NCBI RefSeq assembly: GCF_001761485.1
Contig: NC_090775.1
Span: 2,983,001-3,047,000, forward strand
Reading direction: 5' to 3'
Source: Yarrowia lipolytica
Lineage: Eukaryota; Ascomycota; Dipodascomycetes; Dipodascales
Length of the DNA stretch: 64,000 nt
Within the stretch, counting starts at the first letter, position 1. Every line of letters begins with the position of its first letter. Both the position numbers and the translations under genes were made by a program. Of the stretch, positions 1-64,000 are shown piece by piece. The notes under the pieces are model-generated. The model ran no database searches and was not told the origin of the DNA. It was given only the letters and a program-made list of their open reading frames with translations.

Positions 1-1
1 T

Positions 2-79
2 TCAGATCAATCGAACTGGTGGCGAGGTGACGACAACAAAAGATTTGATGTCGATACTACAGCAGCTGGATTGATGTAG
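2..79 (+). other. Possible 3' end of a gene entering from the left edge
   Basis: Two overlapping plus-strand frames are open from the left edge. One ends at TAG (77-79) and the other at TGA (72-74). Either could be the last two dozen codons of a gene that starts outside the window. Neither tail is recognisable, and short open stretches at an edge are common by chance, so this is only a pointer. From about 80 to 721 I see no gene, only AT-rich spacer and the promoter side of the next gene. Confidence 0.25.
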
Positions 80-721
80 AAGAAGTTTTCACTTTTTGTA
101 GGAAGAAATCATAAGATTTAAATGTTTTACACGTGATTGCTCGTATGTTGATCTCTCTTGCTCGCCCAAAGTACGAAATTCTGATGATCACAGTATAGTT
201 AATCATGTAAACAAAACAACATATTAGTTGAAAATTTAGTTACGATATGTATCATCTCGCGTACAGAAGTTACACCACAGCTTGCATTGGCACTGTGAGG
301 GATGAGCGCGAAAAATGCAGAATGAGGTTACTCAACATCGTCGTTTTTCATAAGAGCTGCCCTTATTGGCCTCTATAGCCATGTTTTGATCACACCTCTA
401 CACCCATTTTACACTGGAAACGCGCGCCGTTTTCTCGCAACATCCCTACTCTACATTCGTTATAGCACTGTGAACAAGCCAGCCAGTTGATGAGAATCTA
501 GCTGATAATTGAGACGTAACCGAAACTTGGGTTGGTATATTTTGTATTTTCTATGGTTTCCTAATTCTCCTGATTCTCTTTAGTCTCCTGTAAACCCCCA
601 TACTTCCTATCGGACATCTCCGAACCCTGCTCCTCCGTGCATGAGCGTGCATGAAGATCGTTATCAGCGCCGAACAACCACCACCTCTTACACACACACG
701 CCTACCAATTTATCTCACGCC

Positions 722-1135
722 ATGGAAAGACATCCCATTACCTGCCATATTCTCGACACAACCCGAGGCCGTCCTGCGGAAAACGTGCTGTGCCAGATCT
801 ACCGAATTGGCAACGTGTCTGGAGGACCCCAGCGGGCTACCTCTGAGACTGAGGCTCTGGGCAAGGCTCGAACCAACAAAGACGGGCGAGTGGCTCTGTG
901 GACTCTCGAAAACTCTTTTCCCGAGTTCACCACTGCACCTCTTCCCGGATTGTACAAGATCCGTTTCGAGACTGAACAGTATTTTGTTACTGCTGCCAAC
1001 GGAGATGTTGAGAAGACCAAATCCTTTTTCCCTTTTGTTGATGTGCATTTCACCATCCCCAGTCCCGCTGACGCTCACTACCACATCCCTCTGCTGATTT
1101 CCAACTACTCTTACTCTACTTACCGAGGTAGTTAG
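722..1135 (+). CDS. 5-hydroxyisourate hydrolase (transthyretin-like protein)
   Basis: This enzyme hydrolyses 5-hydroxyisourate, the product of urate oxidase, on the way to allantoin. The 137-residue product has the usual family length. It opens with ITCHILDTTRGRPAENV, matching the N-terminal family motif with its active-site histidine (residue 9), and it ends in YRGS, the C-terminal tetrapeptide that distinguishes these hydrolases from true transthyretins. An in-frame ATG at 641 would add 27 low-complexity residues. I prefer 722 because homology begins immediately after it. No peroxisomal PTS1 is present at the C-terminus and I see no clear PTS2. The gene converges on the DUF92 gene with about 150 bases between stops. 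Allantoinase, a later step of the same pathway, lies at the far right edge, so the two are not clustered. Confidence 0.92.
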   Translation: MERHPITCHILDTTRGRPAENVLCQIYRIGNVSGGPQRATSETEALGKARTNKDGRVALWTLENSFPEFTTAPLPGLYKIRFETEQYFVTAANGDVEKTKSFFPFVDVHFTIPSPADAHYHIPLLISNYSYSTYRGS

Positions 1136-1283
1136 ACATCAGAACCACGCACTGTTAAATTGCGGACAGAGCATACAGCCTGATGCGCCAATCAACCGGT
1201 TGAAACACTAGGCAAACAACAAAACATCTCATACGGAAAGAAATCTTTTTTACATCTATAAATTATTATTACGTACGCATTCT

Positions 1284-2261
1284 TCAGGGGAATTTCATCT
1301 TCCACAGAGCCATTGTCACACAACTAGCTGTGATGGCCATGGTAAGATTGACGCCATTGTTGCTGAGGATATCAGCTCCTGCAACAGACTTTAGATCAGC
1401 TGCCTGCTCCACTTTTCGTCCTCCGCTCATCTCCACAATCTTTCCTCCCTCGTTGACTACTGACTTCTGGAAGAGAGCTCCTAGCAAGGAGTCCAGCAGT
1501 GATCCGCAGAGGCCTACAGAGCCCATGAACAAGATGAACAACAGGGCGTCGGCGATCTTCCACGACTTTCCTAGGGGAACCACCAACACGGTCACAATGC
1601 CAATGTAGAGACCGCCAGCAAGAGCCACCATGCATCCCAGGGGGGAGATACCTCCATTGGTGCCCTTGGGACACGGTTGGAAGGTGGTAATAAGAATGGG
1701 AGGGTACTTGGAGAGAATTCCAAGCTCTGACGAAAAGGTGTCTGCAGTAACCACGGCGTAATGAGCAATGAATCCGACCATGAGCCAGTCCGATTTGTCC
1801 CACTTGGACTGTCTGCCGTCTGGGGACTTGTAAATTTTGAAGTAGTAGTGCAGAATGAGTAGAATGGAGGCGAACACAGAGTTGCATAGTACCTGGGCGA
1901 CGGTTCGGGTCTCGTGGACCTTCTCCTTAGCGTTGGTCACCTTTCGCTTGGTCTTGATTCGTGATCTGGGGTCTGACTTTTCGAACCGCTCATCCTTGGC
2001 GGCCTGGATCTCAGTGACAATGTGGTCGCCACGGGTCTCCGTGAGCGTGCTCTTGAAGTCGGCCTTCATCTTGGTGAACTTGGACGAGGGCAGGTAGAAA
2101 GCAAACAAGAGCACCATGCACACGGACCAGGGGTGGACCGCGTGGATGATTCCGGTGACAACCGCGGCCACAATTGCAGCCGGCGTCAGCGACTTGTTCT
2201 TGTGGGCTCTCCGGGCAATTTCTACCAGCGCAGCTGCTCTCAGCAGTTTTCCAGTGTGCAT
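1284..2261 (-). CDS. TMEM19/DUF92 family integral membrane protein
   Basis: The product is a 325-residue multi-pass membrane protein. Features seen are hydrophobic spans near residues 25-60, 135-155 and across the C-terminal half, and the family-type segment PCPKGTNGGISPLGCMVALAGG, which resembles the conserved glycine-rich motif of DUF92. This family includes human TMEM19 and, more distantly, plant and bacterial phytyl-phosphate kinase-like (VTE6) proteins; the substrate in yeasts is unknown to me. The start is placed at the first ATG (2261); the frame stays open a little upstream but only with non-ATG codons. A charged, Lys/Arg-rich loop around residues 60-115 is probably cytosolic. The 430-base spacer to the next gene (2262-2692) holds nothing else recognisable. 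Confidence 0.82.
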   Translation of the reverse strand: MHTGKLLRAAALVEIARRAHKNKSLTPAAIVAAVVTGIIHAVHPWSVCMVLLFAFYLPSSKFTKMKADFKSTLTETRGDHIVTEIQAAKDERFEKSDPRSRIKTKRKVTNAKEKVHETRTVAQVLCNSVFASILLILHYYFKIYKSPDGRQSKWDKSDWLMVGFIAHYAVVTADTFSSELGILSKYPPILITTFQPCPKGTNGGISPLGCMVALAGGLYIGIVTVLVVPLGKSWKIADALLFILFMGSVGLCGSLLDSLLGALFQKSVVNEGGKIVEMSGGRKVEQAADLKSVAGADILSNNGVNLTMAITASCVTMALWKMKFP

Positions 2262-2692
2262 TGTTGTATGATGGAAAGGTACGCACGGAGGCGGGATAAG
2301 GTTGGATGTGAATATCACACTCACAAAATGTAGCTTTATGCGATGTTTCGAATATGTAGCTTATACGGAGAGATCAAAGTCGGGAGTACTGGTACAGTAG
2401 TTAGCAGCTGTAGTCGTGGATAAGAGCAATATGGAACAGCAAGTTTGCTGCGAGAGATGATATTATGAGTGTGTCTTTCACACCTTAGTCCTATTGTCTG
2501 TGCTACATCGTATAGCTATCATAACACTCCATATACAACTCTACATTAATATGTGACGAAGGTTACTGTAGGCTAACTCGATACGAGTGCGAAACAGCAA
2601 GATATTGTACGACATACAATAGGTAGGTGAAAAAATACATTGTTATAAATAGTGAAGGCATGAAATGAGTTCCTTCAGAAGGAGAAAAAGGA

Positions 2693-3706
2693 CTAACTCT
2701 GAGCTGGATCAGCAGCTTCAGTTTTGGTGGTTTCTCCAGAAACGCCGTTTCCATTGACATGGCTCTGGGAAGAAGAGTAGTTGGGCTCAAGCACAGGCAC
2801 CGGTGCTGGCGGATCCTTGTTTTCTTTCGATGAGCTTAGCTCAAGTGATGCTTCTAGAGGTTCGTTCTTCACCGAGGAAGAAATCATCGCCTCTCGCACG
2901 GCTCCTTCGGGTGCAAAGTTCATGATTTTGTCCAGCAAGCCCTCCTTTTCCAGCCACAGTCGCCGTCTCTTTCTATTTCCGATCTTGAGCTCCTTCTGCA
3001 GGTCATTTTGCAGCTGCAGCGCCCACGCCTCCTTGCGTTTGAGGTCCTGGTACAGTGTTTTCAGGGTCTCTGAGGGCATCGTCTGTAAGTCCCCATCTTC
3101 CGGGTACTCCATGATTCTGAGCACTGGTATGGTGTCCTTGACGATGTCCGTGATCTTCTGCACCTCGTTGGTTCGTCCCATGGTCCGGGTTTCATTCTCC
3201 AGAGTCGTGGCAAGAGTGTGCAGACTTCTAGGCTCCAAATGCTCCACCACCGCATCCACATTGCCAATTACTCCACTGTGATGGGTCTTGAATTGCGGGT
3301 CGCTTGGTCGCAATTGCTCGGTTTCGTGCACGGTTCGCATGTGTTTGGCCAGAGCGTCACTTCGGGTGAAATTTCTGTCGCATTCGGGAACAGAGCAGTA
3401 GAAGGGCTTCTCTCCAGTGTGACTTCGCATGTGTGATACCAGCGCGAATCGCGACGGCTGGACCATACCCTGTCGCGAGCAGCCAGCCCAATCACATTGG
3501 TACTTGCTCTTGCGGGCTCCAAAATGCACCTCGTTTAGATGATCGACCAGAGCGTCCAGATTGGCTACCTGGGTCTCACAGCCCACCCAGTGACAAATCT
3601 GGGGCTTGGGGTTGTATACGTCGTCGTCCGAGTCCATGTGGTGGGCTATGGACGGCACGGACGAGTATCCGTCCGAAGACAGTTCGGAGCTTGACATCTC
3701 AGACAT
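2693..3706 (-). CDS. C2H2 zinc-finger protein, possibly an Ino80-complex Iec1-like subunit
   Basis: This 337-residue nuclear-type protein has three C2H2 fingers: C38/C43-H56/H61, C71/C76-H92/H96 and C104/C109-H122/H127, the last two joined by a TGEKPF linker. The GLI/YY1-like spacing and the sequence SDALAKHMRTVHETEQLRPSDP recall fungal Iec1, a subunit of the Ino80 chromatin-remodelling complex. That link is from memory and is an inference. The region after the fingers is charged, with a basic patch KRRRLWLEKEGLLDK near residue 250, and the C-terminus is Ser/Glu-rich and probably disordered. A sequence-specific transcription factor is the main alternative. The ATG at 3706 is the first in frame. 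Confidence 0.8.
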   Translation of the reverse strand: MSEMSSSELSSDGYSSVPSIAHHMDSDDDVYNPKPQICHWVGCETQVANLDALVDHLNEVHFGARKSKYQCDWAGCSRQGMVQPSRFALVSHMRSHTGEKPFYCSVPECDRNFTRSDALAKHMRTVHETEQLRPSDPQFKTHHSGVIGNVDAVVEHLEPRSLHTLATTLENETRTMGRTNEVQKITDIVKDTIPVLRIMEYPEDGDLQTMPSETLKTLYQDLKRKEAWALQLQNDLQKELKIGNRKRRRLWLEKEGLLDKIMNFAPEGAVREAMISSSVKNEPLEASLELSSSKENKDPPAPVPVLEPNYSSSQSHVNGNGVSGETTKTEAADPAQS

Positions 3707-4617
3707 GATTCGATGGCGATGTGACTTGGTGATGTTGTAGAGCTGGGTTCGAGTAGGTTATGCATGAACCTAATTGGAAGTTGTGGGAGGGTGTGGGAAG
3801 TTGGAGAAGGGTGTTGTTTTGTATCAAGCTAAGACTCGGAGATATGAGTCAATAAGAGCACTCTTTAAGGCCTTCTATGAATTATTGTGTGAACTCTACC
3901 CTCCATTTTCCTAAGCAAACAAGCACTGTAAGGGGGCTTCATTTTCTCATGCTATGCTGGGCCAACAGTCCATTGAAGGTGGAACTGGTTGATGCCTTAT
4001 TCCAACAACAAATAGACATGTCTGTGATGCCAAAATGAAGAGGGGCAATCAGCATTGTGTTCAAACTCGTTTAAGTCACCCTTTGAATAAGTCCATTTCC
4101 GCTTCAAAAGACTCACTTGTTACTGTATATTGCTACACTAATCCCACTCGCTCCCGAAGCGAATCGCGTTGAGACAGGGTCAGCTTCTGTAGGTCTCGAC
4201 AAGATCCGTGCAAAGACAGTAGCCACAGAAAATGGTCACATATGGATGTATGAAAGTGGCGCGCTATGCTATTTCAATGACCAAAATGTCATACAGCCCA
4301 CCATCACCACCACCAAGATGACTAAGCTATGCTGCGTACATTTGAGCATGACTCAATTTTTCCAATATATCCCCTAGAGAGAGGGAAAAAACAAGAAATT
4401 ACCGCCGTTCAATTTCAATGACTAAGTTGTATAAACAAACAATCTCCAGGTATTTATAGCTACAAGTACCTAAAACCGCAGCTCTTGTCCCATCTTCATC
4501 TCTCACCCTCACGACTTTCTTCTCTCCTACAGAACCTTGTGTGCTGAAATTTACCCTCCTCGCCAGACAGTGAAAATATTCAAACTTTACTTTGAACACC
4601 ACCGCACAACCACAATC
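3707..4617. other. Spacer between divergent genes, no gene seen
   Basis: About 900 bases between the zinc-finger gene (minus) and eIF3e (plus) serve as the shared upstream region. I found no coding frame with family resemblance, no RNA gene and no convincing splice pair. A TACAAGTAC word at 4461-4469 is one of many such palindromic spacer words in this window. Confidence 0.5.
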
Positions 4618-5883
4618 ATGGAGTACGATCTGACACAGAAGACGCTGCCCTTTTTGGACCGACATCTCATCTACCCTCTGCTCCAGTTCCTCAAGGGCCG
4701 AGGTGTTTACAACGACACAGAGCTGCTCCAACTCGAGTATGACCTGCTCAAGGACACCAACATGACCGACTATCTGGTGGAGCTGAGCAAGGAGCTTGGC
4801 CAGAACGATGCCGATCTGCAGGCAAAGAAGGAGAACGTTGTCAAGACCCTGGCCGAGCTGGAGGAGGCCACCAAGCCCGTGTTTGAGGTGCTTGAGAACC
4901 CCGAGGTGGTTTCCGAGCTCAAGGAGAACAAGACCCAGAACCAGGCTCTGCTGACCTCAAAGTACGGTCTTTCTGTCGAGCAGATCAATCTGCTCTACAA
5001 GTTTGGACAGTTCCAGTACAACGCCGGCCGATACCAGGCTGCCTCCGACATTCTGTACCATTTCCGAGCTCTGTCCACCGACCCCGAGCTGGTTGCATCT
5101 GCCACTTGGGGCCGTTTCGCCTGCGAGATCCTCACCTCTCAATGGGACAGCGTTCTTGAGGAGCTTGGAAAGCTGCGAGACTCCGTTGACTCGCGATCTC
5201 TGGACCCCCAGCAGCAGCTGCACCAGCGAATGTGGGTCATCCACTGGTCTCTTTTCCCCTTCTTCCAGAACGACACCAAGGGTAAGGATGCTCTGTGCGA
5301 CCTCTTCTTCTCCTCTTCCTACATCTCCACTATTCAGGCCGCTTGTCCTTGGATTCTGCGGTACCTGGTGGTTGCTGTGATTGCCGGCGGCCATCCTCAC
5401 ACTGCTTCTGTCTTCCAGAAGCGACTCAAGGACCTCGTCCGAGTCGTTGGACAGGAGGAGTACGAGTACCAGGACCCCCTTACCCGATTCGTCAAGTCTC
5501 TGTACATTGACTACTCCTTTGAGGATGCCCAGAACCAGCTTGCTGACTGTGAGAAGGTGCTGAAGCAGGACTTCTTCCTCGCTGACTCCGCTGACGCCTT
5601 CCTCGAGTCTGCCCGAAAACTTATGTCCCAGGTCTACTGCCGAGTTCACCAGCGAGTTGACATTGCTCAGCTGTCTCAGACCCTCAACCTGTCCCAGGAG
5701 CAGGGCGAGAAGTGGATTGCCAACCTCATCAAGGACTCTCGAATGGACGCCAAGATTGACGAGAGCGACTCCACCGTCATCCTCAACCACCCTTCGGTGT
5801 CGGTCTACCAACAGGTCATCGAGAAGACTAAGGGGCTGACCTTCCGGTCTTCCCAGGTTCTCAACCAGGGAGTTACCATCTAG
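4618..5883 (+). CDS. Eukaryotic translation initiation factor 3 subunit e (eIF3e/INT6)
   Basis: The 421-residue product is a core subunit of eIF3, which organises the 43S pre-initiation complex on the 40S ribosome. The N-terminus MEYDLTQKTLPFLDRHLIYPLLQFL is the hallmark eIF3e opening (it carries a nuclear-export-like stretch in animals). The rest is helical, with a PCI/winged-helix region in roughly the last 180 residues, including LSQTLNLSQEQGEKWIANLIKDSRMDAKID. The start at 4618 has a favourable CACAATC context and begins exactly at the family start; upstream in-frame codons lack ATG. Presence of eIF3e separates this yeast from Saccharomyces cerevisiae, which has lost it. Arginine is almost always CGA, typical of highly expressed Yarrowia genes. 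Confidence 0.95.
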   Translation: MEYDLTQKTLPFLDRHLIYPLLQFLKGRGVYNDTELLQLEYDLLKDTNMTDYLVELSKELGQNDADLQAKKENVVKTLAELEEATKPVFEVLENPEVVSELKENKTQNQALLTSKYGLSVEQINLLYKFGQFQYNAGRYQAASDILYHFRALSTDPELVASATWGRFACEILTSQWDSVLEELGKLRDSVDSRSLDPQQQLHQRMWVIHWSLFPFFQNDTKGKDALCDLFFSSSYISTIQAACPWILRYLVVAVIAGGHPHTASVFQKRLKDLVRVVGQEEYEYQDPLTRFVKSLYIDYSFEDAQNQLADCEKVLKQDFFLADSADAFLESARKLMSQVYCRVHQRVDIAQLSQTLNLSQEQGEKWIANLIKDSRMDAKIDESDSTVILNHPSVSVYQQVIEKTKGLTFRSSQVLNQGVTI

Positions 5884-6471
5884 ACAGCCCCGGGGCTGTT
5901 TTTGTTTAAGGTGTTGCGGTCGGCTTAGACTGCAGTGGGATAGCATTAGAAGGAAAATGTATGAAATAGAATGAGTGTATTGGCTTACTATGAGTAAAAG
6001 CAGAGTTTAGCTGGGATTTTTCCGCAGATTATATAACTACTGTATGTACTGTATGTAAGTACTGTCCTTGTATTGTGTTCAACCATGCATTAACACGTTC
6101 CATGCCGACAACGTGGATGTCTGACAGATCTCTCAATGGGCTGTCTGAATGAACTGGAAATAGGGACTCGATACTGAGCAAGTGAAACCTCAGTTTGGCG
6201 TCCCAACGACCCCAACAAATTCCGTGGCTGCTGGGGGCCGTATTTAGTTTGCCATGGTATGATATTCAAAGACAAGAACGCGTGCTTCAAAACCACAGGG
6301 TACAAGTACATGAACTTGTAGCTACACTCTTACTATGAGAACTCTCGTTCTTCAAGTTCCGTAGATTTGTTCTAGAAATCAATATTGTATAAAGTCAGAA
6401 TAATATGTTTATATGTGACTGCAAGGCAAATGCAGCGTCTAGTCAATAGATATGGAGCGCCAATGGCTAGT
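5884..6471. other. Spacer between convergent genes
   Basis: Roughly 590 bases between the stops of eIF3e and the mitochondrial membrane-protein gene. It contains short repeats of TGTATGTACTG type near 6040-6060 and TACAAGTAC/ACTTGTA words at 6301-6320. No gene, RNA or splice signal is evident. Confidence 0.5.
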
Positions 6472-7554
6472 TTAGGCCTTCTTTGCCTTCTTGTCGTCGT
6501 CGCCGAAGTGTTCCTTGCTGACGGGATCAACGTCGATGATGTGGTCAGTGACGTCCTCCATCTCCGTGTTCTTGGGGGCAGGGGCGCTTAGAATAACAAC
6601 GTCACTGGACTCGGGGAAGAGAGTCTTAGCGGGTCGAACCTCGAGTCGGTAGTGGAACTCGTTGTCAGCTTCAGTGTAGTGGGAGGCAAAGGGATCGAAG
6701 GATGCATCGTGGGTCAGAACAACATCAACAACACCAATAACCTGCTGCTTGGGCTTGCCCTCAATGGACTTATCGAGCAGCAGCTCCTCGAAGGCAATCA
6801 TCTCCTCTCGGCCGGGCAGGTTGTCAAAGGGGTTCTCAGTATCAATCTTAGTCTGTCGGGGATAGAGCATGGAAGACTGGGAGATTCGTCCAGTAGGATC
6901 AAGGGTCAGAGACTGGCCGTTTCGAGACATGGCAAAGGGGTCTACCTTAAGGATAGAATTGATATCTCGCTCATCATCGTTGATAGCCTGGTGAATTCGG
7001 TTCACGCACACTCGGTTGAGTTTCTGCAGATCAAGGGGACCCTTGGTCTTGTAGACGAGAGACTGCTGGGCCATGCCGACCCATCGCTGGTTCATGACAC
7101 CAATCTGAGAAGATGCGATTCGAGAACGGAACCACAGCATGAGCAGAAGGAAGGGAGGTACAATGATGAACAGAATGGGCATGGTAATGAACAGGGCACA
7201 GTTGAAGAAGAAGAGAGCGAGGCCGAAGAACTTGATCCAGGGAGGAGTCACGTTCCAGGCAATGGAGAAGGGTCCATGCTGAGAGTACTTCTGTTTCAGG
7301 TTGGGGTTTTCCTTGTTGTTCATCTTCACCTGTCTGGCGGTTCGTCCGGACGAGAACTGTCGGGAGAACTTGTTGAGCTGGGCCATGACATTGACCTTCT
7401 TGTTGGCGACACGGGAGGTGGTCTGTCGAGAGAAAGCTCGGGCAGTCTGAGAGACGGTGCTAGGAGCAGCAGTCTGGAACGAGGAGAATGCAGCAATTGA
7501 GCGGGGCTTAGCGACGCCCAATGGGGTCACTCGCAGTGAACGGAGCAGAAGCAT
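6472..7554 (-). CDS. Unidentified mitochondrial membrane protein
   Basis: I do not recognise this 360-residue protein. The first ~70 residues are rich in Arg, Ser, Ala and Thr and almost free of acids, the usual look of a mitochondrial targeting sequence (RSLRVTPLGVAKPRSIAAFSSF, later SRQFSSGRTARQVK). A double hydrophobic segment lies near residues 108-145 (FFGLALFFFNCALFITMPILFIIVPPFLLLMLWF), probably a membrane hairpin. The rest is soluble, with a C-terminal Asp/Lys-rich tail ending DDDKKAKKA. A reasonable guess is an inner-membrane protein with the soluble domain in matrix or intermembrane space. No enzyme motif was found. The start ATG at 7554 is the only one that keeps the presequence. 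Gene-free bases 7555-8198 form the divergent promoter with the DUF2461 gene. Confidence 0.72.
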   Translation of the reverse strand: MLLLRSLRVTPLGVAKPRSIAAFSSFQTAAPSTVSQTARAFSRQTTSRVANKKVNVMAQLNKFSRQFSSGRTARQVKMNNKENPNLKQKYSQHGPFSIAWNVTPPWIKFFGLALFFFNCALFITMPILFIIVPPFLLLMLWFRSRIASSQIGVMNQRWVGMAQQSLVYKTKGPLDLQKLNRVCVNRIHQAINDDERDINSILKVDPFAMSRNGQSLTLDPTGRISQSSMLYPRQTKIDTENPFDNLPGREEMIAFEELLLDKSIEGKPKQQVIGVVDVVLTHDASFDPFASHYTEADNEFHYRLEVRPAKTLFPESSDVVILSAPAPKNTEMEDVTDHIIDVDPVSKEHFGDDDKKAKKA

Positions 7555-8198
7555 TGTGTTGTGTGAGGGGTGGTTAATGTCTCGTTTCTGGGAGGTGGAT
7601 CAAAGCTTTAAATATAAGAGCCGAGAGAGCAGATTGCTAAGGCGTGGGGAGAGAATTAGAATTTTGGGTTCGGATTTGGGCGGTTTCTAAAGAGGCTAGT
7701 TAATGCATTTTGTAGGTATCCTAATGAGACACAGAAAAGTCTCACCTTCATTGCTAGTCAGTGGGGAACCGCACGTTGGTTTTTTTTCTCTCTTGCTCCT
7801 ACATTGCGTGCAGTAGAAGAGGTCTCGTTTACAACCGCCTCGCCTTAAAAGTGTTCATAAACTCCCAAGACGAGAAACTTCCAACTGTGCAGCTATCATG
7901 TTTGGCAAGCGATGAGCGAGAGGAAGGATTGAGACCCTGTGTGGCGTTTGTGGCGGTGTAGTTATTGGGGGGATATAAGTGAGTTGCAGTGAGCAGTTTG
8001 TGGCAAAGAGTGATTTTGCGAGAATCGTTCCAGAAGAAACAACATAACACACGATTTAGATTTTGATTTTTCCTGCTTGTTGCAATGTTTTCTCTCCACC
8101 CTCTTAGTGCTGCCTTTAGTTAACCTCGTCTGCAGCCCTTAGCCGGATCAAATTTAGATCGTCTCTTCACACACCTCCTCCTACGTGTATCACACATT

Positions 8199-9380
8199 AT
8201 GGCGCCGCAAGGACGGAAGGGACAGGCTTCCGGGCAGAAGTCAGATGGTGCGAAAAGAACTCGAGCCACTAGAAGGAGTGTGGATCGAAATAATCACGTC
8301 GATCTGAAGAATGGTCAGATTACACCCAAGATCGAGGATGAGGTCGACAAGGGTGAAAAATCCGAAGAACAGTCACAAGACGAGAACGGCAACGAACCTG
8401 CCACCAATGAAAGTATCCCAGAGGATGATTCGGAACCTGACTCCGAGGAAATCCCTTCTGGTGAGTCATCTCCAGATAATAGTGCTGACGAGTACATGGA
8501 GGATAGTGAACCAGAGAAGAGTAACGAGGATATTTCTGAGCCAGCAACTAAGAAAAGCAAGTACTTTGCCGATTCTGATGATGAAGAAGAGACTGATATA
8601 CCCACTTCCCATATACCTTACTCCAACATGGCTCTACACCCTAACTCGCTGTCCTTCATTCAAGTCCTAGAAAAGAACAATAATCGAGAGTGGTTCAAAT
8701 CACATGATGCCGAGTTCAAAAAGGCCAAACAAAACTGGGACACTTTTATCCTTTCCTTGGCAGCTTTGTGCCACAAGAACCACCCCGAACATGTGCCTGC
8801 TGAGATTCCTCTCATCAAGCTGCAGTTTCGAATCCATAGAGACATGCGATTCTCAAACGGACTGCCCTACAAGCCTCGTTGGATGGGTGGATTCAGTCCT
8901 ACCGGATGCAAAGGTATATTCCCAAAATACTTCCTTGTCGTCTGGCCCTCTCATGTGGTCGTGGGGGCTGGATACAGCGCCATGGGAGATGCTGATGTCG
9001 GTCCTAAGACGTTGAAAGGACTCAAGGATGAAATTCAGGAAACTGAGGGCGAATGTATTGCTAAGATCCTTCGAAAGGTGCAAAAGAAGTCTGCTGGTCT
9101 GGTATTCAAAAGCAGATTCGATGATGCAGAAGGTCTCATGAAGGAGTTTCTGGAAATGAATGTGACTGAGAACATGTACAAATACGTTCCCAAGGGCTAT
9201 GACGCTGAGTCTCCCGCTGCTGGATTACTTAAGTTGAGATCTTTCGTGATTAAAATCCAGCTGGAGACTACAGTGGTGATGGAAAAAGACGGCGCCCAGA
9301 TCATGGCCAGCTACTTCAAGTTCCTGATCCCGTGGGTCAAATTTCTTAGCAAGTACTTTCCTCCAGGCCGGGGTGGCTAA
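8199..9380 (+). CDS. DUF2461 (TIGR02453) family protein with acidic N-terminal extension
   Basis: The product is 393 residues. Residues ~1-145 are low-complexity and acidic with basic patches (Glu/Asp/Ser-rich, ending SDDEEETD) and look disordered and possibly nuclear. Residues ~148-385 match DUF2461: NSLSFIQVLEKNNNREWFKSH at the start, then RIHRDMRFSNGLPYKPRWMGGFSP in the middle, the most conserved block of the family. The biochemical role of DUF2461 is unknown to me. Bacterial members are compact, so the acidic front is a fungal addition. The gene converges on TRM61 with 189 bases between stops. The ATG at 8199 sits in a good CACACATT context. Confidence 0.85.
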   Translation: MAPQGRKGQASGQKSDGAKRTRATRRSVDRNNHVDLKNGQITPKIEDEVDKGEKSEEQSQDENGNEPATNESIPEDDSEPDSEEIPSGESSPDNSADEYMEDSEPEKSNEDISEPATKKSKYFADSDDEEETDIPTSHIPYSNMALHPNSLSFIQVLEKNNNREWFKSHDAEFKKAKQNWDTFILSLAALCHKNHPEHVPAEIPLIKLQFRIHRDMRFSNGLPYKPRWMGGFSPTGCKGIFPKYFLVVWPSHVVVGAGYSAMGDADVGPKTLKGLKDEIQETEGECIAKILRKVQKKSAGLVFKSRFDDAEGLMKEFLEMNVTENMYKYVPKGYDAESPAAGLLKLRSFVIKIQLETTVVMEKDGAQIMASYFKFLIPWVKFLSKYFPPGRGG

Positions 9381-9569
9381 CTGTATATATGTGATGGAAT
9401 AGATTTCGTTTTGAATGATTCTACATGTGCGATAGCACAGGTTTGTCTTTCAAATTGTGACTTCCTGACAGGACCAGATGCATTTTGGCTACAATGTGAA
9501 CATGTATGTACTTATTCTAATAATATTAACCGTCCTATGTATCCTAACTATCCTCATTCGCCCGATCTC

Positions 9570-10739
9570 CTATGCTTCAGTCCTGGCAGGGGCCTCAGTG
9601 GCCTCAGTGGAAGCCTCAGCACCCTCAGTGGAAGCCTCAGGGCATCGCTCGCTGTATGGTCGAACACACATGTCCTTGTCGAATACCTCTTCGCCCAGCT
9701 TTGGCAACCTGCTGGCGAACAGCAGGTACGAAGTATGCGACTTGATCTCCTGCTCACACTTGGACACCTCGGTCCATTCAAAGCTCTCATCTCCCTCCTT
9801 GATCTTCTGGCCCTTACCCCAGGGGTTGTATCCTCTGTGACCCGACTCGGTCTTGGACCGCTTGGCATCTCGCTCATCCGACTCTTCCTCCTCCACTCCA
9901 GTTTCAGTTTCGACCTTGATTCGAGCATTTCTCTTAGCCAGACCGGTCTCTCGTCGGGCTTTGACGTCTCTAAGGCGAGTGATAGCCTCGTCCAGAGACC
10001 GCTTCATCTCCAGTCGTGACTCCCATCGCTTAGCAGCAACCTCTACCATCTCAATATCGACCCAGCCGGCTTCTTGCAGAGCCTGGACTGCCTTGACAAC
10101 CTGCTCGAAGCAAGGCGAGAAACAGCACACTCGAGAGACAACTGATCGGTCAATAACTCGCTCGAGATGGGGAATAGCGGTCCAAGGGGCAGGAAGGTCG
10201 AGGAAAACGGCAGTGGCATTGACGTCGATGTTCTCAATGTCAAAGCCGTCGTTGCACACATCCCGATGCGTGGGGATCACGTTGGTCAGCTGATGACGCT
10301 CAAACTCCTGCTTGGCCAGATTGTATCGCTCCTCATGAAACTCGTACGAGTAAACCTTGCCGGCGAGGCCTGCAGATCGACTGATAGCGTGTGTGAAGGA
10401 ACCAGAACCAGTGCCAGACTCAATCACAGTCGATCCAGGTCGAATCTTGAGACGCTGAACAATGTACGATGAGTCGGTGGTGTACACAATCTGGGTACGG
10501 TGGGGCAACGAGAGAGTCCATAGCTCGGGAGTAGGGTGAATCAGATGAATGAAGCCCTGCTTCGACATGCTTCCAAGCTGAGCTCCATACTTGTCCATGT
10601 TGCGGTGAGGGAAGGCTCCGTATCGGGTGTTGAAGAGCCCTTCCTTCTTTTCAACCACAATGGGCTTGATGGCGGTACGGGTCATCCACCCGAGTACCAG
10701 ATCTCCATCCTCGATCGTGTCCTTGTATGCCGAAAACAT
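9570..10739 (-). CDS. TRM61: tRNA (adenine-58-N1)-methyltransferase catalytic subunit Trm61
   Basis: Trm61 uses S-adenosylmethionine to make m1A58 in the T-loop of tRNAs, including initiator tRNA, as a heterotetramer with Trm6 in the nucleus. The 389-residue product shows the N-terminal barrel (DGDLVLGWMT), methyltransferase motif I at residues 105-114 (VIESGTGSGSF region), the acidic motif after it (YSYEFHEERYNLAKQEF), and the catalytic-region sequence VFLDLPAPWTAIPH. A charged insert precedes the late conserved block EQEIKSHTSYLLFASRLPK. The last ~25 residues are a repetitive Glu/Ala/Ser/Thr tail encoded by short near-tandem repeats (about 9591-9640), not part of the enzyme fold. It shares a ~720-base divergent upstream region with UTP8. 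Confidence 0.93.
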   Translation of the reverse strand: MFSAYKDTIEDGDLVLGWMTRTAIKPIVVEKKEGLFNTRYGAFPHRNMDKYGAQLGSMSKQGFIHLIHPTPELWTLSLPHRTQIVYTTDSSYIVQRLKIRPGSTVIESGTGSGSFTHAISRSAGLAGKVYSYEFHEERYNLAKQEFERHQLTNVIPTHRDVCNDGFDIENIDVNATAVFLDLPAPWTAIPHLERVIDRSVVSRVCCFSPCFEQVVKAVQALQEAGWVDIEMVEVAAKRWESRLEMKRSLDEAITRLRDVKARRETGLAKRNARIKVETETGVEEEESDERDAKRSKTESGHRGYNPWGKGQKIKEGDESFEWTEVSKCEQEIKSHTSYLLFASRLPKLGEEVFDKDMCVRPYSERCPEASTEGAEASTEATEAPARTEA

Positions 10740-11458
10740 TGTGTGTGATTGTGGAAAAGTTCAAAATATTTTTTGGAATTTTCACTTTTAGAGTTAACCT
10801 GCATGGCAAAGGTGAATTGATGAGTGACGATTGAAGCGATAGAATCATGCAAAAACTGAAGAAAAGGATCGATATTGGGATGGGAAGGAATTATTGATAC
10901 TTTCAGAGTACTTAGGAAAAAGTTTCAGCTATACGTGAGTGACTTTATAGTACATCCACTGTGTTATTGCGTCTTATCAACTGTTCCACCTCACAGCATC
11001 AGGACAACTCGTACAAACCTCCCAACTCAAACTGTTGATAATGTACAGTAGCTCTGAGTCGAAGGAGGTTCTGTCTCTACAGAGTGATTAAGTGGGATTG
11101 CCAGATATTCGCTACCCATGGGGTATCAAATTGTAGCTAATGAATGGATGAAGTTATTCTAACGCCATTCACCACCACCAGGAACCATCAGCGAACGACA
11201 GACGCACATAAAGATTTTTAACGGGGCAGCAGATAAATAAGGACACAGATTTAGGAATCTATAGAATATTCTCTAACAACTCCAAATTGTCAACAAATTC
11301 TCTCACATTCCGGGCACAGTGCCAGCTACTTGAACCACCTACTGTACCACCTCTCAATCGCAGTTTCGAGGTTCACAAAAATCTATTAGAGTTCATGCAC
11401 AAGAAATTATTTTATTTGCATCTTGCAAATCACACACACCAACACACCATCACACGAC
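10740..11458. other. Divergent promoter region of TRM61 and UTP8
   Basis: About 720 bases between two RNA-processing genes transcribed away from each other. It is AT-rich with a pyrimidine/CACACA-rich leader directly before the UTP8 start. I see no additional gene or RNA. Shared control of tRNA-modification and ribosome-biogenesis genes is possible but is inference from position only. Confidence 0.45.
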
Positions 11459-13441
11459 ATGCCTCCTCTAACCGAACCGTTTGTCCTGTGCGACCTGCCC
11501 CAAAGCTCGCTGACCGTGGCCGACAAGGTGGCTGTGCCCGGCCGAAGCGCAGGATCCCAGTATCTGCTGGGAATTAGCCACTCCCAGGCTGCTCTCTACG
11601 AACTCACCCCAAGCCCTCGATCTGTGTGGACTCACTTCCTGTCCTTGACCCAGGCCGTGTGCGCCATCACCCAGTATGCTCCTAGCACGAAGACTGGTGT
11701 TGTCTACGTCTCGATCCGGGACCGGAAAAAGTTTTTTGTCGAGCGTGTCGAGCAATGCGTTGACTCCGAGGACGGAAACAAGAGCGCTCTGACTCTGTCA
11801 GAGGCTGCGGTGGCTGTTGGGACCAGCTCCGATGATTCTAGAATTTACCTGGTGACCGAGTCTGGCCACGTTAAGGTCGCTCCAGTGTCTCTGTTTGGTC
11901 AGGCTGGCTCCGGAGACAAGATCCCCACCCTGTTTGATGCTGGAGCCAAGCAGATCACTGAGTACTCTCTGTTCATGCCCGATAGCCGTACTGACGAGTT
12001 CAGTGACGGTCTTGTTGTGCTTGTTCTCGGCTCCCGAGACTCGTACCGAGCCGTTCTGCTGGGTCTCAAGTCGTCTGGATGCGTCGTTCTTGCTGACAAG
12101 GTTCTCAAGGATATCGCTACCGACTCTAAGCCTGCGTTCTCTGCCGTCGACAATGTCCTATCGTGCTTCTCAAACACCACTCTCTACAGCTTTGCCCTCC
12201 CCTCTCTCAAGGTGACCACCCAGATTGAGCGACCTGAGGGTGTGTCTGGTAATTCTTCAATTCTGGCAATTGACTCTCGAACTACACTGCTGTCTTCCAA
12301 CGACAAGCTCACACTCGTCGATACATACTACGAGTCTATTGTAACCGAGGTTGATGCGTCCCAGCTCTCTCTGCTGTCCTTCTATCCCGATACCCAGACT
12401 GTTCTTGGTGTGCAGCCCCAGAAGGGTGGCTTCTGTGTCTCCGGTGTCACTGTCGATCTCTCTTCAGGCTCTTCTCTGCTCGACTCTGTTGCTCGAGGAC
12501 AGGGTTTGCAGACTTCTGCCACCCGAGAACAGCAGCGACAGCACGACTGGAGAATGTCCAACATCCACATGGCCAAGACTTACCGATTAGAGAGTGACTT
12601 TGCCAACCTATCTGGCTATGATGTGGTGGTCAAGGCTGCTAAGAAGTCTCAGAAGCAATCTCAGGCTCTGATGGAGACCCTTAAGGCCTCGCAAGGTGCT
12701 GCATTCGATTCTGCTCTGCTCAAATACATGAAGCACAAGAAGTGGCTCAAGCAAAATCCCGACCTGGCTTTCACCGTGTACGAGGAGCGAGATGATGCCC
12801 AAATTGATAACTTCCTGATGGACCAGATTTGTTCCCTGTTGTTCGACAACTATGAGGACTCTGAGCCTGTTCTTAAGGCCGATCCTCCCGTCAAGGCTCT
12901 CACCTACCTTCTCACACACTCTCTTTTCCCCACGAACCGATTCCCCAACCTGTTGGACACATTTGAGTCTCACCCTTTCCTGCAGCGTCAGGCTCTGGTG
13001 AACGCCCCTGCCCTCCCTTGCTCCACCCTGGTCAAGGCTCTGGCCTCTTCTGTGTCTGACGAGATTGTCAACGATGCCGTCGTTCGACTGCTGGAGGAGT
13101 TCCGACCCACCGAGGTTACCAAGACCATCCGAAAGGAGATCTCCAACCTCAACGGTCTGGTGGAGCGACTGCAGAAGATGGACGCTGGCTGGGCTCTGAT
13201 TCCCTGTGTGATTGATGCTGGAGGACTGCTAGGATGGAACCTAGAGACCATTCAGGAGCTAAAGAAGTCGCTCAAGAGCGAGCTACAGACCCAGACCGAG
13301 TCTGCCCAAACCGTTGCTATGGTGGACGCCCTCAAACTTCGAATGATGGCTCAGGAGCGAGTGGCAATGCGAGAGCAGTACATTGAGAAGGGAGATGACA
13401 AGTTGGATGCTAGTTACGTGGTGGAGAAGTTGCATATTTGA
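11459..13441 (+). CDS. UTP8: U3 snoRNP/t-UTP nucleolar protein Utp8
   Basis: Utp8 is a subunit of the t-UTP subcomplex of the small-subunit processome, linking rDNA transcription with 18S pre-rRNA processing; the yeast protein is also implicated in tRNA export. The 660-residue product is close to the length of the S. cerevisiae protein. The opening MPPLTEPFVLCDLPQSSL resembles the Utp8 start. The N-terminal half is beta-rich and propeller-like (repeated short strands and loops to ~residue 350), and the C-terminal half is helical with basic stretches. No catalytic motif is expected. The start at 11459 follows a CACACGAC context; in-frame sequence further upstream has no better ATG. The name rests on remembered resemblance. 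Confidence 0.72.
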   Translation: MPPLTEPFVLCDLPQSSLTVADKVAVPGRSAGSQYLLGISHSQAALYELTPSPRSVWTHFLSLTQAVCAITQYAPSTKTGVVYVSIRDRKKFFVERVEQCVDSEDGNKSALTLSEAAVAVGTSSDDSRIYLVTESGHVKVAPVSLFGQAGSGDKIPTLFDAGAKQITEYSLFMPDSRTDEFSDGLVVLVLGSRDSYRAVLLGLKSSGCVVLADKVLKDIATDSKPAFSAVDNVLSCFSNTTLYSFALPSLKVTTQIERPEGVSGNSSILAIDSRTTLLSSNDKLTLVDTYYESIVTEVDASQLSLLSFYPDTQTVLGVQPQKGGFCVSGVTVDLSSGSSLLDSVARGQGLQTSATREQQRQHDWRMSNIHMAKTYRLESDFANLSGYDVVVKAAKKSQKQSQALMETLKASQGAAFDSALLKYMKHKKWLKQNPDLAFTVYEERDDAQIDNFLMDQICSLLFDNYEDSEPVLKADPPVKALTYLLTHSLFPTNRFPNLLDTFESHPFLQRQALVNAPALPCSTLVKALASSVSDEIVNDAVVRLLEEFRPTEVTKTIRKEISNLNGLVERLQKMDAGWALIPCVIDAGGLLGWNLETIQELKKSLKSELQTQTESAQTVAMVDALKLRMMAQERVAMREQYIEKGDDKLDASYVVEKLHI

Positions 13442-13845
13442 AGGACTATACATACAGACCTATGACATTAGAGGATGTTTGATGAGAGTATCTGTGGGTT
13501 TGTGCTGCAGTGCTCAGGCTAGTTAGAGGTATAGAATGAAAACTATTATATTTGATTGATCGTTGAAGTTATGGTAGACATACTGTCGCTACATGATAAT
13601 TAATACGATTCCAGTAGACGGTATTGCAAGTACTTGTTCGATACTGCCTATTGTACATACTGGTGTGTATGCAGTACATACTGCACTTTTACAATGGGAT
13701 ATATTTCAGTATATACTGTACAGCAGAAATCTGGAGCCCCTGACAGTTACCAAAAGTTATTAATGACCTCACGTAGCCCGTTATTTGTCCATGAATAAAT
13801 TAAAATAAATACATTCGCGCTCTGAGCATGTCCAGACACACCCGA
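13442..13845. other. Spacer between convergent UTP8 and MOZART1 genes
   Basis: About 400 AT-rich bases with short repeats of GTACATACTG type near 13650-13720 and a CAAGTACTTG palindrome near 13627. No gene is seen. Confidence 0.45.
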
Positions 13846-14094
13846 TCAGCGAAACTGCTTTTTATACTGAATGAAAATCTCCTGTGTTAGCCATTTCCTC
13901 TTATAAGTAAACATCCCATGCTAAAAAATAAAAATAAAAATCATTTATCTTGTACTCACGGCCAAAGCAGCAGGCTCCACCGATCCGTCCTTGCACATTT
14001 CGTAGCATATTCGGAGACCCTCGTCATCCAGCGGCACATCCAGCAGCCGCGCCATTTCCTTGAGAACCTCCAGAATCTTCTGTTCCTTCTCCAT
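13846..14094 (-). CDS. MOZART1-like mitotic-spindle organising protein (two exons)
   Basis: MOZART1 (Mzt1) binds gamma-tubulin complex proteins and activates microtubule nucleation at spindle poles. Exon 1 is 14094-13960 (45 codons) and exon 2 is 13881-13846 (11 codons and stop). The intron 13882-13959 is 78 bases, begins GTGAGT and ends GGCTAACACAG, the standard Yarrowia branch/acceptor. Splicing is in phase 0 and gives 56 residues: MEKEQKILEVLKEMARLLDV at the start, then GLRICYEMCKDGSVEPAALA and a short basic end. The pattern of an N-terminal helix, leucine-rich turn, CxxxC-like Ile-Cys-x3-Cys region and PxAL motif fits the family, whose members are 55-85 residues. Without splicing the frame runs into the intron and stops after four codons. 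The name is inferred from remembered family pattern. Confidence 0.8.
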
Positions 14095-15781
14095 TACCAG
14101 ATGCAGAGGTGCCAGTCGACGATGAGGTCGATGAATATACGGAACGCGTCGTGATATAAGTTGGTGTTTAAGGTTCTTCAGCAGAGAAATGGCGACATAA
14201 GGTTGGTGAAGCAAAGCGTTAAACGCAATGGAAGTAAGGAACAGAGATGGGTAAACAATAACAACTTGTTTTGATCGTCGAGTGGAGATTTTGGAAATGT
14301 ACGAGAAGCCATAAAGATGATGTGACACCAATGATGTGATTATGGAATCAGCGAACTAATTATGGCATTTGTGTACTCGTACCGTACTTGTACGATGATA
14401 AAGTTCAGGCCAGGCCCCTGGTAAGATATCGTGGTTTGGGGGCCATCTGACTGACTAGAGATTGTTAACGCCGATAGGTTGTATGCGTTACAAACCTCAT
14501 ACAGTAACTGTCTTGTGAGCTCGTCGGTGGAAATATGAAACACCCACTACAAGTAACAGTAATTCTGAACTAGGCTAATAGTGGGGAGCGTAGCTCGGTC
14601 GTTCACCGTAACCATGGCAACCGCTGTTTGGGTGTCTGACTTGACACAAGACAGATGAGAAACTCCAGCCACATGTATCAAAAAAACACCGTAGAAGTAC
14701 CGCTACCCGTGTATCCGGGTTGACCTAAAACTCCCGAAGTTACTTGCGGTTTGTTTGGCGGGGTCGTCGGGTTGCTCTGGATTACCAGCAGTATGCATGA
14801 GACTGATGTTGAGTGGTGTATCGTACGAGTACATACTCATGGTACAGCACCGATACTACTTGTAGTACAAGTACAATGTACCAATTGTTTACTTGTAGCG
14901 GTATACGAGTATGTACTTGTAAAAGTGAACCCCTTCGCCATTCCACGACGTTTCTGTGTCATGTGTTCCATTCGCACAAGTACCACTACAAGTACAGTAT
15001 GTACAGTATGTAGGTGCTTGTAATATGTAGCGTTCCATTCTGACTGTGTAATGTCTGCCTGTATCAAACGAGTTGAAACAACAAACTGATCTGGACTCCA
15101 TGAAATATGCACCTAAATTGCACTGAATTTTCTTGTAATATATCGTATGTACTGTAGGTCAGTCTAGATCTTGTATGGAACCTCACCTCACGAACTCGCT
15201 TTATTTGGTGCAGTTTCGCCAGGTTGAAATGGGATATCAATGGCGGTATATGAGAGGTAAAGGTACAGTAAGAGTAGCATCATAATTTATTTATGAATCT
15301 CTACTTTATTTGCCCCCATCATTCCATTTTACACTGTTGTACAAGTGCTACAAGTATAGCACCAATCGTTTCTACTCTACTCTACCACCGTGACCCATCT
15401 CGTCCGCTAATCAAATGTCCCAAAATGCGCTTACTGCACGAAATGCAGTCTAGAGCCGATAAGGACCCGGGTATGGGGTAGGTCTGAGGAGCTCTTCACC
15501 ACAAGCTTGTTGAAAGGAGAAGTGATGTTCCGAGATAACGCTTCGCGTGTCTCTCTGCTGTTAAAAAATGTCACTGTTGAAAATACCGCCATTTACACCA
15601 GACAATAACATCCGACTCCTCTCAACTAGACCCTTCCAGAAGCCTAAAGTTGCTCCCAGGCTGGTCCCTCGGTCAGAACCTAAACCCCATTTAACCAATT
15701 TTTAGCTTCTATGAATCAATATTTCACTGATAAATTTGAATCACCGACTAACACTAACCTCAACATACACACATCACCACA
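14095..15781. other. 1.7-kb gene-poor spacer
   Basis: This stretch between MOZART1 and dihydroorotase holds no coding frame I can support. It carries a dense cluster of GTACTTGTAC/TACAAGTA-type words (14384-14393 and about 14820-15010, again near 15340). The last ~200 bases before 15782, ending in a CACACATCACCACA leader, are probably the URA4 promoter. Confidence 0.5.
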
Positions 15782-16819
15782 ATGACTTCTATCAACCTTG
15801 GCCACCCCGTCGACATGCACGTCCACCTGCGACAGGGCGAGATGATGAAGCTCGTCACCCCCACCGTCAAGCAGGGCGGTTTCTCCGTCGCCTACGTCAT
15901 GCCCAACCTGGTCCCTCCCGTCACTTCTCCCGAGCGAGCTTTTGAGTACAAGCAGGAGCTCCAGGCCCTGGCCCCTGACACCGAGTTCATGGTCACCATG
16001 TATCTGTCTCCAGAGATCACCCCCGAGGTTGTTGCTGACGCTGCTAAGAAGGGAGTCTCCGGTATCAAGGTCTATCCTGCGGGTGTCACCACAAACTCCG
16101 ATCAGGGAGTCTCTTCATACGAGCAGTACTACCCCGTCTTCCGAGCCATGGAGGAGCACAACCTTGTTCTTAACCTGCACGGTGAGTGCCCCAGCACTCC
16201 CCAGAGCGACATCACCGTTCTGAACGCCGAGGAGCGGTTCCTGCCCACCCTTGGAGAGCTCAACAAGATGTTCCCCAAGCTGCGAATCGTTCTCGAGCAC
16301 TGCACCACCAAGGCTGCTGTTGATGCTGTCAACGCCTGTGATGACAACGTCTCCGGCTCTATCACTGCTCACCACCTGTCTCTGATTATCGACAACTGGT
16401 CCGGTAACGCCATCAACTTCTGCAAGCCTGTTGCCAAGCTGCCCTCTGATCGAGACGCTCTCGTGGCTGCCGCCACCTCCGGCTCACCCAAGTTCTTCTT
16501 CGGATCCGACTCTGCTCCTCACCCTATCAAGAACAAGCGAACCTGCAACAACGCCCCTGCTGGTGTCTTCACTCAGAGCCACGCTCTGACCTACGTCGCC
16601 CAGGTCTTCGACAAGGCCGGCAAGCTCGATAATCTCAAGAAGTTCGTCACCGATAACGGCCGAAAGTTTTACCAGATCGAGAACATGGCCACCAGCGGCC
16701 CCGAGGTCACTGTTGTCAGGAAGGAGGTTGTCATTCCTGGTCTCATCGGTCCTGAGGACGACGGTGTTGTTCCTTTCCGAGCCGGCGAGAAGCTCGACTG
16801 GACCATTGAATGGAACTAG
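15782..16819 (+). CDS. URA4: Dihydroorotase
   Basis: This zinc amidohydrolase cyclises carbamoyl-aspartate to dihydroorotate, the third step of de novo pyrimidine synthesis, in the cytosol. The 345-residue product has the complete active site of the E. coli/yeast (type II) class: the HxH pair H13 and H15 in DMHVHLRQGE, the lysine expected to be carbamylated (K96 in GIKVYPAG), H133 in LHGE, H173 in LEHCTT, and D243 with H247 in GSDSAPHP. Length equals the monofunctional yeast enzyme. The start at 15782 begins exactly at the family start after a CACCACA leader. Codon use is strongly biased to C-ending and CGA codons, suggesting high expression. Confidence 0.96.
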   Translation: MTSINLGHPVDMHVHLRQGEMMKLVTPTVKQGGFSVAYVMPNLVPPVTSPERAFEYKQELQALAPDTEFMVTMYLSPEITPEVVADAAKKGVSGIKVYPAGVTTNSDQGVSSYEQYYPVFRAMEEHNLVLNLHGECPSTPQSDITVLNAEERFLPTLGELNKMFPKLRIVLEHCTTKAAVDAVNACDDNVSGSITAHHLSLIIDNWSGNAINFCKPVAKLPSDRDALVAAATSGSPKFFFGSDSAPHPIKNKRTCNNAPAGVFTQSHALTYVAQVFDKAGKLDNLKKFVTDNGRKFYQIENMATSGPEVTVVRKEVVIPGLIGPEDDGVVPFRAGEKLDWTIEWN

Positions 16820-17427
16820 TCATTTGACGGTTAGAAATCGTTACCAAAAAGAAAAAACACTACAGCTAATGAATTATTGAATACAAGAAGTAAGCAAGTA
16901 TAGACAGAACAATGGTGTGCTAATGTCTGCATCACTTTGGCGGGCAGATATATATGTACTGTACCAATACAGATGTTACCAACACATACGATACTGAAGA
17001 TTCAAATAGAATTTCATTTAAACTATCGTACATTCATACATTCCTCTCTCCGCTTACTAAGATGCTGTCGCTCTGCACTATTACCAACCAAGGCATCAGT
17101 GTGCGGCGCACATGGTGCCCGATCGAACCTTCGTTTGAAATGTGTGGTCTGCTTTAGAATAGTATAGAATAGTATAGAACATTATAGAGATGAGGAAGGA
17201 ACCTAAAGGAGTAATCAACAAGTAAGGGACGCTTACAAATCGACATGCTTTACGCCCACTTCGATTCTCCTTGTATTTATCGCCACTTCCACACTCTTCC
17301 CCATGGTTCCATTAAGCTGCTTTGCAGGCCAGCTGCACCAAGAGCCTAAATTTTTTTATTGGGTCCATTTATTTAACATGTATGAAATTTCCACTGCGAA
17401 GGCAACACAACCATACACAACACAACA
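16820..17427. other. Spacer between URA4 and ZPR1
   Basis: About 600 bases. It holds a short tandem repeat of the unit AGTATAGAAT (about 17157-17185) and, just before ZPR1, an ACACAACACAACA leader. No gene or RNA is visible. Confidence 0.45.
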
Positions 17428-18945
17428 ATGGCTGATAACACAAACACAAACGTGCCTGTACACGATGACAAGCGACAAAAAACCGAGGAGGACGCTGAGA
17501 TGTTTCAGTCGGTAGGAGACCACGCCTCCAATGTGGACAACCAAGTCGACAGCCAAGGTCTGAGAAAGACCGGAGCTGAGGATGCCGAGGGACACCCAGT
17601 ACAGGAGATTGAGTCTTTCTGTGTCAACTGTGAGAAGACCGGAATCACCCGACTGCTGCTCACTCGAATTCCTTACTTCCGGGAGATTGTGCTCATGTCT
17701 TTTGAGTGTCCCCACTGTCATCTGAAGAACTCCGAGATCCAGCCTGCTGCCCAGGTCAGCGAAAAGGGCAGCAAGTACATGCTGCGAGTAGAGAAGAAGG
17801 AGGATCTGGCCCGACAGGTGGTCAAGAGCGACTCTGGAAACGTGAAGTTTGTCGAGCTCGATGTTGAGATTCCTGCCAAGCGAGGCCAGTTGACCAACGT
17901 TGAGGGTCTCCTCACCCAACTTGCTGAGGATCTCGAGAGCGACCAGCCCGTGCGACAGCATGTGGACCCAGAGACCCACGCGAAGATCGAGGAATTTTTG
18001 GCCAAGATCAGAGGCACCATTGAGGGAGATGAGCAGCGATACCCCTTCACCGTCCAGGTCGACGATCCAGCTGGAAACTCGTGGATCGAGTACGTTCCCG
18101 GAGAGCCCTCTTCCAAGTGGTCTCACGTTGAGTACTTCCGAACCAAGGCCATGGCGAAGGCTCTGGGTCTGTCTGTTCAGGAGGATGACACCCCTGCTAG
18201 AAACCAATCTGTTGCCCAGGCTGTGAACGACGCAGCTCCCTCTATTACTGCTGCTTCCGATACTATCACCACCGCCGATGGCTCTGAAATTGAGAACATG
18301 CACTCCGAGGTCCAAACCTTTGAGTCTTCGTGTCCTTCTTGTTTCTCCAAGAACTGTCCCACCAACATGAAGGTGGTCAACATCCCCCATTTTAAGGATG
18401 TCATCATCATGGCCACTGTTTGTGAGGACTGTGGATACAAGTCAAACGAGGTCAAGACCGGAGGAGAGGTTCCCGAGAAGGGTAAGCGAACCACTCTTCT
18501 GTGTGATGACCCCGAGGATCTGACTCGAGACATTCTCAAGTCCGAGTCCTGTAGACTGCACATTCCCGAGCTGGATCTGGACCTGACAGCCGGAACTCTT
18601 GGAGGTCGATTCACCACCATTGAGGGTCTCCTCAACCAGGTTCACGACGAGCTTGACGAGCGAGTCTTCACTCAGACTTCCGACTCCATGACTGTCGAGA
18701 CCGAGCAGCGATGGCGAACTTTCCTGGCTCGACTCAAAAGCGCTGCTGAGGGCAAGATTCCTTTCACTCTGGTGATGGAGGACCCTCTCGCTGCCTCTTA
18801 CATTCAGAACCCCTTTGCTCCTGATGCTGACCCCAACATGAACCATGAAGACTTCGAGCGAACTGACGAGCAGAATGACGATCTTGGACTCAAGGATATG
18901 AACGTTGAGTCTTACCAGGAGCAGCCCAAGGAGGAGGCTAACTAG
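17428..18945 (+). CDS. ZPR1: Zinc-finger protein Zpr1
   Basis: Zpr1 is an essential chaperone that binds newly made eEF1A (in animals also SMN and receptor kinases) and moves between cytoplasm and nucleus. The 505-residue product has the expected duplicated architecture: zinc ribbon 1 with C65/C68 and C94/C97, then an alpha/beta domain (LTNVEGLLTQLAEDL), and zinc ribbon 2 with C302/C305 and C332/C335, followed by the matching second domain (FTTIEGLLNQVHDELDER). Both ribbons carry the family's CxxCx25-26CxxC pattern. The two ZPR1 modules are complete. The N-terminal ~60 residues are acidic and low-complexity. Another module-like feature is the late KGKRTTLLCDDPEDLTRDILKS, mirroring KGSKYMLRVEKKEDLARQVVKS of the first module. 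Confidence 0.96.
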   Translation: MADNTNTNVPVHDDKRQKTEEDAEMFQSVGDHASNVDNQVDSQGLRKTGAEDAEGHPVQEIESFCVNCEKTGITRLLLTRIPYFREIVLMSFECPHCHLKNSEIQPAAQVSEKGSKYMLRVEKKEDLARQVVKSDSGNVKFVELDVEIPAKRGQLTNVEGLLTQLAEDLESDQPVRQHVDPETHAKIEEFLAKIRGTIEGDEQRYPFTVQVDDPAGNSWIEYVPGEPSSKWSHVEYFRTKAMAKALGLSVQEDDTPARNQSVAQAVNDAAPSITAASDTITTADGSEIENMHSEVQTFESSCPSCFSKNCPTNMKVVNIPHFKDVIIMATVCEDCGYKSNEVKTGGEVPEKGKRTTLLCDDPEDLTRDILKSESCRLHIPELDLDLTAGTLGGRFTTIEGLLNQVHDELDERVFTQTSDSMTVETEQRWRTFLARLKSAAEGKIPFTLVMEDPLAASYIQNPFAPDADPNMNHEDFERTDEQNDDLGLKDMNVESYQEQPKEEAN

Positions 18946-19298
18946 ATTATAGAAACACTAGGAGTTTGGAGTGTAAGCATGAATAATAGCGTTAATGATA
19001 TTAATTGGTAATGATACAAAATGTGTGTATACGTGTAGGACTATCAGACAATTCTTAAGCGGTATGGCAATATTACGAATATTCTACATACCTGTACCCC
19101 ATTCGTAGATCATTGTAACCTAACTGTACAATTGTACATGCTGTAACGGCACCATCGCCTGAGGTGTGTTTTCTGAAGTAATCATCTTCTACTAAGAGTT
19201 TTGCTTTTGTCATTATTCACCGTTCGGTTGGTCTCTTTCCTTCGATAGAGTTGTATTCATAAATCATCATTCATCTACTACTTGTACTCGCTTCTTCT
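18946..19298. other. Spacer between convergent ZPR1 and dioxygenase genes
   Basis: About 350 AT-rich bases between two stop codons. Nothing recognisable apart from CTACTTGTACTC at about 19276, one of the spacer words common in the window. Confidence 0.45.
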
Positions 19299-20456
19299 TT
19301 AGTCATCATTCTCACCCTCCTCGTTCTCGTAAGGCACCTCGGCCTGAGGAGTGTATCGGTAAGCATGTCGTCGAGCTCCATCTGACCAGTCCAGCAGGGC
19401 AGTGTGGGAGGTTCGTCGGTTGTCCCAGACAACAACAGATCCGTCTTCCCATCGGGCTCGAACATGGAAATCCGATCCCTTGGCGATTATGTCGTACAGG
19501 AAATTGAGAATCAGATCAGACTCTTCCTGCTTGAGACCAACAATGTTTCGGGTGAACTGTGGGTTCACGAAGATAGACTTCTTACCAGTGGCGGGGTGCT
19601 TTCGGATAATGGGATGCACGTTCTGGACAGGTTCTCGTCGGACAACACCTCCTCGTCGGATAGAGGCGTCAGCCTGCTCGTGAGCAGAATGAACAGCCTT
19701 GAGTCCCTCAAGTCGCTTCTGGAACTCAGGAGAGAGTCGGTTGTAGGCCTCGGTGTTGTCAGAGAACAAAGTGTCTCCTCCGGTTCGGGGCATCTCGAGA
19801 ATACCGAGGAAGGTAGTTCCAGGAGGTTGCTTCTCGTATGTGACATCCGAGTGCCAGGCGACAGAAGACAGGTTGCTGGAAAAGTACTCCTTGTAGATAT
19901 CATCTCCCTCCTCTCGGAAGATAAGGTGAACCTCGGGGTAAGCCTGGGGAGATCCGGAGGTGGGATGAATGTGCTGTCTTCCAAAGTGCTCTGCATACTT
20001 GAGGGCGTCCTTGATTGGAAGCTCTCTGAAATCCTGGTCCCGGAAGACAACCACTCCTCGCTCGGCAACGAAGTAGGCAAGCTCGTCCTTGGCCTTGTCG
20101 GAGAGCTTGGAAAGCTGTACACCTCGGACCTCAGATCCAAACTTGGGGGTGAGGTCATCAACAGAGTAGCCGTACTTAGTCAATTGCTCACTAGGAACAA
20201 GGTACTTTTTGTCATTGGTGGGAAGACCCTTCTCGAAGAGGTTGGGCAGAGTCTTGTCAGCTCGCTTACCAGGCTCTTCGAACTTGAACTGCTTGTAAGG
20301 TTCGAACTTCTCAGACTGATCCCAGCCAGGGGCGTACTCAGGGAACTTCAGAGGAGGATTATGGCTCTTGGGGCCATTAGCGGTGTCCTTGTCGCCAGTA
20401 GCTCGGAAGGTGGAAGCGTCAATAGCCTGGATTCGGTAAGCTGTTTGGGTAGACAT
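19299..20456 (-). CDS. TauD-family 2-oxoglutarate-dependent dioxygenase (sulfonate/taurine type)
   Basis: This Fe(II)/2-oxoglutarate dioxygenase resembles S. cerevisiae Jlp1 and bacterial TauD, which oxidise sulfonates to release sulfite for use as a sulfur source. The 385-residue product has the facial triad H202-x-D204 (VAWHSDVTYE) and H351 (SHTALLDW), and a 2-oxoglutarate-binding arginine in GARRHAYR just after. TETAD-type core motifs GVVVFRDQDF and TGGDTLFSDNTEAY are intact. No signal peptide is present, so it is probably cytosolic. The exact substrate cannot be read from sequence; sulfonates, alkyl sulfates or 2,4-D-like acids are alternatives. The start ATG 20456 is 70 bases below a TATATATAAA box. 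A GTG-started upstream frame was rejected. Confidence 0.88.
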   Translation of the reverse strand: MSTQTAYRIQAIDASTFRATGDKDTANGPKSHNPPLKFPEYAPGWDQSEKFEPYKQFKFEEPGKRADKTLPNLFEKGLPTNDKKYLVPSEQLTKYGYSVDDLTPKFGSEVRGVQLSKLSDKAKDELAYFVAERGVVVFRDQDFRELPIKDALKYAEHFGRQHIHPTSGSPQAYPEVHLIFREEGDDIYKEYFSSNLSSVAWHSDVTYEKQPPGTTFLGILEMPRTGGDTLFSDNTEAYNRLSPEFQKRLEGLKAVHSAHEQADASIRRGGVVRREPVQNVHPIIRKHPATGKKSIFVNPQFTRNIVGLKQEESDLILNFLYDIIAKGSDFHVRARWEDGSVVVWDNRRTSHTALLDWSDGARRHAYRYTPQAEVPYENEEGENDD

Positions 20457-20523
20457 TGTTGCGATGTGGATGAATGAAACTAACCGTTTAGAAACGAAAC
20501 GATACAGACCTTGCTGTCCACGG

Positions 20524-20533
20524 TTTATATATA
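20524..20533 (-). promoter_or_regulatory. TATA box of the TauD-type dioxygenase gene
   Basis: Read on the minus strand, TATATATAAA lies about 70 bases upstream of the ATG at 20456, a normal yeast core-promoter distance. A strong TATA box suits an inducible nutrient-response gene; that reading is inference. Confidence 0.5.
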
Positions 20534-22526
20534 CCCTACGTGAATTGACCCGTGGCTTATCACGCAATCCCCATTTCAGACACTCACTCACTCCTCCGCT
20601 ATTTCCATGTGGCTTGAAGCTAGCCGAACTTTGTGCTTGGGTGTGGCTTTTGCGTGGCGAGAAGTGTCATGGGCACGGGTGGCTTATTCCGATGAATGCG
20701 AGCCTTTGAGCTAGCTTCTCCCTTCTTTGCGAGTTTTTTTCGGCTGCTTTTTTCTCTCCATAGTTGTGTTTTTGTCCAGCCCGCAGCCGCCTATCCCCCG
20801 CTTACCAATACCCCAGCTCTTATCCGTCATGGCACCATCGAGAGTGCAGATTGCATGCATCATCCTGTCGCCACATGCATTTGCCCACCGTGGCTAGGGT
20901 TTGAATACGTGATTGTGGCTGTCGCGGGAAGCCCCATCCCGAAAGGGACGATCTGAATATTGCGCGAGTGTGGGGTCTGGGGTAGCCACATGAATTGTTC
21001 GGCGTTTTGGTGTGTTGTGTATGGTGTTGTGTATGACTAGCGATTTTTTTAACAGTAGCTACTGTACATGGCGCACACAGCTGAACGCGCCGTGCAGCTT
21101 TGTTACCAGCTTAGTCACCGTCTACACAGAACGAATCACTTGCGTCGTATATTTCACGTGTATTCATTTGGAGCTGTTACCATGTTGGGTTTCTCCAAAA
21201 TTCATTGTCTCAAATTGCTAATCTGATTGCGAATCTGAGCTTGTGGCTGTGGCTTGGACATGGGGCTGTGGGCTGATGTTGGGTAACAGAGAGATCTCTA
21301 TGATCGTAACCGTCGTAACAGTCTTTAATACTGCTTCAAATGTCACTTCTACTCATTGGAGCAGAATTATGGTCTTTTGTGTGTGGTGATGCTGTGTCCT
21401 AAGACTCTCAATTTGATAATGCAAGAGTGGAAGTAATAGCTACCAATAGTAGCTTATTTGCCTAGAGACCTGAGATGACACAATAGCTACAGTGCAAGGT
21501 AGCTACTGAAATACTGTAGTTTGTCTGTCAAAAGATGATTCAAGGTGAGTGTCCAATCAGCGTTTCAGCTACCTGTACTCCACTCCACCAGCTCAGCTTC
21601 TCGCTGTACTCTAAAGCGGCTACTCATACTCGTGCTTAGATGTACAACAAAGGAAGACGCAGATTACACCTGTCCATGGATAATCGAAACGACTGAAAAG
21701 GTTATTTACTTGGTGAATATTCTCGGGTGACTTATTCTTTTTGACGTATGGCGTCAACAACGAGGTCTTCAGCGACATTTATTTTGGGAGACATGTAAAA
21801 CGGGAGGTTGGTTCTATCTACCTGAAGGTACACTCATTCAGTTCAAGTGATGTTTAACGGTAGCATTCTCATTGAGAGTCTTCAGTAACATATATATTCT
21901 GTCTCTCTTCGTGGTTCCAATTTTTCAGCATTATTTCACGTTAAAACCTCTTTGACATGCATGCCCTTCCCCCAGATGTGGTCATCAAAAAAAAAAAAAA
22001 AACATCTGATTCCAGCACACAATTCAACACAGGAAAATCACTCCACAGGAATCGGACTCCGAAAGATACCGTGCTAATCTTGAGACAACCAAACTCACTC
22101 TGACCAGAGTACAAGTGGTTTCTATGGAGAACTTGTATCGAGATGCAAATAAGATTCGGAAGTGCCTTATCTAAACTCTTTTTATATTCCAGTCTGAGAC
22201 TGTCTCTCAAGAGTGAAGGCTTAGTTGCGAATTGTATTCCCTTCTCTGATACATCCTAACCAAAATCAACTGTGAGCTGTTCACCAGTTAATGTAAGTCG
22301 CCATTCTTCACCCAAGGGTGTCACGGGGTTGTTTCCGTCAATACCCACACTCGATCAATAAAATGCGTATCTTTCTATGAAGAGCTTACGTCCAAGATCA
22401 CCATGATACTTGTACCACTTTCTCTGTTCTGAGTCATGGAAAAACATCTTGGATTAACTATATTATGTAATAGGTCATCTGTGACTGGGGAAAAAAAGAA
22501 CCAGCAAAAAGAAAAGAAGGAATAAA
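20534..22526. other. 2-kb gene-poor spacer
   Basis: Upstream side of the dioxygenase gene and downstream side of the small GPI-type gene. There is a T-rich patch near 20735-20755 and an uninterrupted run of 16 A at 21987-22002. I found no family match, no tRNA and no convincing intron pair. Short frames here lack codon bias. Confidence 0.45.
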
Positions 22527-23108
22527 TTAAAGCAATAGAGCTGGGATCATAACAGCATAAACAGCTCTGTAATCGACTGCGCTGGCTCCGTTGTGTTTCT
22601 TGACATGAGCGGGTGGAGCAGCAGTTTGAGCATTCCCGAGCCAGGTCTGGGATGTGGGCTTCACAGGAGTTCCAGTGCCTGTAGTGTCGACGCTAACTTC
22701 CAAAGTCGAAGTCGTGGTAGGTAGAGGGTTGTCTGAGAACTGAGTTGTGAGTGTGTGGATATCAAAGCCTGGAACGAGCCATGCGCTGTTGATGGAGGTG
22801 TAGAAGTTGAAGCCCGAGACAGTGTTGAAATACTTGTCAATGAGCGACAGCATTTCGTCTCTCACTGTCATGATGCCGTCTCTGTTGTCAGATGACATAG
22901 TTTTGAGGTCCGCTCTAATGGACTTGTATTCAGGGTCGTTTTGCATAGAGACTCCAGCATTTTCGTATGCATTGTGGTCGATGATCTCTCCGTCGAGACT
23001 TCGGTTGATCTGGCCAGACCCTGTACCATACTTTGGTTCTGCTGAGGTCGTGTGTTTGGCTGCGAGGGCGAGTGATAGTTGTAGAGCGAGTGCGAGGAGA
23101 TTGACCAT
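22527..23108 (-). CDS. Small secreted, probably GPI-anchored protein of unknown function
   Basis: The 193-residue product has an N-terminal signal peptide (MVNLLALALQLSLALAA) and ends in a hydrophobic tail (YAVMIPALLL) after a small-residue region (NGASA), the layout of a GPI-anchored surface protein. The middle has a charged stretch DPEYKSIRADLKTMSSDNRDGIMTVRDEMLSLIDKYF followed by an aromatic-rich segment and a Thr/Pro-rich linker before the tail. I recognise no domain. The start at 23108 puts the signal peptide first; a longer frame begins upstream only with a non-ATG codon. A TATA run sits about 45 bases upstream. Codon bias is weaker than in neighbouring housekeeping genes, so expression is likely low or conditional. 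Confidence 0.72.
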   Translation of the reverse strand: MVNLLALALQLSLALAAKHTTSAEPKYGTGSGQINRSLDGEIIDHNAYENAGVSMQNDPEYKSIRADLKTMSSDNRDGIMTVRDEMLSLIDKYFNTVSGFNFYTSINSAWLVPGFDIHTLTTQFSDNPLPTTTSTLEVSVDTTGTGTPVKPTSQTWLGNAQTAAPPAHVKKHNGASAVDYRAVYAVMIPALLL

Positions 23109-23150
23109 CTTGAGATACTCAAGCGTCCATGCATGTGTACCACACACACA

Positions 23151-23160
23151 TATATATATA
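23151..23160 (-). promoter_or_regulatory. TATA run upstream of the small GPI-type gene
   Basis: A perfectly alternating TA run lies 43-52 bases before the ATG at 23108, flanked by CACACA and TGTGTG repeats that together form an imperfect dyad. It could serve as a TATA element. Confidence 0.4.
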
Positions 23161-24715
23161 TGTGTGTATATGCCCGGATAGTGATTCGGTAGTCCCAGCT
23201 ATTTTTACACGTTAAGTTGGCTACAGGGGGAAGCTTGGAAGTTATCGTTACACGGACGAAAAGCCCAGATTATAGATGACCAGATTAAAATATTTGTTGC
23301 CCAACTACATTCTCCGTGGTCCTGTTTCCCCCCCCTGAATTCCCATTGTATCGTTCACCACTGGCCATGTTGAGCCTGGAAGACTATTTTGGGCACCCAA
23401 TACAGTTTCAATTAATGCACCGTATTTAGGTCGCCATGCGGGGGTTGGTTTTTCAGCCACCCCCCTACGGCCTTATAAGTGGTATTTCTGTGTCGAGTAA
23501 CTTTTCGGAATGGTCCGTTATCATATAATAATTGATCTACGTTGGAAAATGAACACATTCTTCTCTCGGACCCCTTCTAGGACATCCCCGTTGTACCAGC
23601 ACCACTACTCGGAGTTAGTCTTTTAATCTCAACCGTATTTTTGGCCTCCCCCCTTACATGATGACCATTCAGCCTATGGGGTTGCTCCAGAACAAGAGGA
23701 GTTATAGCCGGATACGGTCATCTGGTGATATTTGAAGATAGCCGACACCCGTGAATTATTCCAGTGGTCCGTGTCACCTTAGGCTTATCCTCTAAACGAG
23801 AGGGAACAAGACAGGCCTGGAGATCGGGTCGAACCGTCGCTGGCCTATTGTCTGACAAATTAAAAGTCGAATCTAGACGCTCAATTGAAGACACCAATGT
23901 TATCCTTCTACCAAAACCACCCAAACTGCCGGCTACCAAGCGCACTGTACAGCATGTGTGGCACCCTACCCTACCAGCCCGCTGATCTGCAGGCGGGGGT
24001 ATGTACATACTGTACTCGTAGTATGAATAGTCAGTGAAATTGAGCATCAGCTATATGTGACGGCCATAGCTCATGCTACTTATAGCATGAATACATACTT
24101 GTTGTAGAGGCAATTGCGGAGTAGCGTGAGAAAAACAAATTCTGCTCCCATTATACGCTGTATCGTGTTGCGTCACCAATTTCATTGTTCGTATTCGTGT
24201 CATCAAGCACAATTGGTGGCTTCAGGGGTATGATGTTTGGACAACACCTATATCATAGTCTGATGCTTGCGAGTTTCCTGTGCTTCCTGAGCTGCTACTT
24301 GTTAATCGAGGTCACATGGTAGATATCATGTAACTAGCGAACTGGTGGAAAAATATTGTCTCATAATAATTAAGCGAAAGGATGTGAAATATCATCAGAA
24401 ACCCCAGATGTCATTAAGCGTGCATGCAGGTTAGCCATGGCACATGGTTGAAATATATATAGGTTGAGGTTGATGGTATGAGTTGGGTTTCTGGATGATT
24501 TATAGAGGAAGACGAAATTGGACGTCATGGTGTAGCGACTTCCATTAATCAAGCTTTTGACAAGGAGGTCATCCAAAGGGATATCTACAAATAAGTACCC
24601 ATCACTCGAAGTTGTATCGAATATACTCTAGTGGTTCGCAGCTACTGTACGCCCCAATGACTTTTGGTCACGATCTCCAAGTCACATGAGATAGCCAATG
24701 GAATCACTCTGAGGC
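23161..24715. other. Gene-poor spacer, 1.5 kb
   Basis: No coding frame, RNA or splice pair that I can support. Composition is mixed, with several C-rich runs (CCCCCC near 23330 and 23460). It separates the small GPI-type gene from the a-factor-like gene. Confidence 0.4.
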
Positions 24716-24722
24716 TGTTTCA
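24716..24722 (-). promoter_or_regulatory. Possible pheromone-response element
   Basis: TGTTTCA on the plus strand is the complement of TGAAACA, the Ste12-type pheromone-response core, about 240 bases upstream of the a-factor-like ATG. A 7-base match occurs often by chance; its position before a pheromone-like gene is the only reason to list it. Confidence 0.3.
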
Positions 24723-24879
24723 AGTTCAGTGCATGGTAGAACCTCAAGAACAGTAGAATCAATGAGTTCCCTGGCTCTTATCTGCAGAACCTCAGGAATG
24801 AGCTATCCACCCTATTGACATGACCAAAAAAGGTCTGATCATCAGAGTCCAACGGATACAGCCCCAAAATGGGTTTCCA

Positions 24880-24885
24880 TATATA
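24880..24885 (+). promoter_or_regulatory. TATA box of the a-factor-like gene
   Basis: TATATA lies 79 bases before the ATG at 24959 and is followed by an A/C-rich leader ending CTATCACA, a normal yeast promoter and leader arrangement. Confidence 0.5.
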
Positions 24886-24958
24886 CATGGCAGAGCTGGG
24901 ACTACAACTGAATCCCAAACCAGTACATTCCTTTACAACACCTATCACTACTATCACA

Positions 24959-25119
24959 ATGTCTCCCCCACGACCCGTTCTCCGAGGTGATCCTAACTTC
25001 AAGGTTACTCCTATTCCAGGTACGTAGTATGCATTTCTACCCTTCAGTACACCATAACAACACATTCTAACGCAGGTAAACCAACCATTGCGGTTGAGCA
25101 GATTTGCGTAATCGCTTGA
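24959..25119 (+). CDS. Putative a-factor-like mating pheromone precursor (spliced, CAAX box CVIA)
   Basis: Exon 1 is 24959-25019 and exon 2 is 25076-25119, joined across a 56-base intron that begins GTACGT and ends TTCTAACGCAG. The spliced frame gives 34 residues, starting MSPPRPVLRGDPNFKVTPIP and ending IAVEQICVIA. The terminal CVIA is a farnesylation CAAX box and is identical to the last four residues of S. cerevisiae a-factor precursors, which are also 36-38 residues, lack a signal peptide and are exported by an ABC transporter after prenylation, AAX removal and carboxymethylation. Unspliced reading hits a TAG in the intron. TATA box and leader are well placed. The mature peptide would be a C-terminal piece ending at the modified Cys31; its N-terminal cut cannot be read. 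A prenylated peptide of other use, or a chance frame, are the alternatives. Confidence 0.68.
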
Positions 25120-25287
25120 TTGACCCGATATCATATAGATAATGCAATTATAACTCTCAGCTAAATTTAGATATTTTTCTTCTTTTTTCTCGCTAATTCA
25201 AGTCATTATGACAATATTAAGCGTAATTCAAAATAATTGCTTCGTTTTTGATTCTAGGGAAGGTGTTGTTTTATTCTAATAACCCTG

Positions 25288-25315
25288 GTCATTGGCGTTC
25301 AACGAATCATACACA
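25288..25315 (+). repeat. Dispersed repeat, copy A
   Basis: This 28-base block matches 25759-25786 at 25 of 28 positions (core ATTGGCGTTCAA then AATCATACAC). In both copies it is followed by a GCGC-rich segment and then a T-rich run with TAATGAT, so the homology is longer than the block itself but diverged. Family not identified. Confidence 0.6.
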
Positions 25316-25758
25316 TGATAATCGTTTCGGGCGCGCGTGTCATTTTTTTTTATTATAATGATCCATTTTTATATATTTCTATTTTCAGAGAAATTTTGAT
25401 GACTAAGTTAAAAAATTTAAATTTTCTAATGATTCATTACAGCTATATAACTTACAGTAGGTAAGTTATTGAAGATCATAAGTATTATTGGATGTGAGTA
25501 TAGTTAATTAACAAACTTACAAACCCACTTCTAGGGACACGACGTTTCCGATAGTAGCCACACACCAGAAGGGTGTGTGTTCTTGCTCATTCACCAGAAA
25601 AGATATTCTAGATCAGTGGATAAAACTATCTACAGGATGGACATCTCGTCTACGACCCAGCTGGTTCCTCTCATCACTATGTGGTGACATCTCATCATTA
25701 TGTGAGGAATTAGCCAGGTATTACCCCACCGGGTATTACCTTCAACAGTAGTAAGCCG

Positions 25759-25786
25759 GGTTATTGGCGTTCAATAAATCATACAC
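25759..25786 (+). repeat. Dispersed repeat, copy B
   Basis: Second copy of the block at 25288. Here the T-rich TTCTAATGAT part lies about 250 bases further on, so copy B has gained, or copy A has lost, sequence between the two parts. Likely a fossil of an element that inserted repeatedly beside the tRNA gene. Confidence 0.6.
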
Positions 25787-26100
25787 TTCTGAATCATTGC
25801 GGTGTGCGCTGCGAGGCGCATGTCAATTGGTTTGTCGACGCTTCGTCTAGTTCTTTTCCTTGTCGTGGTCTCGTGGTAGTGAACCATGGCTAACAGATAA
25901 AGTAATCATATCAATCGTTCCATGTCTTATCCAGACTCGAGGTTGGTTTAGTTTGTTGTCATAAAGATTGTAGAAGGTGTAATTCGGATAGGGATCGTGA
26001 ATATCATTCGTGTGTGATTTTTTTTTCTAATGATTATTTTTATTCTAATTTCATGACTAATCATAACACCTTATGACTAACTTCTGAATCGTTACAATTT

Positions 26101-26422
26101 TGTTAGGGATCAGCGGCTAAGAAATAGCCGCCTGATTAGTCTCTCATGAACCGCTAGCGGAGTCCCGGCAGGATACCGCGGAGACTACGACGAGGGGCCA
26201 CCACGTGGGCCCTCAGTGGGATTACGCTATCATTAATATCGATATGCCAAGCCTGCTATCACGGACAAAGGGTTGCGCCGCAACCCTGGATAACATATAA
26301 ACCCCTGTATTCCATGTATTCTAATACACCTTTCTTGAGAGTGACGGCAGTGACCATACCTTCGGTATGGCCACCCCGGCTGAGTCATCAGTCTGCTTAG
26401 TCACAGTGCCTGGGTTCTAACA
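26101..26422 (+). mobile_element. Solo LTR of a retrotransposon beside tRNA-Asn
   Basis: A 322-base unit begins TGTTAG and ends CTAACA, with a 5-base target duplication AATTT on both sides (26096-26100 and 26423-26427). A TATAAA at 26296-26301 suggests plus orientation. It includes a perfect 8-base-arm hairpin near 26269-26285. No internal region or second LTR is present in the window, so this is a solo LTR left by LTR-LTR recombination. Intact ends and target duplication suggest a fairly recent insertion. It ends 12 bases before the mature tRNA start, the Pol III initiation zone preferred by Ty3/Gypsy elements; a Ty3-type family such as Tyl6 is the likely source, but family is inferred from position. 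Confidence 0.82.
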
Positions 26423-26434
26423 AATTTAAGATTT

Positions 26435-26526
26435 GACTTCGTGGCCAAGTTGGTTAAGGCGTACGACTGTTAGTCACCTGAATGGCCGCCATCGTAAGAT
26501 CGAGAGTTCGACCCTCTCCGAGGTCG
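26435..26526 (+). tRNA. tRNA-Asn (GTT) with an 18-base intron
   Basis: The acceptor arm GACTTCG pairs with CGAGGTC (one G-U), the D-arm region GGCCAAGTTGGTTAAGGC and T-arm GAGAGTTCGACCCTCTC are regular. The anticodon stem TACGA/TCGTA closes a 7-base loop CTGTTAA with anticodon GTT once the intron 26473-26490 is removed. The intron sits one base 3' of the anticodon, the standard position for nuclear tRNA introns. A run of six T at about 26532-26537 is the Pol III terminator. Confidence 0.95.
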
Positions 26527-26830
26527 TCAAATCATTTTTTGTTTCTCTGGGTTGAAACGAAGTTTTGTTTTTTTTGGAATTGGTAACAATAAGGCTGTCT
26601 GATGCTTTCAGGTTGTTTTTATTGTCACTTTGACATCATGTGGCTTATGACAGCTGTTTTAAGAATCCAAACACAACTGGTTCACTTAGTATGTTACTCC
26701 GTAAAGCTATCTCGTGCACTATTGAAGCGGCCTCTCAGATGATACTTGAAGCCATAAACTACGCGTGAGCTACTCATTCCATCTACATGTCTGTCATTCA
26801 ACCGTACTATTCATATATACACTATTTACA
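26527..26830. other. Spacer between tRNA-Asn and the mitochondrial S10 gene
   Basis: About 300 bases with the tRNA terminator T-run at the left and the 3' flank of RSM10 at the right. Nothing else seen. Confidence 0.4.
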
Positions 26831-27619
26831 TTACTCCTTCTGGAGCTGTTGGGTCTGGTCAGCCTCCTTTTCCTGAGCCACCTCCTCGGCATCAAACTCC
26901 TTGAGCATCTCCTGCACTCGGGCCTCTACGGCCTCGTTGGAGACCTCATCCACCTCCATGGCGTCCAGCTGGTCCAGAGACTCGGGCAGACCTTCGTGGG
27001 TGAACAGCTTGGCCTTCATACCGACACCAGCCAGCTTGTTTTGCGAGAGGAACTGCACCAACACCTGAATGGTATCCTGGGATGCGTTGTTGAGAATGAG
27101 CTTTCGGCCGTGGGTTCGTCGCTCGAAGTTTTCCTTGGACTTTGCATGCACGAAAACTGCTCGGTTCACAGTCCATCGCTTGAATCGGGTCTTTTGGGGC
27201 ACAGGTCCCTCAACGGGGATTCGCAGGTAGTAGGCCGCTCGCTGGGCAAACTCGGTGAAGACCTCTAGGTCCTCGTGAAAGTATGCGTTGAAGAGGAGCT
27301 CGGCACACTTGACCTTAGGGGTGCCCTCGGGAATCTTGACCTTGAGAGGTCCGTAGTAGTTGGCGAGAGCAGAAATTGGCAGAGGTCTCTCAGAGTTGGC
27401 CTCGTAGATCTTGTGCTCGGTCTGGGTGTAGGTGCCCTGCTTGGGGACCAGCAGATCATCAGACAGCTGCTGTCGAAGGGCCTGGGCCTTGGGGGTCAAC
27501 TGGGACTCCACTGAGGCCTGGGACATCTTGCCTAGCTCATTTTGTCGGAAAGTGGAGTTGAATCGCACAAGCGCCGTTCGCGGCAGTGTTCGTGGGGCCA
27601 GGGTCCGAAGAGGAATCAT
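26831..27619 (-). CDS. RSM10: Mitochondrial small-subunit ribosomal protein uS10m (Rsm10)
   Basis: This is the mitochondrial form of ribosomal protein S10, a head component of the small mitoribosomal subunit. The 262-residue product starts with a targeting sequence rich in Arg, Thr and Leu (MIPLRTLAPRTLPRTALVRFNSTF). The S10 fold occupies about residues 100-205: DLEVFTEFAQRAAYYLRIPV, then the pattern RFKRWTVNRAVFVHAKSKENFERRTHGRKL, the family's most conserved block. The C-terminal ~40 residues are acidic and predicted disordered. The start ATG at 27619 keeps the presequence. It is transcribed divergently from the gene at 28645. Confidence 0.92.
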   Translation of the reverse strand: MIPLRTLAPRTLPRTALVRFNSTFRQNELGKMSQASVESQLTPKAQALRQQLSDDLLVPKQGTYTQTEHKIYEANSERPLPISALANYYGPLKVKIPEGTPKVKCAELLFNAYFHEDLEVFTEFAQRAAYYLRIPVEGPVPQKTRFKRWTVNRAVFVHAKSKENFERRTHGRKLILNNASQDTIQVLVQFLSQNKLAGVGMKAKLFTHEGLPESLDQLDAMEVDEVSNEAVEARVQEMLKEFDAEEVAQEKEADQTQQLQKE

Positions 27620-28644
27620 CGTGTGCTGTGTCGGTGTGGTTTGATGCGAAATTTCACCACACCTGAGTGTCGGTTAAGTTTTTCAGGGTTAGGTCTGGTT
27701 GGGACAATTATGTAATGGGGGATGGGATGGGAGAGAGAGTAGGCGGGAGGCGGTACAATAGGCAAAGGGTGTTCTATTTATTGTGCAGTAATTGTCTGTC
27801 TATTGGTATTGGTAGTACATGTGATATTGTGGTGTTTAATCCGTGGATCTGGTTTTTCATTCGTTGGGTTTTGGAAGAGTCAGTGTCCGAGATGTGGAAT
27901 GTCGTCAACGAAACTTGATGGCGCTAAGTAATAAGATATGCTAGTTGATGATTAGTTAAAGGACCGGGCGACTGGCTGATTCATAAATTTATTGCCCACG
28001 GCGGCTATATTAACACAAACTGCTACAGTAGATGGCAGGGCAAAGGTTTGCATTATATTCCAACGCCGATGGATGCAACACAATCCTAACTAACAGAAGA
28101 TGTGTCGAGTGGCGATGTGGGCATAGATGTGAGTGGCGTATACCCTGAAGCCAAACACGTGTTTAGAAGACAAGTGTGAGGAGGAGGAAATACGGGCGGT
28201 CTTGATTGTTTAATTGGGTAGGTATGCTCTCAAATTATTTCTCACACGTTATACACAAGCTAACATCTTCATTACTTCAGCTACTGTCCGGTAACGGAGA
28301 AGTCTCACTGGTTGGTCAGCTTTCAAATGATCCAAAACTTTGGTTCACCCTCCTACTCGTAGTACACTTGCTTGAACTTTTATGGTAATATATACAGTAC
28401 AATAAATCAGAGTTGAGGTCTGTGTTGATATATGCTACCAAAAATGGCATGGTGTGCAAATTATACATTGTAAAGGTCATAATCCGACGTTTTTCCACTT
28501 TGTATGACTAGCCCCTGTCACTTTTAACCACCTCTCACCATAGCCTCCACTGCGCCTGCCCGACATGCCATCGCCCAAAGTCTAACTCCACATCGCAGTG
28601 CATAAACACGCTGATAGTGATCCACACCTATCCACACCCCCAAC
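27620..28644. other. 1-kb divergent upstream region
   Basis: Spacer between RSM10 and the membrane-protein gene. A good-looking splice acceptor CTAACTAACAG occurs near 28088-28098 and a GTGAGT near 28129, but they do not bracket a coding exon and no donor is found at a suitable distance. No gene called. Confidence 0.45.
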
Positions 28645-30561
28645 ATGTCCGAGTACCGACGCCAGGCGCACTCGAAATACAAAATGCCCGGGGGTCTGCT
28701 GCCTCCGGTGAACCTCGGCGAGGGTTCTGGGCCTACGCACGCCAATTCGGGCTTGCGCACAGACTCCAAAATGGCTTCATTTGTTGCAGTGCCTGACCGA
28801 AAGGCCACCTCCTCGCCCTTCAGACACTCGGGGCAGTTCAGCAACTCATTCACCTCGCTTGCTAGCCTCAAAGATCTTAGCGACCGAGATCTCCCGGTCA
28901 AAGCCAGCCCTCGCAACAATAATAGCCATGGCACCAACAACAGTAACAACAGTAACAACAGTAGCAGCAACAACAGCGCCAAGGATGTGTCTATCCCCAC
29001 GACACCCAGATCCAGCTCTCCCGCTACAGCCGCTCTGTCACCAGTAGACGAAATGAACAGTCCCAAGAGCCCTACCGAAGCGGCATATTCGTCCGGTCAA
29101 ACGCCGCCTTATTTGAGAAACATGACCATGAAACGACGGAACAACAGCAAGTCGGCCACACCGCCTCCTTCGACTCCTGGACTGCTTGGACGAGCAGGAG
29201 ACAATGGCAAAAAGAGCAAGGACGAGATTCAGGCATCCCCACGGTTTCTGGATGTCAACAATAGTCAGTGGAGAGAAGCCGCCACAAGCCACAACTCCAC
29301 AGCTAACCTGGGACCCAACTCGAATTCCAACTCCACAACTGGAATGCCTCCCCGATCAGCCTCGTCATGGATGATGAGCAACACCCCCATTGCACCCATA
29401 GCACTCATGGGCCACGCTGGTTTGAGAAACGGACAAGGTGGAAACAAGGGAGGCCGCGCATTCGATCTAGGAGACGTCCTGTCTAGAGACGACGACTCGG
29501 ATAGTAGCAGCAGTCGCAGTGTTAGTCGAAGCCGCAGCGTCAGCCATGATCCTGACGAACGAAGTGGTCGTGCTAGCTCGCCTTCATGCATGGATGATTG
29601 GGACGGTGATAACAGGCTTAACATGCTCATGGCTATCACTGGTGACATTCCTCAGACACCCATGAGTGCTGGAGGAGGTTTCTCAGACGACTTTACTAAT
29701 GATTCACCTGGAAGCCCTCCAATGAGTGCTGGCGGCGCTGGCTGGATGGGCCACCAAGGAGAAGATGTGGACGCCCTGGGCATCCTGGAAAAACTGGATC
29801 CTGCCCCTACGTTGGTTGACTACACTGCTCTAATCGATGATTATGGTGATCTAGGGTCTCAGGATGTGCGAAAGCAAAAAATCAAGGAGTTCAAACGCAA
29901 ACTCCAGGAACGCGCTCAGCAAGATAGCGAGCCAGTTGCAAAGTCTATCTCTGTGGTGGACGCCACTCAGCATATGAAATCCAACCTCATCAGTAACGTC
30001 GGTGCTCAGATCGGATCTGTTGAAACTCGACTTTCTAAGAAGCTGGAACTCTTTCAAGCCAATCTCGAGGCCCTCATTGATCTCAAGGCTCGAGCCAAAG
30101 AAACAGTGTTAGCATTCAAGAAGGAGACGCTTACATCTTATGAGACGTTCAACTCACAACTGGACCATATTCGTGCCATCCAGGAGTCGTCTGAAGCCAT
30201 CGAACTGCTAGAAGAGCGAATTGGAAATTGTAGAGCTAAAGTGACGGAGTACAAGGAACGTCTCAAGACGGTAAACCAGTGGATTGATGAACAGGAACGG
30301 TTTGATCGACTCTGGTCTCGACGTAAGCGAGCCGCCTTCAAGATTACTGTGTCTGTGCTTGTTGTGATCCTGCTCATCTCCTCACTGGTTCTCTTTGTTG
30401 CTACATTGAGAGGAGGTTTCGGTAAGAGTCTGAAGCTTGGATTCAAAAAGGCGAAAGGAAGCACTGTGACACTTTCCAAACAGAGTCAGTTTGATGATGT
30501 TTTGCAGTGCCTTGGTGACTTTGACCGTTGTCGTTTCAAGAATGACATGAAGGAATTGTAG
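28645..30561 (+). CDS. Unidentified coiled-coil protein with one C-terminal membrane span
   Basis: I do not recognise this 638-residue protein by name. Residues 1-~370 are low-complexity and Ser/Asn/Pro/Gly-rich, with several SP and TP sites (PTTPRSSSPATAALSPVDEMNSP) that look like proline-directed kinase targets. From ~residue 385 the sequence becomes helical and charged, with a heptad-like coiled coil (AQIGSVETRLSKKLELFQANLEALIDLKARAKETVL and on to ~560). One membrane span lies near 567-589 (ITVSVLVVILLISSLVLFVATL), leaving a ~49-residue basic tail. The layout (large cytosolic part, coiled coil, near-C-terminal anchor) recalls ER-anchored regulators such as yeast Frt1, but I see no decisive similarity. 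Confidence 0.72.
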   Translation: MSEYRRQAHSKYKMPGGLLPPVNLGEGSGPTHANSGLRTDSKMASFVAVPDRKATSSPFRHSGQFSNSFTSLASLKDLSDRDLPVKASPRNNNSHGTNNSNNSNNSSSNNSAKDVSIPTTPRSSSPATAALSPVDEMNSPKSPTEAAYSSGQTPPYLRNMTMKRRNNSKSATPPPSTPGLLGRAGDNGKKSKDEIQASPRFLDVNNSQWREAATSHNSTANLGPNSNSNSTTGMPPRSASSWMMSNTPIAPIALMGHAGLRNGQGGNKGGRAFDLGDVLSRDDDSDSSSSRSVSRSRSVSHDPDERSGRASSPSCMDDWDGDNRLNMLMAITGDIPQTPMSAGGGFSDDFTNDSPGSPPMSAGGAGWMGHQGEDVDALGILEKLDPAPTLVDYTALIDDYGDLGSQDVRKQKIKEFKRKLQERAQQDSEPVAKSISVVDATQHMKSNLISNVGAQIGSVETRLSKKLELFQANLEALIDLKARAKETVLAFKKETLTSYETFNSQLDHIRAIQESSEAIELLEERIGNCRAKVTEYKERLKTVNQWIDEQERFDRLWSRRKRAAFKITVSVLVVILLISSLVLFVATLRGGFGKSLKLGFKKAKGSTVTLSKQSQFDDVLQCLGDFDRCRFKNDMKEL

Positions 30562-31380
30562 GCATATAGATTTATTTATTCATTTACTTAGAAGATTGAA
30601 TGTAGACTGGAGTCCATCTGTAAAGATGCGAGTTACATGTTCGTGCAAGTATCGACAAGTCCACCAAGCTTCACAGTAGGATGCTAGTGAACGACTCCAT
30701 ATACACATGTATTGGTTTTTTTTTTTTTTTCATATAACATTCATTTTAATTATAACTTTGCCGTGAAAAGAATAACCTTTGAAATAATGTCGCTTTACAC
30801 GAATATTACTAATTAAAACACGTTTAAGTGTCATGGTCCAACTTGGCACGTACCTATTTCCCAGTAAAAAAATCATAAAAAAAACCTGGTTTCAGTCCGG
30901 GTTTGTATTTGGCACATATCGCGTGTTTGTTCGTTCATCGGAAAACGCCACTCCAGTCTCCAGTTCTCTAAATCTCAATCCTTCCATTTGCCCTCTTCAT
31001 TTGGCATTTGCCTTTGAAAAGTTCTCCTTGTGGTTCTTTTTTCGTCATTGGTTTGGTTCTGCGTCCCCATGGTACTGTACATATGTGTGTGTAGCTTTAG
31101 TATGTTACTTGTTAATACATTATGGTAACTCGTACATTTGTGTCCAAGACTAAACCTGTGGGCGCTCAAATGAAAAGACAGTAAATGTGGAAAACTGATC
31201 CGTCAAACTTAATAAATATATATATTGGTCCCCTTTATTCTGTGTCACACTTCGAGTCATGTAGGGGTATCGTAGCAATGGGGGAAGAGGACTTCATTGT
31301 TGATCCCTGGGAGTTCTTCACGGGGTGTGAGTATCGGAAGTATCAGTGATGTAAAAAGAAATCTTCAGATGCAAAAAGGA
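30562..31380. other. Spacer with homopolymer run
   Basis: About 800 bases 3' of the membrane-protein gene. A run of 15 T lies at 30716-30730. AT-rich, no gene or RNA seen before the tRNA. Confidence 0.4.
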
Positions 31381-31464
31381 AACCCGACGTGGGGCTTGAA
31401 CCCACAGCCTTGAGATGACTTTAAAATAAGAGTCTCACGCTCTACCGATTTGAGCTAGCCAGGC
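31381..31464 (-). tRNA. tRNA-Lys (CTT) with a 10-base intron
   Basis: Read on the minus strand the acceptor GCCTGGC pairs with GTCGGGT (including G-U pairs at 1-72, 4-69 and 6-67), the D arm is GCTCAAATCGGTAGAGC, and the T arm GTGGG-TTCAAGC-CCCAC is perfect. The anticodon stem TGAGA/TCTCA closes the loop CTCTTAA with anticodon CTT after removal of a 10-base intron (31417-31426), one base 3' of the anticodon. The G1-U72 end pair is unusual but tolerable. Confidence 0.92.
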
Positions 31465-31978
31465 CAGATTGTTGAGCCGGGAGAGCGGATAACCGTTTTG
31501 AATGGCAAAATATCTCACGTGTGTCATTAGAATAAAAAAGTGCATCATTAGAATATAAAAAGTTGGTACAAAAAATGTGAACAAAAAAAATGTGAATAAA
31601 AAATTTAAAAAAAACCATGTCTTTCCCTACAAGTAGAATAATAAAAAAGCTCTAAAATCAATTTATTTTTTAAAAACAAAAATTTAAAAAAAAAACCGAA
31701 CTCGAATCATGTGCAAAAGAAAGAAAAAAAATCCCAATGAGGATGAAAAAGGACGGAAGCTGTGCTAAAGATGGTGAAGCTGCAGTAGGAAGCATTCGAA
31801 ATACGCTGTAGTATGTGCATACGTGATCTTTCAGCTTTCTCATAAAGCGATATGTTGGGCTCTATGAATGCTCCCTGGTGGTCTCGAGCGCGAGTCTTCT
31901 CAACCGAGAAGTGAGAGAGAACTGTTAAATTACAATTAAATATGCATAAACTATCAACTATCATCAAAATTCCTACCC
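31465..31978. other. AT-rich tRNA 5' flank
   Basis: The region upstream of tRNA-Lys (in its own orientation) is very AT-rich, with repeated ATCATTAGAATA-type words at about 31525-31560 and AAAATGTGAA words at about 31570-31600. Read on the minus strand these become TATTCTAATGAT, echoing the flank of tRNA-Asn. No gene seen. Confidence 0.45.
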
Positions 31979-34966
31979 CTAGTTGGCACTGATGAGAACG
32001 TACTTGGTAATGGATTCGAATCTCTCAGCCGTCAGCTTCAGAACCACTTTCAGAAGCTCGTTGGCAAGCACCTGTCCATCAGGCTCGAGCTGCTGGAGCT
32101 GCTTCCACGACTCGGCATCCATCTTCCAAACAGTGGTCTCCACCTCTGCTGTGACTGTTGCTGTTCTATAAGTCTCGGAGAAGAACGGCAGTTCTCCACA
32201 TGTGGTACCAGCCAGAATCGTCTCGTAAAGTCGACCCTGCTGCATGTCGTAGTCTGCTCTCAGAATACCGCTTTGTACAAGGTAGAATCCGGTGGGAGAT
32301 TGGTTGGCAGTGTACAGAACGTGACCCTTGGGAAGCACCTCCTTCTTGAAGAATGCGCAGATTCGGAACCAAAAGTCCTCGTTCTCATTGGTAAGACCCT
32401 GGGACACCTGAAGCAGTAGAGGCAACGGCTGCTTGAAGTTGTTCCACTTCATTATAGGGTCGTCTTTGACGTTGTTAGTGGCAGCCCGATGGATCATGCT
32501 CAGTCGGGGAGATGCAGAGTAGCCAGGAGATGAAGAAAGCACAGCAAGCGCATTCTTACGGTTACCAGAAGTATTGGTAGGGATATCAGTGGGTGTGCCT
32601 GGAGTGGTAGGAGAGGCAGCATCGTCGCGGGCACTGTAGTAGAGACTCAAGAACTCATTCTCGCACCATTCTAGGGCCTCGTTCAAGTTAGAGAACAGCC
32701 GAACATCAGTTCCCTGCGTGCAAGAACCCTTCCAAAGGCCAACGGCACCCAAAGCGGATGAGATGGGAGAGTTGGATCCAATACCAGACATGACTAGGTA
32801 AACGTTCTTGCTATCCAGCAGCTTTTTGATACGGATGAACGCCTCGGCAGCAGAGAAGTCGATGTTAGAAACGGCAGTCATATCCAGAATGAGGTATCGG
32901 AAAGGAGACTCCTTGAATTGTGCGTCATCCATGAGCTGCTTGATGGTATCCTCCACACGCACAATGGTACCGAAGAACATGTATCCAGAAAGCTTGAGCA
33001 GGTAGATGAGGTTACCACACTCCTGAAGAAACTTCTGTTGGGTAGCGTGACGTCGAACGGTGGATCGAGCCACGGCTCCAGTGTATGTAGCCTTGATGAC
33101 CGATCTCTGAGAAGATTGGATAACAAATGAGAAGCATGCCAACACAATACCAAACAGAATACCGTAGACAAAGTCGAAAATACCCATGGTGAGCACAATT
33201 GCCAACACAGTGATATACTCGAACCGAGACAGTCGGCCCCAAGTGTCACCCAGAGCTTCAATCAGAAGCTCAATGCCCAGCAAGAAAATGAGGGCACCAA
33301 CTACACAGACGGGGATGAAACCAATGACTACAGGACCGGCGAACATAACACCAGCCGTAGCAATGGCGAGCATGACACCAGCCACTCGAGAATCGGCTCC
33401 AGACTTGATGAACAAGACCGAGTTAGTGTAGACCAGGTAGTTTTGAATGGATCCCATCAGACCACTGAGACCGTTACTGATGCCGTGAGCAAGCAGTTCT
33501 CTATCCACGTTGATGTCCTCTTGTCCAGTGGAAACAGCGAGAGCAGGCACGTTGATGGGAACATGCAGAATACCGAAGAAGGTCAGGGCGAACATGGCAG
33601 GCACGGTTTTCAACAGAGCGGCCCAGTCTGTCTTTCCAAAGTCGTAGAGAGTGTAGTAGTACCACCAGGGCTCGCTAGTGGCCTGGGCAGAGAACACCCA
33701 GCCATTATCTCGAGCCATTTGCAGGTTCCATGAAGGAATAGCCCACACCAGCAGATGGAAGATGGCAAAAACACCGCAGAAGTATGAGGGCACAATCAGT
33801 GGATGGTGAGAGAATCGTTGGATGAGAAGCAGGGCTAATGCGAGGGCCAAAGGAGTGCTCCACATGAGAAGGATTTGGGGGTCCAGCAGAAACTTGAGAA
33901 TTGCAAATGTGTATTCCAGGGGACCGTCCATTCGGGAGGACACCTCAATACCCGTTACGCACAGGAACCATCCTACACCTCCAATGCATCCCACAAGAAT
34001 ATGACGAGGGAAGAAGGAAATGAGTGATCCTAGACGGGCAGCTCCCAGCGCCAGAAATACCAGCCCGGTTACGACAGAGGAGGTTGCAAACGCGAGAATA
34101 ACAGTAGGGATCACCCGCTCTGGCTCCTTGATCTCGGCCATTAGGGTGTATGCCATGGAATGGAAAAAGGGCACGACCTCAATCATTTCGGATCCAATAC
34201 CAGCCTTGAAAGCAGATCCTCCCAGTGAGTAGACCAATTGCGAAACGACACAACTCATGTAGAACATTGACAGACCTGCAGGACCCAGATGTGCAAAAAT
34301 GGGCTCTGATAGCGGGAACAGAATCATTCCGTACGACAGACCGTCCAAGATGTTGAGGAGAGTTCCCAGCACTACTGAGGGCAGGTATGATATTGGCTTC
34401 TTGATGCACTCGTCGAGCATGTCTGCTGATGAGGTATTTTTGATCTTTTCCTCCAGTCTCTTGAACCATCCGCTGAGTCCTCGTCTTGGTCCTCCATGGT
34501 TCACGTCGCCAGTTTCGATGTCGGGACATCCAAACGTGTGGTATTGTCGGTGTGAGTCTCTTCTGGACGCTGTGATGGTCGATTGTGCTGATTTCTTTGA
34601 TTCGGCTGACTTCTTTGGCCGTAGCGGATCTCGCTCTGTGTTGCTCAGCCCGGGAGTTTCGATCACATCTGGAATCGGTAGCGGTTCGTTGGCTAGCTGT
34701 CGAGACAGAGAGGAGCCGTGCATAGAGTAGCTCTGTGCTGATCCGGAGGATTTGGGACGGTCGTTGTTAGATGGCGAGGTTCCCATACCTTCTTCGAGCG
34801 CCATATTGGCTAGCTCGGCACTCTGGTGTCGGAGGCCTTCGTTCATGTTGGGCACTGATGGTGGAATGAGAATGGACGGTCTTCGGGAGTAGGACCGTCC
34901 GCCCAAACGCTGGAGAGGCGACTCAGAGAATGAGGAGCCCAGATATGAGTTTGGCTGCTCAGACAT
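31979..34966 (-). CDS. VSB1: SLC26-type transporter with STAS and cyclic-nucleotide-binding-like domains (Vsb1 homologue)
   Basis: The 995-residue product combines a ~190-residue disordered Ser/Arg-rich N-terminus, a sulfate-permease-type membrane domain of about 10-14 spans (residues ~190-640), a STAS domain (~665-800, with YLILDMTAVSNIDFSAAEAF) and a C-terminal cyclic-nucleotide-binding-like fold (~870-985, with GHVLYTANQSPTGFYLVQSGILRADY and TTCGELPFFSETYRTATV). This combination matches S. cerevisiae YGR125W/Vsb1, a vacuolar-membrane protein needed for storage of basic amino acids, and bacterial/fungal SulP relatives. Transport substrate is taken from the yeast homologue and is inference. 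Whether the final domain still binds nucleotide is unclear; the key Arg of the phosphate-binding cassette appears as YRTATV, a plausible match. Confidence 0.88.
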   Translation of the reverse strand: MSEQPNSYLGSSFSESPLQRLGGRSYSRRPSILIPPSVPNMNEGLRHQSAELANMALEEGMGTSPSNNDRPKSSGSAQSYSMHGSSLSRQLANEPLPIPDVIETPGLSNTERDPLRPKKSAESKKSAQSTITASRRDSHRQYHTFGCPDIETGDVNHGGPRRGLSGWFKRLEEKIKNTSSADMLDECIKKPISYLPSVVLGTLLNILDGLSYGMILFPLSEPIFAHLGPAGLSMFYMSCVVSQLVYSLGGSAFKAGIGSEMIEVVPFFHSMAYTLMAEIKEPERVIPTVILAFATSSVVTGLVFLALGAARLGSLISFFPRHILVGCIGGVGWFLCVTGIEVSSRMDGPLEYTFAILKFLLDPQILLMWSTPLALALALLLIQRFSHHPLIVPSYFCGVFAIFHLLVWAIPSWNLQMARDNGWVFSAQATSEPWWYYYTLYDFGKTDWAALLKTVPAMFALTFFGILHVPINVPALAVSTGQEDINVDRELLAHGISNGLSGLMGSIQNYLVYTNSVLFIKSGADSRVAGVMLAIATAGVMFAGPVVIGFIPVCVVGALIFLLGIELLIEALGDTWGRLSRFEYITVLAIVLTMGIFDFVYGILFGIVLACFSFVIQSSQRSVIKATYTGAVARSTVRRHATQQKFLQECGNLIYLLKLSGYMFFGTIVRVEDTIKQLMDDAQFKESPFRYLILDMTAVSNIDFSAAEAFIRIKKLLDSKNVYLVMSGIGSNSPISSALGAVGLWKGSCTQGTDVRLFSNLNEALEWCENEFLSLYYSARDDAASPTTPGTPTDIPTNTSGNRKNALAVLSSSPGYSASPRLSMIHRAATNNVKDDPIMKWNNFKQPLPLLLQVSQGLTNENEDFWFRICAFFKKEVLPKGHVLYTANQSPTGFYLVQSGILRADYDMQQGRLYETILAGTTCGELPFFSETYRTATVTAEVETTVWKMDAESWKQLQQLEPDGQVLANELLKVVLKLTAERFESITKYVLISAN

Positions 34967-36788
34967 TGTCGCAAAAGGGATGTCGTCGTTGAGTTGAAGC
35001 TAGCGTCCTGTGTTATCTAGATGGCCTCGAGAAGAGAGTTCGACTACAAAGTTTGAGTAAATGGAGCTTGAGTCTAACTATGGAGTCGGTGGAGATGATG
35101 GATTTCTGGTGAGTGGTCGAGAATAATTGGGGGTGGTTGAATTAATGGATCGATATACCATTTTTAAACTAGTCAAATAGTTTTGGTCATGTTTCCTTTT
35201 ATGTAAAGCATCACAGCTACCACGAAAACTAACCCAGGTTGGTTCTCCCCAAGCGTGGTTACACTTTGGGGTGTGAAAGACAAAATTATTGATGCAAATA
35301 CTTATCAGTCAAGACAGCCTATAGATAAACAACGACCGGAAAATTATAGCTCCTAAATGTCCAAGGGATTCGTGATTCAATAGAAGAGCTCTTTTTGGCA
35401 TCTCAAAGGCATCTCCACTTGGAAGACACGCCTACAGTATCTACACTCACATTAGTGTCTGTGCCAACGTTGATGATGCATAGATCTTGTGGGCTAGTTG
35501 AAATACTACAAGTAGCTATTTCTGGGAAATGGTGGTCTCGTATCCTACACGCACTGTACGCAAGAGACATGTGGCCCTTGGACAAAAGGCATCACACGGC
35601 AACTGAGACAGGAGCTCCAGGCACGGGCTCACACGCTACCATATGATATTTGAGGCAGACACAGAAAGCGTAATTCTCCAGGCACGCCCTCACTTTTCTC
35701 CCCAGGTAGACAGTAGACAACGGACTCTCTCTCACTACAGTAAGCCCAAAAACGGTTAAGCCTCAGCCTTGGTCAAAACGTATTGTATTGTGCAAGACGA
35801 GAGAAATGTTTGTCAACTCTAAGACAGCCACAGTAATGGGAGAAGGCGGGGCGGGGTATTGAAACGCCCTTGTTGTGGGATTGCTCGATTCGCCGCTTAT
35901 TTACCTCCTTCCTGCGTTTTATATCTGCGACCAATCGCTTAATATCCCGTCTTTTCACCACCAACAGGGTTCAATATCTCGTCCATACACCACACCTGTA
36001 TGGTGGTCGCAAAGTTCACGCCCCTCCAAAGTTCACACTAACGAACTCTAGCTAAACGAAACAGAAGACTCCAATTAGTTATCCCAAAGCATAGATACGA
36101 GTGTAGCGACGAGAAAACAGGCACACGAACAAGGGCCATACGCTCCCTCGGTATGGCTTCAGATGATTAGTTCTAGACATCTCTCTCCGTTAGCGCCACA
36201 TGCAAACAAACGCCGATCGTCGTCCTCCTTTCATTTGCCCCATCTTCAACAATGTAACTTAGACAGCTCTCACCCAATCATATTCTGCATACAGATAAGG
36301 AAAAACCACACACCCATGTACGGTGATAAAAGAAGTTATTATTACCAGTACTCGTGCTCGTACCCTGACACACTCAGTTTAGTACTTGTACCCGGTACAG
36401 TAGCTTACACAAGTACGGTAGATGCAATGTTGGAGTAAATTTGTACTTATACGAATAACATGTAACAGTACATACAAGTACGCTTGGAATGTAATAGCCA
36501 ACATGAAATAACCATGCTTCCCCAACCAATACAGACAATATCACAACTCCCATGTCTTTCTATCAGACTTACACCTGTGAAAATATTCTCCCATTCGTAT
36601 AATAATACATCAGTATGTATCTACTGTATCTTGTCATTGAAGGAAAAAACATCTAATATACAGTATCTATATACCTAGCTATGTTTTCATGTTCTCAATC
36701 CGACTAACCTTTATAGGCATTGCTGGTTCATCATTCATAATACAATACATTAATAAATAAATTTCCTCCTCCGATCTAATCGGTACAC
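34967..36788. other. 1.8-kb gene-poor spacer
   Basis: Upstream region of the transporter gene and 3' flank of NOT1. It is rich in GTACTTGTAC/ACTCGTAC words between 36340 and 36490 and AT-rich near 36700-36780. A plus-strand GACTAACCTTTATAG near 36703 resembles a splice acceptor, but no exon pair fits. No gene called. Confidence 0.45.
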
Positions 36789-39700
36789 CTATTCTGTTCC
36801 CTCGGTAGGCATTATATGGCTGTTGAGTGAGGCAAACATTTTTTCAATTTCCTGAGAGCCCTTTGTGAACTCCAGGTCCCAGAACCGGTAACTGGGGTTC
36901 TTGAGCAGCTCAGCAAAAGTGATCATCAGACCCCAAGGATGAGGCCGGTTGCAGATGATTCGCTCAAGCAGCACCCGAGTGATAATGTGCTGAATGTCTA
37001 CCTTGCCGGAACCCAGGCTGGCCTCGCCATGAGCGCCAAAGAGCGACAGAATCACACAAGAGTACCAGTAGGTGTGTCTGTTGGGGTACCGCAGCTGGTT
37101 GGCAATGGCCTCGAACAAGAAGTATCGTCCCTCGGCGTCCAAAGCCACTGCCACAGATGTCAGCAGAGACAGGTGGGGCGAAGAAGTATCAAAAGTAGCG
37201 GTGGAGATCAACGAGGCAATGTACAGCACCAGAGCATTGAGAGCAGTGGAATCCACGGAGATCTCGTTGAAACCAAGACCCAGGCAAGGCTTGGCAGAAG
37301 GCAGATAGAAGGCCTTGAGTAGGTTCTTGATGATGGCAGGCGACGGGTTTCTCAGATACATGTCGGTGAGCTTTCGGATGCCATGCTTCTGGGCCTCGTG
37401 GCCAGGGTCAATAGCCAGAGGAGGGGCCGCCTTGATCTCAGCCAGCGATTCGACCTTGAGACCAACTGTGAGAGGGTCGGGCAGCTCGAGATCGGCAGGG
37501 AAAGCTGACAACACGAGGTTTCGCAACTGGATGAACGAGGGCGAAATCACATTGCACAGCGGGTAGTGGTTCTCGATGAGGAACTGGGGGTAGTCGTGGA
37601 GGATCACCAGCATAATTCGAAGAGTACCCTTGTACATGACAGCCACGTGCTCGTTGAACTCCTTGTCGGTGGTGAAGTGGTCCTGGAACTTGAGTAGGGC
37701 CTCCAGCAGAGATAGATAAGGGCCCCAGCCTCGTCGGTTTCTGACCACGTCCATCATCTTGGGCAGGAACATTCGATGCGAGATCAGAGTCATCCAGGCA
37801 AATGCAAAGCCAGGGAAAGCCATGGGTTGGATGAGCTTGAACGTCTCTGCAAGGCACAAGTAGATGGCGTCTCGAGACTCGGCGCTCAGCTCAGCCTCGC
37901 TTAGCTCGCAAAGAATGGACGAGAAAAGTCTGAAATAAGGCTTCTCGTTAAATCCGACGGGAGACTCGCCTCCGGACTTGGCCTCATGATCACCAGCAAA
38001 TACCAGCACCACCACAGCCAGCAGCTGTCGCACAAAGGCGCTGATCCGCTTGGCGTTGGTTGCCTCGTGGGCAGAAATAATGGTCACTAGTAGTTTGGCC
38101 AGACCATCCACAGCAACAGCAACATCTCCAACAGGGGCAGCAGGCTTGTCAACCATCTCAAAGCAGTACGACTTGACAGAGATCTCGGTTGCAGTCCGCA
38201 CAAGCACACAGAGGTGGTCAGGGTTGGATAGCATACCGATCTCAGAAAGCTGTAAAACAAACATGTACCGCATTCGCAGATTGTTACAGGCTCCAGGGTG
38301 GCCCACAAGTCGCAGCCACTCAGCAAAGATGTAGGCACACTGCTCCTTAAGAGACACCTGGGAGGCGTCAGTTCGAGAAGCACGAGTGGACTCAGACAGC
38401 TCTGTGATGGTGGGAATCACCACGTTGGTGTCGTTAAGAGTTGTGATGCACTTGGCAGCCTCTGTGGCAGCAGCCGCAAGCTTTTCCTTGTTCTCGGCCT
38501 CCTTGGCCTCCTTGGCTTTCTTCTCCTCCTCGGACAACTCGGGTTCGACCTCCTTACCTTCTTCCTTGGTCTTTGCTTCCTCCTTGGACTCATCCTTGCC
38601 CTCCTTGTTCTCTTTGATGAGAGCCTCAAGGACAATCAGACAACAAGAGAAGTCGGTTCGCAGAGCACAGGGATCTGCGCCAAGTACCACGTCAGCAATG
38701 AGTTTGTGAGTGAACTCGACAGCAGCTACATCCCGCGACTCAAGCATCTGCTTGGCCAGAGACTGATCCAGCTCGGTGACAGTGATGAACCGAGTCCGCA
38801 GCAAAGTGGCAACCACAGGCACGTTAAACTTCCGCTTGTCAGAAGAGTGGATGAGCCAAAGCAGTACCTCCTTGCAGGTCTCAGCAGAAAGCTCGCACAG
38901 CTTACCCAGAAGCAGAGCAAATGACTCATGTGAGAGCTGGGAGTCGGACTGGGTGAACAGAGCGTTGACCACTAGCTGAGAGGTTCGCAGTACAACCTCG
39001 TTCTGGTAGGGACTCTTGCTCACCAGAGACAGAAGCTGCAGCAGACGAACTCGAATCTCGTGGTCAGCGGGAAGTTCCACTAGAGAGGTGGGGACGGGGC
39101 CTGCAGATCCATCGGTCACAGCGCTAATGCTTCGCAGCAGAGCGTCGATTCGAGCCTGAACAGTCAGCAGAATCTGCGACAGCACAGCCTGAGGTGTCTC
39201 GGGGGTGGAAGGAGCAGGCACGCCGGCAGCAGCTCCTTGACCACCAGGACCAGCAACCGCAGCCATTGCAGCAGGAACGCTGGGCAATCCAGCTCCGCCC
39301 TCACTGAAAGAGTCGTAGAGCGCCATCTGCTGAGGAGTGACACCACCGGGCTGGATTCGCAGAGGATCTGGCAGGGGCAGGTTGAACCGAGTTACCTGGG
39401 GGTCCACAAACGAGGCAGCGTCACCCTGATGAGCCTGTCGCAGAGCGTAAGAGGCAGCAAGGGCCTCTTCAATGTCCAGCAGCGACTTGTCAATAGCAGC
39501 CTTCTCCACAACGCAGCAGATGGCGTCAGCGTTGGCAGCCACGGCAGCGGCCATCTGGTCTAGAGGAAGGGTCTCCTCTCCATAGCCCTGGCCCAGCAGG
39601 AGGGTCTTGAGGTTGTTGAGCAGGGAGTCCTTAAGAGGCTCCTTGGAGGTGACCAGAGACAGCGATCCAGACAGCATTCGAACCACATTGTGGGCGGCTC

Positions 39701-42700
39701 GTCGCAGCTTGTCGCAATCTACCTCAAATGCAAAATCCTTGGTAACCAACTCCCGGGTGGCAATGGTGGCAATAGACACCGATCGTTCCACCACGGGTTG
39801 GAGCACCTCTCGAACGGCCTTGTCAACTGACAGCATGAACAGCTGTTTGAGAGTTGGGTGCGACACAAACGGAGAGTCGCCCTGAAGCTCCATCGACATA
39901 ATGATGTTCTGGTAGGCATCGTAAAAAGCGGCAGAGGCAACTGCGGCTCCAGCGGCTCTCATTCCAACGCCAGGGGCCCCACCTTGCTGCTGAACCTGAG
40001 CCTGAGCCTGGGCCTGCTGCTGAGCCTGCTGCTGCTGAGCCTGCTGTTGCTGTTGCTGCTGGTTGACACCAGGAGGGCCGTGAATAGGGGGCATGCCAGG
40101 ACCCATACCAAGAGGACCCATGCCTCCGGGACCACCAGGGCCCATCATGCCACCAGGACCACCCATGCCACCAGGCATGTGCATGCCTCGAGGAGGAGGC
40201 ATGCCTGCATGCATGCCCATGGCGCCAGGGGGAACCATGCCGGCGTTGGCAGCATCAACATTAAGCTTGCTGACACCGTCAACAACCTCGTCAACGGCAG
40301 AAGAGCCACCTCGAATAATGTGGCTCTGCTCCAGCTCTTCAACATTGAGCTTGAGCTGGTTGCACAATACCTCGATCTCAAACTTGAGGTTCAGCTTGAG
40401 CTCGGCGTGATGGTACAGCTCTGCAAGTACGTGCATGATACCCAGTGTCCAGGGGTTTGGGGGAGCAAACACCTTAGACTTGGCGGCCCGCTCCAGCACC
40501 TTGGCCACAAAAGGAATCACCAGTACCAGCTTCTGATGCTTGTAGCCCTCTGCCAGCAGCGCCTTGAACGAAATGTTTCGGTGCTTGATGGGCAGGTTTC
40601 GGCCTAGAGTCAGAGCTCCGAGCCACTGGCCCAGGTTACGAAGCTGGTTTCGGTCCGTGGAAGAAGAGACCGTCTCGGGGCTGTTGAGAAGCTTGACAAT
40701 CTGCAGGTAGGTCACCCGCAGGAAGAAGCTCTCAAGCAGTTTGTTTGACATGTTCTTGAGCATGGAAATGTACAGGGAGTGGTAGTTGGGCTCCTGCTTT
40801 GCACGATGTCGCACAATGTAGGTAGCAAACCATCGGAAGTACCGCTCCTCTAGCACCTGGGCCATCTCTCGAGACCGAGCAACTACATTGCTCTGAGCAA
40901 GGTTGTTGACCATGAACAGCACCTTGTCAGACAACTCCTCTGGGGGCTCCACCTGCGCAGCATCCTCAGGCAAGTTGGAGTCGACTCGAATAGATGAGAA
41001 GATGAGGGTCTCGGGGGCGAGAGAGTTGTCAGGTCCGCCAGGGACACCAGGAGGAGGTCCACCAACATCAGGTCCTCCAGGTCCACCCCCGGGTCCGCCA
41101 GCAAGCTGCTTCACGTAAGAGTAAATTTCCTGGTGAGACTGCAGACCTGGGATCTCAGCAAGAATGGAGCAGTAGGTGGGGAATTCGTTGAGCCGCTCCC
41201 TGAACTCGTAGAGTGCCTGCAAACCAAACTTGAACATGTTGGAATCGGCGGGCTGCTTCAAACTATCCAGCACGTATCGCAGTGCAATGGACAGAGGGAT
41301 GTCCTGGATGAGCCGGAAGTAAATGAGGCCACCAAACAGGACGGCAGTAGCAGCAAGGGCGTTTCGAGGGTACTCGGGGAAGAATCGATACTCGTCAAAC
41401 AGCGAATGGACCATGCATGCAAACACGTCCTGGTCCTGGGGATCGTCGCTCTGCTTGAGCCGCTGCAGCATAGTGATGATGTCGCGGATCTGAATCTGCT
41501 CCTCGTACATTCGCTGGTAACACAGCTTCATCTCCCGCTCAATGTGAGGAGGGAAGGCGTTCGAGCCGTCGCCGTGGGCCAGAATGGCTTGGTCGTGACC
41601 CTGGCCAAAGTTGATGAGGCGAGGGTACACTTGGAAGGTCTGGGTCTGCAGCATCTTGAACTGCTCCAGTCGGTCGGCAGGCATATCGGAGCCCGAGGAC
41701 ACAAACTGTAGAATGGTGGCCACAGAGCTGAGAGTGAGGGGGTTCTGAGGAGGAGGAGGGGGAGGAACACCGACACCGGCCTGGGAAGATAGCTCGACGC
41801 TAATCTTCATTTCCAAAAAGTCCAACACGCCCCGCACAAAGTCGGCTCCCACGGCCTTGTATGTATCGTCCATAAACTGTTTGAGTGGATACAGCTGGCG
41901 CTGGGAGGCCAGCACCGCCAGATCCATGGTGAAGGCAAAGTATCGCAGCTGCAACACATGGGGCAGAATGTTGGCGGCGTGGCAAATGTCTAGAATCTTG
42001 CCCACGTTGAGAGCACTCACCCGGTAGTACTCCACAACCATGGATGCCAGGAAGGCCTCGTCCTGCTGGCCCAAAATAGAGAAGACCAGGATTGAAGAGT
42101 TGTGACCGGAGAAGAAGAGATCAAAGAAGTTCTTGATGACACGCTCCAGCAGAGGTGACCACGGCTTGGGGGTCTTGAGCGAGCCCAGAAAGAAGAGCTC
42201 GGGTGTGACCTTGGCGTGTTTGTCGAGGAAGTCCTTGGCGGCCGACTCGGCCACGGTCTCCCGCTCAATGGCATCGAAAGTGAGCCGCACCAGATCCACC
42301 AGGTTGAGGGGGGACGCCTCTAGGGCCACCACGATGGGTTTCATGGGCGAATCAGCGGCAGCCATGGCCGGGGGGATGACGGACGAAGAGATGATTTTGG
42401 TGAGTCCGCATCCGGCTAGGTCCAGCTGGTGTCGCTCTCGCGAAATGCCAGCTGTAGCGTTCATCAACTGCACTTGCAGAGCCAGTCGTTGCCATCGACG
42501 TCGCTGATAAAAGTATGCAACCAGAGAGCCATTGGGGTCTCCAGCAAGCAGAATTCGCAGCAGAACAGCGAGGCCATCGGATGAGCCAATGTTGAAACTG
42601 TTGCTATTGTTGTTGTTGTCGTTGTCCTCCTCGTCTAGTCCGTCGATGGCCTCCTTCCATTTGTTGAGGTCAGGCAGCTTGGCTACCAGTCCCTTGCCCA

Positions 42701-42912
42701 CGCCGAGGCCATCCCACTTGGCATTTTGGACTCCACGCTTGAGCACCTCTGTAATGTCTGCGGGGGATAGTTTGCCCGTCACCAGCTCGTTGATGTCTGA
42801 TTCCGAGAGATTTGTCCGGTTGGACAAAGATGCAATAGTCACTGTGTTAGTCGCCGCAAATTCCTTTTGTCGTCACCGTCGTCGCCATCGCATGCCATCA
42901 CTATCACTCACT
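36789..42912 (-). CDS. NOT1: CCR4-NOT complex scaffold subunit Not1 (Cdc39), start codon split by an intron
   Basis: Not1 is the essential scaffold of the CCR4-NOT deadenylase. The protein is about 2017 residues, normal for the family. Seen in order are a helical N-terminal region, a MIF4G-like middle, a Met/Gly/Pro then Gln-rich linker near residues 870-960, the DUF3819 block (KQLFMLSVDKAVREVLQPVVERSVSIATIATRELVTKDF), a Lys/Glu-rich charged insert, and the C-terminal NOT box ([32 protein letters not shown]). No upstream ATG is in frame. The main exon (36789-42841) begins TG ACT ATT directly after a CTAACACAG acceptor, and the leader ends in A before GTGAGT at 42911. Splicing therefore builds ATG from A plus TG. 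An alternative donor at 43057 also follows an A, giving the same start with leader ACACAAACA. The coordinate 42912 marks the leader A in the shorter-intron model. Confidence 0.93.
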
Positions 42913-43057
42913 TGTACACCCGACGTTAGCACTGTAATATGGGGGTTCGTGTGCTGATCTGTATAGATGTCTGTGTCAGTAACGTGTTTGGAAGAAGGCA
43001 TATCGCGGGATCGGATCGGATCTGTCATGTGATTCATCCCTCAGCCATCGCACTCAC
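42842..43057 (-). other. Leader intron(s) interrupting the NOT1 start codon
   Basis: Two arrangements fit. In the first, one 216-base intron runs from GTGAGT at 43057 to CTAACACAG ending at 42842. In the second, two introns occur: 43057-42971 (ending ACTGACACAG) and 42911-42842 (GTGAGT to CTAACACAG), with a 59-base leader exon 42912-42970 between them. Both donors are preceded by CAA and both yield A|TG. ATG triplets inside the intron at about 42885-42898 are out of frame or quickly stopped and would be removed by splicing. Confidence 0.7.
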
Positions 43058-43965
43058 TTGTTTGTGTCGATTACCAGCGTGACTACTCGTAGTAAATGTG
43101 TCTTGATGTCTGGTTTTTGGTGTGTGTGTAGTGGTGCGGTGAAAAACTAAGGTGTACTTCTTCTACCCAACTTTGGGAGGTTGGGTTAGGTGATACTGTA
43201 TGATGACTATATACGGCAGGCAGGAGAATGTTAGAGGGTTATGAACCGGTTTTTCCTTGATTGAGAGAATGTGAACTTGGGGGTTCATATTGAAGCGGCC
43301 AAACAATGGCGCTTACTATCTGTTTTCATTCACCACAACCCATTTAATCGGATCAAATACCAACGCCCTTGACAGGGTAACTCAAGCAACCAAAGTTAAA
43401 ACGCCACTATAGAAACACATTCGACGATAGTCTTTAACAACACCGTGTTCGGGAACACCGGTAATGTATGGTACAAGTAGCATTGGATACGACACTATGA
43501 TGCCACCATTGGTTGTGATGTGACGTGGATTGATACGTCAAGGGTAATATTGGGGTATGACATAACTCATTTAACACGCAATCTACCAATTGTGTCTCTT
43601 GGCCAAACTTTACCGACACTCTTTACAGAAATGTCCCTGTTATTTACAGCAGACGATGGAAGGGGTCTACACACCTTCACAGGCTTCTTTCTCCATATTG
43701 GTGCACCGCATCATGAAGCCCAGCCCTGTACATGAACCTTCTTTGGCGATTACATCATTATGGAGGAGCAACGTTGCATAATTGCTTGTTCCAGGGGATA
43801 TTACGTGAACGAAAGTGAACTGAGACAAGTGGGATAGATTAAATTGGTTCTACTTGAAATATTCATTTGAGTTCCGGGTTTGCGGTCTTCTTGTACTACT
43901 TAAACGTACACTGTTAGAGCTTCACCATCAGTTTTTGTAATATTCTAACTAGCCTCTGAAATCCA
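43058..43965. other. Spacer between NOT1 and the acid phosphatase gene
   Basis: About 900 bases including the NOT1 leader and promoter. There is a TGTGTGTG run near 43120 and a GGGAGGTTGGGTTAGG patch near 43175. No gene or RNA found. Confidence 0.4.
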
Positions 43966-45954
43966 TCAGAAGAGAGACAGAAGGGGAAGCAGAGCAAGGG
44001 CTCCGAGGGTGGCCTTGTCGGCTCCGTTGGCTTGGGCCACAGCAGGAGTGGATTGCTGAGCCTGGGAAGGCTGAACCACAGGAACAATAGGAGTTCCAGG
44101 AACTGCAGATCCGGCTGGAGAAGAGGCCTTGCTGGCGGAAGGAGTAGCCTTGGGGGACTCAGCGGCGGGAGACTCGACAGGGGCCTTCGAAGGCACGACT
44201 GGGGCAGGCTTAGGGGACTCGACGGGCTTGGAGGACTCAGCGGGCTTGGAAAAAACCTCAGCCTTTGGAGCAGACTGGGCCTTAGTAGTAGGAGTCTCGG
44301 CTGTCTCGGCCTTGGAGGACTCAGGCTGGGACTCTGCAACCTTGGAAATAGTGGTGTTAATAGTAGTAACAACCTTTGTGACTGTTCCCTGGGCAGCGAC
44401 AGTGGTAGAAGGGACAGGGGCAGAGGCAGAGGCAGAAGAGGCAGGAGCAGAAGAAGCGGCGGCAGAGGAGACATAGTTGTGCTCGCACTTATGACAGACA
44501 GTACTGGTGACTGTCTTGAGGACGTGGGTTGTCACAGTCTTTCCAGTCTCATCAACAGAGGTGGTGAGACAGTCAGAAGTGTAGACAGTGACGTAGGCAC
44601 CCTCAATAGTGGTGGTCTGATGTACAACAGGGACAACGTTGACAACAGAAGCAGTAGAATTAAACCCAGCCTTGGAAGACTCAGTAGACTTGATAACTTC
44701 TTGGTTGGTGGCGTTAGAAGGCTTCTCCTGGGTGACGTTAGTGGGCTTCTGAACATCCTCAACGACCTTTCCACACTGGCCAGCAGCGGGCTTGATGATA
44801 TTGGGGATATCTCCCTCAGTACCCCACAGCTTGGCAATAGGAGGGAAGATGGTGTTTCCGACGAGGCCAATAGCAGAGGCATTGGGGGCGGGGATAGACA
44901 CTCGCTCGTCGTTGAAGTAGCCGACAACAGACTTATTATTGTACTGACCTGTGGTATCATGGTCAACAATAGAGATGTTTAGAGAGTCAGCAACAAGTTT
45001 GAAGGGGTTAGCAACGGTATCGAATCGCCCGAGATGGTCCAGTCCCCAGTTTGCCTGGACAGTGGCAATGTTAGAGTAATGAGAGTAGTAGGTGCTGTCG
45101 GTGGTACCCTTGAGGTGGTCAGGGACGGCTCCGCCAAAGAGGATAGCAAGTACCTTGTTCTCCAGAGGCTTGGTGTGGTTCTCGTCAAACGTAAGGATAA
45201 CAAGAGAGTTCTTCATGAACTCCTCGTTACTGAGAAGGGGCTTAAGCCATCGGGCCACCCATCGTCCAGCCCAGTCTATATCGGTATCGTGGGCATCGTT
45301 GGTCATGTTAGGAGTGATGAAGGTCCATTGGGGGAGCTCCTTGGCCTTGAGGTCTCGGTCGAACTCGGTGAAGTTCTTGATGTTTCGGAGTCGAGACTCG
45401 TTCTCAACAACACTGTCGTAGATTACGAGGGGGTTGTGCTTTCGCACGTAGTCCTTGGCATAGTCAGTCTGTCGGGAGAAGTTGAAACCTTCAAAGCCGG
45501 TGTAGGGAAGGTGTTCTTGGTACTCGGACCAAGAGATGCCCTTGGACTCAAGCAGATCAACAACAGTGCTCACATTCGAGGGGACTCGGAAGAAATCATC
45601 GTTGTTGATTCCAAAGTAGTCTCCTCCGACAACGCCAACGTAGTTTGGCTCGGAGGGGTGAGTAAGAGACCAGTAGTTGTCCAGGGTGATTCCCTGGGTT
45701 CGGAGCCAGGCAAGATCCTCCTGCTCAAATGCCTTCTCATAGTCGGTATTTTCGAGCCAGATCTGGTAGTAGTTATCAAAGAAACATCCGGGTACCTTGG
45801 GAGAGGTGTAGTGGTTGCTGACAGCAGTGGCAGCGGCAGCCTCGATCTCGGTAAGATCGGGAGAGATGGTGGAGAACTTGGGCTGGTAGGTGTTCTTGTC
45901 CTTTGCCAAGACGGCAGCCACCAGAGCTGCCAGAGTGGGAAGAGAAAGCTTCAT
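43966..45954 (-). CDS. Secreted, probably GPI-anchored acid phosphatase (phosphoesterase family)
   Basis: The 662-residue product has a clear signal peptide (MKLSLPTLAALVAAVLA), a phosphoesterase catalytic domain to ~residue 400 with the fungal acid-phosphatase signatures LTHPSEPNYVGVVGGDYFGINND and LPQWTFITPNMTNDAHDTDIDWAGRW, many N-glycosylation sequons, then a long Ser/Thr/Pro/Ala-rich stalk with repeats (AESPKA, SSKPVESPKP) and a hydrophobic C-terminus after a small-residue site, i.e. a GPI-anchor layout. It resembles fungal phosphate-repressible acid phosphatases rather than the yeast Pho5 histidine type. The start at 45954 is the first ATG and puts the signal peptide first. A TATA box and two CACGTG boxes lie upstream. 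The role is release of phosphate at the cell surface. Confidence 0.88.
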   Translation of the reverse strand: MKLSLPTLAALVAAVLAKDKNTYQPKFSTISPDLTEIEAAAATAVSNHYTSPKVPGCFFDNYYQIWLENTDYEKAFEQEDLAWLRTQGITLDNYWSLTHPSEPNYVGVVGGDYFGINNDDFFRVPSNVSTVVDLLESKGISWSEYQEHLPYTGFEGFNFSRQTDYAKDYVRKHNPLVIYDSVVENESRLRNIKNFTEFDRDLKAKELPQWTFITPNMTNDAHDTDIDWAGRWVARWLKPLLSNEEFMKNSLVILTFDENHTKPLENKVLAILFGGAVPDHLKGTTDSTYYSHYSNIATVQANWGLDHLGRFDTVANPFKLVADSLNISIVDHDTTGQYNNKSVVGYFNDERVSIPAPNASAIGLVGNTIFPPIAKLWGTEGDIPNIIKPAAGQCGKVVEDVQKPTNVTQEKPSNATNQEVIKSTESSKAGFNSTASVVNVVPVVHQTTTIEGAYVTVYTSDCLTTSVDETGKTVTTHVLKTVTSTVCHKCEHNYVSSAAASSAPASSASASAPVPSTTVAAQGTVTKVVTTINTTISKVAESQPESSKAETAETPTTKAQSAPKAEVFSKPAESSKPVESPKPAPVVPSKAPVESPAAESPKATPSASKASSPAGSAVPGTPIVPVVQPSQAQQSTPAVAQANGADKATLGALALLPLLSLF

Positions 45955-45991
45955 TATTGTTTTACCGAAACCATGGTGTCTCTGCAATTGG

Positions 45992-45999
45992 TTATATAT
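45992..45999 (-). promoter_or_regulatory. TATA box of the acid phosphatase gene
   Basis: On the minus strand CATATATAAC lies about 40 bases before the ATG at 45954. The short distance implies a short leader. Confidence 0.45.
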
Positions 46000-46576
46000 G
46001 ATGCAGTGAGAAAGATATTAAATCGATTTGAGCTAGAGGAATGTAAAAGCCATTCGAATAGAGTTGTCCGGACTCCGTGCTAAAAAGTTGGTGAGCGTTT
46101 GGTGATCAGGGGCGGCGATGGAAGTTGGTGATGAACGTTGGATGTTGTGGGTTCCAACAAAACGGTTTGAAGGAATCACAGAAGTGGAATCCCATTCAAG
46201 GGCATGGTAATTAGAGGTGGTCGGGTCGACAGATGTCTCTTCAATCACATGCTTAGTCCCTTACCGCTGCTTCTCGACAAAAAACCAGCAGCCATTAGGT
46301 TCAATAACAACGAAAGTCAGCCACGGGAGCCTAAAACGAAAACTCTTGAAGGAGTTGTGATGAAGGTCATCTTCATGAGTGGGGATGCATGTTGCCAGTG
46401 TCTATTTGAGCGATAATTGTATCAGAAGCACACTCGTATCACCACTACTTTCAGTGGGATTCTCAGAGACATTCATAGAACTCAGTAGACACAAGAGCAT
46501 AACTGGCTGTGCCCCTGGGTAAAATTATATCCGATAATGTTAGAAATACACTCTTTCTAATTGGATGGATTCTACC

Positions 46577-46599
46577 ACACGTGCGTATCAGGCACGTGT
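46577..46599. promoter_or_regulatory. Inverted pair of CACGTG boxes upstream of the acid phosphatase gene
   Basis: Two CACGTG hexamers (46578-46583 and 46593-46598) sit in a perfect inverted repeat, ACACGTGC-7 bases-GCACGTGT, about 625 bases upstream of the phosphatase start. CACGTG is the core site of bHLH factors such as Pho4 (phosphate starvation) and Cbf1. Pho4-type control of this gene is inference from motif and position. Confidence 0.4.
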
Positions 46600-48747
46600 A
46601 GATTAGCCTAGCCGTTAAACTAATACTTAGATGGTTGAGATGTCACGCACTGCAGATGTGATTTTCGGTACGCCAAGAGATCGTCTGTGAGGGTGTTCGT
46701 CGAACGTGCGCCAACGTGATTGCCAGTACAAAAAGGAAACGACGTTAGAACAAACCAGGAGGTTGCCCAGAGATCATGGGTCGGCGCCTCTTTCATCAAC
46801 CAGCCGTTCAATGGTCGCGACTCGTCCAAGGGAACTCAAACACGTTTAGGCGGATTGAGAGGCATCATTAGGGCTGTCTCAGATGACTGCTTGTCAATTT
46901 TGGCCTCTAATAGTGAAAATGTCAGTCTAAAAAGCCGTTAGAGTGGGCGGTGGAGACCCAAGGGCCATTATGGACTGGATCGGCACCACGTTTTACCAGT
47001 CATTGGGCCAAACGGAATGTGGAGTGCATGGTGGGACTCGCAGTGCAGGCGGGAGCTTATCTTCCCTCTGAAACATGGCTTGACCTCGTCCAGAATGGGA
47101 ATTTTAATGAGGATGCCGGCCAAGACGACTAAGAGCTCGTCCCGACTTGGCAGGGTGCTGAGGATGCTTATCTGAATGTTTATTGAGTCATTTTGGACAG
47201 ACTGACACTGCCTGCGCAGTGGATGCATGAACGAGGCTCTTGTGTGGGATGTCGAGTCATGGAGGTCGATGAGTTGCAGTAGTCGAATGGAATGGACATT
47301 ACTTGGTAGCTACTTGTGCAAGTACAATTGTACTTGTACTGTAATATATCAACAAAACTGCGGATATTGTTTATTTTTAAAATGTCAAGTAATTGCTATC
47401 AGCCAGAAAAAGAGTATTAAAGAGAAAAAAGGTGGACTCAGTCTTATGGGGGTACTCGAACTGTAGTTGATCACCTGCCGTATATTTACGATATATTTTA
47501 GTTTAATTTAATGCATAATATGATATTATTAAAAAAGTGGAAAGAACGGCTTGAAAGCACATTGCTGCAAGGATACAACATCCAGAGTGACCATAGAGAA
47601 AAGTATAGGACCAGTCGGGGCCTATATCCCCATACAAGTAGTCATATATGAACTACTCTGTGTTCAAATATCGACTTCTCATGTGCTTTATAACATATCA
47701 CCCCCTCTCGATTTTCTGTCACTTTATTCAGTATCATGTATATAATTAAGGACACATATCGTATGGTAATCACGTAATCATACTGTATAGTACCTACAGT
47801 ATCGTACTCATACTCGTAAAGTACGTGTACGTGTATATACGGGTACAAGTATTCGTACGGTACTCGTACACTTTACAAGTAAAGATCTTTTCCGAGTTTC
47901 AACAGCTTGATGTTCTGTTTTGATTCCCAGACAGACCCTTGTGACACCTATGCTGAAAGGTTGTCCTCATCCGGATGTCAATACCAGCGACAGCACACAT
48001 GGGTTGGCTGCGCAGTACAGTACAAATGCAATATGCACCGTACCAGTGTGATGCCGAGATGACATATATATATTGTGGTCTTTCACGAGTCCATCAAGTG
48101 ACGTGATCAGTTCATATATTCGGTCAACGTACGGTGCACGAAATGACGCGCGCGATAATCACACTTTAAACGACAACACAGCCTCGTCATCAGAGTTCGG
48201 GATAGCTTCCGGGAGTTTTATCTATTACATCTTTTGTATTCTTGGCAGAAAATGACACACCAACCTCAATAGCCGCCATTTTTAGCCGCATTGAGACAAG
48301 CTGGGGTAGCCCCGTTAGGCAGCCAGAAGCAACCGCCAAGCCAGTTGCTGTATTCAAATATGTCAGTCGTTAGCTCGCTATTGGGCCCTCCCAACTGAAG
48401 CTCGCCCATACTTTCGTTCTTTGCTTTACATATGCCATTCTCTCACACCAACTGTCAAAAATTCAAAACTTCGGACCGCATCATATGGTGACACTACAGT
48501 AGCTGCCTGAGAATCACGTGTATCGATGTAGATATATAGGTTGGAAGGGATTTTTTTTAAAGGCCAAATGGGACCCAGGACAAATACATTCTCCTTCATA
48601 ACACGTTACTCTCCATCACTTTGTTTGAGCCGGCTAATCAGTTGCCATCTCTAAACCTGTTTCGTTTGCGTTTTACTTTGCATAACGCCATCCCAAAACA
48701 CTCTCTCTATTGCTGAAACTTGTCATCTACAGTAACGGCACGACACA
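46600..48747. other. Gene-poor stretch, 2.1 kb
   Basis: No supportable gene between the phosphatase promoter and the nucleotide-sugar transporter. Palindromic TACAAGTA/TACTTGTA and ACTCGTAC words cluster at 47310-47345 and 47800-47880. The final ~150 bases are the transporter promoter and leader. Confidence 0.45.
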
Positions 48748-49827
48748 ATGGCTCTCACAAAACAACCGACGCTGTGGGGAGTGCCGCTCAAGCTCATTTC
48801 GCTGGTGACACTGACGGCCCAGAACTCGTCGCTGATTCTCGTTATGCGATACTCTCGAATCATGCCTGCCGGACCCAACGGCCACTACTTCACCTCGACA
48901 GCCGTGCTGCTGAACGAGTTGCTCAAGCTCGCCATCTGTCTGTGTGTCGCCATCTACATCACTCCCGGCCATTCCATTCAAACCCTGTACAAAGACGTTT
49001 TTGGCCCCGACGCGTGGAAGCTGTCCATTCCAGCCGTGCTCTACACCCTGCAAAACTCGCTGCAGTATGTGGCCGTCTCCAACCTGGATGCCGCCACCTT
49101 CCAGGTCACCTACCAGCTCAAAATTATCACCACTGCCTTCTTCTCCGTAGCCCTGCTGCGACGGTCGCTCAGTAACACACAGTGGCTGTCGCTGTTCATT
49201 CTCACCATTGGCGTGGCTCTGGTCCAGCTCCCCGCAGCAGCCGTGGAGGCCATTGTCGACTCCCTGCGATGGAGCTGGTGGTCTGGCGAGGAAGCCAAGA
49301 CCGTGGTCACCAAGGTTGCCCGAGACCTCGTCACTCGGGGCGCTCCCACAGACACCAACTCTAAGGTTGGTCTGGTGGCCGTCATTTTGGCATGCTGCCT
49401 GTCCGGCCTGGCAGGAGTTTACTTCGAGAAGGTACTCAAGGGCTCACAGACGTCGCTATGGACCCGAAACGTGCAGCTGTCATTCTTCTCCCTCATCCCC
49501 GCCACCCTTATTGGCTGCTGGTGGTACCAGGGAGCTGAGATTGCTGAGTACGGCTTCTTCAATGGCTACAACACCACTGTGTGGAGCGCCATCATTCTTC
49601 AGGCCCTTGGAGGCATTGTGGTGGCTCTGTGTGTCAAGTTTGCCGACAACATTGCCAAGAACTTTGCCACCTCCATCTCCATTCTCATCTCCTTTGTGGC
49701 CTCCGTGTACCTGTTTGAGATGGAGGTCACGGTCAACTTTGTGGCTGGAGCCGCTCTGGTTGTGTTTGCAACCTTCCTGTACTCTCGGCCTGCTCCCGTC
49801 CCCCAGGAGCTGCCTAAGAGCAACTAG
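48748..49827 (+). CDS. Golgi nucleotide-sugar transporter (UDP-galactose/UDP-GlcNAc, SLC35A type)
   Basis: The 359-residue product is a multi-pass antiporter with about ten hydrophobic spans. Family signatures include the start region LISLVTLTAQNSSLILVMRYSR, the central LQNSLQYVAVSNLDAATFQVTYQLKIITTAFFS (the most conserved NST block), and GLAGVYFEKVLKG followed by WTRNVQLSFFS. This places it in the SLC35A group with human UDP-galactose and UDP-GlcNAc transporters and S. pombe Gms1. It would exchange luminal UMP for cytosolic UDP-sugar in Golgi membranes. Which sugar it prefers cannot be told. A hydrophilic loop near residues 160-205 is an insertion relative to short members. The start at 48748 sits in a CACGACACA context. 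Confidence 0.9.
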   Translation: MALTKQPTLWGVPLKLISLVTLTAQNSSLILVMRYSRIMPAGPNGHYFTSTAVLLNELLKLAICLCVAIYITPGHSIQTLYKDVFGPDAWKLSIPAVLYTLQNSLQYVAVSNLDAATFQVTYQLKIITTAFFSVALLRRSLSNTQWLSLFILTIGVALVQLPAAAVEAIVDSLRWSWWSGEEAKTVVTKVARDLVTRGAPTDTNSKVGLVAVILACCLSGLAGVYFEKVLKGSQTSLWTRNVQLSFFSLIPATLIGCWWYQGAEIAEYGFFNGYNTTVWSAIILQALGGIVVALCVKFADNIAKNFATSISILISFVASVYLFEMEVTVNFVAGAALVVFATFLYSRPAPVPQELPKSN

Positions 49828-51002
49828 ACATTGACATGTACTTAATATAGATAGAGATTGTATGAGGGGCTTGGTGGTGACAGTGGGGAGTAGAGAAGAC
49901 GCAGGGCGTGTTCTACGAGAAAGGGGCGCCACTAATGCACCATACCAGAGGAATTCCACCAGGGCAACGACAGTGTGAGTACTCGTACCGTATGTACTTG
50001 TAGCTACTTTTGTTTACGGTATGTGTTTGTCTGTTTGCTCGTGTGATGTTGGGAGCGCGAGTCTCAATTGGATATGGCTTCCGTCACTACGCGAAACTAA
50101 CACGCAGGGAGGGGGCTGGTGTGGTATAGGGCTGATACATATTAAATGGTCTGCTGCTTCGACTGAAGTATACCTTTGTAATTTGTTTCCATCACTGCAT
50201 TGTCGTATACGTGCACACCAGAATTAAACGACTGCCTGGAATGTGGTTTGGACCTTAAACCCGTTTTAGTGCAGTATTGTACAAGCTACCCCGTAAAGTC
50301 TCACACAGCCTTCGGCTCTGAAGTGTCACATACCCATGCTTTGGTGTGTGATGTTCATGAATTAAAAAAAAAAAAAAAAAAAAAAGGTGTGGTTGTTATG
50401 GTGCAGAGTTGGTTTGAGAGCATGTCTTTATATTCTGACAACTCCCCGTGTCCGTTACTAGTAATCCTTGTTGAATAGCCAGTTTGCTCTCTCTCTCCAA
50501 GTACTTGTACTTGTAGCTCTGAAGATCATGTTTCAGAAGTACAAGTACAAGTATGTGAATACTATGTTTCTTGGTGTTCTTATTTAGCGTTCATCTTACA
50601 GCTCTTATTTAGACAACATATATATTTGTAAATTTAGTCATCCCTGTAGGCATTTTTTACTTGTGCTTGTGCTTATACAATAGCTTTTACCCTCATTAAT
50701 GTACAAGTACAAGAATTCCTGTCTTTCCAATTACCAATATCACCAGTCACCACTCGATAGAACCACGTAACCATTGAACACGTCCACAATCCCTCCTTTC
50801 CATCCATTTATCCAACACCACCCAGAATCGAACCCACGTCCCCCCATTAAACAGTCCGGGACATGCAGGCTTCGGGCACGTCGTCGAGGCTAATTAAGCT
50901 CTGGTCCGGGTAACACCACCTTTTCTTTATCACCAAACCTGGGTTAGGCCGTTTGATGCAGACCAAGAACCCGACCATCTTTTGATTCAGACCGCGCCAA
51001 AT
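49828..51002. other. Spacer with palindromic hairpin and A-run
   Basis: About 1.2 kb. It contains an intron-like pair (GTGAGT at 49975, CTAACACGCAG ending at 50106), a run of 22 A at 50364-50385, and the hairpin at 50502-50553. I can support no coding gene here. Confidence 0.45.
50502..50553. repeat. Perfect inverted repeat of TACTTGTACTTGTA
   Basis: The 14-base arm at 50502-50515 is exactly complementary to 50540-50553. The 24-base loop contains an inner CTGAA/TTCAG pairing, so the whole can fold into a long interrupted hairpin. It is the clearest example of the TACTTGTA words scattered through spacers of this window. Confidence 0.75.
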
Positions 51003-51482
51003 ATGGAGTACCAAGAAGGATTCGCCTCGCGCGAGTACGACAACGGACTTGTATACCAATTGCCCAACGCACAGCAAGTCCCACGCCAGCAGCCAGGTGG
51101 CCCACAGCTTCAACAACAGCACCATTCGCCGGGAGACACTCCTCCACAGATGGTGACAAAGTACCATACACAAATCGACGTCGCGGCTGCGGCAGCAGCA
51201 GCCGCGGCCTCTGAGCCGGACCCCGAGCCCGAGACGGAGCAGCCGTTCTACGTCAACGCCAAGCAATACCACCGAATACTGAAACGACGAGTGGCTCGAG
51301 CCAAGCTGGAAGAGAGCCTGAAGGTGGCACGCGGCCGAAAGCCGTATCTGCACGAGTCGCGACACAAACATGCCATGCGGCGACCCCGAGGCCAGGGTGG
51401 CCGGTTCCTGACTGCTGCAGAGATTGCAGAGAAGGAGAGACAGGAGGCTGAGGAAGCCCAGGCACAGGGAGAGAACAAGTGA
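51003..51482 (+). CDS. HAP2: CCAAT-binding factor subunit Hap2 (NF-YA)
   Basis: Hap2 is the sequence-specific subunit of the Hap2/3/5 (NF-Y) complex that binds CCAAT boxes and controls respiratory and iron-related genes. The 159-residue product has a Gln/Pro-rich N-terminus, an alanine run, and the complete NF-YA core near residues 86-145: the subunit-interaction helix [23 protein letters not shown], linker, and DNA-binding [22 protein letters not shown]. The start is taken at ATG 51003; the frame is open a few codons upstream only with a TTG. The protein is short, like NF-YA of other yeasts outside Saccharomyces. It converges on COG1 (350-base spacer, 51483-51832, with nothing recognised). 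Confidence 0.95.
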
Positions 51483-51832
51483 CGAGAAAAGCGGACGTTC
51501 CGGTTACCACACACTAACGGTTGGAGTTTGAAGCCATGAAAAACCACCTTTTTATATGTAATATTGTACTACTTAGTGATGAATGATGATTAATGATTAA
51601 CTTGATGGCGTAGAGGGTACACGAAGTATATCGAGGGGAGGTAGTTAAAGGTGCAGGCCAGCACTTCGAGTTCACAGAATGACGATTCTAATAGGTGCTT
51701 CGAGCCCATCGCTTTTCTTTTTATCGTATGTCTCAAACTAATTATATGTGGAATATCACTTCATTCACGTGAGATTTACAACTTCATGGAAATACGAGCT
51801 ACGCTTCCAAGTGCGATCAGTCATTCTATAAT

Positions 51833-53779
51833 CTAAGCAAAAAGTAAGTCGCTCTGTGTCTTCTCTTCAGGCTGGACGTCGACTTTGGCAGAGTACTTGG
51901 GCATAAATACCGACTCGAACCTAGGGCACACAGTGAATAGCGAAGAAGGGCCAGAGAAGACTCTTGTTAGCTTCTCTCGCGACTGGAACAGAACCAACTG
52001 TGTGTTTGAGGTGTTCTCGCCCATCTCGCTCACAAATTCTGTCCCAATAAGTTCAGCAAGTTCAGAATACATGTCCCCAATGATTTTGTCAAAGGTGCCG
52101 GCTTCATGCATAGACAACGCGATTTGGAGCACAAATTTGCACTCATCAATGGTCTTGTGAGAACACTTCTCCAGCTCAGTCAGAATCTTGGAATGCAACC
52201 CAGCCAGACAGGTTGTGATGAACTCCTCACTGGTGGTATACTCCTTCTCCAGAAGAGCCACATGCTTCGAGGTCCACTCATCATCCTCATCATCACCTTC
52301 ATCGTCATCATCCAGTGATCCCTTGACCTTTACAAACACCTCCTTTAGACTGCCGAGGACAGCTCGGATCTTGGCCACGTTCTGCAACACCTGTTCATAC
52401 TGAGACACAATAGTGAATGCAGATGATCCGGTGACCTTGTTCCGAGTGTCGAGAATGCCCATAACATCGATCTTGGACGACTTGCCTGCTCCCACAAGAG
52501 TAAGAGCGTTCACAAGCGGCGAATCAAACGAAATGATAGCCTCCAGAGACACCTTGTCCTTTATCTTGTTCTTGAAAAGCCCAAAGTCAACCTCTCCGAG
52601 GTTTGCCTTGATCAGTTCATGAAATTTGGTCTTCCATGCTTGCAAAAACTTGTCGATGTTAAAAACGGAGCCGAAATCAGCATTCCGCAGATCTCGAGAC
52701 TTTCGGAAGAGCCCAAATACGTCCCTTAGAAGGTCAATCAAACCCTCCAGCGTATCACGAGACTTGATGGAATCGGTAGATGCACGATCCAAAACAGGTC
52801 CCATCTGGTCACGGCAATACTCCTGCAGAAGATCAATGATGCGTTTAGGAAACTTGTCATCACGGGAATACTTGCTTCGAGAAGGAATAGACGCTGCCTC
52901 AGCAACTTGTCTCGGTAAGGTGTCCCAGTTAAGCAACAGAGCAATGTTCTGTTTGCGTAGCTCTGTCTTGAGGGTCTCACATAGTGTGCCTTCACTGGAA
53001 AATTGGGCAGATTCCAGCTGATATAGAATAGAAGACTTCAAGGAAGCAGACGCCAGGTACTTGGAGGCAAACTTGAGTGTGTATGAAATACTGGTGAGAG
53101 CTTTGGTTAAGCTCTTCTGTTCAAGTCCTTCGAATCGGAGCTTCAAAAGATCTTCAAACGCGTCCTCCACAGACACAGAGAAAAAAATGCAATAGGAGAG
53201 AAGATCACTAGGCGAGATTTCTCCACTGAGACAGTTTATAAGTAGCTTGCGGTACTTGGACTTGAGAAAGTCACGTGGTTTGTTTGAGCCGTCCAGCGAG
53301 TGGAGATAGAACAGTCTTGCCATGAGCAGGTTGGATTGTTCAATTCTGGAGTCTGCGAAGAAAAGCAATTTTCGCAGAATCGACTCGATGGCAGATTTGT
53401 CCAGTTGAGCCTCGTTTGCTTTCGTCTCCTTTACCCATCTTTCTAGACTTTTGTCACATACAGCCAGTTCCTGTTTGATATCTCCATGGCTCAGATTACT
53501 CAAAAGTGTGTGTTGTTTGGTCATTTTTTCGCTCAGAGATTGAATGTCGTCTGTAGTACCCAATAAATCACGGTACGTGGTGTTTATCAGACATCTCAAT
53601 TCCTCATTTCGGCGATCCTTTTTGCTTCGAAGCTGCTGCTCAATGATGACCACGTCTGCGATCGAGTACTTGGACATTGTGGACTGCCACGACGACAATC
53701 CCAAGGCCATATAATCGTCTGCAGACGTCGCATTACGGATCTTGAGAGCTAGAGCCGAGTTTGCTGGCGGCTGTTGCAT
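51833..53779 (-). CDS. COG1: Conserved oligomeric Golgi complex subunit 1
   Basis: The COG tether directs retrograde vesicle traffic within the Golgi; Cog1 links its two lobes. The 648-residue product is helical. The N-terminal region IADVVIIEQQLRSKKDRRNEELRCLINTTYRDLLGTTDDIQSLSEKM matches the Vps51/Cog1-type opening helix pair of the family. A strongly acidic insertion (DDDDEGDDEDDEW) occurs near residue 490. No membrane spans or catalytic motifs are present, as expected. The assignment rests on the N-terminal pattern and overall length; another CATCHR-family tether subunit is the main alternative. Start ATG 53779 is the first in frame. Confidence 0.78.
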   Translation of the reverse strand: MQQPPANSALALKIRNATSADDYMALGLSSWQSTMSKYSIADVVIIEQQLRSKKDRRNEELRCLINTTYRDLLGTTDDIQSLSEKMTKQHTLLSNLSHGDIKQELAVCDKSLERWVKETKANEAQLDKSAIESILRKLLFFADSRIEQSNLLMARLFYLHSLDGSNKPRDFLKSKYRKLLINCLSGEISPSDLLSYCIFFSVSVEDAFEDLLKLRFEGLEQKSLTKALTSISYTLKFASKYLASASLKSSILYQLESAQFSSEGTLCETLKTELRKQNIALLLNWDTLPRQVAEAASIPSRSKYSRDDKFPKRIIDLLQEYCRDQMGPVLDRASTDSIKSRDTLEGLIDLLRDVFGLFRKSRDLRNADFGSVFNIDKFLQAWKTKFHELIKANLGEVDFGLFKNKIKDKVSLEAIISFDSPLVNALTLVGAGKSSKIDVMGILDTRNKVTGSSAFTIVSQYEQVLQNVAKIRAVLGSLKEVFVKVKGSLDDDDEGDDEDDEWTSKHVALLEKEYTTSEEFITTCLAGLHSKILTELEKCSHKTIDECKFVLQIALSMHEAGTFDKIIGDMYSELAELIGTEFVSEMGENTSNTQLVLFQSREKLTRVFSGPSSLFTVCPRFESVFMPKYSAKVDVQPEEKTQSDLLFA

Positions 53780-54260
53780 TTCAGGTCGTGAATTAGTGGT
53801 GGTAGGGATACGTGGTGTTGTGCATGGTCATATGCATGCTGGATAAACCCTAACCTGGGCGGTGTAGCTTGGGGTGAAATTGTGGTGAAATCGAAGGTAA
53901 GGAGCATGTGATTGACAGTTGTGGCTATTTATCATTATTGTATCATTAACCTGTACAACGACCTTCATGTGAAGTTGCGGGAAACGGGAAGAGTCATTAC
54001 TGTGATCAGCATTGACATTTCTTCCATGCTTCAGCAGCAATCCCAAACAAACTATTTCAAAGCTAACTAATTCCAACTAAAAATCTACCACCCCATGGAT
54101 AAAACAGATCTAATACTGAAGCTGTGGCTACAGGAAAACTCAAGATACATAAAATGAAGCCGATGTGATATCTCAACCTTTAATTTTTCAAAATCGCACT
54201 GGTTTTTTTGCATAAATTCCATCTCGAGTACTGTGTAGCGAACCAATAGTCTCATCACAT

Positions 54261-54342
54261 GGGCGTCTTGGTGTAGTTTGGTTATCACACATGCGCTTAA
54301 GCATGCGCGGAGTTCCCGGTTCGATTTTCCGGTGTCGGTCCA
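54261..54342 (+). pseudogene. Degenerate tRNA-like sequence (tRNA-Val type)
   Basis: The order of parts is that of a tRNA gene. An A-box-like TTGGTGTAGTTTGGTTATCAC is followed by a possible anticodon stem TGCGC/GCGCG closing an 8-base loop beginning TTAA, then a B-box-like GGTTCGATT, and a run of eight or more T just after (from 54344). It does not fold properly: the loop is one base too long, the T stem pairs only in part, and the acceptor ends do not match. The D-arm and TTAA loop resemble tRNA-Val(AAC). I read it as a decayed tRNA gene that may still attract Pol III. Confidence 0.5.
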
Positions 54343-55779
54343 ATTTTTTTTATTCATGGTGGCATGATTACCCCAAATCCTGCCAACTGAACATCGTCAT
54401 ATATTGTGCTGTTATATTGTGCGATGTGAATGTGACGATTTTATTTTTTGCAGCTGTTGGGACTGCTCAAAAATGTCCTGCACTTTGCCTTGAAGGTGTA
54501 CGTACAGTACAGACGTTAAACGGCTGGCATAGGGGGCAATTTAACGTCCGATAGTCCGTCTTCAGACAATCATACAGCCTAGATCCATCCAGACAACTAT
54601 ACAGCATGTCAACTCGACGAGAACGACAGTAATATTAGCACCCCTGCTTGATTTCAGGAGACACCGCTGCTCTTAAACGTGCCTATACCATGCTAGTGTT
54701 TCACCAGTTCTTAACCAGTGGTCCAGCTTGTTGTAGACTCCCGCTTGCGTAGCTTGAGTATGTACGGTACCGAAAACAACCGCCGTTCAAATGTGGCCTG
54801 AAAGAGAAGCCCTACCCTACACTATGGCTTACTCCACAGGACAACCGCACACGTCGATAGGGCTTGTGTAACCGTTCGGACAATGGGAAAGGGCCATAAA
54901 TCAATATTTTTACTTGGTACACGTGGCGCAGTACAGATATTATCGGAGCGGTGTCGTCAGGCCATTGCCGCCCAGCCCACATTTCCCTTGTCTACGCACT
55001 CTAACAAGTGTGATGACGGGAACAAGAGCAAAGACCGATGATGAATTCGGGCATAATTAATATGGCGACTAGGGCGGTTTTGCCAAACACGCCCTTTGTA
55101 AATGGCAGGCATGTTTTGCCCCAAATGTTTCATCGCGACAGTATGGACGCCCACGCTGTCGGATATTATTCATTTCCGTGGATTCTCAGACAGGAACCGA
55201 CCATCCATAAACAACTGTCGTACGACGTATTGTACCAGTACATACTATAATGTCGGTCACACCTCAATCACCCCACTAAATATTCTAATATCTGGGCTAC
55301 AGCGCACGAGAACACGACATCTCCTTCTCGCATGTACAACTGCACCATGTATCAAGGAGCGTCCAGTCCGTCTCCATAGCAATAGGCGAGGAGAGACATT
55401 ATTGGTTTACCAGGGTTTAGCTCAATTAAAGAGAATGAGAGTCCGAATGAGTTCAGAGTGACAACCTCCCACTTGTCTCACCATGGAAAGGCTGATTCAT
55501 TCACCTGGAATGTGGAAGTATGTGTACGATTTTGGAAGATACTCATTAGAAATCACAACACAACAAGATATTAAGGTGCCAGATGTTGAAAAGGACGAGA
55601 CTACAAGGGTACCCGTACTCGTACAAGTAGTATGCGAGGATATTGGCAGAAAAAAAATGCATATATTAACGAACGTGGGAGTATTGTGCTACTCCATGCA
55701 GTGAGATCAACTCTTAAATAGGTATGTGTGGCTGATAGGCCGCACAACTGATTGTGAACAAGTAGCTAGACTGTGCAAC
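54343..55779. other. 1.4-kb gene-poor spacer
   Basis: Between the tRNA relic and RSR1. No coding frame with family resemblance; short TACAAGTAG/ACTCGTAC words near 55610. Nothing else supported. Confidence 0.4.
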
Positions 55780-56544
55780 TTACATGATAACACACCCCTT
55801 CTTCTTCTTCTTCTTCACCTCCGAATTCTTCCTCTGATGCCCTTTGAAACTCGTCGAGATGTTTCGGATAGACGCTGCCGAACTCGTACTCTTGACACTC
55901 ACGTGCTTCGACGCTCTATCGTCGTAAGGCATGTTCAGATAGTCTGCTCCAGTAGAGGACGTGGGGCTGTGGGTAGGGCTGCTCACGCCCATTCCGCTTG
56001 TACCAGCCAAGGAAACGGTTGAGCCGCCAAACGACGAGTCTCGACGAATGATCTGTCGCAGAAGGTCCTGGAACACCTGGTCAATGTTGGTCTTGAACTT
56101 GGCCGACGTCTCGTAGAAGGGAACCTTGCCCCATTGGTTGGCCAGCGCCACTCCGTCCCGAGGCTGCACCTGTCGCTCGTTTTCCAGATCGCACTTGTTG
56201 CCCACCAGCACCATGGGCACGTTGTTGTTGTCCTTGATCCGACACACCTGTTGTCGCAGCTCCTGCAGCTCTCGCAAAGACGACTCCGAGTTGACTGAGT
56301 AGACCAGAACGAAGCCCTCACCGTTTCGGATGTACAGCTCTCGCATGGCGGTGAATTGCTCGACTCCAGCGGTGTCGAGAATCTCCATGGTGCAGTGCCG
56401 GCCATCCAGATTCACCTTTTTGCAGTAGGAATCCTCAATGGTAGGGTCGTAGGACTCGATGAAAATGTCCTGCACGTACTGGACGGTAATGGCAGACTTT
56501 CCGACGCCACCGGCGCCCAGAACGACGATTTTGTAGTCTCTCAT
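55780..56544 (-). CDS. RSR1: Ras-family GTPase Rsr1/Bud1
   Basis: Rsr1 is the Rap-like GTPase that marks the bud or hyphal growth site and recruits Cdc24/Cdc42. The 254-residue product has G1 GAGGVGKS (10-17), effector loop YDPTIEDSY (32-40), DTAG (57-60) and later NKCD and ETSAK. The residue after DTAG is Val instead of the Ras catalytic Gln, as expected for Rsr1/Rap types, which rely on their GAP differently. The C-terminal extension is Ser-rich, then a polylysine stretch and the CAAX box CVIM for farnesylation and membrane targeting. Overall length is near that of yeast Rsr1. The gene could act in the dimorphic growth and mating of this yeast; that is inference. Confidence 0.93.
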
Positions 56545-59500
56545 GCTGTGTATTTTTTTGTGGTGGTGAGAAGCGTAGGAGGGCTCAGGTATAAGTCATG
56601 TTTTGGTAGCTACGCTTGTTAGACATTAAGTTCACGTGTGAAATTTGGGTTTGTCATCAAGTTCTGGGCGGATGTCCATGAACATCGTTGTGATAGGGAT
56701 AGGGGTGGAAAAATTACATAAAAATGCTTGACTTCATTATGGCTACTTTTTCCCATCTTTTATTTGTTTCTCGTCCTACAGGAATCTCAAATATCAGACG
56801 CTGCCCGCCACTCATTCCAACTCATATACACCAACACTAAAGCATAGTCCCAAAACTCTGTTTGTTGTCTCTGTGCTTTTTGTTTTGTTTTTATGTCCTC
56901 TTTCAAACAGGCGGGTGAGACAGTTGTGGGTTGTCTTTAGGCGTTTTGCGCCCTCTGCTTTAAGGCGTATACGACGCATTCCGCAGACGTTGCTCGGTAC
57001 AGTAGTCCGGCTGATGGCAAGTGGCCCTTAAGCCCTTTCATTTGGCCCCCTACTTGTCTCGTTATTCAAGCCGTATATGCCCTGCCTGGCTGCTATACCT
57101 CACTGGGCCCACTTGGCGAAGAACCAAAAATAGACCCGTTTATTATTTCGCTCTGACACAAATATTCCGCCGAAAAGTGCCATATGTACTTTTGTGTCAA
57201 GACGCGAAACGCGACCTCTTTAGGCTCGGGGCACGTGCTGTACTAGTATAGCCACATAAGGGGTACAAGTGGCATAGAAGCTGTGCAATATTGTGGACAC
57301 GGGACATAAACAAACCGAGCGCTGTACCAGCCTCGTGTCTAGCATAACAGCTATAGTTGCGCGCGTGTAGATGATTATTCAGCCCGATACAAGTAGACCC
57401 CGCTGGAAACTCAATTGTCAAAACACTGTTGACAATCATGAAAATCAGGGCAACCCAAGACCACACCACCACATACAAGCGCGGTGCGAGACACTCTGCC
57501 AGTAGCGAGTTCGATACTTGTACAAGGCGAGTTGTTTCATTCTGCGGTCTGAACCGACAGCCTCACGTCTCCCACTCGCTAAGAATGTAACGTCCACTGG
57601 CAGTGGTGCGCTCCTTGCATTCCCCTTCTTCTCCTGTCTTGCTGGCTTCGTCCTAACCACACATAGACACTGTGTTGTTAGGAGCGCTTGACAACCTAAA
57701 AACCCCCAAGACTGCATTCCGTCACTCCCGAGATGACGGAAGTGGATAGTGAGGAATTTGGGGACGGCAGGGCGCGAACCAGGGCTCTCAAGTCTTAGAA
57801 TCGCTCAGGAGATCGTCAGATGGACCCCAGACGTCTCCCTTCTCTCCCCTGGCACTTGTACACATGCTACAGTACGAGTAGCTTGCTCTGAACGCTGCCC
57901 TACTTGTAGCTCTGCCAACTGTGTGTTTGGTGTGCACCAGTCGAACCTAAAGGGTTGATACAGTGCCCACCCTCAGAGCCAGAGATCTTCATCTGGGGAA
58001 AATCAAAACAGCACAGACGGGTATAAACATACATCTGGCAGAAAATGTGCAAAACAACGGGCGAAAAATATCGAGCCCGTGCATTTATACAGCCACGAGA
58101 AAAGGAATAAGCCGCTGTCCACATGAAACAAAAGACACCCTGGTTCTTTTTTTTTGCCCCCCTTTTTTTTCTTTCTGTCAAACCAGCCACGCGACACCTC
58201 TACTCATTATGCCAGAGAGCCACTATTGTTAGCTTAGCTCACCCCTTGGATGCACTCCTTCATACTTTTTTTTCTCTCCGATTGTTCAACCACACACACA
58301 AGGTGCAAAGTTTTCCATCGTGTCATGCAAGGAGTGCCTAAACATCAACCAAGGACCGATGACAGACTCCTTGGGTCGTCTAACTACACTACGAGTACAA
58401 TATTTATGGACTTGGCTCACGTGATAGCCGCTATAACCTCCCATGGCAAGCTTCGGTTCCTGGGCTCCTGATCTACAGGCACCTGCCCCTTGCGGATGAT
58501 GGTCGGTGTTTTGTCGATCTTTGGGGCTAGGGTAGCACAGCTCATAGTGGTTGTTGGGTGATCTGTCTTATTAAGCCGATACCTTGTAATAGCAATGTCT
58601 GATAAGCCATTCGGACAAGTCAATGTCTTAGGTGCTCCTCGCGCCAGGCATGACTATCGTACATACCATACAATACCAGCTCGTCCTTAACCTGACCATT
58701 TACTGGTACAAATGCCGTTTGCAAAAGTCGCTTAGTGGCTGGCTACAAGTAGTGCGCCGCTATAAAGGGTAATTGAGCCGTGCCATCCTGGATCGTACCA
58801 GTGCGATATCGTACAGTAGCTACAGTTCTACTAGGACTATCACCTCACGGGCCGCGCCAGATTAGACTGCTATATCTGGTCATCATACCATTTTTGTCTC
58901 AGTCGGTATAAGAATGTTGTGCGAGATGAGACAGCATGAGTGGTTTGAATGTGATCTTAGATCGGCGTCTGGCATTGTGTTCCTATGATACGCCACGGAG
59001 AACCACCTCGAGTGAGAGCGTCCAATTAGATCGCTTTTAGAACAACTTTTAGCACTGCTCACCAGCTCTTTCTGGACTGAATACGACCAGAAAGGTGCCC
59101 CGGATCTAAGACAACAACTGATGTATCCTGTGGTCGCTGCATCGGCTGCTTTTCTGTCTCCTGCGGTTGGTGCATGATACGAAGAATGTTGAAAAGAGTC
59201 CAACAGAGAAGGGTCTGTTATATACTGTTCTACTTTTACAGGTTCTGGCAGCTACAAAGGAAGATCATTCTGAGACTAAAAAACTCCTCTATTGAACTTC
59301 CTTCCTTAGTCTATTGTACCGTACTTCCACTTGATTAAGTGTCGTCACACACCTTGTCGACTACCTACAGTAGTTACCATTATGTATGTACAGTACGGTA
59401 CATACATCGTACTACCTCTTCCCCATGCTTCTGTGCATGAACTAGAATGAATACAAATCATATTGGGGTCTGTACATGACAGGATGGGGAAGCCAGCATA

Positions 59501-60142
59501 ATGGTTGAAAAAGTGCTCATCAACGTATCCGGGACTTATGCTATCATACACGGATGGACTCATGCATGATGAACTCGTCAATATAGGGTCTTGACTGCTC
59601 GTAGTAAGTATCGTCGGTGGTAAAAGGGAATAATTAGCTTCCAGAGAGGTGCAAACTAACCTACAAGTTAGATGGAGACCATGGTTTGTTGTATATAGAT
59701 TCATATGACATGAAGGTCAGCTCCTGGCAAAGGTCAAATATTGCTATCATATTCTATGCTATACGATCTGTGCATTCAGAAACGTGAGTCTTATCCTGTA
59801 TGCGTATCTCACCCGAGAGTAAGGATTGCAGATGCGCAATTGGATATTTACGTGGCCCTGACCTTCTTCTCAGCTTTCATTTGTTTGTCCTATCCTCTGA
59901 CTTTTCCTTCCACAGTACGCCTTGAATCATATCCTTCTTACAAGTACAATACGAATACAAGTGCATGTACTGTACGTACTTGTAGCTACTAGCTACCTTA
60001 TGCTGGACACTTTTATGTAGACTTGTTTAGGCAAGTATAACCACAGTGGAGGGGTCTAGCAATGCGATAAATAGACAAAAGACGATTCTTGGAAAAGACG
60101 TTTCTGCTTTTTTGTTGCACGCAGCTTGACTTCTGTCCAACA
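56545..60142. other. 3.6-kb gene-poor stretch
   Basis: The longest gap in the window. Apart from the RSR1 upstream region at the left and a leader before 60143, I find no supported gene. There is a pyrimidine-rich block near 58145-58175, mixed TACTTGTA/TACAAGTAC words (57520, 57857, 57902, 58745, 59940-59990), and a weak tRNA-like patch at 57755-57830 that does not fold. Unannotated non-coding RNA or small spliced genes remain possible. Confidence 0.45.
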
Positions 60143-61150
60143 ATGGCTGCAACACTATCTCCGGCTTCGCCATCTGCCCCAGGACTGGCACGAGAGATCG
60201 AGAAACTCCGCAAAACGGAGTTTACCGTCTTCATCAACCTGCAGCCTGGTCTGATGGTGTTTATCGAGTTTTTTCGAGCTAGCATCACAGTCCACGTGGT
60301 TGACGAGATGGAAGGCATGCTGTACCGACACAAGGTGATGTTCATGGATGTCGGCATTGATACCAAAGTAGTGAACGAAAAGTCGACTCGAGAATGGACT
60401 GGATACGATGCAAAGGCCCTCAATGAAAATACCATTGCCATTTTTGTCTACCATGATGTCTTCAACCTCACTATTGAAGGACGAGGTGAGCTACGTCCCC
60501 TAGTGGTTAGAGTGGGAGAATCAACTGATTGGATGGGCAGCTTTATGCCTCTATTTTCCAAAATTCTTAATATCAGTGACCAGATGGCAAAGACCAAGCC
60601 TGAGTCCACACCAGCTAAGGGCTTCCGACTGCTCCACCGAGTTCCAGAGTCCACAAACTACATGATCGTGTGCAGTGACGGAGTGACTATTCCTGTTCAT
60701 TCACTTGTTCTTAAGTCGGTATGGCCCTATTTTGCCAAGCTGACGAGCTCAGAACCTGCCAAAATCAAAGAGGGAGCATGGGCTATGCCTTATGGGTCAA
60801 CATGGGTTTTCCCGCTGATCAAATACTGCTATGGTGACCTGGAAACAATGAACTTTGAGGAAGCAACGGGAGCGCTGATCCTAGCACAGAGATACGATCT
60901 ACCAGAACTATCTCAAATTGTCCAAAGACACATTCTGGGAAGTCCTCTGAACATTGAGACGTGCCTGCTGGGATGGAAACGAGCCTTTGAGGGCAACAAT
61001 AGCGTGGTGAGAATGTACTGTGCTCGACACTACTACCAAAACATGAACCAGCTTGCCATCAGCAATACCTATGCTGAGCTTACCAAGGAGGAGTTGATCC
61101 AGCTCGGAATAGATGCCGGTGAGAGTCTGAAACAGATTGAACGGAAATAA
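60143..61150 (+). CDS. BTB/POZ-domain protein
   Basis: The 335-residue product has a poorly characterised N-terminal half (MATH-like in position, not recognisably in sequence) and a BTB/POZ domain at about residues 170-275: NYMIVCSDGVTIPVHSLVLKSVWPYFAKL, then WVFPLIKYCYGDLETMNFEEATGALILAQRYDLPEL. BTB domains dimerise and often act as Cullin-3 adaptors; fungal members of this layout are mostly uncharacterised. No membrane span or zinc finger is seen. The start at 60143 is the first ATG after a CCAACA leader. It converges on THR4 with 195 bases between stops. Confidence 0.82.
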   Translation: MAATLSPASPSAPGLAREIEKLRKTEFTVFINLQPGLMVFIEFFRASITVHVVDEMEGMLYRHKVMFMDVGIDTKVVNEKSTREWTGYDAKALNENTIAIFVYHDVFNLTIEGRGELRPLVVRVGESTDWMGSFMPLFSKILNISDQMAKTKPESTPAKGFRLLHRVPESTNYMIVCSDGVTIPVHSLVLKSVWPYFAKLTSSEPAKIKEGAWAMPYGSTWVFPLIKYCYGDLETMNFEEATGALILAQRYDLPELSQIVQRHILGSPLNIETCLLGWKRAFEGNNSVVRMYCARHYYQNMNQLAISNTYAELTKEELIQLGIDAGESLKQIERK

Positions 61151-61345
61151 AGAAAACGTGATTTAATGACTTCAATACGAAACATGTTGTAACCAATATT
61201 AATTTTTATCTATTTGCATGCACAAAACAGTTAACATGCCTGTTTCATAGCCTATACCTTTCAGTGTTTTAGTGGCGCATACTTTCAGACGTACCGAGGC
61301 CCCTGCTAAACAAGTATCAAAGTTGCTTCCCTCTTTCAAATCAAT

Positions 61346-62863
61346 TTACTGCTTCTTCTCCTTGGCCAGCTCCTCCTCAATGATGCTTTCGACCTCCTTG
61401 ACGTCGGCCTTGCTGAACAGCTTCTTCTTGTCCTTGTTAGCAAAGTCCTTGAACTCCTGAGGGAGAACATCTCGCTCAAAGTTGTAGCCCTCGAGACCCT
61501 TGAGGGCCTGGTCGACGGCGTCAGAGAACTTGGCGGGGTGAGCGGTTGACAGAGCAATGTACACGGAGTCGGTTCCCTCAAGCTTTCGCAGAGCGGCAGT
61601 GACACCAACAGAGGAGTGGGGGTCCAAAATATAGCCCTTGGAAATGTTGGTAAACACATCCTTAATGGTCTCGAGAGTCTGCTCGTCGGAGACTCGCTCG
61701 GAGGAAAACTCGGACTTTGCGGCTCCAAGGACCTTGGCGTCGACAGTGATGACACCGTCGGTCTTGAGAGACTGCATCCACTTGTTGAGGGTGGCTCCAG
61801 CCTCAGCGTCCGAAGAAGCAACGTTCTCTCGGGCAACGTACCAAAGGAATCGCTCAAAGTTGGAGGAGACGAGGATGTCCATGGCGGGGGAAAGGGTGGC
61901 ATGGACCTCGGCAGAAGCTCCGTCGGATTTCGAGTAGGAGCCAGTCTTGAGGAATCGGTCGAGAATGTCGTTGGAGTTAGTGGCGATGGTGAGCTCCTGG
62001 ATGGGCAGACCCATTCGTCGGGCGTAAAAGCCAGCGAGAATGTCTCCAAAGTTACCAGTGGGGACAGAGTACTTGATGGCGGAGGAGGTGCCGAACTTCT
62101 TCTGGACCTGGAAGAAGGAGTGGAAGTAGTAGGTGATCTGGGCGAGGATTCGGGCCCAGTTGATAGAGTTGACGGCACCGACGTGGTGCTTGGCGTTAAA
62201 CTCGGCATCACCAAAGACCTGTTTAACAATGTCCTGGCAGTCGTCAAAGGTACCAGCAACGGAGATAGTGTGCACGTTGGCGTCAGAGACAGTCGTCATC
62301 TGGTCCTCCTGGATGGGGGAGACTCGGCCGGTGGGGTACAGAATGAAGACAGAAACGTCCTTCTTGCCTCGCAGACCGTAGATGGCGGCGGAGCCGGTGT
62401 CACCAGAGGTGGCTCCCACGACGGTAAGAGTATCTCGGTCGGTGCCCTCCTTGCCAACGTTCTTTCGGGTCAGGAAGTACTCAAACAGGTTGCCAACAAA
62501 CTGCAGAGCCACGTCCTTGAAGGCGTAGGTGGGGCCGTGGAATAGCTCCAGCAGATAAAGCTGCTTCTCCTTGCTGAGCTCAACCACGGGGGTGACCTCG
62601 TCGGATCGGAAAGTAGAGTAGGACCGGGTGACAAGCTCCTTCAGGTCGGTTCGCGAGATCTCAGACTCGGGAATGTACAGACTGAGAATCTCGAAGGCCA
62701 ACTCGGCAAAGCTCAGATCGGCCCACTTGGTGAGGAAGTCGGAGGGCAGCTTGGGGATGGAGGTGGGAATGTAAAGACCTCCATCGGGGGCCAGACCCTT
62801 CATGACGGCAGCCTCGAAGGAAATGGGCTCATTGGATGATCGCGTGGAAAAGTAGGTGGTCAT
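61346..62863 (-). CDS. THR4: Threonine synthase
   Basis: This pyridoxal-phosphate enzyme converts O-phosphohomoserine to threonine, the last step of threonine synthesis. The 505-residue product matches the yeast type: N-terminus YFSTRSSNEPISFEAAVMKGLAPDGGLYIP, SYSTFRSDEVTP, and PLP lysine K116 in GPTYAFKDVALQF. The phosphate-binding GATSGDTGSAA and the late GNFGDILAGFYARRMGLP blocks are intact. I chose ATG 62863 because family similarity starts there; ATG 62932 would add 23 residues without similarity and would leave almost no leader after the Gcn4-type site. Strong codon bias indicates good expression. Confidence 0.95.
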   Translation of the reverse strand: MTTYFSTRSSNEPISFEAAVMKGLAPDGGLYIPTSIPKLPSDFLTKWADLSFAELAFEILSLYIPESEISRTDLKELVTRSYSTFRSDEVTPVVELSKEKQLYLLELFHGPTYAFKDVALQFVGNLFEYFLTRKNVGKEGTDRDTLTVVGATSGDTGSAAIYGLRGKKDVSVFILYPTGRVSPIQEDQMTTVSDANVHTISVAGTFDDCQDIVKQVFGDAEFNAKHHVGAVNSINWARILAQITYYFHSFFQVQKKFGTSSAIKYSVPTGNFGDILAGFYARRMGLPIQELTIATNSNDILDRFLKTGSYSKSDGASAEVHATLSPAMDILVSSNFERFLWYVARENVASSDAEAGATLNKWMQSLKTDGVITVDAKVLGAAKSEFSSERVSDEQTLETIKDVFTNISKGYILDPHSSVGVTAALRKLEGTDSVYIALSTAHPAKFSDAVDQALKGLEGYNFERDVLPQEFKDFANKDKKKLFSKADVKEVESIIEEELAKEKKQ

Positions 62864-62941
62864 GGTGGTGAGGTACTTGTAGCACTGTCTGGGATCGAAC
62901 AGGTTGATCTGAGAATTGGGTTGGTGATGCATTGGAGTGGT

Positions 62942-62948
62942 TGACTCA
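62942..62948. promoter_or_regulatory. Gcn4-type site upstream of THR4
   Basis: TGACTCA, the exact Gcn4 consensus, lies 79-85 bases before the THR4 start chosen here. General amino-acid control of a threonine-synthesis gene is expected in yeasts; function of this copy is inferred. The rest of 62949-63532 shows no gene. Confidence 0.4.
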
Positions 62949-63532
62949 TCGGTAGGGTAACTTTGGAAGGGACATCTAACTTGTGTTTGGAGGGTGATAA
63001 AGAATTAAAGGAGACTTGGGTTGGGAATTCTGTGCAATGGAGACTATTTCTACCCCACTCACAACTCTTTTCTATGTAAATATACCGTTTAGATGACATG
63101 TTCTACGGTGCTACGAAGTACATACTACTTGTACCCTCAAAAATGCATGTTGGGACAGGTTGAATTTTTGAAGTGAACTCCGACCAGAAAACGTGAGCAT
63201 GCTTTTTTTGAGCCGAGCAGAACGTATTATTGCAAAGAAAGAAGTTTGAGACATAGAAGCAAGACTTGAGCACTTGACTACGTGACACACACAGGTCAAC
63301 CACACTCTACACCCGCTGAAACTATCAGAGCCGGTATCGCTGTGACTCTTTCATATCCACACTTTCGTGGAGAATGCTGCATATAAGTCAGCCGCTCCTC
63401 CCTGCATGTAGAAGTGCGTGATGATTTTTCAACACGGTGTACAATGTTCGCCTCTTCGGCGAATAGCTATCTAAAAAAAGTCTTACAGTATGTTATATTT
63501 TATACCAACCCAACATCTTGTAATAATTGTGA

Positions 63533-64000
63533 TCACTCAGTTCGAGGCTCAAGAAGCAGAGAGCCAAGAGGCTTGAGAGACATGCCCTCCTCGGTGTCAT
63601 AAACGACCTGGCCCCGAACAATGGTTCGTCGCACCTCTCCCACCAAAGTGCCATCCTTGTAGGGTGAGATCTTGTTCTTGAAATGCAGCTTGTCGGTGGT
63701 GATCTTGACCTTGGCCTCGGGATCAAAGATGCAGAAGTCAGCATCCTTACCCTCCTTGATGGAACCCTTGGACTTGAGCAGACCCACCTGCTCGGCAGTG
63801 TTGTAACTGCACCACTTGGAAATGTCTGCAACAGTCACATTTCGGCCGTCCTTTCGAGCAGTGGTCCACAGAATGGGTAGGCCCAGTCCGACGGAGGCAA
63901 TTCCACCCCAAGCCTTGAAAAAGTCCCCGGTCTGCAAGTCCTTGAGATTGGGGGTGCAGGGAGAGTGGTCTGAGACGACCGAGGTCACCACACCGTCTTC
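63533..64000 (-). CDS. DAL1: Allantoinase, C-terminal part (runs off the right edge)
   Basis: Allantoinase opens the hydantoin ring of allantoin to allantoate, a nitrogen-scavenging step after the urate branch. Only the last ~155 codons are in the window; the frame is open to base 64000 (EDGVVTSVVSDHSPCTPNLK). Seen are the metal-site aspartate block VVSDHSPCTP, the structural GGIASVGLGLPILWTTA, and the typical amidohydrolase end GSIKEGKDADFCIFDPEAKVKI followed by VRRTIVRGQVVYD. Dihydropyrimidinase relatives are the alternative, but the SDHSPC and GIASVGLGLP patterns favour allantoinase. The 5' part and promoter lie outside the window. Confidence 0.88.
   Translation of the reverse strand, partial: EDGVVTSVVSDHSPCTPNLKDLQTGDFFKAWGGIASVGLGLPILWTTARKDGRNVTVADISKWCSYNTAEQVGLLKSKGSIKEGKDADFCIFDPEAKVKITTDKLHFKNKISPYKDGTLVGEVRRTIVRGQVVYDTEEGMSLKPLGSLLLEPRTE

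Follow-up and report, generated by a model that had tools for sequence, protein, structure and literature searches.

A spliced gene for a short CAAX-box peptide in Yarrowia lipolytica as a probable diverged member of the a-factor family

The a-factor precursors of Saccharomyces cerevisiae, encoded by MFA1 and MFA2, are short proteins that lack a signal peptide, end in the CAAX box CVIA and carry an Asn residue ahead of the mature part. These features recur in the candidate gene described here, in which an Asn precedes the proposed mature part. MFA1 and MFA2 are not known to contain an intron, unlike the candidate, and where an ascomycete yeast has several a-factor gene copies, their pheromone products are normally identical or almost so. 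In Yarrowia lipolytica, a 2023 study by Srikant, Gaudet and Murray in Curr Biol reportedly found that deleting all four related genes in MATA cells abolishes mating. The regulatory protein MATa2 is an HMG protein. The a-specific genes are controlled by Mcm1 together with a mating-type partner, and in the older mode this control is positive and exerted with MATa2 (PMC2253631). The farnesylated pheromone of Y. lipolytica was identified and experimentally validated by Srikant and co-workers (PMC7243462).

We analyzed a stretch of 64,000 nucleotides (C6:2983001-3047000, referred to as the window, with positions counted from its first letter) together with the genome sequence of 20.5 Mb in six contigs. 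Ordinary neighbors encoded in the window (17356-20477, 26831-27619 and 31979-34966) include ZPR1, a TauD-family dioxygenase, a ribosomal S10-family protein and a sulfate permease. Considering the sequence evidence as a whole, the candidate is probably a real, spliced and a-mating-type-specific gene, and would be the fifth and most diverged intact member of the MFA family found in Yarrowia. The literature searched contains no description of this gene, and a mention in the paper or tables of the 2023 study is possible.

Structure and conservation of the candidate gene

The candidate is encoded on the forward strand by two short exons. Exon 1 (24959..25019) specifies MSPPRPVLRGDPNFKVTPIP and the first base of a split Gly codon, and exon 2 (25076..25119) supplies the rest of this codon, KPTIAVEQICVIA and the stop codon TGA. 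Joining the two gives exactly the product proposed in the initial annotation, MSPPRPVLRGDPNFKVTPIPGKPTIAVEQICVIA, a peptide of 34 residues that ends in CVIA immediately before the TGA. The CAAX box occupies 25105..25116, and the Asn at residue 13 (24995..24997) is the putative N-terminal processing site, by analogy with a-factor processing in S. cerevisiae. Other parts of the original description also agree with the sequence: the precursor is short (below 100 residues) and, as judged by eye, has no signal peptide, and a TATA box (TATATA, 24880..24885) starts 79 bases before the ATG, within the range of -69 to -89 at which the four a-factor genes of this genome have such a box. An in-frame ATG at 24887 would extend the product to 58 residues; it lies 7 bases past the first base of the TATA box, and the residues that it would add are not conserved.

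The intron comprises 56 bases (25020..25075), begins with GTACGT, ends with CTAACGCAG and interrupts the Gly codon in phase 1 (G|GT). Its designation as a canonical Yarrowia-type intron is appropriate for the branch and acceptor sequence, which is of the usual kind, but not for the donor. The commonest donors among the canonical introns of Y. lipolytica are GTGAGT (73.0%), GTAAGT (5.9%), GTATGT (2.2%) and GTGGGT (1.3%), and lower splicing efficiency accompanies the less frequent ones (PMC13309789). GTACGT is not among these four commonest donors and goes unnamed in the intron literature searched, including PMC13309789.

Evidence for conservation comes from P0001, a public protein sequence of 41 residues from a single contig of 6100 bases (source lgn), which reads MKYTSNQYAPLPTTTTTTTMSPVRPVLRGDPNFKVTPIPGK and matches with an E value of 2.8e-6. 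It agrees with exon 1 of the window in 20 of 21 residues, including the stretch FKVTPIPG, and with the translated leader in only 4 of 19. Strains of Y. lipolytica carry on average 47,941 variants relative to the reference (PMC9865632), and this count, taken with the diverged leader, suggests that P0001 derives from another species. P0001 ends in PIPG-Lys where the window reads PIPG-Thr-stop, which is consistent with an intron start of GTAA(A/G)T in P0001 as compared with GTACGT in the window. Conservation of the frame in another source is found for exon 1, whereas the exon 2 frame with its CAAX ending had no match in the protein database. This silence says little because the main a-factor likewise finds nothing there. 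A search based on open reading frames would also miss the candidate, as the stop-to-stop frame of exon 2 contains no Met.

The likelihood of obtaining such a gene from random sequence was evaluated by scanning for genes that consist of two exons separated by a Yarrowia-like intron and encode 20-100 residues ending in a CAAX box. Across the 64-kb window the scan returned one intron only, that of the candidate, with two possible ATGs (24887 and 24959), while 60 Markov-1 control sequences of 64 kb yielded 0.05 per sequence and none ending in CVIA. Among 53,436 bases of other loci the same scan gave one result, at C3:2441566 in a locus picked for its CVIA word (L009). This second spliced CVIA candidate was set aside as a probable chance reading, another frame being open through its exon 2, and its operator-like match is poor (score 11.3). 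The synonymous codon score of the candidate is 0.21 (0.40 for exon 1 and -0.07 for exon 2), a value reached by none of 193 non-coding control ORFs (mean -0.28) and by 21 of 20,000 random synonymous codings; two of the a-factor genes score 0.44 and 0.49. We regard the candidate as almost certainly a real gene.

Relation to the a-factor genes of the genome

A genome search for the CVIA word gave 16 hits, three of which end in TGG in place of a stop codon. The 13 places with true stops comprise the candidate, four intact a-factor genes, one decayed copy and seven unrelated ends. The sole hit of a first, narrower pattern, C6:2193387, belongs to these seven, and three of the unrelated ends (L006, L010 and L013) have in common an HVF stretch just upstream that is perhaps part of a dispersed repeat. 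The four intact a-factor-type genes are located at C5:1046998-1047108, C6:1323546-1323706 (spliced), C6:2129785-2129895 and C6:2134462-2134572, and encode precursors of 37 residues, MSKAIPR(A/D)YGTDSYRVNSNVTIVGGYRTFQPSSCVIA, which all end in YRTFQPSSCVIA. Their number matches that of the genes reportedly deleted in the 2023 study, and we infer that they are the same four. Two decayed copies indicate that members of the family are both acquired and lost in this genome: C6:754429-754503 (L022) has family-like residues and CVIA in different frames, and C3:3133215-3133271 (L023) has a start position without ATG, two frames and no stop after CVIA.

The candidate resembles the Yarrowia a-factor genes in size, in its MS start, VT..G stretch and CVIA end, and in the composite promoter site and the position of the TATA box, and it shares the place and phase of its intron with the spliced copy. 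In this one spliced relative, exons of 73 and 41 bases flank an intron of 50 bases, as compared with exons of 61 and 44 bases and an intron of 56 bases in the candidate. Both introns are in phase 1 and split a Gly codon (G|GT), which in both cases is residue six when counting starts at the V of a V-T pair (VTIVG|G in the a-factor gene, VTPIP|G in the candidate). The distance between the split Gly and the CAAX Cys is 8 residues in the spliced a-factor gene and 9 in the candidate, which is thus one residue longer in this part than the Yarrowia a-factor genes. Further differences are the donor, GTACGT in the candidate and GTGAGT in the spliced a-factor gene, and the absence of the intron from three of the four a-factor genes.

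Overall likeness at the residue level is weak. The alignment score of the candidate to the family, taken without Met and CVIA, was reached by 235 of 5000 shuffles, and that of exon 1 alone by 319 of 5000. The candidate was not among the seven matches of a genome search with the main a-factor, and a search of the genome for its own close DNA or protein copies returned only the candidate itself. Apart from CVIA, it has no visible likeness to S. cerevisiae MFA1 or MFA2. Nevertheless, kinship is supported by the common position and phase of the intron, by the promoter site that the candidate has together with the a-factor genes and by the conservation of exon 1 elsewhere, and it is highly likely that the candidate belongs to the Yarrowia a-factor (MFA) family. 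As its predicted mature part reads KPTIAVEQIC, and not YRTFQPSSC as in the four a-factor genes, it would represent a diverged paralogue rather than an additional gene for the same pheromone. The proposal of an a-factor-like pheromone gene can accordingly be retained for the gene, its splicing model, its CAAX end and its a-factor kinship, but not in the sense of the main a-factor gene, a place held by the four other intact genes, whose C-terminal part is identical. The reported loss of mating upon deletion of four genes, with the candidate presumably still present, speaks against the candidate being sufficient.

A composite promoter site shared with the a-factor genes

Upstream of the candidate, a composite site on the forward strand (24811..24836, with the core TATTGACATGACCAAAAAAGG at 24813-24833) combines the half TATTGAC, a putative binding sequence for an HMG-type protein, with a putative Mcm1-type box, CC-A6-GG. 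The arrangement TATTGAC-N4-CC-N6-GG is present in all four a-factor promoters, and the core of the candidate starts 146 bases before its ATG. Sites were scored with matrices that were built without the site of the candidate. A matrix built solely from the four a-factor sites gives the candidate a score of 15.2, the best value in the 64 kb (next 12.5), and 0.0018 sites at this score are expected per 600 bp. With this matrix the presumed STE6, whose site is not included in it, scores 22.1, STE3 scores 6.4 and three other ABCB genes score 7.1, 0.2 and 2.0; an unrelated-looking site before STE2 reaches 14.1, close to the 15.2 of the candidate. A six-site matrix that adds the sites of the presumed STE6 and of STE2 gives 22.5 for the candidate and 11.4 for the next site in the window, with 1.7e-5 expected, and assigns 0.5 to STE3 and 11.2, 2.3 and -1.0 to the other ABCB genes. 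Two loci picked for holding the shorter word YTATTGACNTGWCC score 24.9 and 23.9 with the six-site matrix.

The STE2 site, CCATTGACATCGCC, which was picked with a three-gene matrix and ranked below the best hit in both the leave-one-out and the four-site run, offers weak support. The presumed STE6 is a transporter at C5:718 kb that is full-size and of the ABCB type but diverged. It scores below the three other ABCB proteins against the PDB chain named as a-factor exporter, a P-glycoprotein-like STE6-2.

Genome-wide, the composite pattern TATTGACNYKWCCWRWWVVGG, with letters chosen to fit the candidate too, has six hits, namely the four a-factor promoters, the candidate and C1:1582090, and its reversed control has none. 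The shorter pattern YTATTGACNTGWCC has seven hits (three a-factor promoters, the candidate and three places on C1) against four for the reversed control, and misses the promoter of the spliced a-factor gene. By itself the shorter pattern would be weak, whereas the composite pattern stands out. No mutual alignment at E 1e-3 was obtained among the 600-bp promoters of the four genes, and of three weak matches between these promoters and the window (E 0.05 to 0.6), two fall on the site itself. Since the promoters align nowhere but at the site, it is no remnant of recent copying. The TGAAACA-type site noted in the initial annotation is indeed present, on the reverse strand at 24716, but it carries no weight because none of the four a-factor promoters has one within 600 bp.

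The only composite-pattern hit that does not precede an a-factor-type gene (C1:1582090-1582110, reverse strand; L034:3591) lies about 750 bases from the start of the gene for a protein of 231 residues on the same strand (L034:2149-2844), which has a secreted look and no Pfam match. This locus possibly represents a further a-specific gene, for example one encoding a cell-surface protein. The shorter word also occurs at C1:1361565-1361578 (L035:3566) and C1:123959-123972 (L027:1460), and the scan of 3 kb around each of these two places returned no short CAAX gene.

Proposed function and competing interpretations

Judging from its sequence features, the candidate is likely to be expressed in an a-cell-specific manner. 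In MATA cells, an HMG-type MAT protein and Mcm1 would bind at 24811-24836 and switch the gene on. The precursor would then be farnesylated at Cys31, lose VIA and be methylated, would be cut after Asn13, and would be exported through Ste6 as FKVTPIPGKPTIAVEQIC-farnesyl methyl ester, a product that differs from the main pheromone. The genome yielded one STE3 gene, and we tentatively propose that the peptide signals to the partner cell as a helper or modifier of the main pheromone through this single Ste3 receptor.

Somewhat less probable is a farnesylated a-cell peptide that is not a pheromone directed at the partner but serves another purpose, for instance by acting intracellularly or at the membrane or by blocking self-signaling. 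The combination of an a-type promoter site with a different mature sequence, and the presence of one STE3 gene only, would fit such a peptide, whereas its precursor layout matches that of the pheromone genes and no positive evidence points to another role. The candidate could also be a relic, a former a-factor gene now drifting, whose promoter is left over and whose weak donor and changed mature part mark lost function. Against this stand the intact frame, intron signals and CAAX box, the conservation of 20 of 21 exon 1 residues in another source and an overall codon bias that is gene-like, and we consider a relic decidedly unlikely even though the family does decay, as two plainly decayed copies demonstrate, the uncommon donor contrasts with the common GTAA(A/G)T type that P0001 fits, and the codon score of exon 2 is near zero. 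That the spliced frame with its CAAX end is a product of chance is highly improbable, for although CVIA-stop words also occur meaninglessly (7 of the 12 other genome places look unrelated), the Markov-1 and other-locus scans, the codon bias, the promoter site and the conservation in P0001 all oppose it.

With the candidate taken as a diverged member of the MFA family, we put forward, with considerable reserve, the possibility that the a-cells of Y. lipolytica possess two farnesylated pheromones that differ chemically and are controlled by one mating-type switch, alongside the single Ste3 receptor gene detected, and that the second pheromone modulates mating or species recognition. If this were true, the second pheromone would have gone unnoticed because the exon with its CAAX box lacks a start codon. 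In Yarrowia, a yeast that branches deeply, the promoter site provides a concrete candidate for the a-specific switch and could help to locate further a-specific genes. A co-regulated paralogue that specifies a different mature peptide would, if confirmed, make the origin of new pheromone sequences before receptor change directly testable.
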